The translations under genes and the position numbers were made by a program. A model generated the notes under the pieces. It saw nothing but the letters and a program-made list of their open reading frames with translations, was not told the DNA's origin and ran no database searches. A DNA stretch of 64,000 nt, taken from positions 12,773,030 to 12,837,029 of the forward strand of contig NC_091147.1 of the NCBI RefSeq assembly GCF_041381155.1. The letters run 5' to 3'. Of the stretch, positions 1 to 64,000 are shown piece by piece (the stretch's first letter is position 1; each line of letters begins with the position of its first letter). Source of the DNA: Argopecten irradians. Taxonomy: Eukaryota; Mollusca; Bivalvia; Pectinida; Pectinidae.

Positions 1-3000
1 CTATGTATACCAGCTGAAGTGATGTTACTGTTGGTCCTTATCACTGTCCTATGTATACCAGCTGAAGTGATGTTACTGTTGGTCCTTATCACTGTCCTAT
101 GTATACCAGCTGAAGTGATGTTACTGTTGGTCCTTATCACTGTCCTATGTATACCAGCTGAAGTGATGTTACTGTTGGTCCTTATCACTGTCCTATGTAT
201 ACCAGCTGAAGTGATGTTACTGTTGGTCCTTATCACTGTCCTATGTATACCAGCTGAAGTGATGTTACTGTTGGTCCTTATCACTGTCCTATGTATACCA
301 GCTGAAGTGATGTTACTGTTGGTCCTTATCACTGTCCTATGTATACCAGCTGAAGTGATGTTACTGTTGGTCCTTATCACTGTCCTATGTATACCAGCTG
401 AAGTGATGTTACTGTTGGCCCTTATCACTGTCCTATGTATACCAACTGAAGTGATGTTACTGTTGGTCCTTATCACTGTCCTATGTATACCAACTGAAGT
501 GATGTTACTGTTGGTCCTTATCACTGTCCTATGTATACCAGCTGAAGTGATGTTACTGTTGGCCCTTATCACTGTCCTATGTATACCAGCTGAAGTGATG
601 TTACTGTTGGCCCTTATCACTGTCCTATGTATACCAGCTGAAGTGATGTTACTGTTGGTCCTTATCACTGTCCTATGTATACCAGCTGAAGTGATGTTAC
701 TGTTGGTCCTTATCACTGTCCTATGTATACCAGCTGAAGTGATGTTACTGTTGGTCCTTATCACTGTCCTATGTATACCAGCTGAAGTGATGTTACTGTT
801 GGTCCTTATCACTGTCCTATGTATACCAGCTGAAGTGATGTTACTGTTGGTCCTTATCACTGTCCTATGTATACCAGCTGAAGTGATGTTACTGTTGGTC
901 CTTATCACTGTCCTATGTATACCAGCTGAAGTGATGTTACTGTTGGTCCTTATCACTGTCCTATGTATACCAGCTGAAGTGATGTTACTGTTGGTCCTTA
1001 TCACTGTCCTATGTATACCAGCTGAAGTGATGTTACTGTTGGTCCTTATCACTGTCCTATGTATACCAGCTGAAGTGATGTTACTGTTGGTCCTTATCAC
1101 TGTCCTATGTATACCAGCTGAAGTGATGTTACTGTTGGTCCTTATCACTGTCCTATGTATACCAGCTGAAGTGATGTTACTGTTGGTCCTTATCACTGTC
1201 CTATGTATACCAGCTGAAGTGATGTTACTGTTGGTCCTTATCACTGTCCTATGTATACCAGCTGAAGTGATGTTACTGTTGGCCCTCATCACTGTCCTAT
1301 GTATACCAGCTGAAGTGATGTTACTGTTGGTCCTTATCACTGTCCTATGTATACCAGCTGAAGTGATGTTACTGTTGGTCCTTATCACTGTCCTATGTAT
1401 ACCAGCTGAAGTGATGTTACTGTTGGTCCTTATCACTGTCCTATGTATACCAGCTGAAGTGATGTTACTGTTGGTCCTTATCACTGTCCTATGTATACCA
1501 GCTGAAGTGATGTTACTGTTGGTCCTTATCACTGTCCTATGTATACCAGCTGAAGTGATGTTACTGTTGGTCCTTATCACTGTCCTATGTATACCAGCTG
1601 AAGTGATGTTACTGTTGGTCCTTATCACTGTCCTATGTATACCAGCTGAAGTGATGTTACTGTTGGTCCTTATCACTGTCCTATGTATACCAACTGAAGT
1701 GATGTTACTGTTGGTCCTTATCATGCCTATGTATACCCTATGTATATCACTGTCTTGTATACCAATGAAGTGATGTTACTGTTGGTCCTTATCACTGTCC
1801 TATGTATACCAGCTGAAGTGATGTTACTGTTGGTCCTTATCACTGTCCTATGTATACCAGCTGAAGTGATGTTACTGTTGGTCCTTATCACTGTCCTATG
1901 TATACCAGCTGAAGTGATGTTACTGTTGGCCCTTATCACTGTCCTATGTATACCAGCTGAAGTGATGTTACTGTTGGCCCTTATCACTGTCCTATGTATA
2001 CCAGCTGAAGTGATGTTACTGTTGGTCCTTATCACTGTCCTATGTATACCAGCTGAAGTGATGTTACTGTTGGTCCTTATCACTGCCTATGTATACCAGC
2101 TGAAGTGATGTTACTGTTGGTCCTTATCACTGTCCTATGTATACCAGCTGAAGTGATGTTACTGTTGGTCCTTATCACTGTCCTATGTATACCAGCTGAA
2201 GTGATGTTACTGTTGGTCCTTATCACTGTCCTATGTATACCAGCTGAAGTGATGTTACTGTTGGTCCTTATCACTGTCCTATGTATACCAGCTGAAGTGA
2301 TGTTACTGTTGGTCCTTATCACTGTCCTATGTATACCAGCTGAAGTGATGTTACTGTTGGTCCTTATCACTGCCCTATGTATACCAACTGAAGTGATGTT
2401 ACTGTTGGTCCTTATCACTGTCCTATGTATACCAGCTGAAGTGATGTTACTGTTGGTCCTTATCACTGTCCTATGTATACCAGCTGAAGTGATGTTACTG
2501 TTGGTCCTTATCACTGTCCTATGTATACCAGCTGAAGTGATGTTACTGTTGGTCCTTATCACTGTCCTATGTATACCAGCTGAAGTGATGTTACTGTTGG
2601 TCCTTATCACTGCCTATGTATACCAGCTGAAGTGATGTTACTGTTGGTCCTTATCACTGTCCTATGTATACCAGCTGAAGTGATGTTACTGTTGGTCCTT
2701 ATCACTGTCCTATGTATACCACTGAAGTGATGTTACTGTTGGCCTATCACTGCCTATGTATACCAGCTGAAGTGATGTTACTGTTGGTCCTTATCACTGT
2801 CCTATGTATACCAGCTGAAGTGATGTTACTGTTGGTCCTTATCACTGTCCTATGTATACCAGCTGAAGTGATGTTACTGTTGGTCCTTATCACTGTCCTA
2901 TGTATACCACTGAAGTGATGTTACTGTTGGTCCTTATCACTGTCCTATGTATACCAGCTGAAGTGATGTTACTGTTGGTCCTTATCACTGTCCTATGTAT

Positions 3001-4500
3001 ACCAGCTGAAGTGATGTTACTGTTGGTCCTTATCACTGTCCTATGTATACCAACTGAAGTGATGTTACTGTTGGTCCTTATCACTGTCCTATGTATACCA
3101 GCTGAAGTGATGTTACTGTTGGTCCTTATCACTGTCTATGTATACCAGCTGAAGTGATGTTACTGTTGGTGCCTTATCACTGTCCTATGTATACCAGCTG
3201 AAGTGATGTTACTGTTGGTCCTTATCACTGTCCTATGTATACCAGCTGAAGTGATGTTACTGTTGGTCCTTATCACTGTCCTATGTATACCAGCTGAAGT
3301 GATGTTACTGTTGGTCCTTATCACTGTCCTATGTATACCAGCTGAAGTGATGTTACTGTTGGTCCTTATCACTGTCCTATGTATACCAGCTGAAGTGATG
3401 TTACTGTTGGTCCTTATCACTGTCCTATGTATACCAGCTGAAGTGATGTTACTGTTGGTCCTTATCACTGTCCTATGTATACCAGCTGAAGTGATGTTAC
3501 TGTTGGTCCTTATCACTGTCCTATGTATACCAACTGAAGTGATGTTACTGTTGGTCCTTATCACTGTCCTATGTATACCAGCTGAAGTGATGTTACTGTT
3601 GGTCCTTATCACTGTCCTATGTATACCAGCTGAAGTGATGTTACTGTTGGTCCTTATCACTGTCCTATGTATACCAGCTGAAGTGATGTTACTGTTGGTC
3701 CTTATCACTGTCCTATGTATACCAGCTGAAGTGATGTTACTGTTGGTCCTTATCACTGTCCTATGTATACCAGCTGAAGTGATGTTACTGTTGGTCCTTA
3801 TCACTGTCCTATGTATACCAGCTGAAGTGATGTTACTGTTGGTCCTTATCACTGTCCTATGTATACCAGCTGAAGTGATGTTACTGTTGGTCCTTATCAC
3901 TGTCCTATGTATACCAGCTGAAGTGATGTTACTGTTGGTCCTTATCACTGTCCTATGTATACCAGCTGAAGTGATGTTACTGTTGGTCCTTATCACTGTC
4001 CTATGTATACCAGCTGAAGTGATGTTACTGTTGGTCCTTATCACTGTCCTATGTATACCAGCTGAAGTGATGTTACTGTTGGTCCCTTATCACTGCCATG
4101 TACCCTGATGATGTTACTGTTGGCCTTATGTCCTATGTATACCAACTGAAGTGATGTTACTGTTGGTCCTTATCACTGTCCTATGTATACCAGCTGAAGT
4201 GATGTTACTGTTGGTCCTTATCACTGTCCTATGTATACCAGCTGAAGTGATGTTACTGTTGGTCCTTATCACTGTCCTATGTATACCAGCTGAAGTGATG
4301 TTACTGTTGGTCCTTATCACTGTCCTATGTATACCAGCTGAAGTGATGTTTCTGTTGGTCCTTATCACTGTCCTATGTATACCAGCTGAAGTGATGTTAC
4401 TGTTGGTCCTTATCACTGTCCTATGTATACCAGCTGAAGTGATGTTACTGTTGGTCCTTATCACTGTCCTATGTATACCAGCTGAAGTGATGTTACTGTT
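1..4500. repeat. 48-bp satellite array, left block
   Basis: About 94 head-to-tail copies of a 48-bp unit (it contains CCAGCTGAAGTGATGTTACT) start at or before the left edge. Most units are identical. The few variants are CCAACTG for CCAGCTG and TTGGCCC for TTGGTCC, with rare short units near 1720-1760, 2710-2750 and 4085-4130. Because 48 is divisible by three and the unit has no stop in several frames, very long open frames appear on both strands (16-residue periods MLLLVLITVLCIPAEV and IRTNSNITSAGIHRTV). I read these as by-products of the unit length, not genes. The array ends at 4500, where the fossil retroelement begins. Confidence 0.97.
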
Positions 4501-4796
4501 CACAAACACAGGTCTTCTTAGTTCGGCGTGGTTCTCTCGACTCGCGTTGGTGCCGTGTGCCAACCGGAAGCGCAGTAACACCCGAGGTGTTCCGAGTACA
4601 AAGTACCGAAGGCTTGCTCCCGGCCGACATAAGCCTGTTTCACCACACTTCCTCCCCGTTTTAGATCCTCCCTGTGCTGTGCGACGATTGGTGGGTCTCC
4701 TGGCTCACGATGGTCCAGATGAGTTCCAACGTATTTACAAGTATTTACATAAAGTCTCCGCACGTAAAGATAACGGCATGAGACTTGGGAGTCCAA

Positions 4797-5720
4797 TTAG
4801 AGGCTTAGGGAGGTCCTCCCTACAGCCTGTAGCCCTCTGCTAGGGGATAGTGAGGAACTATAGGGACCAAAGTCCCACAGCCCTGTCCGAGTGGTGTGCT
4901 CCGCGATGTCCTTGGTGAGTGAGTCGAGCTGGGATGCTACTAAAGACGCGGTGTCCCCGAGATACGCAGGGGTGCTCACCTTGGCTTTCCTCAGTGGAAA
5001 GTAGGGAGAATCTGTCTCCAGCAGCAGCCGGTCTCGCGGAATCGCTTCCAAGGCCTCCAACTGCATCCTGTCAAAGCTGTGAACAGCGGCAGTGACCCCA
5101 AAATAGGTGTTGGGAAACCTACGGAGCCACGCACGCACCACATCCGCCTCCCCCATGAAGCAGTGGAGATGGATGGGCTGTTCCTTGGAGCACACGTCCT
5201 CCACCATGGTCAATGCTGCCCTGTAGATATCCGTCCCGTGAACGTCCCCCTTCACTCCTCTCAAGTGGAGCACGATTGGCTGGGTTGGTCTTGCCATCTT
5301 CAGTAGCTTGGCAAAGACCTCCGTCTGGCGCCTCCACTTGGCAATGGGGATGGTTCTGTCCAGGCCGAACTCTCCAAGAGCCACAACCTTCGGATGCTGC
5401 AACAGTCGTTGGAGGTGCAGCTTCTGGTCCACAGTGAGGGTCTCGCAGTGTTTTGGATGCACCCCCACTGCTACCTTCCATGGGCCCTCCAGCGTGAAGT
5501 TCCACAGGTGGATAGTTGCTGGGCTCGCTGTAGATGATGACCCCTCCAACAAGAGCTGCTGGTACCGAAGGCTGTTCGATCACACTGCTGGAGAGAAACT
5601 GTAGCTCAGCAGCTCCTCAACAGTATGACCGCTAGATTTTCCCCAGATCTGGCGACTGGTCCGGTCGAGATGGAAAATGGCTGTCATAGACTTCGAGCTT
5701 GCCTTGCTCTGCGTGGCTTT
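4797..5720 (-). pseudogene. TatD-type nuclease module of the fossil element
   Basis: A minus-strand reading shows TatD-family metal-dependent deoxyribonuclease motifs in the expected order: FHLDR near the N-terminal side, GVHPKHC, GEFGLDR, VLHLRG, HLHCFMG, and RDRLLLETDSPYFPL followed by TPAYLGD. In that family His, Glu and Asp residues in these motifs bind the divalent metals. The best-preserved stretch is about 250 codons, close to a whole TatD domain. It lies downstream of the integrase on the same strand and next to a low-complexity acidic region, so I treat it as cargo of the fossil element. A host TATDN2-like gene fragment captured nearby is the alternative. It looks broken at its N-terminal side. 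Confidence 0.72.
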
Positions 5721-6860
5721 GTGGCTCTTCGTCGTCGCCGAGCTTGCTTCATCCACCACGACGAATTCCTCCAGACCTGGGAACTCCTCCTCCTCGATCT
5801 CTTCCGACTGCTCTGGTCCCTGCACCGTAGCGATGACCTCGGCCACACACAACTCCTCCACAACACGTGACTCCTCCCTACCGTCCTTGTCTGGCAATTC
5901 CACTGTTGGTCTGGCCACCCTGTAGTGATAAAAATCACGCCTCAGTGACCTAGAGCACGAGTCTAGGATGGCCATCAAACACCTCCAGAAATAAGAGGAC
6001 AGCAGGAGAGTTGACAGGATGTAGTGAAAACTCCCTCGGTGCATTCAGTCCCCAGTACCCTGCAGGCTTGTCCGTAAACGTCTTGATGGCACGGCTCCAA
6101 AAAGCTTCCTTCAGGGATCCGGCCAGACTGGTTGACCTTGTCTACGACCGTCTGCAGGGTTGTCTTTCTTCCGTACACTCTTCGCACCAACCACCTCAGG
6201 GCTTCAATCTGGCCAGGGATGTTAGAGCCGACGTCAGCGAACACGGCAGGCAGGTGCTTGGAGACTGCATGTCGCTTGATCCGTCTATCCGCGACTGGCA
6301 TCCGGACAAGGGACCAATACGGTGGCACGGTCTTGGCCTGCTGGTCCGATGCTGACGTTGCTACTGGCGGCCGGACTGGGCTAATAGGTCTCCGTACCTT
6401 TGGAGGTGGCTGGTCCTCAGGGGCTCTGGATGCAGTCCGCTTCTTTACTTCTGCAACGGCCACACACTCTCGTGGTGCGGACGACAGGGCGACACTGACG
6501 ACGTGAAGTCCATGGGCTCCTCTAGATGTGCGGGGACATCTACTGTGAGGTCCAGGTCGTCATCAGCGCTACCGGTCTCTTCTGGTTTCTGGCTACCGTC
6601 CATGGCGTCAGCCCGAACCACCGACAACGACGGGTCTGTTTGGAGACGGAAGTCTTTACACATTCCTGTTGCCGGGGTCCAAGTCGACGTTACCTCCTGG
6701 CGTTTGGGGCGTGACAAGCGGCTTCCATCTGTTGAGGGCAGGTGCTGGTCGATCCAGTGGTCGGGAAAATCGCACCGACAGTTCAACCTCATCTCACCCG
6801 GATCCACCTCTTGTCTCTTTGTTGATAGGCCAGGGCAGACTGTAGTCCCAGAACTTCCTC
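5720..6860 (-). pseudogene. Accessory region upstream of the TatD module (fossil)
   Basis: Three overlapping minus-strand coding-like stretches have charged, low-complexity composition (a run of Glu around EEIEEEEF, and Pro/Arg-rich PPPKVRRPISPVRPP). They lie between the PHD-like segment and the TatD module and read as one degraded region. No domain is recognised. The composition is like a disordered linker. It is part of the fossil element and is broken several times. Confidence 0.45.
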
Positions 6861-7119
6861 TTTCTCATCGACGGCTAGAGTCAAGATGGCAGTGTAAAAC
6901 GCCATTGGCTCCCAGCAACGTCCCGGCCTGGCTTACTCTCCGGATGCATTGGAGACTGGTCTTCATCCTTGGTCCGGAGGGCGGCGATGGTTTTTCTTGG
7001 AGCGGGCCGAGCTGCCTTACCTGCCTGAGCGCTTCGGCTTGGAGGCAACCTTCCAACCACGCTTGCTTGGGCTGTCCGACATTTTTCCTGCAAGTAGAAA
7101 GTAGGAACCGGTTACTACT

Positions 7120-7500
7120 ATGAAAAACACTCAGGACACAGGTAACACATCGATGAGCTTTGCCTGTTCCTTGGTTACATTTACGCAGGACCCATGATAC
7201 CATTCTCTGCACTCTGCGCATTGTATCATGAGCTCGCCGACATCGGGGCCACGACAAAACGCAATACAAACTTTCGTTCGTGGTCAGTGATAGCGGTTGA
7301 CCCCTAGTGTTGTTTTGGCTGCGTAACTGGCGTTGTTTCTGTAACCAAGCTGGTAAATCCCTGTCTCGGCAAGGCTTGATGCGATCGTGATTGATTGTCA
7401 CGAGGTTTTTTCCTGAGCATTATCTCGTATACGTAATCGGTGAGTTTCCGCACGATTAATGCCGGTCCCTTCACAGGTTGGAGAGAGTTTGCTACAAACA
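7120..7500 (-). pseudogene. Integrase C-terminal part and PHD-like segment (fossil)
   Basis: The minus strand reads GPALIVRKLTDYVYEI and then TINHDRIKPC, the usual pattern of the Ty3/gypsy integrase C-terminal (GPY/F-like) part. Just downstream is a Cys/His-spaced segment with a YCV start resembling a PHD finger. In chromoviruses this position is taken by a chromodomain, so a histone-reading PHD module is plausible but unproven. Part of the broken element. Confidence 0.55.
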
Positions 7501-7627
7501 CCCTTAACCGTGGCTGTATCTAACACGTATACAGCATCGCCAACGGAGTATGACCTTACGGAAGGTTTTCAGGTCATAATCTCGCTTACTCCTTGCTTGG
7601 CTGGTAGCCAGCTGGCTCTGAGCAAGC

Positions 7628-8010
7628 TTATGGGCAGGCTTGTATTTCCGTGACTAACCTGGCCACATACGCGTTAGTAATCCTCAGACTCCTCAGGATG
7701 AGGACCTGGGATAACACGAGCTCGACAGGGGTATTAACCTCCCTCCCAAACATTAACATGTTTGGTGTGAACCCAGTGCTACGATTTACAGCCGACCTAA
7801 TGGCTCCAGCGAGGAGCGGTAGATACTCATACCATTTACTAGCTGACCGAATGGTAAAGCAGCGCACTGCGTCCATAACTGTCCTGTTAAACCGTTCCAC
7901 TTGACACGTTGGCGGATGGTCTGAACGGCGTGGTCCGAGCTTTGTGTATTTAAGCGCCTTACACAGCTCGGCGAACTAAGTTGCTCCTCGAAGTTAGTTC
8001 TCATATCCGT
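7628..8010 (-). pseudogene. Integrase core fragment (fossil)
   Basis: MERFNRTVMDAVRC followed by an NRSTGFTPNMLMFGRE stretch is the conserved end of the Ty3/gypsy integrase catalytic core (ERFNRTL... STGFSPFELMFGR in relatives). Upstream residues [10 protein letters not shown] match the core around its second catalytic Asp. Broken element. Confidence 0.75.
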
Positions 8011-8939
8011 AAAGATCTGTAACGGAATTCCAACCGTGAGAAAAACTGGTTCACCGCGGCTCGAGCTGTTTCTTCAGCTGTTTGGTTTGGGAGCGGGATA
8101 CACTCTACCCACTTGGTAAATTGGTCGACGATCATTCAGGATACACGTGTTGTTATTATCGTGGCTGGGAACGGCCCCATGAAATCGAGATGTACTCGTT
8201 CCATGGGCGCGCATAGCATGATATGATGTAAACCTCGACTCGCGCTCGCCGGTTAGGTTTTTTATTCCTGTTACAAAGTTGCGCACGAGGCCACATAATT
8301 ACGTATATCACGTGAACATTATTGTACCAATAAATACCGGGCTTACACCTCCCGATAGTTCCGTTCCTGACCCTGATGGACCGCTGAAGGTAGATCATGA
8401 GACAAGGCCAGTATTTCCTGTCTCATGCTAGTTGGAGCGTGGGACTATCACTTTTCTTAGTGAGATGTTGTGGATCCACGTCTACATAAAATACCATCGT
8501 CATCTAAGGTAAATAATTCAACTTATTGATCCAATAATGCGTTTACTTCCTGGCTATGGTATCAGCATTAGGGCTTCCTCAGTTGGAGTTTCTCTGGTTT
8601 TCAGCCAAGCACACAAGATGTTTAGCTCTGAGTCTCCCCTTCTGGGACTGTGATAATGTCCTGCCATGAGTAGCCGTTAATCCAGTGGTGATGGGTTATC
8701 ACCATGGGTATTCTGTTTCTGATCGATGGTGATGGCTGTGCTAGTGGTACTGCATCGTCCACAGAGTACAATGAAAAGACTCCATTCTTGATGTTTTCTT
8801 GGTGCAATAGTTACAGCCACCACCACGGCAATTGCTCTGGCAAACCTACATTGTGCCGATATTTCCAGACAATCTTCGTCTTGGGACAGACGCGAAAGAG
8901 CGTCGGTCGTTCACATGCTTTCCTCCTGGCCGATGACTA

Positions 8940-10100
8940 ATCTCCATCCAATACTGGCTGAGTTCCTCTAGCCACCGAGCTAGCTGGCCGTTTGGATTCT
9001 TAAAATTCATCAGCCATTGGAGACTGCTATGGTCTGTTTCGTACGTTGAAATGCACGGCCAGAAGATAATGACGAAAATGGCGCGTAAATCTTATCACCG
9101 CTAGTAACTCCTTCCTGGTGGTGCAAAATATCTGACGTTGTTCAGGAGTTAGCGAGAAACTGCAATAAGAAATACACCTTTTCCTATCACCGTCTTGTAT
9201 CTGCTGCAATTCATGCGCAATCGCGAAGTACATGATGCGTCGGTGTCCAGAATAAATTTGCCCTTCTGGGGTGGGTTACTCAAAACAGGAGCGCTACATA
9301 GAGCCCGTTTTAAGCTTCTCAAAGGGCAATCCTGTTGTTCCTGTCCCCAGTCAAAACTGTATTCTTTCCCGTCAGTGCGTAAAGCGGCACGGACAATTCA
9401 GCAAAGTCCTTGATGAAATTTCTTTGGTTGTTGGCAATACCCACACGAATACACGTTCTACATACTTTGGTTACATTTAGGGGGCTGCCAATTGCGCATT
9501 GTCTCGATAGACCCATTTGCTCAACTCTAGAACGTTACGCCCAACAACTCTGCCGAGATACTCTTACTTCTGTCTGGATTAGGTTCGCATTTACTTTGCC
9601 TTGTGCTTGATACCGTACTCTACTCGAGATCGCTGGAACACCTGCGGCTAAGTTGTACAGGTGTGGCCCTCAATTTCATAGAAGTTGTTCGAGAAACATC
9701 ATCCCTGGTATAGCATTTCTCAAATGTTCCATTGGTAGTCCTCTTCATTACCAAACTTCATGACTCTTGAAAACGTGCTTGGTGGACATTGGTCAAACAA
9801 AAGGGCATCCGTTTGAAGTGCGTATAGGCCGTTACTTGGTGGTGAACGCTGTTTTGCATCTATTCCTCGTCCATTGACCTGTTATTTGCCATTAGCCCCA
9901 TGTGGCATCCAGTTTTGAAAACCACTGTTTCCGGACAAAGGTGTCGATACATTCTCTCCACCAACGGTATAGGGAATACATCCTTCTCATCGTCACATAT
10001 TTAAAAGCCCTGTAGTCCAATGCACCATCTCACGCCTTCCATCACGTTTCCGTACCCAACACTGGAGACGACGCCACACTCTGACATTGAAGGTTCAATG
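8940..10100 (-). pseudogene. Reverse transcriptase and RNase H fragments (fossil)
   Basis: The minus strand shows RT pieces around 9850-10090, including a VRKRDG-like motif and KDVFPIPLV. The RT-RNase H connection lies at 9319-9516 (NFIKDFAELSVPLYALTGK) and RNase H at 9027-9233 (QRQIFCTTRKELLAVIRFTRHFRHYLL). These are typical Ty3/gypsy motifs. The region is degraded and broken repeatedly. Confidence 0.75.
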
Positions 10101-12589
10101 ACATCAGCTTTCAACATCTTCTCCAAAGTGCTTCTCCTACCTGCCCCAAACTAAAACAGCTAGGTGTTCTTCTGAACCGCTGTTTGATTGGACGCGCATC
10201 GCCCGTGTCCAATAGCGTGCTCTTATTGCCCCGTAAAAATTCCCAATATCAAACTCAGATTGAGGAAAACACGTCGCTCCTTTACTCATTAAGCAAGCGC
10301 CTTCTAATATGTAACCGTTTGTGTTTCCTCCAGATGTCCTGATGTTGATCTCTCATAATTAATCTTTTAAGATAATCGGGAACCTCCGCAAGCTTCAGAT
10401 TTGAGAGATATTTGTACGTAAGGAAATCGGCGTCAGTATCCAAATCCTTTGTGAATTCTCTGGAAGTTATTGTCGTCTACTTCATGTGCCATACCAACCC
10501 GTCTGGTTACGGAACAGGGTTACTTTGCCAGGTCTGGACTAGGTTGATAAACGACATCGTCGGACTTCTGTGTACCATTGAAAACAGACACGACACTGCC
10601 AGCATTGGTCTTCACATCTGGCTCGGATGTAGTTGGCTTTATCCGTCCAGAGGTTGTTCTGACTACACACTGGTAACCGAAGAACAGAGTTCGCCGGCAC
10701 AGTAACGCGTCGAGCCGTTCTGATCCTCACTGCAGAGACAGCACTGTTGGGAGTCCTCTGTCATCGTCTGGAAAGGCAATCCTTTCTGTACTGAATACAA
10801 AAAGTATAACCTTACATATCCACGGGTAGCTTGAATCTGTGGTCATGTAGTCCCAAACCTATGTAGCATTTCGTCCTCAGTTGGGCGCGAAATACTCGTT
10901 TTTTCTTTGAACTTCAAAGCATTCTAGATCAATAGTTGTTAGATCCTCATTAGGACTTCCTTTAATCTCCATCTCTCTACCAGCTACCTCGCAAAGGAAA
11001 ATTCTTCAAGGACACTTGGTGGACTCTGAAACAGAGTTATATAACTTGTCAGCGATCAGCGTCAACTTTCAGATGCTGTATCATATGATAGCATTGATTC
11101 GTCTATACCATGGTATGAATACAGGTACACAGTGTAAGCACGATGTGAGACTATGAGCTGTCTGATTAACCAAAGACGTCTCTTAGCCTGGATAGTTCTG
11201 GCCATTACTTCAACGTGATCCTGCTCTCTGGACCCTCTATGCTGATCCCTCCTGCGTTTAAAACTTCCGAGGATGGACACATTGAATTAGCGACTGGGGG
11301 TGCAAGCAGCACGAAGATCTGCATTTCTCTTCGGACAGTTCGCGAGACCATGTGTCCTAAACCCGTTACAGGAAAACACTACCTTCACATTATTTGATGA
11401 TGTGACACCTTGGATCCGTGTCCGTAGCTTGTCCCTGGACCCCGATTTAAGGGACTCTAGCGTCCGGAGTATTGACTGTTTTTTCTGACTAGCATCCGTT
11501 CGTTTTTCGTCGTCCCCCCAAATCCCCATCAATCCTATTGTTGACATTTCGCCTCGGTGGGTCCCTGAAGAAGCCCTGTTTGCGGATCTGACGCACGTGC
11601 GGTGTGTCCAGCTCGGTAGTCCGCTTAGCTAAACCGGTCTCTGCGTCACGTTGACGACCCATAACTCATCGCGTACACATAGCGTTTTGAAGCTCTGTCG
11701 TATATGGTCTGGTGATTGAACTTGTAAATTTCTATTTCTTCTCAATTAACAGATCCACCGCTTCGAGGTTCACAATTAGCGACATTTTGTCCCCCCGCAG
11801 TCCTTGACGGAACATCCGTGACACAATGACGTTTCATTGCCTGGCGCTGCATGAAATTGGCCGGCGCAATTCAGGGTACGCGCGGATATGCTAACTGCTT
11901 CTCCCTGTCCGCCCAGTCCTCGATGGGTTTCGCCTACTTTCTGGCTTCGAGTTGCACAACTGATCTTGAGCAGAAATCGGGCATTATTATACCCACCGAT
12001 AAACGCATCATTCATGTTTTTCATACAGAGGTCGTGAAAACCTATGCCATCATAATGATGGATGGTGGAGGCATAGAAAATCAGCTAGCCCATTTACCTT
12101 CCAGAGCTACAACATTGGTTGTCCCTCATCATCACTTCAATTGTCCAGATTGTTAACTTCAGCGAAATCGGTTATTACGTGTGTTTGAAACCCAGCCAAA
12201 ATGTCCTTACAATACGAATTTCACGCACACTTAGGAGGAGCAACAGTTTGCCTATCAGGGTTACTGTCGGCCTCCGCACTGCTTGTTGTTGACATCTGGG
12301 TTGGCACTCTTGGGGTTGATGGCATTTGGGTTGCTCATTGGGGTTGTTACCCCTTGGCGTGCTTGCCTCTTGCAAGTGGACCCTGATTATTAATCTGCTG
12401 CTGGTATCCCTGGGGGTTACCTTTGAGGATAATCGTGTGGGTGTTCTGGTTGGTCCACCTCCTTTTTTTTCCCCTCTCTACCCCCACTTTCCCTTTTTTT
12501 TTCTGGGGTTGACCTTGTGGATGACATTGGGGTTGCCACTTTGCGATAGTCCTGTAGTTGCCCTTGAGGATAACCTTGAGGGCGTGACC

Positions 12590-12900
12590 TTAGAGGGTAC
12601 CGTGGGGTTGACCTTGAGGGTAGCCTGGGGTTGAAAATTGAGGGTTGCCTTGGGGTTGACCTTGAGGGTAGCCTTGGGTGTTGACCTTTGAGGGTAGCCT
12701 TGGGGTTGACCTTGAGGGTAGCCTTGGGGTTGACCTTGAGGGTAGCCTTGGGGCTTGGGACCTAGAGGGTAGCCCTGGGGTAAGACCTTGGGGTTGACCT
12801 TGAGGGTAGCCCTGGCGGCTTGACCTTGAGGGTAGCCTTGTGGTCCACCTTGAGAGTAAAACCTTGTGGTTGACCTGGTACTGGTTTGCGTGTGCCCCAT
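12590..12900 (-). repeat. 24-bp repeats coding Gln-Pro-Gln-Gly-Tyr-Pro-Gln-Gly
   Basis: About a dozen imperfect 24-bp units read on the minus strand as QPQGYPQG repeats, inside the gag-like part of the fossil element. The upstream part (about 13216-12900) is Ser/Pro/Thr/Gln-rich with MNESQAGYPPQGQPAYQGY. Such Gln/Tyr/Gly/Pro-rich tracts are low-complexity and of the kind that self-associates in other proteins. That role here is only inference. Confidence 0.75.
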
Positions 12901-13739
12901 GCATATTCATATTGGGCCCATAGGGGGTCTGTTGATACCCCTGATAAGCTGGCTGACCTTGGGGAGGGTAGCCGGCCTGAGATTCGTTCATAGACAGTGT
13001 AGGAACACCACCCACGTTACTAGGGCCTGTATATGGGTTCGACATAGGGGGTACGCTCCATGTTTGGGATGGTTGGTTCTGTTGACTGGAAAATGAACCT
13101 GGATGTACTGGCGACGGGGACGCAGAATGACCAGTAGCCATTAGTGGGCTACTCGCGGTCGCAATTACCGGCGTAGACATTACAGTTCTCGGACTGGTAA
13201 GCAACGGCGGCGGCAAATTTAGGGACGGTTGTACCCTGCATGTCGCTACACCAGGTGAGGGTATCTTAGCGATAGCCCCTCCTGTTGCCTCAGTGTTGAC
13301 TGGGCCTGGCTGACGTCTCTCGATGAGCTCGGATACATTAGCTTCTAAAGTGTCAGCAATAGTGTGTCAGCCTGCCTGACTTACCTGTCCAGTTGGCAAT
13401 GTTTGTTTAAATGATTCGGGACGTATTCAGTTCGGACTTTTCTTCGGCACTATCCCTTCATTAAAAGTGAATAAAGGGTTAGGCGCGAAATCAGAAACAA
13501 ATGGCTTATCTCCCCAGCCCGAACAAACTTAATATGCCCCCCAGACTCTCTGGCGTGATATTGCCATGGGATCTAGACCTGAATAATTTTGGGTAGCCGT
13601 CTTCTCGCCCACACCTGGAAGGGCTCTTAAGTCCCTTGACGTAGCAAAATTAATGCGGACTAACGTCTTCTCTCGCGTCGTAATTCCCAGTCATGATTGT
13701 AGTACCGTAAACAAATAGGTGGTATCGTGTTACTCTTTG

Positions 13740-13960
13740 CGTACAATGTAACCAAGAACACACGAAATGCTCAGAAAAGCAAAATATTAATGAACAGTAG
13801 TACTATTATCGTGTTACCCTATGTAAACTAATACAATGTGACCTACACGAAAAATGCTACATAAAATCAAAATATTAATGAACAGTAGTACTATTATCGT
13901 TGGCTACCCTATGTGTAAACTAATACAATGGACACACGAAATGCTCATCAATAAATATGA
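13740..13960. repeat. Tandem repeat of about 87 bp, 2.5 copies
   Basis: The segment with ACACGAAATGCTC, AATATTAATGAACAGTAGTA and ACCCTATGT recurs at about 13760, 13846 and 13933. It lies at the upstream end of the first fossil element, in AT-rich DNA unlike the element body. It could be part of a decayed leader or LTR, but there is no matching copy near 4500. Confidence 0.8.
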
Positions 13961-14560
13961 TAAACAGTTTATATTGTGTAATCACCACCGTTTCAACAGT
14001 TTAAGAACTAAAAAATAACAGTTTCAGACCTATAAATAGTCTAAAAAATGACAAAACTCTGAACCAAATAATTTTAAGTTCGAACAATATATGAAACAGC
14101 AAATAATTATCTGTGTAATTCAGAAAATGTCAAATATTTAACAAAATATCCTGAGGAAGTAGACAACAATATCAGAACGACAACTCGTGAATTATCTGAA
14201 ATAGACAACCCAAGTCGACGAAAACAAATTGCTCGCTCCTCACGAAATGAAAATATCACGTTATGCAGAATAAATCCTGCAGAACAATATATAAAGATAA
14301 CAACAACAATATAATATTATTCGAAAATAAGTCGAGAGAGATATATCACCGTTAATTAATATAAATAACAGTGACAAACAACGAAATATTTACCAAAGAC
14401 CAGTATACTCTAATATCAACAGCTGCGACTACAACAATTCAAAATGGCGACCCCATGCACGTGTTTTTCGATGTAACTCGACATGTACTTCGTTCGAAAA
14501 GTTTGCCAGACGACGACGCCAATAGTGATTGTGAGTCACTACATAAGTACCACAATATGA
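13961..14560. other. AT-rich stretch without recognised gene
   Basis: This stretch lies between the 87-bp repeat and the right satellite array. It holds a weak open frame (14371-14610) that runs into satellite sequence and has no recognisable domain. Nothing else was seen. Confidence 0.6.
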
Positions 14561-17500
14561 GTCACTGCTATAAGTATACAACTGAAGTGATGTTTCTGTT
14601 GGTCACGTAGATCTATACAGATGAAGTGATAAGTATAACACACCATGTAGTTCTAGTGATGTTACTGTTGGTCTCGACTGTCGTTGGTGCCGTGTGCCAT
14701 CACTGTAACCCAGCTATGCTACTGTTGTACAAATGTATATAGTGATGTTACTGTTGAAGTATACAGCTAAGTGATGTTACTGTTGGTCCTTTATCACTGT
14801 CCCTATGTATACCAGCTGAAGTGATGTTACTGTTGGCCCTGATCACTGTGCCCTATGTATACCACTGAAGTGATGTTACTGTTGGTCCTTATCACTGTCC
14901 CCTATGTATACCAGCTACTGAAGTGATGTTACTGTTGGTCCCTTATTCACTGTCCTATGTATACCAGCTGAAGTGATGTTACTGTTGGTCCTTATCACTG
15001 TCCTATGTATACCAACTGAAGTGATGTTACTGTTGGTCCCTTATCACTGTCCTATGTATACCAGCTGAAGTGATGTTACTGTTGGTCCTGATCACTGCTA
15101 TGTATACCAGCTGAAGTGATGTTACTGTTGGCCCTTATCACTGTCCTATGTATACCAACTGAAGTGATGTTACTGTTGGTCCTTATCACTGTCCTATGTA
15201 TACCAGCTGAAGTGATGTTACTGTTGGTCCTTATCACTGTCCTATGTATACCAACTGAAGTGATGTTACTGTTGGTCCTTATCACTGTCCTATGTATACC
15301 AACTGAAGTGATGTTACTGTTGACCCTTATCACTGTCCTATGTATACCAACTGAAGTGATGTTACTGTTGACCCTTATCACTGTCCTATGTATACCAACT
15401 GAAGTGATGTTTACTGTTGGTCCTTATCACTGTACCTATGTATACCAACTGAAGTGATGTTACTGTGCTGGCCCTTATCACTGACCTATGTATACCAGCT
15501 GAAGTGATGTTACTGTTGGTCCTTATCACTGTCCTATGTATACCAACTGAAGTGATGTGTTACTGTTGGTCCTTATCACTGTCCTATGTATACCAGCTGA
15601 AGTGATGTTATGTTGTCCTTATCACTGCTGGCCCGAAGTGATGTATCACTGTCCTCACATGTATGTATACCAGCTGAAGTGATGTAACTGTTGACCCTTA
15701 TCACTGTCCTATGTATACCAGCTGAAGTGATGTTACTGTTGGTCCTTATCACTGTCCTATGTATACCATCTGAAGTGATGTTACTGTTGGTCCTTATCAC
15801 TGTCCTATGTATACCAGCTGAAGTGATGTTACTGTTGGCCCTGATCACTGCCCTATGTATACCAACTGAAGTGATGTTACTGTTGGTCCTTATCACTGCC
15901 CTATGTATACCAACTGAAGTGATGTTACTGTTGGTCCTTATCACTGACCTATGTATACCAGCTGAAGTGATGTTACTGTTGGTCCTTATCACTGTCCTAT
16001 GTATACCATACTGAAGTGATGTTACTGTTGGTCCTTATCACTGTCCTATGTATACCTAGCTGAAGTGATGTTACTGTTGACCCTTATCACTGTCCTATGT
16101 ATACCAGCTGAAGTGTGATGTTACTGTTGGTCCTTATCACTGTCCTATGTATGCCGCTGAAGTGATGTTACTGTTGGTCCTTATCACTGTCCTATGTATA
16201 CTAGCTGAAGTGATGTTACTGTTGACCCTTATCACTGTCCTATGTATACCATCTGAAGTGATGTTACTGTTGACCCTTATCACTGTCCTATGTATACCAT
16301 CTGAAGTGATGTTACTGTTGGTCCTTATCACTGTCCTAGGTATACCAGCTGAAGTGATGTTACTGTTGGTCCTGATCACTGTCCTATGCTGTATACTGTT
16401 CCCAGCTGAAGTGATGTTACTGTTGGTCCTTATCACTCACTATGTATACCCTGAAGTATGTTACTGTTGGTCCTTACTGACTATGTATACCAGCTGAAGT
16501 GATGTTACTGTTGACCCTTATCACTGTCCTATGTATACCATCTGAAGTGATGTTACTGTTGGTCATGATCACTATCCTATTGTATACCAGCTGAAGTGAT
16601 GTTACTGTTGGTCCTTATCACTGTCCTATGTATACCAGCTGGAGTGATGTTACTGTTGGTCCTTATCACTGTCCTATGTATATACCAACTGAAGTGATGT
16701 TACTGTTGGTAACCTTATCACTGTCCTATGTATACCAGCTGAAGTGATGTTACTGTTGGTCCTTATCACTGTCCTATGTTATATACCAACTGAAGTGAGT
16801 GATGTTACTGTTGACCCTTATCACTGTCCTATGTATACCATCTGAAGTGATGTTACTGTTGGTCCTTATCACTGTCCTTTGTATACCAGCTGAAGTGATG
16901 TTACTGTTGGTCCTTATCACTGTCCTATGTATACCAGCTGAGATGATGTTACTGTTGACCCTTATCACTGTCCTATGTAATACCAGCTGAAGTGATGTTA
17001 CTGTTGGTCCTTATCACTGTCCTATGTATACCAGCTGAAGTGATGTACTGTTGTCCTTATCACTTCCTATGTATACCATCTGAAGTTGATGTTACTGTTG
17101 TCCTTATCAGTCCTATGTATACCAGCTGAAGTGATGTTACTGTTGGTCCTTATCACTGTCCTATGTATACCAGCTGAAGTGATGTTACTGTTGGTCCTTA
17201 TCACTGTCCTATGTATACCAACTGAAGTGATGTTACTGTTGGTCCTTATCACTGTCCTATGTATACCAGCTGAAGTGATGTTACTGTTGGTCCTTATCAC
17301 TGTCCTATGTATACCAACTGAAGTGATGTTACTGTTGGTCCTTATCACTGTCCTATGTATACCAGCTGAAGTGATGTTACTGTTGGTCCTTATCACTGTC
17401 CTATGTATACCAGCTGAAGTGATGTTACTGTTGGTCCTTATCACTGTCCTATGTATACCAGCTGAAGTGATGTTACTGTTGGTCCCTTATCACTGTCCTA

Positions 17501-20092
17501 TGTATACCAGCTGAAGTGATGTTACTGTTGGTCCTTATCACTGTCCTATGTATACCAAGCTGAAGTGATGTTACTGTTGGTCCTTATCACTGTCCTATGT
17601 ATACCAGCTGAAGTGATGTTACTGTTGGTCCTTATCACTGTCCTATGTATACCAGCTGAAGTGATGTTACTGGTTGTTACTGTCCTATGTATACCCAATG
17701 AAGTGATATTACTGTTGGTCCTTATCACTGTCCTATTATACCAGCTGAAGTGATGTTACTGTTGGTCCTTATCACTGTCCTATGTATACCAGCTGAAGTG
17801 GTGTTACTGTTGGTCCTTATCACTGTCCTATGTATACCAGCTGAAGTGTGTTACTGTTGGTCCTTATCACTGTCCTATGTATACCAGCTGAAGTGATGTT
17901 ACTGTTGGTCCTTATCACTGTCCTATGTATACCAGCTGAAGTGATGTTACTGTTGGTCCTTATCACTGTCCTATGTATACCAGCTGAAGTGATGTTACTG
18001 TTGGTCCTTATCACTGTCCTATGTATACCAGCTGAAGTGGTGTTAATGTTGGTCCTTATCACTGTCCTATGTATACCAGCTGAAGTGATGTTACTGTTGG
18101 TCCTTATCACTGTCCTATGTATACCAGCTGAAGTGGTGTTACTGTTGGTCCTTATCACTGTCCTATGTATACCAGCTGAAGTGGTGTTACTGTTGGTCCT
18201 TATCACTGTCCTATGTATACCAGCTGAAGTGGTGTTACTGTTGGTCCTTATCACTGTCCTATGTATACCAACTGAAGTGATGTTACTGTTGTCCTTATCA
18301 CTGTCCTATGTATTACCAGCTGAAGTGTGTTACTGTTGGTCCTTATCACTGTCCTATGTATACCAGCTGAAGTGATGTTACTGTTGTCACTGTCCTTATA
18401 TCATGTACTGTTGCCTTTCACTGTCCACTGAAGTGATGTTACTGTTGGTCCTTATCACTGACCTATGTATACCAACTGAAGTGATGTTACTGTTGGTCCT
18501 TATCACTGTCCTATGTATACCAACTGAAGTGATGTTACTGTTGGTCCTTATCACTGCCTATGTATACCAACGAAGTGATGTTACTGTTGGTCCTATCACT
18601 GTCCTATGTATACCAACTGAAGTGTGGTGTTACTGTTGGTCCTTATCACTGACCTATGTATATCAACTGAAGTGATGTTACTGTTGGTCCTTATCACTGT
18701 CCTATGTATACCAGCTGAAGTGATGTAACTGTTGACCCTTATCACTGTCCTATGTATACTAGCTGAAGTGATGTTACTGTTGACCCTTATCACTGTCCTA
18801 TGTATACCAACTGAAGTGATGTTACTGTTGGTCCTTATCACTGTCCTATGTATACTAGCTGAAGTGATGTTACTGTTGACCCTTATCACTGTCCTATGTA
18901 TACCATCTGAAGTGATGTTACTGTTGGTCCTTATCACTGTCTTATGTATACCAGCTGAAGTGATGTTACTGTTGACCCTGATCACTGTCCTATGTATACC
19001 AGCTGAAGTGATGTTACTGTTGACCCTTATCACTGTCCTATGTATAACATCTGAAGTGATGTTACTGTTGACCCTTATCACTGTCCTATGTATACCATCT
19101 GAAGTGATGTTACTGTTGACCCTTATCACTGTCCTATGTATAACATCTGAAGTGATGTTACTGTTGGTCCTTATCACTGTCCTATGTATACCAGCTGTAG
19201 TGATGTTACAGTTGGTCCTTATCACTGACCTATGTATACCAACTGAAGTAATTGTTACTGTTGGTCCTTATCACTGTCCTATGTATACCAACTGAAGTGA
19301 TGTTACTGTTGGTCCTTATCACTGTCCTATGTATACCAGCTGAAGTGATGTTACTGTTGGTCCTTATCACTGTCCTATGTATACCAACTGAAGTGATGTT
19401 ACTGTTGACCCTTATCACTGTCCTATGTATACCAACTGAAGTGATGTTACTGTTGGCCCTTATCACTGTCCTATGTATACCAACTGAAGTGATGTTACTG
19501 TTGGTCCTTATCACTGTCCTATGTATACCAGCTGAAGTGATGTTACTGTTGGTCCTTATCACTGTCCTATGTATACCAACTGAAGTGATGTTACTGTTGG
19601 TCCTTATCACTGTCCTATGTATACCAGCTGAAGTGATGTTACTGTTGGTCCTTATCACTGTCCTATGTATACCAGCTGAAGTGATGTTACTGTTGACCCT
19701 TATCACTGTCCTATGTATACCAGCTGAAGTGATGTTACTGTTGGTCCTTATCACTGTCCTATGTATACCAGCTGTAGTGATGTTACTGTTGGTCCTTATC
19801 ACTGCCCTATGTATACCAGCTGTAGTGATGTTACTGTTGGTCCTTATCACTGTCCTATGTATACCAGCTGTAGTGATGTTACTGTTGGTCCTTATTCACT
19901 GCCCTATGTATACCAGCTGAAGTGATGTTACTGTTGGTCCTTATCACTGTCCTATGTATACCATCTGAAGTGATGTAACTATTGGCCCTTATCACTGCTC
20001 TATGCATACCAGCTGAAGTGATGTTACTGTTGGCCCTTATCACTGTCCTAGGTATACCAACTGAAGTGATGTTACTGTTGGCCCTTATTTCC
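14560..20092. repeat. 48-bp satellite array, right block
   Basis: About 114 copies of the same 48-bp unit as in the left block, same orientation. The first 600 bp (14560-15100) is badly disordered, with short and long units and foreign insertions. Further in, units are regular but more varied than in the left block. They include TTGACCC, CCATCTG, AGCTGTAG and GAAGTGGTG variants that the left block lacks. Irregular units recur at 15400-15680, 16380-17110, 17680-17750 and 18290-18440. Open frames here are products of the 48-bp period. Confidence 0.97.
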
Positions 20093-20496
20093 TTATGTAC
20101 AGCAATATGAACTACGGAAAGCCCTATCGACTTTCTGGCGATAGGACTAACGCCCTTTAAAAACTAAAATTCAAACGATCATCCTGATTTTATTTTTATA
20201 TTTCCTATATAGACCTACAACATCTAGGAATTTAATCAATTAAAACAAAGCAGCCAGGAAACCGAAAAGCCTTCATATGGCGGCTAGCTAGAATAATTTT
20301 AAAACTATTCAGAGTACGAGTGAGATAGAATCGCCACTGATCAATCCTCGTTTTGTGTGTCAGTAATGTGTGCCTGCGGTGAGTCCACTCCAATGGTTTT
20401 TACTAACGATGCTGATGTTATATCCGACCTCTCACTAATGTTAGGTCCTTAATCCTGTCATCAAAAGAGGAAGCTACCAGTCCACCTCGGATGAAC
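20093..20496. other. Non-coding stretch right of the satellite
   Basis: Unique AT-rich DNA. A short inverted pair CCTATCG/CGATAGG occurs at 20123-20147. No gene or element was recognised. Confidence 0.6.
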
Positions 20497-20872
20497 CAAA
20501 AGACTAAAAGAGCTCTCCCGAAAATATTGAAATTCTTCAAAAGGCTAATAGAGTTCACCCGAAAGTATAGAAATCCTTCAAAAGACTAACAGATATCACC
20601 CGAAAGTATAGGAATCCTTAAAAAGACTAATAAAGATCATCCGAAAGTATGGGAATCCTTCAAAAGACTAACAGAGCTCACCCGAAGTATGAGAATCCTT
20701 CAAAAGACTTACAGAGCTTACCCGAAAGTATGGGAATCCTTCAAAAGACTTACAGAGCTCACCTGAAGTATGGGAATCCTTCAAAAGACTTACAGAGCTC
20801 ACCCGAAGTATGGGAATCCTTCAAAAGACTTACAGAGCTCACCCGAAAGTATGGGAATCCTTCAAAAGACAA
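20497..20872. repeat. 40-41-bp minisatellite, about 9 copies
   Basis: The unit is built on AAGTATGGGAATCCTTCAAA and AGACTTACAGAGCTCACCCG. Copies become more alike towards the right. The length alternates between 40 and 41 bp, so the apparent open frames here shift and are not a gene. Confidence 0.92.
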
Positions 20873-23800
20873 CATGGCAACATAAGCGACCGAAACACAG
20901 AAGTACATGTACATTGTATACCCGTAAGATGATTGTACTGTCAAATCACGCTCATAGAGAAGTGAAATCATTCTTAACCGCTAGTGTCGGGATTAAAATA
21001 GCGTATAACCGACATCCAGGCAAGAGCAACTACTTCAAATGTACATCATTCCCGAAGGCTGCCATTAGCATCCCCAGCGATGGTATTACAAAGGTGAAGC
21101 ACTTTTGTCTTTTCATTTTTAACATTTCTAGCAACAGTAAATAGACACCAATGTCTTGTTTTTAGGTTTGACAACTTTTATGACACGTTCGATAACCTTT
21201 ATATGATTGTGCATGACACACATTTACTGTTCTCGTTACACAATTGTGTATTTGCGATCGTTTGTGTTAGTTACTGGTTTACCGTCTTCATGACTTCGAC
21301 TATTTCATTGCTGAATAAAGATTTTGAATGGTAAAACGGATCATAGTCATGCTGAAGTACATTGTAAGAACAATAAATGAATCATTGGCAACACAAGGCA
21401 TGGTTACTAGAACACATATGTTTTCCAGCGTGTAGAATCTCTATGAATTGATTTCCAATGAAGGTCAGTTTTGAATGACCCGGTACATTTTACCTTTTTA
21501 CATTTACCAGTATCCAACGCAAAAGCAAAACACTCAAGTCTTCCATTCCTCCACTTTCCATCAAAAAGAAGGCGAACACCAAATTAACTATCAGTGCCGC
21601 CACAGAATAGGAGTTTGATCTCGTCACAACATAGATACAAACAGCAGTTACCTCCCTTCGATAGCCCACTGAATCCTGCGTCAAAAACACATAATACAAA
21701 ACCCACTTTATGGGTTGTATCAACTTCGGTAGCGAAGGGTATTCAGTACGTTACTCTCCTGAAACTAGTATCGTGCTGAATACCCTTGGCCAGCGAAGTT
21801 GCGGTTGTATGGGTATTGCAAGTTTAGTATGATATGTAAGAGATATCATTTTGTTTGGACGTATACACAGTTATTTCCCCTTGATACTAATTCTCCTTGT
21901 AACATGCACAGCTGAGATAAAAAATGAACACAGTGGTTCTTGTTCAGATGTGTTTGTTGTGATAATCCTCAGTACAGCATGTAACTTTGAGAGGAATTAC
22001 GTTCCCCAAACCCTCTAACTACATGCAGTGATAAATCTACGTGCGCATCCCGAGTCCTTGACTCAAAGAATTTTAAAAGGACCCATGAAAATTCTGGGAA
22101 TGGGTACCTATAACACTGTGGGACCCATTGTTTTCACAAAAACCATTGAAAAGGACCCACGAAAAATAATCGTAGATTGAACACTGTACATGTACATCAC
22201 ACCAGTGTGCATGGAAGTTTAGTTTTTACAATAATATCATACACTGAACAACAACTAGTATATATTTACAGTCAGTGGTGAATTGATAGTATAAACCTCG
22301 TTGATTTCAACCAAAGGCTACTCAACTTTATTTCTCGATAGATTGAATATGTCACGCGCAATTTGGAGCCGCGCGGATGAATTCATGATGGTCCAAATCA
22401 GAAACTTTTGGTGTTTTCAGTACCGAACGTACGTTCGATGAACATGTACATGTATCAAAATAGGTTTGAACACATATATACATGTACGTGTGTAAATACA
22501 AATGTAGTAAAGTTACATTGTTTATGTTACTTCCGTACCTCTTCGAGCAATGCTTCCGTGCGTATGATAAATAAACAATGTTGTACAATATACAGTTTTG
22601 CACATTCCGATGACGTCGCAATGTTTACATGTTGTGTGTCGGTGAGTCTGTGTTTATCGCTTCAACATGTAGCCTAGATCTATATCCTATTTGTATTTTA
22701 AACATCTTTGGTTGTACGCAAATGGATAAGATATGTCAGGACAACATCAGTCTTTGAGTTGGATAAGTTTAACCAAAATGATCTACTACGACAATGCATT
22801 TTTGTTCATCTTGGGGGACAGACAAGTCCTGTACGTTATCTACTGTGAATCGGCGAGAGTAGGCCTTACATACACAATGTACGTGTGCCATTATCATGTC
22901 AACTTTCCCCAGCATTCGACCATGGGTGCTGGGCCATACTTTGCCATGCGGAATAAAGCACTGAAACCACAACTCAGCATTTGACTTATACTCAACTTAA
23001 CAACAACAACACACCACACCAGCTTTAAAGAGGACACACAGAACACAAAGAAAAGAATACTTCACATGGTTTCGTCTCTATGTTATAAATTATAACAATT
23101 TAGCTATAAATTGGTATAATATATTATGAAATTTTCTAAATATTTAACATTTCCATACTCTATATTATTGTCATTATAAATTATGACAATTATATCCTAT
23201 ATTAAAGAATTTCAAAACTTTTGTACAAACAACATATGTGTGTAAATAGCATACCATGATATTAAGATTTTAAAATGAGAATAAGAATAATATACTCTTC
23301 CAAATCATTTCCAATATTTTGAAAATGAAATATATACATCATAAAACATAATTGATTATGATAACATAGTGAAAGAAAAACTTCATTTGAACAACATACA
23401 TTATAGTATGTAAAACGTAGTAAACATATGAAATGTGAAAACACAGTATTCAAATATAAAAACAACTTTAAAATGTCAAACGTAGATATATAAATGTTTA
23501 TCATATGCCGTCACGTGATGAAATTTAATGGGTGTTGACAACGATGTACAACCATCTTGAAATCAACGATGAAATCTCGCACAACAAGGCTGAGAAAAAA
23601 TAAAATGAATGAGTTCCATTAAAATGTTAAATATATAAATTGAGTGTAGTAGTGGATCCTCTTCGGAGATGAAAATATAATACATGTTTCCCCTGGCATT
23701 AGACTGCATCAGGTATTTCCAAATCCGTTGAGTCTGTAGGTGATGAATGTTAATGTGTTGATGTTCATGTCTTCGAGTACAGATATATATATATATAAAA

Positions 23801-24112
23801 TGTGCGTGAAATAACACGTCACAATCTCTGTACTCTGACATAGCCTGGCATAGTCCTAATTTACAATAACAACCTGGTGAGGAATCACATCAGGGGGACT
23901 ATCCAGAAGATGTAAAATATGATTGATGTGTTGGTATTGATGTAGAAGTTTCTTCCATGAATGTTGAAAATGTAGTAAAATGTTGTAAAAGTTTCTTCGA
24001 CGAAGATGTAGAAGCAAAGTTGAAACTTGTGGTATAACACGTTCAACAAAAGTTTCATCGATGAAGATATATAAATAGGGAACTCGATGAATAATACATG
24101 AAGACGGCATTC
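20873..24112. other. Intergenic DNA with one foldback, no gene recognised
   Basis: AT-rich, with only short open frames lacking domains. Visible items are the foldback at 21721-21801, a direct pair of AAGGACCCA-type segments at 22077 and 22154, and a TGACGTCG (CRE-like) site at 22610-22617, just before a short ATG frame that meets a GTGAGT donor-like sequence at about 22641. This could be a first exon but is unsupported. AT dinucleotide runs occur near 23785. Confidence 0.5.
21721..21801. repeat. Foldback (inverted repeat), 81 bp
   Basis: The left arm CAACTTCGGTAGCGAAGGGT with ATTCAG is matched by CTGAATACCCTTGGCCAGCG with AAGTTG on the right. This is a short MITE-like hairpin with no coding capacity. 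Confidence 0.85.
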
Positions 24113-24832
24113 TGTTACATGAACGAATAACAGAAAGGAGAAACCAGCAGCTAAATTCAAAACACAATTTAATTATATATACAATATTATACAGAGATGG
24201 TTTACGATATCTAAAGTAATTGGTGGTGGTACAAGACTAGTACGATGATTTAAAGTGTTACCTTATCTGTATGCGAATGTCCTGGTATAATCCTTGATCC
24301 TTCCAGGTTTCAAATTAACAATAATCACAAATCCACAAGGAAAATTGAATGTCCACAGATGATTTGTAAAGTTCCAGGCAATATGAATAAATCCACACAA
24401 AGTGTTGTAATAATCCACAGATAAAGTCACAATAGCTCTCCCAATAGAATCTTATATGGCGCTGTACAGAATTCTTGATATGTCTTATTACAGGTCTTAG
24501 ATTACAGTTCTGATTGAGCCTTGGGCAGCTGGAGTATATATAGCTAAAAACCGTAATTCAAGAATATTGGAGATACCTCCTACTTCTAGAAATATCTAAC
24601 TAAAAACAGTAAACAAGTAAACACACATAACTTTCTGGAAATAGATCATTCTAGATATCTTACTTAAAATCAACATGTTTACAAACATATTTGTTTATAC
24701 ATCGATTATATTCTAGAAAGTTCTATAACCTAAATCAATGATATGACCTTCATAGGATGTATTGATAAAAAAAAGCTATAGGAGTTATCTCCCTTATCTC
24801 ATAACTACATGTATCTAGGGTCATACATAACA
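24113..24832 (-). repeat. 3' LTR of the Gmr1-like element
   Basis: Starts TGTTACAT and ends CATAACA, so it has TG...CA ends within a short inverted TGTTA/TAACA. It is nearly the same as 30009-30717. It is the 3' LTR because the coding parts read on the minus strand. Confidence 0.92.
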
Positions 24833-24846
24833 ACACCCCTCCTTAA
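24833..24846 (-). promoter_or_regulatory. Polypurine tract
   Basis: On the minus strand AAGGAGGGGTGT directly precedes the 3' LTR, where Ty3/gypsy elements place the plus-strand primer. Confidence 0.75.
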
Positions 24847-26200
24847 AGAAAAGAAGTTTTCTTGAAAGGAAACGTTTCTTGACATATCAAGTAATAATTT
24901 AAATCCTTGATAAAGCATCCAGCTAGAATATTGTCTTTCCCTTTGATATGTTTGATGTCAAGATTGTACTCTTGCAAAGTCAAACTCCACCTGAGAATTC
25001 TTTGATTTTTGTTTTTCATTTTCCCAATGAATGTCAAAAGGTTGTGGTCGGTGAAGACCCAACACAGGCACAACTGTAGTGCATAGATACACATCAAATT
25101 GGTTTAAGGCCAAAATCAATGCTAAACATTCTTTCTCAATGGTGGAATAATATCTCTGGTGTTTGTCAAACTTTTTCGAGAAATAACAAATTGGATGGTC
25201 AATTTGTTCAGTACCTTCTTGCATCAAAACAGCACCAACACCTACATCGCTGGCGTCAACAAACAGTTTAAACTGTTTATTAAAATCTGGAGCAGTCAGA
25301 ACTGGTGAGCTTGATATAGTATGGCTTTCAATTTCTCAAAGGCAGAACTTACATTCGTCTGACCAGACAAATTTGACATTTTTCTTTAACAAAGCAGTAA
25401 GTGGAGCTGCTATAACAGAGAAATTTTGACAAAATTTTCTGTAGTATCCAGCCATACCAAGAAAACCTCATCAGCTCTCTCTTGCCTCCAGGAGCTGGAA
25501 AATCTATAATTGATTCTACTTTGGCCTGAACAGGTTTAACCTGCCCCTGTCCTACAACATGGCCTAAAAATTCAACAGTTGCATGACAAAATTCACATTT
25601 CAATAAGTTTACAGTCAATTTCATGGTAGTGAGTCTTTCGAAGAATTCACGAATCCCGCGTAGATGGTCTTCCCACGTGTCGTGGTAGTTGATGACGTCA
25701 TCGATGTATCCACCACAGCCTTCCAGGTCTGATATCACGCTGTTAAGAAGACGTTGAAATGTTGCCTGGGCGCACGCTTCCATACCAATACCAAAACGGC
25801 ATACACTTTAGTAACTGTTACAAACCTTGTGAGGTAACAAATGCCGACACTACCTTTAGCAATAGAGTTCTGTTAAATGGCACCTGCCCAAGGATCCATG
25901 TCAAACAAGGTCAAACACTTGCTTACGTACTTGGCTTTTGCCAACTTTTGTCAATACATGTGTCAATCACTTGCGGAATTGGATTAAGAGTCTCTGTTTA
26001 ACCTGACAATCTCCGACTGAGTTTACCTTTCCTGAAGTCCAGTACAGAGAACCGTGTATGTCTTGTGTCTGGCTTTGGTAGCCAGAACACTATGGAGAGG
26101 CTCCATTCAACTTTTTGCTTGGTTCTGAATTAATAAAATTCATTGTCCAACATGTATACTGAATTTATTTACTTTAAGTGGTTCTTCTATTCAAAGGATT
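24843..26200 (-). pseudogene. RT and RNase H part (fossil element)
   Basis: RT motifs include GGYIDDVINYHDTWEDHL (the catalytic Y-x-D-D equivalent YIDD) with the following LLKCEFCHATVEFLGHVV. RNase H motifs include YYSTIEKECLALILAL, TDHNLLTF and DIKHIKGKDNILAG. Family-typical and near the 3' LTR. Broken. Confidence 0.85.
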
Positions 26201-26270
26201 GACACACGGTAAGGATGTTTGCTTGACAGGTGGCGCATCGCCTAGCATCCACGTCTCATGATAGATAGCA

Positions 26271-28379
26271 TCATCTGTTTTGCCTGGTGTATCCGGAAAC
26301 AAAATGATTAAACTCAAGTATCAAATCTTTCAGTTCATTGCGTTCCTTTTCTGATAGATGACACAGTTTCTTGTCCAAGTTCGCGAGCACATCTGAATTC
26401 CGTAACTTAACACCACAGTCTAAACCTACATCTTGTACACCACCATCTAAGTCTAATTTACAAATATCAGCTGTACTTTCACTTTGTGATGGTACAGAGG
26501 CCAAAGTAGCAATAGGTTGAGAGTCTTGCTCTCTTCTCTATCTACATATTTCTTAAGCATATTAACATGACATAATTGAGTTTTCTTGCGCCTCCCTGGA
26601 GTTTGTACAATGTAGTTAACATCATCATCGACCTTTTTCTCAACAACATAAGGTCCAAAATATCTAGCTTGCAAAGGCTGACACCGGTATTGGTAATTGA
26701 GCCAAAATTTTGTCACCTGGATCAAAACTTCTTGCACGGGCATCTTTATCATACCATGTTTTCATTTTGGTTTGAGTAACGGCCAAATTTTCTTTTGCCA
26801 GTTCACATGCCCTTGTCAACCTTTGCTTAAAGTTAGACACATACTCTAAGAGATACACTTTAGAATCTTCGTCCAAAATTTTGTCTTTCAAAATTTTCAA
26901 AGGACCACGTACAGTATGTCCAAACACAAGTTCAAAGGGACTAAAGCCAAGAGATTCTTGTACAGATTCTCTAACGCCAAACAACAACATGTGTATACCT
27001 TCGTCCCAATCTCTTTTGTTTTCAAAACAATAAGATCTCATCATATTCTTCAATGTCTGATGAAAACGTTCTAAAGCACCCTGAGACTCTGGATGATAAG
27101 CACTAGACTTATACTGCTTGATCTGGAGCTGGTACATTGACTTGTTGAAAAATACCAGACATGAAATTCGAACCTTGGTCCGATTTGGACAGCTTTTGGA
27201 AGACCAACCAGTGTAAAAGAATTTAACCAAAGCCTTGACTATGTTTGGGGCTTTAATATTCCTGAGTGGAATTGGCTTCAGGAAAGCGTGGTGGAAGCAC
27301 ACATAATAGTTAAATGATACTCATTCCCAGACTTAGTTTTGGGTAGAGGACTACACAGTCCTATAATGACATCTACTAAATGGTTCCTCAAATGCTGGAA
27401 TGGGGTGCAAAGGTGCAACAGGGATTTTTCTGATTAGGTTTCCCTACCATCCCCCCTGACAAGTATGACAAGACCTACAAAAATCAGCCACATCCCGTTT
27501 CAACTTGGGCCAAAAGAAGTGATCTAAGATCCTGTTATAAGTCTTGGTCACACCTAAATGCCCTGCCATAGGTACGTCATGAGACAAACTTAGAATATCT
27601 TGCCTATACCTTGGTGGGACAACTATTTGATTGACAACCTTCCAGTCTTCCTCGGGAGACACATCAGGGGGGCGCCACTTGCGCATCAACACACCTGACT
27701 GACGGAAGTAACAAACCGGGACTTTCTCAGCCTCTTCCTCACTCAAAGCCCGATTACACAATAAGGAGATTTCAGGATCTTTCTCCTGTTCTACTATAAG
27801 CTCCTCTCTAGACAAAGATGATTTACTCATCATGTCAGACAAAGAAGTACCCTTGTTAGGAACAACTCTATCACTATCAAAGTCTACAGGATTGCTCAAA
27901 AGATCACACTTGCTCCCGACATCCTCTATATCATGAGCCAAGAAAGTGTCACCTAACCCTGGACTATAATGATCCTCAACTACTGCAACATCAGAAACCT
28001 TCTTACTCATTGAACGAGTTACAGCACAAGAAGGGAAAATACCAGGAAATTCCTGTTGAATAGTCTCAGCATCATCTGTTTTATCTGGAATACTGGACAC
28101 TAAGGGATCTACCCTAACTTTCTCTCCAGCCAAGTCATTGCCTAAAATGAGCGACACGCCCTCTATGGGAAGTTCCGGTCTAACACCAATGGTGACAGGC
28201 CCAGTAACCAAATCTGACTTTAAATAAACACAATGGAGAGGCACATTAACAAAACCTAACTCTACACCTTGAAGCAAAACACTACTACCAGATGAGGTCT
28301 CCTCAGACAAAGGCACTACGCCATCTAATATCAAAGAATGAGAAGCCCCAGTATCTCGCAAAATCTTCACAGGTTTCAA
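26271..28379 (-). pseudogene. Protease, integrase, and integrase-RT linker (fossil element)
   Basis: The protease motif ILRDTGASHSLIL lies at the upstream end. A His2Cys2 integrase finger follows (HLGVTKTYNRILDHFFWP, then CRSCHTCQ), then the integrase core end (SAYHPESQGALERFHQTLKN, then SLGFSPFELVFGHTVRGPL) and the C-terminal part (ARYFGPYVVEKKVDD, LCHVNMLKKYV). The linker that usually leads into RT (HLSEKERNELKDLILEF) is next. Integrase therefore precedes RT. Broken. Confidence 0.88.
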
Positions 28380-29854
28380 GTTGGTAATATCACTAGTAAG
28401 TGAAACAAAACCTTCAGAAATGAAGGGAGAGTACTTCTCTCCAAGACGCTATCAGACTCTGAGCTCTTAATCTCAACAGACACTTTAGAATCTTCCACAA
28501 TATCACTAAGTTTCTGACTAGGCTTTGACATAGCTAACACAGAAGGAACTGACTGTTTACGCCTTTGCTCCTTACGCTGGAGAGAATAACATTCAGACAT
28601 AGTATGCCCTACTTTCTTGCAGTAATTACAAACAGGACCAGAAGGAGACCCCACACCTACCCTATCATCTGTTTTAGAAGCAGACTTAGTTTTATCACCT
28701 AATTTTAGGTTTGTCGTTGGAAGGGCCACTAAAGGTTGGGTTCCTAGGCTGACCAAATTTACTAGTACCTGTGGTACTGTTTTTGTCTTGAGAACTGTTT
28801 TTTAACAAATGAGCCTTTGTGGGTGAGAGCGTAATCATCAGCCATTGTAGCTGCTTCACTAAGTGTTTCAACTTTTCTCTCATCTAAATGAGTTTTTATG
28901 TTTGAGTGGACACAACGTTTAAACTCCTCTATCAACAATAATTGCCTCAATTTACCGAAATCCTCATCAATTTCTTTAGAATCACACCACCTATTAAATA
29001 ATTGTTCCTTTTCTCTGGCAAATTCTACATGAGTTTGTTCATCTCTCTTTCTCGAGTTTCGAAATTTCTGGCGGTAAGCCTCAGGAACTAACTCATAAGC
29101 TTTCAAAATAGCTTTCTTGACTACTTGGTAATTTGAAATATCATCAACAGATAAAGAAGAATAAATGTCTCTAGCTTTACCAATCAAGACACTCTGAAGA
29201 AGCATTGTAAGCTTATCTTCAGGCCATTTCATACTATCAGCTATTTTCTCAAAATGTAGAAAATACTTGTCAACTTCTTTCTCTTGAAAAGGAGGAACTA
29301 ACCTAATATTTCTACTGACATCAAAACCTCTGTTTCCTTGTAAACCCCTAAAAGTTGGATTACTTGAACCGTCTTGAGAAGCTAGCTCTAATTCTTTAAT
29401 TCTAAGTTCTGTTTCAGCTTGAATTTTCTGCTTCTCTAGTTCTAACATCTGATCTCTCTCGATCTCTTTTTCTTTTAATTTTCTTTCCATTTCTTTTTCT
29501 CTTAACTCTCTTTCTTTGTCTATTTCTTTTTCTCTTAACTCCTTTTCTATTTCTCTTTCTCTCATTTCTTTCTCTATTTGTTTCATTTTCATTTCATTCT
29601 CTATTTGTTTTCATTTTCATTTCATGTTCAAGTTCCATTTGTCTAATTTGGATTTCTGAAGTGACTGTTTCCTCTATACTATCTAATGCACTAGAGTCAA
29701 ATTTGCCATTGTCAACAAAATATCTTATAATTACATTCCTAATTTCAGCTTTCCTCAAATTAGTTTTGATAGTAAGGCCTAAATGTTTTACCCAATAACA
29801 GTAAATCCTTCTTACTAACTTGCAAAAGAACTTCCAGGGATGGCGCTTTAACAA
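28376..29854 (-). pseudogene. Gag-like region with CCHC knuckle (fossil element)
   Basis: The N-terminal side is a long Glu/Lys/Arg-rich coiled-coil-like helix (REKEIDKERELREKEMERKL). A gag-like core (PPFQEKEVDKYFLHFEKIA, with WP and an ARDIYSSLS segment) follows, then a zinc knuckle CNYCKKVGHTMSEC. This is typical of Ty3/gypsy gag. Broken into a few pieces. Confidence 0.85.
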
Positions 29855-29984
29855 ACTGTTCTACCTGCATAGAAGTCATATTTATCTAGCTGTTGGTTTC
29901 AAATGTAAACTCAAAGTTTGTACACAAATTTTGAAAATTTCTTAATTAATTTTTCAAAGTTAGATTTCACAAATAAAATATCGA

Positions 29985-30008
29985 TCTCGGACAAGAGCCC
30001 CCAATTTC
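29985..30008 (-). promoter_or_regulatory. Primer-binding-site-like sequence
   Basis: Directly inside the 5' LTR the minus strand reads TTGGGGGCTCTTGTCCGAGA. This closely resembles the tRNA-Pro primer site of many retroviruses (TGGGGGCTCGTCCGGG) with two extra bases. The match is by eye. Confidence 0.6.
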
Positions 30009-30717
30009 TGTTACATTAACGAATAACAGAAAGGAGAAACCAGCAGCTAAATTCAAAACACAATTTAATTATATATACAATATTATACAGAGATGGTTTA
30101 CGATATCTAAAGTAATTGGTGGTGGTACAAGACTAGTACGATGATTTAAAGTGTTACTTATCTGTATGCGAATGTCCTGGTATAATCCTTGATCCTTCCA
30201 GGTTTCAAATTAACAATAATCACAAATCCACAAGGAAAATTGAATGTCCACAGATGATTTGTAAAGTTCCAGGCAATATGAATAAATCCACACAAAGTGT
30301 TGTAATAATCCACAGATAAAGTCACAATAGCTCTCCCAATAGAATCTTATATGGCGCTGTACAATTCTTGATATGTCTTATTACAGGTCTCATTACAGTT
30401 CTGATTAGCCTTGGGCAGCTGGAGTATATATAGCTAAACCGTAATTCAAGAATATTGGAGATCCTCCTACTTCTAGAAATATCTAACTAAAAACAGTAAA
30501 CAAGTAAACACACATAACTTTCTGGAAATAGATCATTCTAGATATCTACTTAAAATCAACATGTTTACAAACATATTTGTTTATACATGATTATATTCTA
30601 GAAAGTTCTATAACCTAAATCAATGATATGACCTTCATAGGATGTATTGATAAAAAAAAGCTATAGGAGTTATCTCCCTTATCTCATAACTACATGTATC
30701 TAGTGTCATACATAACA
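30009..30717 (-). repeat. 5' LTR of the Gmr1-like element
   Basis: Matches 24113-24832 almost throughout, with the same TGTTACAT and CATAACA ends. Differences are a few substitutions and several small indels, which suggests recent insertion or, in part, assembly noise. Confidence 0.92.
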
Positions 30718-31000
30718 ATACATAAACAAGTCGATAATACAATGAAGACATCATAAAGTTATTGTTATAAGCAATTACTGCTCCACTTCTATCGCTGGAG
30801 GTGGCATTAAAGATGTCAGGCGTGGATACAACGTTGAATTGAGGTTCCGGTATTCGTAGCGGGGTGGTATGAGGACTTCCGTTGTGCTGGATGAAGATGG
30901 TAGCTATATATATTTGATAATATGATTGACCAGTGTGAATATTCTTCAGGCACATATTTCAGAAATACATTTGATACGTCGTGTATATGTCCCCAGGCCA
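30718..31000. other. Flank of the LTR element; weak minus-strand open frame
   Basis: A minus-strand frame (30955-30718) reads TTPLRIPEPQFNVVSTPD and resembles normal protein composition, but it runs into the LTR and has no known domain. It could be a coding remnant interrupted by the insertion. Confidence 0.3.
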
Positions 31001-31009
31001 TAACATGAC

Positions 31010-31375
31010 AGATTTGTCAGTTTTACATGTCCGATTAAATGTTAGTGTCTGGTCAGATGTGACATATACATGTAATATGTAATAACCTTAATATGTTGTA
31101 TTGACAAGTATGTCCATGTCGTATCTATTCTGACAAACTTGTACACGTAGGCACATATTCACATAGGGTATAAAAAGGCCTGACAGAGATAGGCAGATAG
31201 AATCTTAGGGAGTCTTAGAGAGTCTCAGGTCTGCACCGCTCCCTCGGGAGTACGGTCCCACTTGGGATTCAAGATGCTAGGCACGGCATGATTCTGTATT
31301 CACGTATATTGTAAAATGTACCACACGAAATAAAACGTCGACACTACATTGGAGTCCTTCGTCTTTCATCAACAC
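31010..31375 (+). mobile_element. Probable solo LTR
   Basis: LTR-like layout on the plus strand: a TATA box TATAAAAA at 31169-31176, then a GC-richer stretch, AATAAA at 31329-31334, and an end GTCCTTCGTCTTTCATCAACA-like tail common at LTR ends. No internal region adjoins it. The outer limits are approximate and no target-site duplication was fixed. Confidence 0.45.
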
Positions 31376-32190
31376 AGCAACTACGTGAATCTTCACAGAC
31401 GATGAACCAACAACCCACATCCAGCATACTCCATAAATCAGCAAACTTGAAAATATTATATACGCTTGGGTGTTTCGAAATATCAATGAAACGGAATCCT
31501 ACAATTGTAGCTTTACAATACTTGTAATAGATATCTCTAATATTTATTGAAGTGTTTGAAACAACAATATAAATATAAGCTAACATTTTGAGAGCGGTAA
31601 ACGTTTACAGTATTGGGCCTATCTGTGTTTGTACATGTTCCTCGAAACGACGTCCGATACATTTGAAAATCTCCAAAATCCGGAAATAAATACATGGAGC
31701 TATGTAAACATCCGTGTATTCAAGAAATTTCAAACGTGAACTGATTTAGTAGAGCTCAAGTGATCACAAAATTGAAGAAACTCTCTGATGTCACACCTCC
31801 TTGACACAGCCGGTTTGAATCGGAAGCCGCGTCACAACTACGTTAAATATCCTGCCACGTTATGAATTGTGTAAGCGTGTGTAATAATACGAAGCAAAAG
31901 ATTAAAACCAAACTGATTTGCATCATGGTGTTTTAACAACAGGTAAACGATTTATAGATCAATACCAGGAAAACCCCAGATATATGCTTCATCAGACGGA
32001 ACTCATTTTATTTGTATGTTCAATGATAAATTGGCGGGAATTTCCGCCACTTCGAGTCGTTGTTCCAAATGCCTGTCGGAACCAAACGATATAATTCAAT
32101 TTAAGTCTTATAAATGCCACAAACACTATTACGGGTAAATTTTGAGCTATGAAAATAATAATCAAGACTGTAAATATAAGGATTAAAGTC

Positions 32191-32326
32191 TCTTTCTGGT
32201 GGTTCTATCGAAGGATAAAGTTGAGTAGGCTATCGATATTTGTTTCATAGACCGCTTCGCGGTCCATTCCAAATATCGATACCATACTCAACTTTATCCT
32301 TCGATAGAACCACCAGAAAGAGATTT
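32191..32326. repeat. Foldback element, about 136 bp
   Basis: TCTTTCTGGTGGTTCTATCG followed by AAGGATAAAGTTGAGTA is mirrored by TACTCAACTTTATCC and TTCGATAGAACCACCAGAAAGA. The arms are near-perfect over about 38 bp. The centre has a second small hairpin GACCGCTTCGCGGTC. MITE-like and apparently young. Confidence 0.92.
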
Positions 32327-33559
32327 TAAAGTAGGTCCATACTTTTGAAAACCGCGCCAATTCATATGACGCTATACCGGAAGTTGCGGAGGTTGTTTTG
32401 AATTCCAGAATACGCCACGACATCCCACTTGGATATTTTTTCAATATGTGAAAATCGTCTACTTATAATATTGAATGTTAAAATCATTAAATAAATCAAA
32501 TCTCTGAGGTTTTTTCGTAAATGGGAATGGATTTTCAAACACCGGAAGAGCCGTTCGTCGCTATAAATGATAAGAGGGGACCCGGCCGGACCGAAATTCC
32601 GGAATTATAAAAAAATCGCATACGGATTTCCTTTAAACACAAAATTTGGAAAAAATCATAAAAACAAACAGACATAAACCAGATATACTATCACAAAAAC
32701 ATATGAACTGATGTGTAATGTTTTTTTGCGGCATGATTTTCAAAAAATAGTCAAATATGACCCATCTTAGCAATGGATGGAATGGGGGTAGGGTTATGAG
32801 TTACAAACTTCAAGCTTACAAAATTGTGAAATTTTGATCGAGGACCCCATGTTTTTATATGATATTTGAAAAAAAATATTTTTTCTTGGGCATATCATAT
32901 ACAAATATTGTGAAATTGACATGGGTTTTCATTTCCTTTTTGGCCTATTCATTGATTTTTTTACGGGCGTAAATATGGCAAAACATGATAATTACGTATA
33001 GAAACGGTCCTGGAAAAATAACAAAAATTAGTTACCATTTGTAAAAATACAAGAGTTTTGTATATTGTTCTATCGTTAGAAATTTAGGACAAAAAATCAA
33101 CAGGATCGAGACTACATTCACCCTAATATTACAGAAAACATAATTTTATGAATTTATCTATTTTCGGCTAGCAAATTTGCATGGATGGTATTTTTCAAGC
33201 TCAAATATCTCAAAAAGTAGTTCGAGAACACCCATTTATCTTTACAGATTTGAAATCTACATGAAAAATGCAAGAAAATAAGACCTGTTAGAAAAAAATG
33301 ACATGGGTTTTCCCAAAAGTATGGAGCTACCTTAAATACCCACAATACCTGTGTGGTTTGTAAGATACTCTAGATCTAGTGACGTTACCTAATCGGGTGT
33401 GAGTGACGTCATTCAACTTCGTCCAGAGGTCTACCGCACATGTTATAATCGTTAATAACTGAGTACAATGGTATTTTTTTCTTTACTTTCATACCAAAAT
33501 AATCATTTTTCTTTGTTTTAATACTAAATCTGGTTTTCTGAATGGCCGATTTTTTCATA

Positions 33560-33885
33560 TCGCTATGAAAAAAATATCCGAGAATGGCGAGAAAACCCGA
33601 CGTTGTTGTGCTGTCACAATAGACATTGACGTTGCATATTGATTTGAAAAATAATGAAGGATTAACATGAATAGATTTTTTGTGTTATGGAGATGAAACA
33701 CAAAAATCTGAATGTACTATGATCATAAACCGCTTCGCTGTTTATTTAGAGTACACTCAGATATTTTGTGATTGGCCAATTATTTTTATTCATAACTACT
33801 CTTTGAAGAAAAAATCCGAGAAATGCGCGTAAATCCGACGCTATCATGACATCGACATTGCGTATGGATTTGGAAAAAAAATATA
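33560..33885. repeat. Direct 80-bp repeats flanking a small foldback
   Basis: A segment with ATCCGAGAA, CCCGACG, GACATTGACGTTGC (about 33568-33655) recurs at about 33808-33884 as ATCCGAGAAATGCG, TCCGACG, GACATCGACATTGC. Between them is an imperfect foldback with the centre AACCGCTTCGCTGTTT. Probably a compound MITE. Confidence 0.7.
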
Positions 33886-33886
33886 A

Positions 33887-34048
33887 TTAAGCGTTGATGC
33901 CAATATATACCTATTGTTTAACTTCATTGAGTCTTGAAATAAATTTTGTTGCAAACTTTTGTGAGAATCCGCCACGCGGATTTACACAGTTTGCAAACAA
34001 AATGTCTTTCATACACCGATGAAGTTAATACTGACATCAAATGCTTAA
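33887..34048. mobile_element. TTAA-flanked foldback MITE
   Basis: TTAAGCGTTGATG at the left mirrors CATCAAATGCTTAA at the right. Inner arms TTAACTTCAT/ATGAAGTTAA and TTTGTTGCAAACT/AGTTTGCAAACAAA also pair, around AATCCGCCACGCGGATTT. TTAA at both ends suggests a piggyBac-type target. Confidence 0.8.
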
Positions 34049-34317
34049 ATGCATCATAAAGTTTCTTAAAACTTCTCAACCGAATTTTCTCCTTTGATGA
34101 ATTATTTATTTTACTTTTGATGTCACATTGCGTTGCTTGTGGTCCATCCTCGATAGTTCATGGGTTCCGATCACTTACGATCTCTACACCATCTACATCT
34201 CTACACATGATTGCAGTCATGTGCTGATCTATGACAGAAGGGGAACAACTCGTACTACAATGCGGAACTTCAAGTTAGGGTGTTAAATCTACCTCCACAC
34301 CGTGTACAGATGTAAAC

Positions 34318-37300
34318 ATGGCAGCGCCCGTTACACACGTGATATTTGACGTGGATGGACTGATATTAGGTGAGGCCTAATACACTTCTGATTTACGCTA
34401 GAAAATGTAACATCAAAGTTATATTTCCAGTAGATAATTAAATTATTCACTAGATACATTTAGCTGGTTCAGCAGTAATCAGTTGTCTGCAGTGAAATAA
34501 ATCTATCACACGCACCTGTCACCTAATATATTACTCCTACATGTGTACTGTATGAGGCCTTATTCCACCCTGGTTATAAAAAAGTATCTCGTCGTGTTAA
34601 CCTCTAACATTGTTGGAGAGCTGTCACCTTAATTAGTAACCTTATTAATCCATTAATTAGATGAGGGAACAATGTCAACTCAGTGTGTCGGTCACGTACA
34701 GATCAGATCTTGCCTTCAGAATGTAACCAAAAAAGATATTTGGTATAAGGCCTAGATTTGGTAACCCAACTAATTTTGTCAAGGAAAATGCAAAATTATA
34801 CTTATTATACATGTATTTTATAGAACACATACAGCCACATATTAAAATGTACTATATATGGGTAAAGTACACAAAAACCAGTGCATTAAAAATTTGATAC
34901 ATGTACATGTAATTAGTTATTAATTATACTGTATATGAACTGTTGATGCAAAATATGCTCCTTTAGCTATTCTCTGATAAAATGACTTTGGAATTATCCT
35001 CATATTACTTTGTTAATGACCTCTTTGTCAAAATGTTGAATTTATCTGCATGTACATAACCCTTTTTTGGTTAAAATTATTCCTCCATGGTAATGTATAC
35101 TTAATGTAGATACAGAACGGTTGTACACACAAATCACAGACAAGATTGTGGAGGTAATATATATATACATATACAATGCATATAAAAAATAAATCTCAAC
35201 GACCTTCCTCTAGTACTTTCGCCACTTCAGAAAGAGCCATCATGAAATGGCGAAAGTACTAGAGGAAGGTCGTTGAGTTTTATTTTTTATATATTCAACT
35301 CTACATGGACACATATTTTTTCTTGATTTATACATTATATGTATACTTTAGATACAGAACGGTTGTATACACAAATCACAGACAAGATTGTGGAGCAGTA
35401 TGGTAAAACATTCACATGGGACGTCAAGTCTAAACAGATGGGCAAGAAGGATGTCGAGGCAGCAAAGATTCTTATTGGTAAGTTCGTCTGCAGTGAATAT
35501 TACTCTCATTAACGTCGAAATTCTAATGGTCCTCATTTTAACTGTTTTATAATGATTTTTTAACCTGAGATCATTTCTGCAAACCTCACCAGTTTCTTTC
35601 TGAACAATTTCATTAGGCATGGAAGTTACAAACCATGGCTAGTGTAGCAGTGTTCCAGATAATTTTTTGAGGGGTGGGTAATTGTACTGTACTCATACTT
35701 TCGTAGAAGAGGGGTACAACACTGACTTCTGTGCAAACCCAAAACTAAACCAATATTTTTCACTAAAAGTTATGATGTTATAGTATATTCAGTAATCGAT
35801 GATATGCTAGCAATTGTGCAAATATCCATCTGAAACAAGAGCACAGATGATGCAGACTCAAAATTGAGTGGAATCATCACATTTTACAAAATTTCTTCTG
35901 ATTTTACTACTCAATGTAAGTGCTCATACTAATTGGGTTGAGTAATTACAAATTTTGTAGGGGTAATTTGTACAAGTCCATACAATTTTAGCGGGTAATT
36001 GACAGGTTTTAAATGGGTATTTTACCCATGTACGCATCTAAACTGGAGCATTGTGTAGCATACATTTAGTGTTGTATTTAGTCAGCAGTGTCAAAAGCGA
36101 TCGTGAACATCAATCTTCAACTTTGATTTTGAAGCTTTTACACTTTTTGCACCCTAACTTATGTTGTTTGATCATTTGTCTGATGAAGGTGATAGGGTAC
36201 ACATCGTAACAGTCACCAAAACATTACACATCAAATATTCATTGGTTGCTGTATGTGTGTCAATACCATTACATAAAGTATGGGGATTGTCTCCAATGAT
36301 AATGCAATATAATGAGGTATGTTGCTCAACAAAGATATGTAAATGTGACATATTAATATTTCAGATGAACTACAACTTCCAATAACACCAGAAGAGTACC
36401 TAGTGCAGGCGAGAGCTCAGCAGAAAATTCTGTTCCCCACCGTCGATCTCTTACCAGGTAAAACCCCGTCACAGATTTACCTCTAGTAGATCTCTTACCA
36501 GGTAAAACCCGTCACAGATTTACCTCTAGTCGATCTCTTACCAGGTAAAACCCTGTCAAAGATTTACCTCTATTCAATCTCTTACTAGGTAAAACCCTGT
36601 CACAGATTTACCTCTAGTCGATCTCTTACCAGGTAAAACCTCGTCACAGATTTACCTCTATTCGATCCCTTACAGGTAAAAACCCTTTACAGATTTACCT
36701 CTATTCAATCTCTTACCAGGTAAAAACCCTTCACAGATTTACCTCTATTCGATCTCTTACTAGGTAAAACCCCGTCACAGATTTACCTCTAGTCAATCTC
36801 TTACCAGGTAAAGCCTGTCACAGATTTACCTCTAGTCAATCTCTTACCTGGAAAAACCCTGTCATAGATTTACCTCTAGTCGATCTCTTACCAGGTCAAA
36901 CCTTGTCACAGAATTACCTCTAGTCGAAATCTTGCCAGGTAAAAATCCTTCACAAATTTTCCTCTAGTCGATCTCTTACCTGGTAAAGCCTGTCACAGAT
37001 TTACCTCTAGTCAATCTCTTACCAGGAAAAACCCTGTCATAGATTTACCTCTAGTCGATCTCTTACCAGGTAAAAATCCTTCACAAATTTTCCTCTAGTC
37101 GATCTCTTACCTGGTAAAGCCTGTCACAGATTTACTTCTAGTCAATCTCTTACCAGTAAAAACCCTGTCATAGATTTACCTCTAGTCGAAATCTTGCCAG
37201 GTAAAAACCATTCAAAAATTTTCCTCTAGTCGATCTCTTACCAGATAAAACCCTGTCATAGACTTACCTCTAGTCAATCTCTTACCAGGTAAAGCCTGTC

Positions 37301-39996
37301 ACAGATTTACCTCTAGTCAATCTCTAACTAGGTAAAACCTTGTCACAGATTTACCTCTAGTCGATCTCTTACCAGGTAAAACCCTGTCACATATTTATCT
37401 CTAGTCAATCTCTAACTAGGTAAAACCTTGTCACAGATTTACCTCTAGTCAATCGTTTACCAGGTAAAACCCTGTCATAGATTTACCTCTATAGTCAATC
37501 TTTTACCAGGTAAAACCCTGTCATAGATTTACCTCTAGTCAATCTCTTACCAGGTAAAGCCTGTCACAGATTTACCTCTAGTTAATCTCTAACTAGGTAA
37601 AACCCTGTCACATATTTATCTCTAGTCAATCTCTAACTAGGTAAAACCTTGTCACAGATTTACCTCTAGTCAATCTTTTACCAGGTAAAACCCTGTCATA
37701 GATTTACCTCTAGTCAATCTCTTACCAGGTAAAGCCTGTCACAGATTTACCTCTAGTCAATCTCTAACTAGGTAAAACCTTGTCACAGATTTACCTCTAG
37801 TCGATCTCTTACCAGGTAAAATTCTGTCACATATTTATCTCTAGTCAATCTCTAACTAGGTAAAACCTTGTCACAGATTTACCTCTAGTCAATCGTTTAC
37901 CAGGTAAAACCCTGTTATAGATTTACCTCTATAGTCAATCTTTTACCAGGTAAAACCCTGTCACAGATTTACCTCTAGTCAATCTCTGACTAGGTAAAAC
38001 CCTGTCACATATTTATCTCTAGTCAATCTCTAACTAGGTAAAACCTTGTCACAGATTTACCTCTAGTCGATCTCTTACCAGGTAAAACCCTGTCACATAT
38101 TTACCTCTAGTCAATCTCTAACTAGGTAAAACCTTGTCACATATTTATCTCTAGGTAAAACCTTGTCACATATTTACCTCTAGTCAATCTTTTACCAGGT
38201 AAAACCCTGTCATAGATTTACCTCTATAGTCACTCTTTTACCAGGTAAAACCCTGTCACAGATTTACCTCGAGTTGATCTCATACAGATTGATGATGGAA
38301 GTGGATGTTCAAATACTGTCGCTGTTATATATATCTTTGCCATGGTAATTTCTGATGCCGAGATTTTTATATGAGAAATATAGAAACAAGTCTATTGTAG
38401 GTTCTTTATTCAACGGTTCTATTTGATGATTTAAATTAACTCTGGAAGTACATGTAGGTATTCATTAACAAATATTAAACTTGTTGAGCATTATTAATCT
38501 TTTAAGATATTATCTTAATTAAGATTTAATACGAAATTTAAAATATTAGACATATTTATACTTTTTTGTATACACAGTAATTTGATTATTTTATCATGAA
38601 ATAATTAATGACAGTTTCCACTTTTACAAGGAGCTGAAAAGTTGATAAAACACCTCCACAAACATAAAGTTCCTATTGCCGTGGCGACCGGCTCTAGTAA
38701 GCGAAGTATCGGACTAAAGACAACTCGTCACCAAGAACTGTTCAGTCTCTTCCTCCATTTTGTATACAGCAGTGATGATCCGGAAGTGAAACACGGCAAA
38801 CCTGCCCCTGACTGTTTCCTGATCGCATCAAGTCGATTCTCAGACAGCCCCGATCCTAGCAAGGTACATGCATTTATCAAAGTTTATAAAAGGTCCAAAA
38901 AGTTAATCTACCTCGTATATATATCTATTTATACACAGTGTATATATATGTATTAAATATCATAGAAACACAATTTAACAAAGCATGACAATTTATTGAC
39001 TCTTGCCCTATCCGGGGCCTCGAACTCACGATCTATGGCACCAAATCACCTAGCCAAACATACCCACGCCTTCTACCACTGCACCACATCCACGTATATA
39101 TATGTATTGAATTTGTTCTTTTTTACCACCAAGTCAGTATAAATGAGACAGTATCACACAGTGTAAGTGATGTTATCTAGTTTCTTGCTCATTTCTAGTC
39201 CCAGGTGTAACAAAATCATAATCACATTTTCTTCATAATGAGGTAAAAACGGTATAAAAAAGCTAGTATATTAATAATCCGAAATAAAAGACCAAAATAA
39301 ATTCAAAGTAAAATCAGAATCCTTTCTATGGAATATATATTCAGCCTCTATAGGGACTTCTTCAGTCCAAAATCTACTTTACTTCAGTTCTTATAAATAT
39401 TCATGAAGGAGTTCTTGTAAAACACAGCAATGAACAAGTTTTCAATACATCTAAACTATTTTGTCGCCTATCTGGCAAAAGCATTATGATACAAAAATGT
39501 TAATACAAATCCCACCACACCTGTGTTGATTTACTTATTTACCCTTGAATACTTTTAATGAACTGTCCCAGTCTTTGTATTGGAAGAGTTTATTTTGTCT
39601 TCAAGGATGAATGGGTTAAAACCTACAGAATGTACCATTCGAATGGCATAGTCATTTATTCACAAATGAAATCAAATCTCACAACAAAGTATGCAACACC
39701 TTTAGTTATGATAGTATAGAAAGTTATTGGTGACAAATTAGATGAAGTGTACTATATAAAATCAACTTAATATCACAAAAAAAATATGTAATGCTCTAGC
39801 TGTTTTTCCCCAGTGCCTGGTGTTAGAGGACGCTGTGAACGGTGTGGTAGCGGCCCATGCCGCGGGGATGCAGTGTGTCTGGGTACCGGACCCACAACAA
39901 CCACAGGATGGATACAAGGAAACGGCCACCCTCACACTTACATCACTTACAGAGTTCAAACCAGAACTATTCGGACTGCCACCATATGAGGATTGA
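34318..39996 (+). CDS. PUDP: Pseudouridine-5'-phosphatase (HAD family), five exons
   Basis: The exons, all with GT-AG introns, are 34318-34369, 35352-35477, 36365-36457, 38631-38863 and 39814-39996. Joined they give 687 bp: 228 codons plus TGA, the normal length of HDHD1/PUDP proteins. HAD motifs are all present: FDVDG with nucleophile Asp11 and acid/base Asp13, Thr110 in AVATGSS, Lys147 in HGKPAPD, and Glu173-Asp174 in CLVLEDAVNG. The DTERLY stretch after motif I is characteristic of this subfamily, whose human member dephosphorylates pseudouridine 5'-phosphate in the cytosol during modified-nucleotide breakdown. The start ATG begins MAAPVTHVIFD and is the only one that leads into motif I. 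No lesion was seen in any exon. The introns are loaded with repeats, some derived from the gene's own exons. The subfamily assignment is by recognition; other HAD phosphatases of the same clade are the alternative. Confidence 0.95.
35094..35153 (+). pseudogene. Truncated duplicate of PUDP exon 2
   Basis: 35110-35153 repeats the first 44 bases of exon 2 (GATACAGAACGGTTGTACAC and onwards) with one clear substitution and its upstream AG. It stops at GGAG and is followed at once by GTAATA, a plausible donor. Inclusion would add 44 bases and shift the frame. It lies in intron 1, 242 bp before the true exon. Confidence 0.88.
35181..35292. repeat. Foldback between the two exon 2 copies
   Basis: CTCAACGACCTTCCTCTAGT with ACTTTCGCCA pairs with TGGCGAAAGTACTAGAGGAA and GGTCGTTGAG over about 40 bp. 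A MITE-like hairpin; it may have taken part in the local duplication. Confidence 0.92.
36441..38282 (+). repeat. 44-bp minisatellite starting in PUDP exon 3
   Basis: About 42 copies of a 44-bp unit with GATCTCTTACCAGGTAAAAC and CCTGTCACAGATTTACCTCT. The first unit begins inside exon 3, so the last 17 exon bases and the GTAAAA donor are the founder copy. Almost every unit keeps CCAG|GTAAAA or a close variant. Some units form larger repeated groups (for example units with ATATTTATCTCTAG recur in blocks at 37381, 37606, 37826 and 38001). It fills most of intron 3. Confidence 0.95.
38955..39093 (-). mobile_element. tRNA-derived SINE in PUDP intron 4
   Basis: The minus strand reads GTGGTGCAGTGGTAGAAGGC (box A-like) and then GTGAGTTCGAGGCCCC (box B-like) 50-60 bases on, as in a tRNA gene promoter. 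It is not a full tRNA. Direct repeats GTATATATATGTATT flank it at 38940-38954 and 39094-39108. About 140 bp. The SINE family was not identified. Confidence 0.82.
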
Positions 39997-40157
39997 CAAA
40001 TACTTTAATTTTAGTATCTAATAATTATATTAGATTAAATATATTACTTTTACAATTAATTAGATATGCAATATGATTTGAAATGTAATTATTTTTTGTA
40101 ACTTTTAATTGAAAATGGTTTAAATCAAAGTCTATATCATGTTACATGTTTGTAATG

Positions 40158-40163
40158 AATAAA
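40158..40163 (+). terminator. Candidate PUDP polyadenylation signal
   Basis: AATAAA lies 162 bp after the PUDP stop codon. It is the first such hexamer downstream. Confidence 0.6.
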
Positions 40164-40169
40164 AGCAAA

Positions 40170-41074
40170 TAACGGGTAATATTTGTAAAGTCAATTAAAT
40201 ACAAAAACTGACTCATGATTTTAAAATGTGTAAGTAAAAGATGTTTTTCCATTAGCACATACAAATGTACCGTAAATGGTTAATACTTGTATTGGCAATC
40301 TTTATCCTATTTGGTGGGGAGAAAACAAAGGGAGGGAACTCTAATGGATCCGTCCTGAACTCTGCATGGCGGGTGGGGAATGGTGCAATATTTGCACACA
40401 TAAGTTGAGTTTAACTTTCGACTCACTGCCTTGGCTAGGGACAAACTCAGGATGGTCTAATGTACCACTGATTGTGTGGCTAGATCTCTGTAGATAAACC
40501 ATATATTGTGGCTGGTATTCACCAGGTATGCAGTACGATATGCTGTGTGTTCTCCCAAAATATAATAAACATGATAACTTATAGTTTGGATTATATAACA
40601 GATTTTTATTACCAATAATGTACTGTTTTGTATGCAGGTTGAAAGTACATAAAAAGAACAAAATTAAATGACAATTTATAATGTTTTATATATTATATTA
40701 TGGTTGTGTCAAACAAATAAAAACATGAAAGGAGAAGAAACTCTTTCTGACATCTAACCAAACCTACAACAAAATGTAGTTTTTTCCTTACAGGATGAAC
40801 CAGAGATTTTTTGTTGTTCACAGTTTCCTCATACAATGTAGTGAATACACAAAACATGATTCATTGTTAAACCAGGAATAAGTTTATAACCATGAATCTA
40901 GTCTTAATTCATGTTAAAAGTAAAAGTGTATATTCTTTTGTTTAAATATCACAACTTTATGGAATCGTTTCTAAGATTCTCCATAGAAAGTCATTACAAA
41001 AGTTAAAGAAAACTCTTTAGCTTAAGATTTTTTTTCCTGGAGTTCTGAAATGCTTACCTTTTTTTTAAGAATAA
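40170..41074. other. Intergenic AT-rich stretch
   Basis: No gene or element recognised. A minus-strand frame at 40341-40661 has no domain and ordinary chance length. Confidence 0.6.
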
Positions 41075-41430
41075 TTAAAGATGCCCCACTGCCGACAGAG
41101 CAAAAACAGTACCCATCATTTGAACAACAAATGATGTAAAATATGTGTCTGATTAATACAAACATGCATATAAAATAATTTGTTTTTGCTTTTGATGCAT
41201 GCACAGTCAGTACTTTATTCCATATAGGGCATAGTGCCATGGATTTTTTTTTGGGACGCAATTGATTATTTTTGATATTTTTATCTTGAATTGAAATAAG
41301 AAGCTAAGCTTTTCAATGGTCGTAATGGTGTAAAGTAAGTAGCTTTTATAACTGAAGAAACGTACTTATTCGTCTTCTCCCGTTTTTAATAGAGGAAAAA
41401 TACCATTCGTCGGCGGTGGAGCATCTTTAA
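41075..41430. mobile_element. TTAA-flanked MITE, copy 1
   Basis: Ends AGATGCCCCACTGCCGAC and GTCGGCGGTGGAGCATCT form about 20-bp terminal inverted repeats, with TTAA on both outer sides (41075-41078, 41427-41430). The inside is AT-rich and non-coding. Short minus-strand frame 41022-41261 is a chance frame inside it. Confidence 0.9.
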
Positions 41431-41565
41431 GGAATGTTCATGAAACTTTCTCAGGGTTATGCAGGTCATAAATAATTTTGACAGATGTGTGTGAAGTTGG
41501 AAAATTAGTACCTAAGACTAGCATTGTTTTGTACAATATAAATAATATATGTCAAAGACCTTAGT

Positions 41566-41775
41566 GTGAGTTTAAGTATTACATATCACTACGTACATTT
41601 TTGTGTTGGAAAGATGAATCTATCTTCTCAATTCTTTGCAGGGTTTTTTATCAAAAAATTACCAGGAATTCGCTGTTTAACAATGAAAACCATTCTTTTA
41701 TTAATTTATTTATGTACAGGTGTAATTTTGTTACTTGTTAAAATGTTATATTTTGAAAAAGATTCTGTTCTCTGA
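41566..41775 (+). other. Short open frame between MITE copies
   Basis: A 69-codon frame with a hydrophobic C-terminal third (TILLLIYLCTGVILLLV), as one would see in a membrane segment. No family recognised and no splice context. Most likely chance in AT-rich DNA. Confidence 0.15.
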
Positions 41776-41789
41776 TCAATAAGAAACAT

Positions 41790-42153
41790 TTAAAGATGCT
41801 CCACCGCCGACATAAACGATACCCAACATTTGAACAATAACTGGTTTTTAATCGTGTATATATATATGTCTAATCAACACAAAAAATCATACAAAATAAT
41901 TTAGTTTGCTTTTTATTATATGCGCAATCAGTACTTCATACCATTATAGGACATAGTGCCACAGATTTTTTTTGGGATACAATTATTTTTTTTTTATATT
42001 TTTATCTTGAAGTAAAATATTAAAAACTAAAACTTTTCAATAGTGGTTATGGTGTAAAGTAAGTAACTTTTGTAACTGAAGCAAAATACTTTATCGTCTG
42101 CTCCTGTTTTTGTTAGAGAAAAACACCATTTGTCAGCGGTGGAGGATCTGTAA
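41790..42153. mobile_element. TTAA-flanked MITE, copy 2
   Basis: Same family and orientation as copy 1. It starts TTAAAGATGCTCCACCGCC and ends with a slightly altered inverted repeat, TCAGCGGTGGAGGATCTG. Internal landmarks shared with copy 1 include TATAGGACATAGTGCCACAG-like and ATGGTGTAAAGTAAGTA segments. Confidence 0.88.
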
Positions 42154-42288
42154 GTTTTTCATGCTGAAATGTTAGAAGAAATTTATCTAGAATGATAAGA
42201 TAAACAAACATGTTAATAAAATGAAATATAGATGAAATTAAAGAATGTATGCAAATGGACTGACTCGGGCATCACAATTAAAACTATT

Positions 42289-42498
42289 TTAAGATGCCCC
42301 ACCGCCGACAAATTGTATTTTTTCACTATCAAAAACAAGAACAGACGATTTAGTATTTTTCTTCAATTACAAAAGTTACTTTTATTGTATTATTTTCTTG
42401 TGTTAATTAGACATATATATATATATACTCGATTAAACATCAATTATTGTTCAAATAATGAATATTATTTATGCTCTTTCAGCGGTGGAGCATCTTTA
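42289..42498. mobile_element. TTAA-flanked MITE, copy 3 (inverted, shortened)
   Basis: The inverted repeats AAGATGCCCCACCGCCGACA and CAGCGGTGGAGCATCTTTA bound 210 bp. Its interior matches copy 2 in reverse orientation but lacks about 150 bp of the middle. Confidence 0.85.
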
Positions 42499-42499
42499 G

Positions 42500-43171
42500 A
42501 TAAAGTATATGATGAAACTAAAATGATTGTTTTAACTTGTTGATTCTCGATTCCGTAACATGATATAGGGGTGAATAGTAAGAATCAAAAAATAAATTTT
42601 GGAAAGATCAATCAAACATATACCGGTGATTTTTATTTATAATTTGTATACATGTATACATGTACTTTTGATTCGCTCTTAGTACTACATTATTACTCAG
42701 GAATTAGAAGCACACCTGTAATTATCAATAAAGTATGGAATGGTCACAAGCAGTTCTTATTTACTGTGTATAAATCTAAAATACCGTATTCCAGAGATAT
42801 TTTGTCTATGGTATAGGATTTATCCTTGAATAAGTTAATATTAATTGTACATTTGCCTTTTTTTTCTCTCTCTCTTGATATTTACATACAATATCAATTA
42901 AATACATGCACAAAACCATTAGAATAATGAAAACGTTATTACTTAAATTATTTCTCCTAATCCTAAAAATAGTAAATTTAATATATTTTCCACATAACTA
43001 GTCCGTATGTAACTATGTCATAACTATCGTAAAACACACGTTAACACTTTTGTGACGTCACGGGTAATACTGACGTCACGTGTAATAATGACATCCTATC
43101 AAAATATGACTTTTTCACAATAGTGTCTCGTGTTTTCCTTCTTATATAGAAAAACGATATTTTCATTAATA
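42500..43171. other. Intergenic AT-rich stretch
   Basis: No gene seen. Two nearby GTGACGTCACG and TGACGTCACGTG motifs (about 43052-43082) are CRE/E-box-like palindromes, without an obvious start of a transcription unit. Confidence 0.5.
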
Positions 43172-43320
43172 TTAGTTATGTGATAAATACAATCTTACAC
43201 TTAGGAAATTCATCAAATGAGTTAAATAATTTGATATTCCAGTCGCCTAAAGGCTCGTGGTATATCAAATCCTTTACTCGTTTGATAAATTTCATATCAC
43301 ATAGCCACTTATGTAAGATA
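43172..43320. repeat. Foldback, about 150 bp
   Basis: ATCTTACACTTAGG near the left pairs with TTATGTAAGAT at the right, and inner arms ATCAAATGAG and CTCGTTTGAT also pair around CGCCTAAAGGCTCG. MITE-like. Confidence 0.7.
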
Positions 43321-43664
43321 CTCTATATCTGAGGCATCTGAAATTGAGGCATAGTTTAAAAAAATAGTTGAATATTAATTGAACTACTTCTATACAAGGT
43401 ATGATAAAACATAAATAGCATTGCTTTATGTTTACTACTGTAAACAAGGTTTCTTCCGCGAGCGATTTATTTTTGCGAATTCGGCGATCAAGCTAGATTC
43501 GTGGAAGTTTATCTTCGCAAATTAATACATTCCATAATTCTTGTGCAATTTAATCAATTTGATGCATAGGTATTTCCATTTGATTTTCAATCCACCTAAC
43601 TTAATCTCTATGAAAATGCTTTGAAACGAAAATCGCTAACTTTAGTAACCACGAAAGGAAGTTT

Positions 43665-44345
43665 GTTTACACTATATAGAATGTACCATCAACAATCTTT
43701 GTCTATTTACATTACACTATATACCATCAACAATCTTTGTCTATTTACATTACACTATATACCATCAACAATCTTTGTCTATTTACATTACATTATATAC
43801 CATCATCAATCTTTGTCTACATTACACTATATACCATCAACGATCTTTGTCTATTTACATTACACTATATACCATCAACAATCTTTGTCTATTTACATTA
43901 CACTATATACCATCAACAATCTTTGTCTATTTACATTACACTATATACCATCAACAATCTTTGTCTATTTACATTACACAATATACCATCAACAATCTTT
44001 GTCTATTTACATTACATTATATACCATCATCAATCTTTGTCTATTTACATTACACTTTATACCATCAACAATCTTTGTCTATTTACATTACACTATATAC
44101 CATCAACAATCTTTGTCTATTTACATTACACTATATACCATCAACAATCTTTGTCTATTTACATTATATATCATCAAAAGTCTTTGTCTATTTACATTAC
44201 ATTATATACCATCAACAATCTTTGTCTATTTACATTACACTTTATACCATCAACAATCTTTGTCTATTTACATTACACTATATACCATCAACAATCTTTG
44301 TCTATTTACATTACACTATATTATACCATCAACAATCTTTTTCAT
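43665..44345. repeat. 38-bp minisatellite, about 17-18 copies
   Basis: The unit has ACAATCTTTGTCTATTTACA and TTACACTATATACCATCA. A few units are shorter (one of 31-32 bp near 43810, one near 44160). All three plus frames stay open for over 200 codons (period SLSIYITLYTINN) only because the unit lacks stops, so no gene is called. Confidence 0.95.
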
Positions 44346-45344
44346 TCTCACACCAAAATAATCACAACACATTATATAATTATCACATTTACGTAACATT
44401 CGAAGTGTACATTAAACTATCGTTCTCATGCTATATATTTCTTGATATTTAGACAGGTTGCATTATTTTACTTAAACTATATTATTATACAAAGATTCTC
44501 GCAACAAATAATCTGTTTTCACATTCGTATTGTATTTCGTTTATTCTCTTATCTCATATAATTATCTTCTTCAACACATGCCTTATTTTGACATTTTCAA
44601 ATTAATGTAATTATATTAATATGAGTTAATACAGTAATATGAAAAAAATACACAAGCAAATCATCTTATAAATTATTACATTTACATATGTATTATTACT
44701 AATAATATTTTTTTTCTATTTTTCTCCAGACAATATATCAATTTTACATTACTAATCATAATACCATCAACATTATAACCAATTATAACATTAGTAAAAA
44801 ATGGAAAACATATAATAGACAATAGTTAAGGTCAACCATCCCGCTAGCCTGAGATAATTTGTTCATAATTCATCAAATGTTTTATGTTGGATAAATGGAA
44901 CACGATTGAAATGTTCCATAAACATTTTAGATAAAGATAATCGGAAACATTCCGTTAATATTTCCTAATTTTCAATATCTTCCCCTTGATAGTATGATCT
45001 TCCCAATAAATGTTTCTACTCTTTTAAAGACTATTGCCATTCTAAATCGTCTTCGTAATTATACTATCAAACACGAACAGGGTAACTACATGTAGTTATA
45101 TAGACGAGGAGGAGGCTTGGATAACATTTCCATTGCACTTGATTGATGAATCAGCAGCCAAAAGATCCAGATTTGCCTCTGTTTGTATTAGTGTAACATA
45201 ACTCATTATGGACACACAAATTGGATCTCTGCTAGAACGGATTCTTGTCTTACTATTACTAGTTTAACACTCAACCGATCAAACTAAAGATCTAGAGATG
45301 ACAAATCAAGCTTTCCAAATTTTAGCCGAGTTAAAACAAATCAA
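44346..45344. other. Intergenic AT-rich stretch
   Basis: No gene, repeat array or element recognised. Confidence 0.6.
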
Positions 45345-45361
45345 TCTTGTTTTCTTTGTGC

Positions 45362-46030
45362 AGTGTTTGGCTAGCCACTACGAATTTGTCCCCACACACC
45401 TATATGGCAGTTTCATCCTTTGACGTCAGAATTTCTCTGACCTTTGACCCATCTGCCGAAATCTGGACCACGTATACATTCCCCTCGCGATCTGCAGACA
45501 CTCCCGTCGCTTGTTCGACAACTCCAACATTCAGGATGGCTTTTTGTATCATTTTCGTCCCCCGGTCTCTGGCAGATGACATTGTCATGGACTCTAATTC
45601 AAACGAAGCGTCAACAGCTTGTTTCATCAGACTTATGGGTATTGATGCTGTTTGATTTTGTCGTGAGGAAACACTCCGTGTAGTTAGTTTTTGTTGGAAA
45701 GATTTCTGTTTCACTTGGGCATTGGGTGCCCACGATATTTTTGTATGGACGTAATCGTTTCATCCTTCGTCTATCTCATCATATCCAAAAGTATTTTCTT
45801 CTTCTAAGTCGATACTCTCATATTCGATATGTTGAAACAATGGAGTAAGATCATATGATGTGTTTATATACTGGTGGTCAGAAAAGTTAACAGCTTGTTC
45901 GATTAGACTTATAAGGACAGGCGTTTCTGCAGTGAGTGCCCTGGAGTTCGTCCATAGCATCATATTCATGTGGATAATCTTCATATATACCGTCATCTTC
46001 TCGATGCATGTGTCTTGGGGTACAGTATGT
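45362..46030 (-). pseudogene. Degraded TRIM/NHL-like C-terminal fragment
   Basis: Minus-strand frames 45714-45400 and 46038-45760 match the C-terminal quarter of the two TRIM copies to its right: GVSADREGNVYVVQISADGS corresponds to GVAVDREGNVYVCGQESNNV plus VQISADG, with the CGQESNN stretch lost. The end VTSLSPQQQDV seen in the other copies is not preserved. A second, weaker copy of the QAVN...LI segment follows at about 45890-45960. There is no RING or B-box part, so this is a pseudogene or a truncated remnant directly downstream of TRIM copy 1. Confidence 0.8.
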
Positions 46031-46120
46031 GTGTACATTTTAACTGGATGATAATTTATTCCGGATTAGCTAAATGTCACGAACTCAAGTGAATAAAGTA
46101 GGTCTGTAACCTTCATGCTT

Positions 46121-47243
46121 TTAGTAGAGCTGAAACACGTGAATTACATCTTGTTGCTGTGGTGACAAGCTAGTCACTACGAGTTTGTCCCCACACACCG
46201 CTATGGCAGTTGGACTGTTTATACCATCCTCTGACGTCATAAGTTCTCTGACCTTTGTCCCATCTGCCGAAATTTGGACCACGTTGTTTGACTCTTGGCC
46301 ACAAACATATACGTTCCCCTCGCGATCGACAGCCACTCCCGTCGCATTTGTGACAACTCCTTCATTCAGGATGGTCTTTTGTATCAGTTTCGTCTCTCGG
46401 CCTCTGGCAGGTGAAATTTTCATGTGCCCTGCTCCACACGAAGTGTTAAGAGCTTGTTCCATTATACCTATCAGTACTGGTGCTTTTTGTCGGGAAGAAA
46501 CACTCCGTGCTTTTATTGTTCGTTGCGAAGATTTCGTTCTTGTGTGTACATTGCGTCCCCATGGGTTAGTTGCTTCTTCGTCGTCATTATAAGGTTTTTC
46601 TACCATATTTCCAAATTCGATACTTTGAACATATTTGGACCTTGAGGTACAAGTACACGATGTGTTTACCTTTTGATGGTCAGAAAGAGTGGCAAACGCC
46701 TGCTGATATAAGAAATCGTATGCTATACTATAACAGTTCTTTTCTAACGAGTGTACTTCGCGGGCATTTCCGTCTCTGTTTACCATGGAAATACCTCGTG
46801 GAGTACTGACCATGAATTTATCATTTACGTAAGCAATGCCATGACAACAACATGTTGTCTGTATAATGTGCAATGGCGTCAACCGACTGTTCTGTACTCT
46901 AACGAGCTGTATAGTGTTACATAACGATACAGCTACGGTGGTCGCATCGACAGCACACATGTCTTGTGGAACGCCCTGGGTTTGGAGCTGATTCAAACAC
47001 TGTCCGTCGACAGTTAAAAGCTGAAGATATGACTGATCAGTGAAGCCCACTACTAGCATATTGGATAATAGTGTAACTATTTGAACACCAAGGCTGTTAT
47101 TTTCTGATTCCAAAAAGTAACGCCTGCCATGTGCCAGCTGTTTCTTGGACACGTTGCCCGATCTGTGATAATTAGCGATATTAATTGATCTTAGTTTCTT
47201 TGCACGGCAGCTCGATAATGTCTTCACGTCTCCTATACCTTTA
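46121..47243 (-). CDS. TRIM copy 1, C-terminal beta-propeller half
   Basis: Same frame as the upstream RING/B-box half; only one TAA separates them. About 370 codons of NHL-like beta-propeller sequence: NNSLGVQIVTLLSNMLVVGF, QLQTQGVPQDMCAVDATTVA, then a Ser/Arg-rich linker with TRTKSSQRTIKARSVSSRQ. The last blade GVAVDREGNVYVCGQESNNV and SPTAIAVCGDKLVVTSL is the clearest NHL repeat. The sequence ends IHVFQLY and stop. In NHL-type TRIM proteins this half binds substrate protein or RNA. There is no ATG at its beginning, so it would be made only if the upstream stop is read through, absent in other alleles, or an assembly error. Confidence 0.8.
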
Positions 47244-47245
47244 GG

Positions 47246-48415
47246 TTAGGTTTGTGGTTTCCTTTCTATAACAATTTTACCCAAGGATAAATGTGAGTTT
47301 TCGTTCAGGATATGAAGGTCGCTGTTGATATCGTGTTTGATATGTACAGACGTGAGAGATCTTGAGTAATCTTCCAGTAGTTCTCTACAGGCGCCCGTCT
47401 CTGTCTGACCTCTTTGGAGTAGTCTGATGGTATCTACGTATACGTCATCCTCGCGCTTGACCGCCATTTGTAAGGCTTCTTTTGTACCCAACATTGCCGT
47501 CCTCAGCCGATTACATCTCTGTTTCGACAAGTCAATCTTTTCTGATTCTGTTTTGTAGGATGAATTCAGTTCTTGTGTTAATTCCATTTGTCTTTTATCG
47601 AGATACGCGTTTAGTCTGTCTCGTAATTTGATAAGACTGTCCAATTCGACTTGTTTACATCTCTGCATGTCTTGTTCTTTGTCAATGAAAGACTTAACCA
47701 TCAGGTCCATACTATTGGCTGCCTCCACAAGTGACTTGTCCATACTTTGTATGTTGGAGTTGTTTTTCTGTTTATTGAAATACTCCTTTGTAGTTGTTAC
47801 CGAGTCACATCGTCGATGTTCTGTGATGATACACTTGTTACACCCTATAAACTTGTGGTCCTCACAGAAACAGTCCATCCTCTCCTTGTGTGTGTCACAC
47901 ACCATGTGTGAAGGTTGTTTCTGGGCCAAGGTCACGCTGTCCTCGCTAACAGCTACGATTTCACAGACTTTGTGGATGACGTCATGAAAATTTGATTTAC
48001 AGTCATCACAAAAGAACGTGTTGGTAGCGCTACACCATACATCTGCTTTCTTCTGAACATTCTTGGTTGTTTGACATGGCCCGCATAAAGGATTCCTAGT
48101 CCCTGTGGTGGACTGGAGATCGATTAATTTCTTCACGTGGTTGTTGGTTGGGAACTGCTGGGCCCACATCTCTTTTCCCACATCCGGATTATGAGACGCT
48201 GTTTCCCTCCTACATACCGGACATGGGAATGTCGTCCCAGCCGCCGTATCTCCGGACAGGTGCTGTGTGATGTAGGTACCGAGACATTCCTCACAGAAGG
48301 AATGTAAACAGGGAAGAGACTTGGGTTGTCGGAACTGTCCTAAACATATCGGACATTGTAGTAGACGACCGAGCGAAAAATCCTCTCCAGTCGAGAAAGT
48401 TTGGGACTCTGCCAT
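47246..48415 (-). CDS. TRIM copy 1, RING/B-box/coiled-coil half
   Basis: 389 codons from ATG (MAESQTFSTG) to TAA. A C3HC4 RING lies at residues 21-68 (CPICLGQF ... CLHSFC ... CPVC), a first B-box-like zinc region at about 111-151 (CGPC ... WCSATNTFFCDDC), B-box 2 at 173-203 (CDTHKERMDCFCEDHKFIGC, CIITEHRRC) and a coiled coil at about 210-330. This is the RBCC layout of an E3 ubiquitin ligase. There are no introns in the frame. Just upstream of the ATG is TTTCAG|AAGCTGATC, shared with copy 2, where similarity between the copies stops; it is probably the acceptor of a 5' UTR intron. The TAA at 47246-47248 stands where copy 2 has TTA, so the NHL half is cut off. A RING-B-box-only protein could still be made. 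Confidence 0.88.
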   Translation of the reverse strand: MAESQTFSTGEDFSLGRLLQCPICLGQFRQPKSLPCLHSFCEECLGTYITQHLSGDTAAGTTFPCPVCRRETASHNPDVGKEMWAQQFPTNNHVKKLIDLQSTTGTRNPLCGPCQTTKNVQKKADVWCSATNTFFCDDCKSNFHDVIHKVCEIVAVSEDSVTLAQKQPSHMVCDTHKERMDCFCEDHKFIGCNKCIITEHRRCDSVTTTKEYFNKQKNNSNIQSMDKSLVEAANSMDLMVKSFIDKEQDMQRCKQVELDSLIKLRDRLNAYLDKRQMELTQELNSSYKTESEKIDLSKQRCNRLRTAMLGTKEALQMAVKREDDVYVDTIRLLQRGQTETGACRELLEDYSRSLTSVHIKHDINSDLHILNENSHLSLGKIVIERKPQT

Positions 48416-49690
48416 TCTTAATGAGGATCAGCTTCTGAAACCATGGCAAATGTTGATATGAGTAGAATTGACTTTTTACGAATAACGTAATTGAATGATG
48501 TGCTTATGAATTCAATTTCTCTTAACCAATGAATAAGTTAATACAATCAACTGATAATTTAGATAATTTACTATACCTTGTACAGACAAAAATTGCCTTG
48601 CTATTAGTAACAAATTTGCAAAATGACAAAACAGTGACAGTTGAAGGTTGTAATTTAGAATAATTGATTAATTTTGCACACCATGATCCTTAAAACATCT
48701 ATTGCGAATTAGATGTACCATTTATATATAACTATGGTTTTTGGTACCGAAGGTGAAGGGAGACAACTCGATTTGGCGTTGATGGTGCCAAATCCCACCG
48801 GTAATAAGACTCTTTCATATAAATGTAGGTATGTGGATATAAAGGATAGGGTTATTATTCTACCCGAGGGTCATAAAATGTTGTAAAACCTTTGGTTTTA
48901 CACCCAAGGGTTTTACAATATTTTGTGATCCCGAGTGTAGAATTTACCTACTTATCATGTTCGCATGTGAAAGAGTATTTATTTTTTCTCTCATACTTTA
49001 CTGCTAAGATTTTTCGCCATTTTGAAATAGTGTCTACATGTATATTCTAAAAAAACGCGACTACAAGTAAATTCTCTATACATGAAAATTGCGTGAAATT
49101 TTCAACACATATCCCGTTGTTGATATCTTTTAAAGTTAACCCAATCTAGTTTCTGAAAACAAGTGTTAAAATTGTACCTAAAAATAGTAATTTTGTTGAT
49201 TCTGTCACGTCATAAGGCTTTATTGCATCGGTATCCATGCAATACAGCCTCAGGTGACATGAGTGTCCATCCAGTATTACATCCGTAGGTATGAGAGAAA
49301 TAGAACGTATAATCCACTCAGTGCAGAACTGTAACAATCACCACACTGTGCACAGACGATGCCGTACATGTGCTTACTTCCTGTTCGTTTGTGACGTACG
49401 ACGTAGTGGAGAAGACGAATCTAAACATGTCTGTTTCAAAATTAACAAACAAATTTATACTACACCAATCGTTATAGTCAGAAATTGGTTCACCTGTAAG
49501 AGTCCTTTTCTCTTTTCTCAGAAAATCAAGACACCTCACTTTCACTTTAGATACCCAGATGACTCTAATCAGGATGTCACTGTAACCATCAGATTATCAA
49601 TTACATCCGCGAAGTTTGCAAACCAGAAAAAAAAGATGAAGCTAGAGAATTTTAATTACTTTTATTTTTTGATAAGATACCATTATTAAT
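48416..49690. other. Upstream region of TRIM copy 1
   Basis: Holds the foldback at 48808-48978. A plus-strand 132-codon frame (49291-49689) and an overlapping minus frame (49545-49318) have no recognised domain. The plus frame runs on into Lys/Asn/Tyr/Phe-rich AT-derived sequence, so I do not call it a gene. Confidence 0.45.
48808..48978. repeat. Foldback, related to 59690-59905
   Basis: TCTACCCGAGGGTCATAAAA with TGTTGTAAAACC is mirrored by GGTTTTACA and AAAATATTGTGATCCCGAGT-like sequence. Outer arms CTCTTTCATAT and ATGTGAAAGAG also pair. A member of a small foldback family in this window. Confidence 0.8.
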
Positions 49691-49699
49691 TGAATTGGT

Positions 49700-50137
49700 A
49701 CATAAGTACAAACTTCGACAAGCGAGCAGTGACGTGTACCACAAACGGCGACCTCGTCGAAGGACACAAATGCAAATGATTTAATTTACACTATTGTTTC
49801 TTATATACAATATAACTTACCATTAAAGTGCAGGCTTTATGTCTTTAATCAACCATTTCAGAAATTCGCTCTCCAATGGACACCGCGGACATGTATTTAT
49901 AGATTTGCAGTATTTTTGTCGTCATGGCGTCGGCTACCTGCCATCACTTGTATTAGAACGACCTTCACCTTCATTGCTGACGTCATAAGGTATAACATTT
50001 CAGTGCACAAAGGTATTTTATCTATATCAGCATAGCCCAAATGTCCCATACTTGTGTAAAACTTATGGACTACAGCAACTTTGAAGTGAAATGTTTTTTT
50101 AACAGGACTGACAATATAATTCCTCTCATGCTTAACG
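49700..50137 (-). promoter_or_regulatory. Duplicated promoter-like block upstream of TRIM copy 1
   Basis: Landmarks TACCACAAACGGCGACC, ATGGCGTCGGCTACC, TTAGAACGACCTTCACCTT and the CRE palindrome TGACGTCA (49978-49985) recur in the same order and orientation at 60800-61110, upstream of TRIM copy 2. On the minus strand TATAAATA (49893-49900) lies about 80 bp after the CRE, a reasonable TATA position. The TATA is not conserved in the other copy. A promoter or distal first exon is inferred. Confidence 0.45.
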
Positions 50138-50711
50138 TTAAAGGAACAATTCATTCAGGTTAAATTTTTTACATAACCAAGAACCAAAATATGGCATAAA
50201 TGTATTGTTCTACATCTCTTATGAAACATATAATATAAAATATTGACAAATTCCGCGTCATTGTTTAATATTTTAATTAATATCGTTGAAATATCAAATC
50301 GTTGATCAATACGATTAAGCAGGTACAATATGGACGCTGTACCCATTTCCGAGCCAAAGTCACGCACGTTAAACAAATGAACTACATAACCACTGAGGAG
50401 ATGATAAAATGACTTTTTAGACAAGACAATTCACCTCATAAGGTAAACACCTCTGTCAGAGCGATTTGAGCAGTTCTAGCCAAAAAGTTGCATTACTCTA
50501 CGAGCAAGGGACAGGGTTCGGCATACAAGAAGTTCGACCGCAATGTGTAATGGCGGACAGCGAGCGAGTTTGAACATCTACATACATGTCACAACCATGG
50601 GCTTTGTAGGCATATCACAGTAAAACCGACTGATCTAATTTCCATTAGAACTGGTTTTTTCCGATATATGCACACATTTTAATGTTCTCTTAGACTGAAT
50701 TGTCCCTTCAA
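50138..50711 (-). mobile_element. MITE of about 570 bp, copy A
   Basis: Terminal inverted repeats of the type AAGGGACAATTCA (here AAAGGAACAATTCA at the left and TGAATTGTCCCTT at the right), with TTAA at the left edge. About 85 percent similar by eye to 58408-58975 in the opposite orientation. A frame of 89 codons (50155-50424, minus) inside it is also open in the other copy. Confidence 0.88.
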
Positions 50712-50878
50712 CACTTTCTAGATAATTATGCTAATCTATAAAGGCTAGACTATATATATATATATATGTTACTTCTTTATTATTCAAACAAAAAATATTC
50801 ACCTTTTATAATATTGCACACAGATATTTTTCTTAATAAATGTTTCTTCACTTTATTTTCTTTCTTCGTGGTCTTTAG

Positions 50879-52500
50879 GTCATCTGACCCGAAGGGTCAG
50901 GATGACCAATTGTCATCATGCACCGTCCGTCGTCGTGCGCCGTGCGCCGTGCGTAAACTTTTTATTCAAACAACTTCTTCTCGATAACCGAAAGGCCCAG
51001 GGTACTTCCCAAGACCCAGATGGCCCAGGGTACTGATATTTGGCCTGTAGCATGCTGGGATAAAGGTCTACCAAGTTTGTTCAAGTGAATGACCTTGACC
51101 TTCATTTAAGATCACAGGGGTCAAATAGGCTAAAAATCCTTTAAACAACTTCTTGTGAATAACGAAGAGGCCTAGAGACCTGATGTTGGTCCCGTAACAA
51201 GCTTGGATGAAGGGCTATCAAGTTTGTTCAAATGAATGACCTTGATCTTCATTCAAGGTCACAGGGGTCAGGAAGGCTAAAATCTTTAAACAACTTCTTC
51301 TCAAGAACCAGAAGGCCCAGTGTACTGATATTGGGCATGCAGTATGCTGGGATGAAGGGCTACCAAATTTGTTCACACGAATGACCTTGATCTTCATTCA
51401 ATGTCACAGGGGTCAGGAAGGCTAAAATCTTTAAACAACTTCTTCTCAAGAACCGAAAGGCCCAGGATACTCATATTGGGCCTGCAGCATGCTGGGATGA
51501 AGTTCTACCAAGTGTGTTCAAATAAATGACCCTGATCTTCATTCAATGTCACAGGGGTCAAATAGACTAAAAATCCTTTAAACAACTTCTTGTGAATAAC
51601 TAAGAGGCCTAGAGACCTGATTTTGGGCATGTGACATGCTGGGATGAAGGGCTACCAAATTTGTTCAAATGAATGACCTTGATCTTCATTCAAGGTCACG
51701 GGGGTCAAATAGGCTTTAATCTTTAAACAACTTCTCAAGAACCAAAAGGCCCAGGATACTCATATTGGGCATGTAGCATGCTGGGATGAAGGGCTGCCAA
51801 ATTTGTTCAAATGAATGACATTGACCTTCATTCAAGGTCACAGGGGTCAAATTGGCTAAACTGTTTTAAACGACTTCTTGAGAATAAGTAGGAGGTCTAG
51901 AGACCTGATATTGGGATGTGACATGCTGGGATGAAAGGCTATCAAGTTTGTACAAATAAACGACCTTGATCTTCATTGAAGGTCACAGGGGTCAAATAGG
52001 CTTAAATCTTTAAACAACTTCTCAAGAACCGAAATGCCCGGGATACTCATATTGGGCCTGCAGCATGCTGAGATGAAGGGCTACCAAGTTTGCTCAAATG
52101 ATTGACCTTGACCTTCATTCAAGGTCACAGGGGTCAAATAGGTTAAAATCTTTAAGCAACTTCTTGAGAATAACTAGGAGGCCTAGAGACCTGATTTTGG
52201 GCATGTGACATGCTGGGATGAAGGGCTACCAAATTTGTTCAAATGAATGACCTTGATCTTCATTCAAGGTCACGAGGGTCAAATAGGCTTTAATCTTTAA
52301 ACAACTTCTCAAGAACCGAAATGCCCGTGATACTCATATTGGACCTGCAGCATGCTGAGATGAAGGGCTACCAAGATTGTTCAAATGAATGACCTTGACC
52401 TTCATTTAAGGCAACAGGGGTCAAATATGCTAAAATCTTTTAACGACTAAATTGTATTGTGCTAATAGTCAGATGACCGTTAAGGCCCATGGGCCTCTTG
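50879..52500. mobile_element. Non-coding element built of 145-bp tandem repeats
   Basis: About ten units of 142-147 bp lie between a perfect 10-bp inverted pair, GTCATCTGAC (50879-50888) and GTCAGATGAC (52468-52477). The end has a strong hairpin AGGCCCATGGGCCT. Units are of two kinds, one with AAGAACCGAAAGGCCCAG and one with AATAACTAAGAGGCCTAGAG, mostly alternating, so the array is partly a 290-bp dimer. Each unit carries TGACCTTGA or TCAAGGTCA-like motifs. Such repeat-bearing non-autonomous elements are common in bivalves; the family is not certain. Confidence 0.88.
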
Positions 52501-52505
52501 TTTAG

Positions 52506-53507
52506 GGTACACTTACAAAGAGCTTCGTCAACAAATCTCTAACCTTATTCCGCCATATTGGGCCGGTAATGTTGTCGGCGAATCAAAACCGGTTGATCCG
52601 GTGTACGTCGTCTGTGCAACCGTCTCGCTTTTATCCCAATCGAGTTAGGAAGGGTATCGGTCATATTGTTCGATATTTTGATATTATTGTAAATTTTTGG
52701 GTGTTCAGCCCAAATGTATAGACCTCGTATATTGATTTTTAGGTTAGCTGACACTGTGGTTCTGCCTCGAATTCGAATGCTGGCTACAGAACAATGAAAC
52801 AATAACAGATTAGGTAACTTTCAACAATTTATTATTATGAAGTGGATGAAAGAATCACAGAATTTACAACGGAAGGGGTGACGAAATCCCTAATGTAGAC
52901 ATAGCAGATATGTAGACATAGCAGATCACATTATACGTGCGCTGTGTATAACAACCACCCGACCCGACCCTTAACTTATCACATAAAAATACCATGACTA
53001 CGAAAGTTAACACATGCCTACAGTACCCTACTTAGTACATAGTATCATGTATTCATCACGCAAGATGGCTTCCAGTCCAACAACTTTTATTACCTCACTC
53101 ACTGGAGAGTTACAATATTAGTCACGGAGCTAGATAAAATATCCGGAACCTATTATCGTATATTGCACATAGCACTTACCTGCCGGAGTAGAAAGAGACG
53201 AGTCAGCCAGCTACGTGAAAGCTTCTGCTAGACTGTCATATAGAGCCAATCACCTAGATTTATAGTGTAATTTAATCATATGCCTCTTAATGCACGTGCG
53301 AAGTGTCAAAATACTTCAGGTAAGAAGAATACAGTTGAATATGTAAAAAAGAACTTGACCCAAAAATGTCAGCCTATCAGAATCGTCAAGAGCTCCGACC
53401 GGAAGGGATTCCCCAAAGGAGATATCCCAGATTACAAAATGGAGCCAACGATAACAAAACAAACGTACGCTGGAATACAGAGTGTAAATACAAGCTGATT
53501 TCAAATG
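52506..53507. other. Intergenic stretch between repeat element and TRIM flank
   Basis: No gene recognised. Contains a small tandem pair ATGTAGACATAGCAGAT at 52892 and 52911. Short open frames (52545-52802 minus, 53280-53498 plus) have no domain. Confidence 0.5.
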
Positions 53508-53963
53508 ATCAGGGGGATACCAGGAAACATAACACGACACGCGTTATGGAAATTAACATTTCATTTATCTATTTAAATATGTAATGAAAATGATGATACT
53601 TGTAGTATTAAAAGAAAGTGAATAACTCTTTGAAATTCATACAAAATTATCATGCTCGTTAAAAGTTACAATTTTACAACTCAGAGCCGTTTTGGTTGAG
53701 GTATGTACCTTTATTTGAATATAAATCAAAACAAAATATACACCACTCGTTATGACTACTCTATTTTTCTTGATTGAGGAAAAAGTGAAAAGATATTCTG
53801 TCATACTTATATGTTTGGTTTGTGATTTCAATTGTGTATTTGTACATTTAAAAGCCATTTGTCTTTGCGGTAGGTATTGATTATGACGTCATATGTCAGC
53901 GAGTGTAATGCCCTACTTATCGGAGAAAACATTATGAGTTTCGCTCACAAAATAATGACTTCA
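53508..53963. repeat. Duplicated TRIM downstream flank, copy A
   Basis: Matches 63551-64000 in the same orientation along its whole length (shared landmarks TATGGAAATTAACATTTC, GTGCTCGTTAAAAGTTACA-like, CGTTTTGGTTGAGGTA, CACAAAATAATGAC). It lies 209 bp downstream of the end of TRIM copy 2. Confidence 0.92.
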
Positions 53964-54171
53964 CAACGGATTCATATCCGGATACTACGGAATAAAATAA
54001 TTATAGTTTATCCTTTTAATCACAGACCGCCATTTATCACGTTTTTAGCAATACTTTCATTAAATTATTATAAATCACTAAATAACTGAACAGATAAATT
54101 ATATTACATGATTATATTCATTCTCGAGCCGAATTCCTCAAGTGAATAAAGTAGGTCTGTAACCTTCATAC

Positions 54172-55608
54172 CTAATTGAGCTGAAACACGTGAATTACAT
54201 CTTGTTGCTGTGGTGACAAGCTAGTCACCACAAGTTTGTCCCCACACACCGCTATGGCAGTTGGACTGTTTATACCATCCTCTGACGTCAGAAATTCTCT
54301 GACCTTTGACCCATCTGTCGAAATCTGGACCACGTTGTTGGACTCTTGGCCACATATATATACGTTCCCTTCGCGATCGACAGCCACTCCCGTCGCATTT
54401 TTGACAACTCCTTCATTCAGGATAGTCTTTGGTATCAGTTTCGTCCCTCGGCCTCTGGCAGGTGAAATTTTCATGTGCACTGCTCCACACGAAGTGTTAA
54501 GAACTTGCTCCGTCATACCTATCAGTACTGGTGTATTTTGTCGCGAAGAAACACTCCGTTTTTTTAGTTTTTGTTGCGAAGATTTCGGTCTCGTGTTTAC
54601 ATTGCGTCCACACGGGTAAGCATTCTTGTTTGTACGGACGTAATAGTTTGCTTCTCCGCCGCTATCATCGGTAACATAATGTTCTTCATCACTACTCCAA
54701 TTGATACCTCGAAAACCTTGGGACTTTGAGGTACAAGTACATGACGTGTTTACCTTCTGATGGTCAGAAAGAGTGGCAAACGCCTGCTGATATAAGGAAT
54801 CGTATGCTATACTATAACAGTTCTTTTCTAACGAGTGTACTTCGCGGGCATTTCCGTCTCTGTTTACCATGGAAATACCTCGTGGAGTACTGACCATGAA
54901 ATTACCATTTACGTAAGCAATGCCATGACAACAACATGTTGTCTGTATAATGTGCAACGGCGTCAACCGACAGTTCTGTACTCTAACGAGCTGTATAGTG
55001 TTACATAACGATAGAGCTACGGTGGTCGCATCGACAGCACACATATCTTGTGGAACGCCCTGGGTTTGGAGCTGATTCAAACACTGTCCGTCGACAGTTA
55101 AAAGCTGAAGATATGACTGATCAGTGAAGCCCACTACCAGCACATTGGATAATAGTACAACTCTTTGAACACCATGGCTGTTATTTGATAAGTCCAAAGA
55201 GTTACGCCTGCTACGTGCCAGCTGTTTCTTGGATACGTTTCCCGATCTGTGAATGTTACCGATATTAATTGATCTTAGTTTCGTTGCACGGCAGCTCGAT
55301 AATGTCTTCACGACTCCTATACTTTTAGGTAAGGTTTGTGGTTTCCTTTCTTTAACAATTTTACCCAAGGATAAATGTGAGTTTTCGTTTAGGATATGAA
55401 GGTCACTGTCGATATCGTGTTTGATATGTACAGACGTGAGAGATCTTGAGTAATCTTCCAGTAGTTCTCTACAAGTGCCCGTCTCTGTCTGACCCCTTTG
55501 GAGTAGTCTGATGGTATCTACGTCATCCGCGCGCTTGACCGCCATTTGTAAGGCTTCTTTTGTACCCAACATTGCCGTCCTCAGCCGATTACATCTCTGT
55601 TTCGACAA
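54172..55608 (-). pseudogene. TRIM copy 2, C-terminal beta-propeller half
   Basis: About 478 codons continuing the TRIM sequence from the end of the coiled coil (SKQRCNRLRTAMLGTKEALQ) through KERKPQTLPKSIGVVKTLSS, where copy 1 has its stop, to the NHL-like propeller (VLLSNVLVVGFTDQSYLQLL, GVAVDREGNVYICGQESNNV) and the end IHVFQLN. It is intact over this stretch but in a different frame from the N-terminal half. It has no ATG at its start. The linker is longer than in copy 1 (DSGGEANYYVRTNKNAYP insert). Confidence 0.82.
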
Positions 55609-56489
55609 GTCAACCTTTTCTGATTCTGTAGGATGAATTCAGTTCTTGTGTTAATTTCTATTTGTCTTTTATCGAGATACGCGTTTAGTCTGTCTCGTAA
55701 TATGATAAGACTGTCCAATTCGACTTGTTTACATCTCTGCATGTCTTGTCCTTTGTCAATGAAAGATTTAACCATCAGGTCCATACTATTGGCCGCCTCC
55801 ACAAGTGACTTGTCCATACTTTGTAGGTTGGAATTGCTTTTCTGTTTATCGAAATACTCCTTTGTAGTAGTTACCGAGTCACATTGTCGATGTTCTGTGA
55901 TAATACACTTGTTACACCCTATAAACTTGTGATCCTCACAGAAACAGTCCATCCTCTCCTTGTGTATGTCACACACCATGTGTGAAGGTTGTTTCTGGGC
56001 CAAGGTCACGCTGTCTTCACTAACAGCTACGATGTGACATTCTTTGTGGACGACGTCATGGAAGCTTGATTTACAGTAATCACAAAAGAACGTGTTGGTA
56101 GCGCTACACCATACATCTGCTTTCTTCTGAACATTCTTGGTAGTCTGACATGGCCCGCATAAAGGATTCCGAGTCCCTGTGGTGGACTGGAGATCGATTA
56201 ATTTCTTCACGTGGTTGTTGGTTGGGAACTGCTGGGCCCACATCTCTTTTCCCACATCCGGATTATGAGACGCTGTTTCCCTCCTACATACCGGACAAGG
56301 GAATGTCTTCCCAGCCGCCGTATCTCCGGACAGGTGCTGTGTGATGTAGGTACCGAGACATTCCTCACAGAAGGAATGTAAACAGGGAAGAGACTTGGGT
56401 TGTCGGAACTGTTCTAAACATATCGGACATTGTAGTAGACGACCGAGCGAAGAATCATCTCCAGACGAGAAAGCTCGGGACTCTGCCAT
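55581..56489 (-). CDS. TRIM copy 2, RING/B-box half (frame lost in the coiled coil)
   Basis: Starts MAESRAFSSGDDSSLGRLLQ. RING at residues 21-68 (CPICLEQF ... CLHSFC ... CPVC), first B-box-like zinc region at about 111-151 (CGPC ... FFCDYC) and B-box 2 at 173-203 (CDIHKERMDCFCEDHKFIGC, then CDSV preceded by HRQC) are complete. At about 55655 one base is gained and at about 55629 five bases are lost relative to copy 1, so after KRQIEI the frame leaves the family sequence and stops 25 codons on. A shortened RING-B-box protein of 302 residues remains possible. The 5' acceptor-like TTTCAG|AAGCTGATC is kept. This is a tandem paralogue of copy 1. Confidence 0.85.
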   Translation of the reverse strand: MAESRAFSSGDDSSLGRLLQCPICLEQFRQPKSLPCLHSFCEECLGTYITQHLSGDTAAGKTFPCPVCRRETASHNPDVGKEMWAQQFPTNNHVKKLIDLQSTTGTRNPLCGPCQTTKNVQKKADVWCSATNTFFCDYCKSSFHDVVHKECHIVAVSEDSVTLAQKQPSHMVCDIHKERMDCFCEDHKFIGCNKCIITEHRQCDSVTTTKEYFDKQKSNSNLQSMDKSLVEAANSMDLMVKSFIDKGQDMQRCKQVELDSLIILRDRLNAYLDKRQIEINTRTEFILQNQKRLTCRNRDVIG

Positions 56490-57520
56490 TCCTAATGAAG
56501 ATCAGCTTCTGAAAGCAGGGTGAAATAATAACATTAATGGAACATGTATAACTAAGATGGAATATTATCATTGTAATTCATACAAACCTGAGTAATTAAG
56601 ATGTGAATCAGGTGTAACCATCACAGAATATCATGATATACCTTGGTCAGAACCAATAGCCTTGCTTATAAGGTTCGTCTCAAAACATGTTCGTTTTTTG
56701 TCAAAAATAGCTGTAATAAATGAAAACTGCGTCAAAAATTAGACTTCTACTGTTTTAAGGAATCGCTATGCAATGATTAAAAGAAACTACCAATGTTTGT
56801 GTGATTCTGAAAACGTGGCCTTCCTACAGTATTTAATGAGTTGTAATATCGTTTTTTCATTAAAAAAAAATCATTTAATTAGCCGATTTATGAAAAACAT
56901 TTTATCAATTGAAAGATATTTGAAAAATTAAACTATCTGAACGTTTTGTATGAAGCGTTGAATCTATGATCTCAAGAAATTGTGAACAACAGAATTGTTT
57001 TATTTTTAAAAAGATGAATGTTAATTTTTCCCATAAGCATTTTGTTTTGAGAGAGATACCCGGATGTTAGGAAAATAGGATGTGACATGATATCAAAGTC
57101 TGGTCGGACTTATTGTGGAGTGGCGTAAACAACAGGGTAAATTTTCAGCTTGGTCATGTTCAAAAATAATGTTTCCCCCATGCGCAGTCCCTCATACGTT
57201 AAGCAAGAGTTGTTGTTCGTGTAACGGAACTCTTCGTCTGCCTTTGACCGACGAAATTAGTAATATTCTGATGATAAAAGATACAGATAACACAATTACA
57301 CTCGATGTAATGTTTATATGATATAACATACTAAATGGAGTTGATTTGGGCTGTAAGATACGGTAGGTCTAATTTACAATTTAACAAAAACTATAATGTT
57401 AGCCGAACATTGTTTGAGCAAACAACTTAAATTTTAGCCATTACGTTAGACATGTATTCTAGCGCGTGAAAAAGTGTTTTTTTTCGGTATAATAAATGTA
57501 AAGTGTAAAATGCAATGTTA
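56490..57520. other. Upstream of TRIM copy 2, no gene recognised
   Basis: AT-rich DNA with a short plus-strand frame at 57115-57321 (two CSC-like cysteine pairs, SCSCNGTL region) without a known domain. Not similar to the corresponding region of copy 1. Confidence 0.45.
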
Positions 57521-57524
57521 TTTC

Positions 57525-58262
57525 AGATTTCTACAAGTTCAGATGTGGATTGATTCAAGGTGAAATATTGTCTCTGATTCTATTTACATTGCTTGTCAAT
57601 GACTTCAAAATGAATTTTATTATTGATAATTGCACTCTATTAGAGATTCGAACCATTTAAGAAATGATGAAATTATTAAAAATAATGAGAAATGGTATAA
57701 CAATAATGAGCAAATTGAGGTTACAAATGAATTCAATTATCTGGGGTTGATGTTAAAACTAAAACGGATTTTTAAGACTCAAAACCATATCTTAGAACAG
57801 AGTCAAATGGCTTTGTTGGATCTCTGACCTAGGTTTAACACATACCCTTTTTCTGTCTTGTCATTGGTGTACATAAACTCCTGACATTGAAAAGATACAC
57901 GTCAGCGTCTTAAAATAATACTTGGTGTGGAGTAAAACACTACTAATGCTATGGTGTATATTGAGAGTTGGGAGAGTGTCTTTATCTTTGACTATTATCA
58001 GGGAAATTACAATATTTAATTACTGTATGAGACTTACCTACATTAGTACTTTAAAGGAATGAAAACAATCATAGTTCGATTTTACAATTGGAACTGGACT
58101 TAAGCCGTTGTGGTCTGGGCTATAATCTGATTCTGATCTATTTAAGCGCAAGTTAGAAGACCTTTTTAGACAGAACTGTATACGTTTGATAAATGACTCA
58201 GGTAAAGGTAGTTTATACAGCAATCTTAAAACAACTTACTTTTGCTAACCTTATTTAAAGTT
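57525..58262 (+). mobile_element. LINE fragment, reverse transcriptase C-terminal side
   Basis: Plus-strand pieces resemble the end of a Jockey/I-like non-LTR reverse transcriptase: FRCGLIQGE, then IEVTNEFNYLGLMLK (the conserved FNYLG), KTQNHILEQSQMALLDL, MVYIESWES and FKRKLEDLFRQNCIRLINDS. It is interrupted by stops and frameshifts (for example after HCTLLEIRTI and LLDL) and lacks the N-terminal half. It continues beyond the MITE, at about 59230. Confidence 0.75.
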
Positions 58263-58407
58263 ATATTGCATGCAAATTTCACTGTAACGATATGTCACTC
58301 AGACATTTGATAGTTGAACATTGACATGTAACTTGATGATTTAGATCCCCAAAAGCATATGTCGGCCTATAAGAGAGCCGAAATCTAGGGATCATACATT
58401 CTTTGTT

Positions 58408-58975
58408 TTAAAGGGACAATTCAGTCTAAGAGAACATTAAAATTTGTACTTATATCGGGACAAATCCAGTTCTAATGGAAATTTGATCAATCGGTTTTAC
58501 TGAGATATGCCTGAAAAGCCTATGGTTGTGTGTAGATGTTCAAACTCGCTCGCTGTCCGCCATTACACATTTCGGTCGAACTTCTTGTATGCCGAACCCT
58601 GTCCCTTGCTCATAGAGTAATGCAACTTTTGTCTAGAACTGCTCAAATCGCTCTGAGAGTAGTGTGTTTACCTTATTAGGTGAATTGTCTTGCCTAAAAG
58701 TCATTTTATCACCTTCTCAGTGGTTATGTAGTTTATTTGTTTAACGTGCATGGCTTTGGCTCGGGTATGAGTACAGTGTCCATATTGTACCTGCTTAATC
58801 CTATTGATCAACGATTTGATATTTCAACGATATTAATTAAAATACTAAACAATGACGTGGAATTTGTCAATATTTTATGTTATATGTTTCATAAGAAATG
58901 TAGAACAATACATTTATGCCATATTTTGCTTCTTGCTTATGTAAAAGAATTAACCTGAGTGAATTGTCCCTTTAA
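58408..58975 (+). mobile_element. MITE of about 570 bp, copy B
   Basis: TTAAAGGGACAATTCAG at the left and TGAATTGTCCCTTTAA at the right give perfect inverted ends with TTAA on both sides. Same family as 50138-50711, opposite orientation. It lies between two pieces of a LINE. A 73-codon frame inside (58737-58958) matches the 89-codon frame of copy A. Confidence 0.92.
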
Positions 58976-59229
58976 ATAAAGCGCCTTCAATCACCGCCAT
59001 GTTCAGTGACTTGGGATTTTGTCGGATTCCGAATCGTATCACGTGACTGACGTTCGATACGACCTCCACGTGGTGAGCCATTTGCTCATATTAGCCAGAA
59101 GGAAAACGTAAACATACACAAGTTACCTGGTGCTGGTATGTGTTCACAGAATGAGTATTTGAAACAGTCAATTCACACATTGCCGTAAAATATTGTGTGT
59201 ATCAAATATTGTAATATGCGAGCATTATA

Positions 59230-59480
59230 TAATTTTCTTTGTATATTCAGTCTACATATCTAAATTTCGGTTATCTGCTCAGAATTTGAATATAGAGAGG
59301 GGAAGATACAGGAATATACCAAGAACTCGGAGAGCATGTTCATTTTGTAATGATGATACTGAGTATGAATTCCATTTCGTTATGAATGTAATGTGTATAA
59401 AGATTTAAGATCAAAATTTATAAAATTTTACTATGTCAGAAATCCAAACATGTTTCAGTTATTTTAATTATCAACTACAC
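59230..59480 (+). mobile_element. LINE fragment, C-terminal Cys-rich end
   Basis: RLSAQNLNIERGRYRNIPRT, then RRACSFCNDDTEYEFHFV, matches the usual C-terminal end of Jockey/I-like LINE proteins (a Cys-x-x-Cys followed by E-x-H-F). It follows 57525-58262 in order and strand, so the two were probably one LINE copy. Confidence 0.75.
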
Positions 59481-59689
59481 AAAATAATAAAGAATTATAT
59501 AATTTGGGTATGAATATAGATATTTAGCTTCAGAATGAAGAAATTGCTGTCAGAATAAGACTAAATATCACCCAATTTTCATATATGGAGAATTGTCTTG
59601 CAGTAAAGGTTTTTTTTTCGAATTTAATTCAAAATGGTGGGATATCATAATTATAAAATTTCGATAAAACGTCGAGGTATGAGAGAATG

Positions 59690-59905
59690 ATTCTCATTCA
59701 TATGTGGATATGCAGGATAAGGATATACAACATTTTGTGACCCTTGGGTAGAATAATCCGAAGGGTCACAAAATGTCGTAAAACCCGAGGCTTGCCGAGG
59801 GTATGCAGCATTTATTGATCCCGAGGATCTCGAAGTTTTAATTTTTGCTCGCCAAGTCTCAAAAATGAAAACTTCTTAGACTCGTTACTTAAAATCTCAT
59901 ATGAA
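59690..59905. repeat. Foldback, related to 48808-48978
   Basis: Shares TATGTGGATAT, a GGATAAGG-like piece and the core AAAATGTCGTAAAACCCGAG with the earlier foldback. Inner arms ACATTTTGTGACCCTTGGGT and TCCGAAGGGTCACAAAATGT pair. Confidence 0.75.
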
Positions 59906-60780
59906 ATGAACTTTCATGTAAGATCCTATATATATATAAATACTGTTGGTTAGAAATTCGTGCCAGGGTCTTGTTGTTCTAGCATACACCTAGGCCTGTG
60001 GACCTAAATATTTAAAATCTCTTTTTAAGTCACTCAATATCACATAACCATGGAAACACATGATAACGCTAGAATTTGGCAGCTTCGTAAAACGGTCCAT
60101 GAAACATGGCTATATATATAGAAAGGTGGGGGAGAGAGACGGGCATCCCACGTCACGCATGCATTGTTAATTGTATGAACTGGAATAGTAATGTTTAGAA
60201 GTTGTGTTATATTTGGAGCTATGGTAGCTTTTGTTAAAACATTAGCGGTTGTTGAAGTTCACTAAATATTTAACATTTGGAATGCTTTACTTGGACTGAC
60301 TAATCAAGTGATCTGTGGTTTGAACGATCCGAAATCCCATTCTGGACGCTTGAATGCATTTCAGAATATGTTCAGAGGTAAGGAAAACTGGTTCAAATAT
60401 CACTATTTTCTGTAATGAATCACCTTCGAGAGAATGGTATTATATGTAATGTTACGCACATTTGAAAAAAAACTTAGAAAATCATTTATTATTATTATTC
60501 TATTACTATTAATATCATTGTTATTGTATTTCAACATTTTGTAGCAAAGTAATTGTACTGGTTTATCTATGTGTCCAAAGTCACAACATTGAATACTTTC
60601 ATTGTACATGTAAATTCTAAAGACCCTTTCGTGGAATAGCCAGTTTAAATTATTTTTACTTTCGATATTAGGCTGAATGTAACTAGACGTAACTGTTAAC
60701 ACTGCTTTATCGATCTCATTCACGATGTTTATAAACCATTAAACAAAATGATATGTGAACTTAGAGAACATATATCAGTT
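59906..60780. other. Intergenic stretch, no gene recognised
   Basis: AT-rich, with short frames only. The minus-strand frame at 60403-60723 has no domain. Confidence 0.5.
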
Positions 60781-60789
60781 AATTTTATA

Positions 60790-61112
60790 GGCCTGTCTCA
60801 GGCGAGCGGTTACCACAAACAGCGACCTTAGTCAAAGGACATTATCACATTAAATTCCTGTTGATAAGACATCTATTTGATGGCTTGTTATCTGAAAAGT
60901 AACTTACCATATATTAAAAAGCGTTGGAAGATTTGGTTTTACATTTCCACCTGATCAAAAATTCGTCCTCTAATGATCATCGGTGATTCGAGGTGTTTTA
61001 CTATAACCTTGCCATTATGGCGTCGGTTCCTTGTCCACATTAGAACGACCTTCACCTTAATTATTGACGTCACTTATTATAACGTATTCATAAAGTACAA
61101 TATAAATTGCAA
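60790..61112 (-). promoter_or_regulatory. Duplicated promoter-like block upstream of TRIM copy 2
   Basis: Same order of landmarks as 49700-50137: TTACCACAAACAGCGACC, TATGGCGTCGGTTCC, ATTAGAACGACCTTCACCTT and TGACGTCA (61065-61072). It supports a duplication unit that includes TRIM upstream DNA. The distance to the TRIM start is longer here because the LINE and MITE lie between. Confidence 0.45.
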
Positions 61113-61640
61113 TGCACAATGAGTCTTCTTATCGATAATAGACTACGTATTTCAGTTTAACCGAGGATCCCCGTTTTTATTTACATATTAGTAAACAGCA
61201 CTAACGCTTACCTGTAACTACGAGTATGTGTAACACATGTACAGCCGGTGTCTGTCTTATTGTTAGACAATTTGAATTATTATGGAAGTCATACGACACA
61301 GGACTTAATATCTGATGAGTAGAAAAACCTAGAAACTAAATGTAATTGAACAAGAATTGTTTCTGTCCAATGAAATGACGGAAAATCACCTGTTCCACAT
61401 GTGTCAATCTGGATTCAGGATAGACATTAAACTTGGAGTACCCGATTAATGATTTTTTTTCAGATATAAAATCATTCCACTATATAATCCTGACTTACAC
61501 ACCTACTCAGACTTCCGTGTATTGTACCACACACACACATACTACCTGGTATATATATCTACCGTACGTTTTTGAAAAGTCCGTAGCAGTTCTTGTTATT
61601 CGTCACCAGTTTACTTTCGTTATCTCGGCCTGTAGGTACA
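61113..61640. other. Intergenic stretch, no gene recognised
   Basis: AT-rich DNA with a plus-strand 75-codon chance frame. Ends in a (TA)n run at 61643-61660. Confidence 0.5.
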
Positions 61641-61652
61641 TTATATATATAT

Positions 61653-61782
61653 ATATATAAGAAATAAAAACAATAACGACTGACTAGTGAGCGCTTTCCT
61701 ATAAGAAATAAAAACAATAACGACTGACTAGTGAGCGCTTTCTAGTCAGTCGTTATTGTTTTTATTTCTTATAGATTTCGTC
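61653..61782. repeat. Tandem pair followed by an inverted copy
   Basis: A segment of about 48 bp (ATAAGAAATAAAAACAATAA, CGACTGACTAGTGAGCGCTT) occurs twice in direct order at 61660 and 61702, then once inverted at about 61741-61775 (CTAGTCAGTCGTTATTG, TTTTTATTTCTTAT). The result is a strong hairpin. Confidence 0.92.
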
Positions 61783-61805
61783 CGTAAGGATTTTTCTTTA
61801 AATTT

Positions 61806-61808
<3 letters not shown>

Positions 61809-61836
<28 letters not shown>

Positions 61837-61837
61837 G
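61809..61837. repeat. (AT)n microsatellite
   Basis: Fourteen uninterrupted AT dinucleotides. Confidence 0.95.
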
Positions 61838-63149
61838 ACAACGTAAAGAAGACTGGTGATTCGCTCAGCATATACTTTATTATTTGAAGCATCGACACCA
61901 ATAAAAACAAATTTTATATTTGGTATGATGTATACATCCACTATTAGGAATATCAAAAGGGTTTCAACACAATCTAGAATCCATATATAATATTAAAACA
62001 TGGCTATGCTGTCATCTTTTTTTGTCCCCAGTGCTTTATTTAGACTATTGTTCAAGTACTTGTTCTCTCTGTAGATTAGTACACCTTTCGCTGTACATTA
62101 GTTTACCTGTAGCTGTAGATTCAACTAATCTACAGTTCCAGGTATACTAATGTACAATAAAAGGTAGAGAGTGACACTACATGCAGCATTGTAAAATTGG
62201 ACAGATAAATAACAAATAAATGTAATCAAATATAACATAAATGTAGTAGAAAACTTCAATAATACATATTATTACATATTTTCTGTTTTCTATATTGATT
62301 CGTGGACATCGGCATAAATCCAATCACATCAACCACAACGAATAAAATTACTCCTTGTGTTGAAAAGCAAGACTCTTTAGTATTTCGACAGCACAGGCAT
62401 TCCTACAATGATGTTTTAATTTTAGATAGATATGTGTACTTTCTTTCTTTGAAAATTGAATGAATGCTTTCGGTATATTTCCCAATAATATCACTGTTAA
62501 TTGCTTTATTTCTTGAATATGCATACACGTAACACATAAATCCACGTTTCCCAAATTGAATAATTTCGGTATAATTCCTTATCCAAGAATCACACTAAGC
62601 CTACTGGTATATTCAAAATTAATACGTTTCCATGGCAATCCTCCATATCTTGTGAATTTCCGACAAGTTATATCAAAGTGAATGATCTGCCTCTGACATA
62701 AAGAACAGTTAAATTAACATATCACAAAATAAACTATGTTATTGGAAATTTGATAATCATTTTAGATAGTTTGACTTCGTAAAGATCTGATCTGTACTGC
62801 TCCACTCAGAATGAAGAGAACTCAAACTCACAAAAAATTCTCTGGTAATAACATTGGTATGGAATTTCATGAAAAATTCATGCAATGCATGCACGACCAG
62901 AGTAGACATATATTACAACAATTACTGTGCTGACATGTTCAGTCTCAAAGATGGTTGAAGGCCTTACCTGTAGCTGTAGATTAGTGACACAATAGCTATA
63001 GTTAGCATTGTACATCAGAGTGCCATGTTTTAAGTAAGAGAAACACCTCAAACTGTAGCTAAGTCAAGATAATGAACAATGCTCGGCCCTTCGGGCCTCG
63101 CATTTTCTATTATCTTGACTAATCTACATTTTTCGGTGTTTCTCCTATA
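61838..63149. other. Intergenic stretch with small inverted repeats
   Basis: Contains inverted CTGTAGATT/AATCTACAG pairs at 62066-62135 and a related segment CCTGTAGCTGTAGATTAGTG at 62970-62989. A hairpin with CAAGATAATGAACAATGC and ATTTTCTATTATCTTG arms lies around GGCCCTTCGGGCC at about 63064-63120. A single unit resembling the minisatellite at 63150 lies at 61950-61982. No gene seen. Confidence 0.6.
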
Positions 63150-63151
63150 CA

Positions 63152-63392
63152 TATCAAAAGAGTTTCAACAGAATCTAGCAGACAATATGTGATGATATCA
63201 AAAGAGTTTCAACAGAATCTAGCAGACAATATGTGATGATATCAAAAGGGGGCTTTTAACAGAATCTAGCAGACAATATGTGATTAATATCAAAAGAGTT
63301 TTAACAGAATCTAGCAGACAATATGTGATTAATCAAAAGATATCAAAGGTTTTAACAGAATCTAGCAGACAATATATGATAATATCAAAGGC
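63152..63392. repeat. 44-bp minisatellite, about 5 copies
   Basis: The unit has ATATCAAAAGAGTTTCAACA and GAATCTAGCAGACAATATGT. Units vary from 42 to 52 bp. Short plus-strand frame at 63280-63471 is a product of the repeat. Confidence 0.9.
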
Positions 63393-63550
63393 CCACTACG
63401 TTTTCGAAAGAGAAAATAAAATTTATTATTACCAATTACAACGTCATAACATCTATGGCCTAATTATATAAGATGACGTTTCAACACTAGACAAATGCAA
63501 ACAACCTGATGTAAATCAATTGTCACGTGCAGTAATAATAGTGTGGTAAT

Positions 63551-64000
63551 AAGGGGGGTATCATGAAAATAAGACGACCCGCGGTATGGAAATTAACATT
63601 TCGTTTATTTATTTGAAATTGTTATGAACGTGATGACACCTATTGGATTAGCAGAATGTGAATAACTCTTGAAACTCAACAAAATGTTCGTGCTCGTTAA
63701 AAGTTACATTTTTACAACTTAGAGTCGTTTTGGTTGAGGTAGATACCTATAAATGAATATAAATCGAAATAATACATACACCAATCGCTATAACTACCTT
63801 AATTTTCAATGATTAAGGAAAGTGTTTAAAGAAATTCTGTCATAGATATGTTTGGTTTATGATATCAATTCTGTATTTGCACATTACAAAGTCATTTGTC
63901 CTTACGGTAGATGTTGATTATGCCGGTATGTGTTTATGAGCGTAGTGTTTTACTTTTCGGAGACAACCACGTGACGTTTGCCCACAAAATAATGACGTCA
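63551..64000. repeat. Duplicated TRIM downstream flank, copy B
   Basis: Same as 53508-53963 throughout, in the same orientation, running to the window end. In copy A the end of a TRIM gene lies 209 bp further right, so another TRIM copy is expected at about 64.2 kb, outside this window. Confidence 0.9.

Follow-up and report, generated by a model that had tools for sequence, protein, structure and literature searches.

A minisatellite across the exon 3 splice donor of a scallop PUDP gene, with similar arrays at other donors of the genome

Introduction

Minisatellites that span a splice donor have a direct precedent in the human IFI6 gene, reportedly described by Turri, Cuin and Porter in 1995, where the repeat unit is said to be 12 bp long. 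Arrays of this type lie across a genuine exon-intron boundary and carry copies of both the exon tail and the donor. According to PMC4526556, downstream repeat units of human IFI6 (6-16, G1P3) are used as donors and give rise to three mRNA species and isoforms, whereas every counted decoy in the PUDP array described here is predicted to meet an early stop. A single donor-spanning minisatellite is already known from IFI6, and the recurrence across the genome is the part worth following.

Other described systems share parts of this anatomy. In human segmental-duplication genes, minisatellites with units of ~30 bp, some of them at exon-intron boundaries, alter intron structure, and 27 intron modifications were retained after manual inspection (PMC2812944, excerpts). 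As presented there, introns of recent paralogues are created or changed by the human repeats, with support from transcripts; in PUDP an intron that already existed is lengthened. In the Rogers model, introns are gained when AGGT segments are duplicated in tandem, with multi-copy cases in fission yeasts (PMC4974935). Like the PUDP array, it involves tandem copies of an AG/GT segment that yield units bounded by GT...AG, but the position of the PUDP intron is shared with a paralogue and no new intron has been gained. The ratchet points of recursive splicing also juxtapose an acceptor-like and a donor site as AG/GT; according to PMC8605326, they occur predominantly in long introns and are well conserved in Drosophila, while the PUDP array lies in a 2.2-kb intron. 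An intronic minisatellite is present in an earthworm gene (PMC12783039), the available passages of which contain nothing on donor seeding. Titles and abstract openings in the open-licence literature yielded no description of donors as a recurrent, genome-wide birthplace of minisatellites, which is weak evidence for novelty.

Results

The PUDP gene and its intron 3 array

The window is the whole 64,000-bp stretch of Argopecten irradians DNA that was analysed (C14:12773030-12837029; C14 is contig NC_091147.1), and the searched genome comprises 846 Mb. Five exons splice into an open frame of 228 residues (Table 1). Residues 3-227 of the product match the solved chain 9m7l (Pseudouridine-5'-phosphatase) at 1.1e-77; the product also matches a second structure, 3l5k (haloacid dehalogenase-like hydrolase domain-containing protein 1A), at 1.7e-77. 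Judged by the open frame and the full-length similarity to solved PUDP, the gene is the PUDP orthologue. Exons 3 and 4 join in frame as LLPG/AEKL, matching LMPGAEKL of the aligned PUDP chain. The boundary between exon 3 and intron 3 (2173 bp) lies at 36457/36458 and reads ...CTCTTACCAG/gtaaaacccc, with the intron side also given by GTAAAACCCC.

Table 1 Features of the PUDP locus (window positions) and homology-supported exons at the edges of other donor-bearing arrays (contig positions).
Feature	Position	Strand	Remarks
PUDP exon 1, coding part from ATG	34318..34369	+	MAAPVTHVIFDVDGLIL; donor TTAG/gtgagg
PUDP exon 2	35352..35477	+	ag/ATACAG to TTATTG/gtaagt
PUDP exon 3, 93 bp	36365..36457	+	last 16 bases (36442-36457) form the first part of repeat unit 1; whole-gene protein homology
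Authentic exon 3 donor GTAAAA	36458..36463	+	in-frame join to exon 4
44-bp minisatellite	36442..38282	+	42 donor-bearing units and a terminal remnant; GT in register in 37 of 41 later units
In-frame TAG, end of unit 1 (last base is first base of unit 2)	36484..36486	+	translation ends in LLPGKTPSQIYL, then stop
Terminal decayed partial unit	38273..38282	+	unit decomposition
PUDP exon 4	38631..38863	+	acceptor ttttacaag/GAGCTG
PUDP exon 5 with stop	39814..39996	+	open 228-aa translation
Enolase	C1:221k		9.1e-14; match to last residue; exon tail recurs exactly over 9 bases
Guanylate cyclase	C1:1266k		1.7e-5; match to last residue; tail recurs over 20 bases; no PDB hits
Myotubularin-related	C66		4.7e-6; match covers only residues 2-24 of 58; tail recurs over 6 bases
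Sepiapterin reductase	C1:5520k		~8e-11 and 6.3e-15; match to within four residues of the end; tail recurs over 10 bases; no Pfam hits
UreF	C1:27388k		5.3e-5; match to last residue; tail recurs over 5 bases; no NCBIfam hits
SMARCAD1	C1:29406k		4.9e-13; match to within one residue; tail recurs over 13 bases; Pfam score below gathering; no NCBIfam hits

TRF reports a 44-bp unit with 39 copies and 86% matches at 36442-38154, and a 175-bp period that extends to 38285. Wrap-around decomposition divides the array into 43 units, 42 of which bear the donor. The units fall into several variant classes that occur in order, with TRF periods of 44, 131 and 175 bp. The first-pass annotation had placed the array inside intron 3 with a start within exon 3 and had counted about 42 repeats of the donor segment; both points hold, the exon tail being the start of unit 1. 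Its repeated tail of 17 bases is one base too long. The tail that recurs exactly is the 16-base GTCGATCTCTTACCAG, with eight copies in later units, and the 17-base tail has no later copy in the array; the base that precedes all eight copies is A and not C. The annotation had also credited each unit with a near-perfect donor copy: among the 41 later donor-bearing units, the GT is kept in register in 37, the whole 9-mer CAGGTAAAA is found in 18 and TAGGTAAAA in 11. GTAAAA occurs 32 times in 36442-38282, the authentic donor included.

The array does offer many donor-like sites, as had been claimed. Scored with a general frequency matrix that is not derived from this species, 22 of its 114 GTs equal or exceed the real donor, compared with 60 of 4303 elsewhere in the window. 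The corresponding densities are 11.9 and 0.97 per kb, making such sites 12 times denser in the array. The PUDP array crosses a genuine exon-intron boundary and repeats both the exon tail and the donor, which places it with the splice-donor minisatellites of the IFI6 type.

The window contains further repeats. Two large arrays at 1-4500 and 14759-20088, ~10 kb apart, have a common 48-bp unit (CTATGTATACCAGCTGAAGTGATG...). On the minus strand at ~24000-30400, frames resemble an LTR retroelement by eye, with reverse-transcriptase-like and integrase-like stretches, and the translations near 24.1-24.5 and 30.0-30.4 kb are alike and may be direct repeats of this LTR-like element.

Local origin of the array and the paralogue

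A 34-base core of the unit, searched with up to 3 mismatches through the whole 846-Mb genome, matches 26 times on the forward strand and never on the reverse strand, always within the PUDP array, and the backward control of the core has no match on either strand. Searching with the whole array gives three other DNA matches of 65-67% identity at two places (C66 and C1), which are other arrays. A dispersed satellite or transposon-borne repeat was considered for the PUDP unit and rejected, the core being confined to this array. The source of the array is local, since the 16-base tail is exact in eight later units and the core is found nowhere else in the genome.

A paralogue of PUDP lies ~59 kb downstream, measured from the PUDP stop to the first paralogue exon, with exons matched in C14:12871834-12874759. 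In the paralogue, exon 3 stops at the equivalent residue (VELLPG/, CTACCAG/GTAACG), and intron 3, of 276 bp, has no array. TRF on 5.5 kb around the paralogue (C14:12870501-12876000) finds only two 18-bp repeats of ~2 copies each, and none in intron 3. Exon sequence homologous to the array start therefore exists without an array, which makes the exon junction the likely source. Together with the repeated exon tail, this bears out the earlier suggestion that the array was built from the exon 3 donor, and the junction likely seeded it. The simpler reading puts the birth of the array after the gene duplication; an ancestral array that was lost in the paralogue is possible. Creation of the intron itself by AGGT duplication is rejected at PUDP, because the paralogue shares the intron position but has no array there.

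The two genes differ in how closely their exons agree. Exons 2-4 of the paralogue have only 40-63% protein identity to PUDP, and the last exon with the adjoining intron end has 93.5% DNA identity to window 39780-39994, which suggests gene conversion at exon 5.

Predicted outcome of splicing at later units

The in-frame TAG occupies intron bases 27-29 and lies upstream of the second donor. As decoys we counted the 35 YAGGT[AC] sites of the array, and in the computed transcripts all 35 give the same 99-aa product, made of 90 PUDP residues and nine more. The truncated product is the same whatever the frame of the decoy, because the stop precedes the second donor. Use of the second donor had been expected to cause a frameshift with a TAG soon in frame; the TAG is there, and since it comes before that donor, the frameshift does not decide the outcome. 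The exon 4-exon 5 junction remains downstream of the stop, and decoy-spliced transcripts are therefore expected to be removed by nonsense-mediated decay. Splicing would use the first, authentic donor.

Donor words in arrays across the genome

In a genome-wide search for triplets, three copies of one word at gaps of 14-44 bases, we compared each donor word with the same word reversed, counting hits and not arrays, so that long arrays weigh more. Donor words exceed their reverses in every case: 10813 against 1317 for CAGGTAAA, 7320 against 966 for AGGTAAGT, 5049 against 1154 for AAGGTAAG, 8957 against 519 for CAGGTAAG and 4277 against 958 for CAGGTGAG. The shuffled word GAAGTGTA gives 1569 against 1466. 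A broken donor, CAGCTAAG, has 5.7 times fewer hits than CAGGTAAG, at 1563 against 136 for its reverse; this ratio is as large as those of the donor words because the reverse bears a CpG and is rare. Among the matches listed for the broken-donor word are arrays at C1:1622794 and C1:3835677 onwards, the units of which also hold the donor-like GTs CCGGTAAGT and ACAGGTATC.

Single occurrences provide a baseline, measured for CAGGTAAG alone: the word occurs 48641 times in the genome and its reverse 16213 times, and 18.4% of the former start a triplet compared with 3.2% of the latter, a difference of about six times. As CAGGTAAG is three times commoner than its reverse, many of its copies may be authentic donors, and to meet such donors at array edges is unsurprising by itself. 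More weight attaches to the excess of the donor word in arrays. Counted by places among the matches listed, CAGGTGAG has 11 in the first 37.6 Mb of C1 (two of them single-hit) and GAAGTGTA has five in all 75.5 Mb of C1 (three single-hit).

The acceptor-like word TTTTACAG yields 4376 triplet hits, against 2705 reversed. In the 48.8 kb of unmasked window it does not occur, and its reverse occurs 10 times. Given this imbalance, and a genome baseline that covers CAGGTAAG alone, we do not take these counts to mean that donors are favoured over acceptors.

Coding exons at array edges

Array starts were inspected at 24 donor-bearing places, in 5' flanks oriented to the donor strand: 13 from the matches listed for CAGGTAAA, AGGTAAGT, AAGGTAAG and CAGGTAAG, the C66 array, and 10 of the 11 CAGGTGAG places. 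The eleventh, C1:30362k, is apparently an inverted copy and was left out; one of those included, C1:11613k, has only a single triplet. In six of the 24, the array begins where a coding exon with homology support ends (Table 1); five start at what looks like coding sequence and 13 have no recognised exon. The PUDP array, regarded as a single case in the first-pass annotation, has several counterparts in this genome. The tail lengths in Table 1 are exact matches within the stretch examined at each locus, and in the UreF array a later unit at C1:27388557 carries AGAGCGAGTGTCCGACAG, 18 bases of the exon tail. The chain matched at C1:29406k is presumably SMARCAD1.

In the five coding-looking cases (C1:2890k, 6082k, 21176k, 23253k and 37580k), an acceptor can be made out by eye, as can a frame that stays open into the donor, and none gave a family hit. 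The candidate exon at C1:21176k may resemble a glucose transporter; a PDB search with it found no match. Among the 13 places without a recognised exon, several have short open frames, and C1:1979k, C1:1099k, C1:217k and C1:11613k were judged without a family search. These 13 places indicate that other routes to donor-bearing arrays exist. For the shuffled-word control, 10 of the longer frames in the flanks of four of the five C1 places gave no Pfam hit. The sensitivity of single-exon searches is low both ways, since PUDP exon 3 itself went undetected in a search of this type.

Several features were observed around these arrays. The same donor-bearing unit is found at two places on opposite strands in two cases (C1:847k and C1:1066k; C1:30128k and C1:30362k), indicating that some arrays are copied as blocks. 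Outside the 24-place sample, donor-bearing copies spaced by 58 bp form an array at C1:754k. A second, 36-bp array, with TTTCCAG in the units shown, occupies ~C1:220493-220970 and lies ~0.3 kb upstream of the enolase exon. Within the probable coding exon beside the donor array at C1:37580480-37581150, LLKTMLSYAKGETPVGL occurs twice as a direct duplication, as though copying had extended deeper into the exon. The donor-word array at C1:1098100-1099450 has a partly palindromic 48-bp unit (CCTAACTAATACACTGTATTAGG) and no exon recognised at its edge. At ~C1:1979850, it is the 3' edge of the array and not the 5' edge that looks like an exon start, a possible acceptor-seeded case.

Discussion

We consider it probable that the PUDP array is a tolerated minisatellite that was seeded at the exon 3 donor, that the first donor is the one used, and that the same process has acted at other donors. 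A tandem duplication of a 44-bp segment across the exon 3 donor (16 exonic and 28 intronic bases) would have seeded the array, which would then have grown into intron 3 and been homogenised through ordinary repeat turnover; the variant classes among the units and the three TRF periods support such turnover. Unit 1 keeps the exon end, and splicing at the first donor would leave the mRNA unchanged. The array would be tolerated, and probably neutral, because the first junction is intact and the mRNA made from it unaltered, while splicing at later copies would lead to truncation after 99 residues and then to nonsense-mediated decay. Similar seeding may have taken place at other donors of the genome, in which case the recurrence would reflect a preference of array formation, or of array persistence, at donors. 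Its cause could be mutational (transcription- or R-loop-linked breaks) or lie in the retention of useful U1 sites.

An alternative is that the array is regulatory: the decoys would draw splicing away from the real donor and make an adjustable fraction of PUDP transcripts unproductive, with array length as the dose. The identical 9-mer in 18 later units, the 22 GTs with scores equal to or above that of the real donor and the single early stop shared by all 35 counted decoys are what such a device might look like. Selection for decoys has no support in the column conservation of the PUDP array: the nine donor columns are 0.927 conserved and the rest 0.913, rank 11 of 44 windows, and in a second alignment the values are 0.926 and 0.921, rank 19 of 44. 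Across 15 arrays, donor columns lie above the rest in nine, below in five and level in one, a test biased upward since most of these arrays were found by exact donor words; PUDP, C66 and C1:2890k were found otherwise, and the ranks at the latter two are mixed (4 of 38 and 26 of 41). We regard the regulatory reading as unlikely. The RNA fold of the array does not enter this comparison. A 600-nt stretch folds at z -4.6 and the units hold the complementary AGGUAAA and UUUACCU, but internally complementary repeats give such a fold without function, and we draw no inference about a self-sequestering structure.

The units could also act as GT-AG modules that erase themselves. Each runs from a GT to the acceptor-like CTTACCAG, and a decoy-spliced transcript would still hold a removable mini-intron, so that splicing once more from the real donor, this time to the last AG retained, would restore the exact mRNA; alternatively, exon 3 could be joined stepwise through the units, as at ratchet points. 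Scored with a general acceptor matrix, the AG of the exon 3 tail reaches 4.28 as an acceptor, compared with -0.45 to 3.55 for the four real acceptors, and beats 98.7% of the AGs in the window; 28 of 37 AG/G sites in the array equal or exceed the weakest real acceptor of the gene. This last yardstick is loose, as 22.7% of all window AGs pass it too, and the acceptor quality of the exon tail may be chance. New GT-AG introns are known to arise from tandem copies of an AGGT segment (PMC4974935); known ratchet points are predominantly in long introns (PMC8605326), in contrast to the 2173 bp here. We rate self-erasing modules as improbable. A minisatellite born within the intron, with its edge matching the exon by chance or copied onto the exon tail by later conversion, is disfavoured and in our estimate very improbable. 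Repeat arrays can convert their flanks, but the 16-base exact match falls in coding sequence that keeps the PUDP residues (VDLLPG, compared with VELLPG in the paralogue), and the same anatomy is found at several unrelated genes with unrelated units. Tandem arrays are also prone to mis-assembly in length, and the copy number of the PUDP array in the assembly may be wrong; that the array as such is an artefact is extremely improbable, given ordered variant classes among the units and a gene that is open on both sides.

Seeding at the exon 3 donor, followed by tolerance, remains our preferred account of the PUDP array. The wider proposal, that splice donors are a preferred genome-wide birthplace of minisatellites and that repeated AG/GT duplication makes exon ends grow into long arrays of GT-AG modules to which splicing is blind or which another splice removes, is one we advance tentatively and think somewhat more apt to fail than to hold. 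If it is true, exon-intron junctions would drive both intron growth and the birth of repeats, and coding exon tails would be tied to an array of fast turnover. A genome with an excess of donor words in arrays, and with arrays at the ends of conserved exons, would make the question of where minisatellites are born directly testable. Such arrays would also provide natural experiments in which the spliceosome chooses the first of dozens of equal donors.
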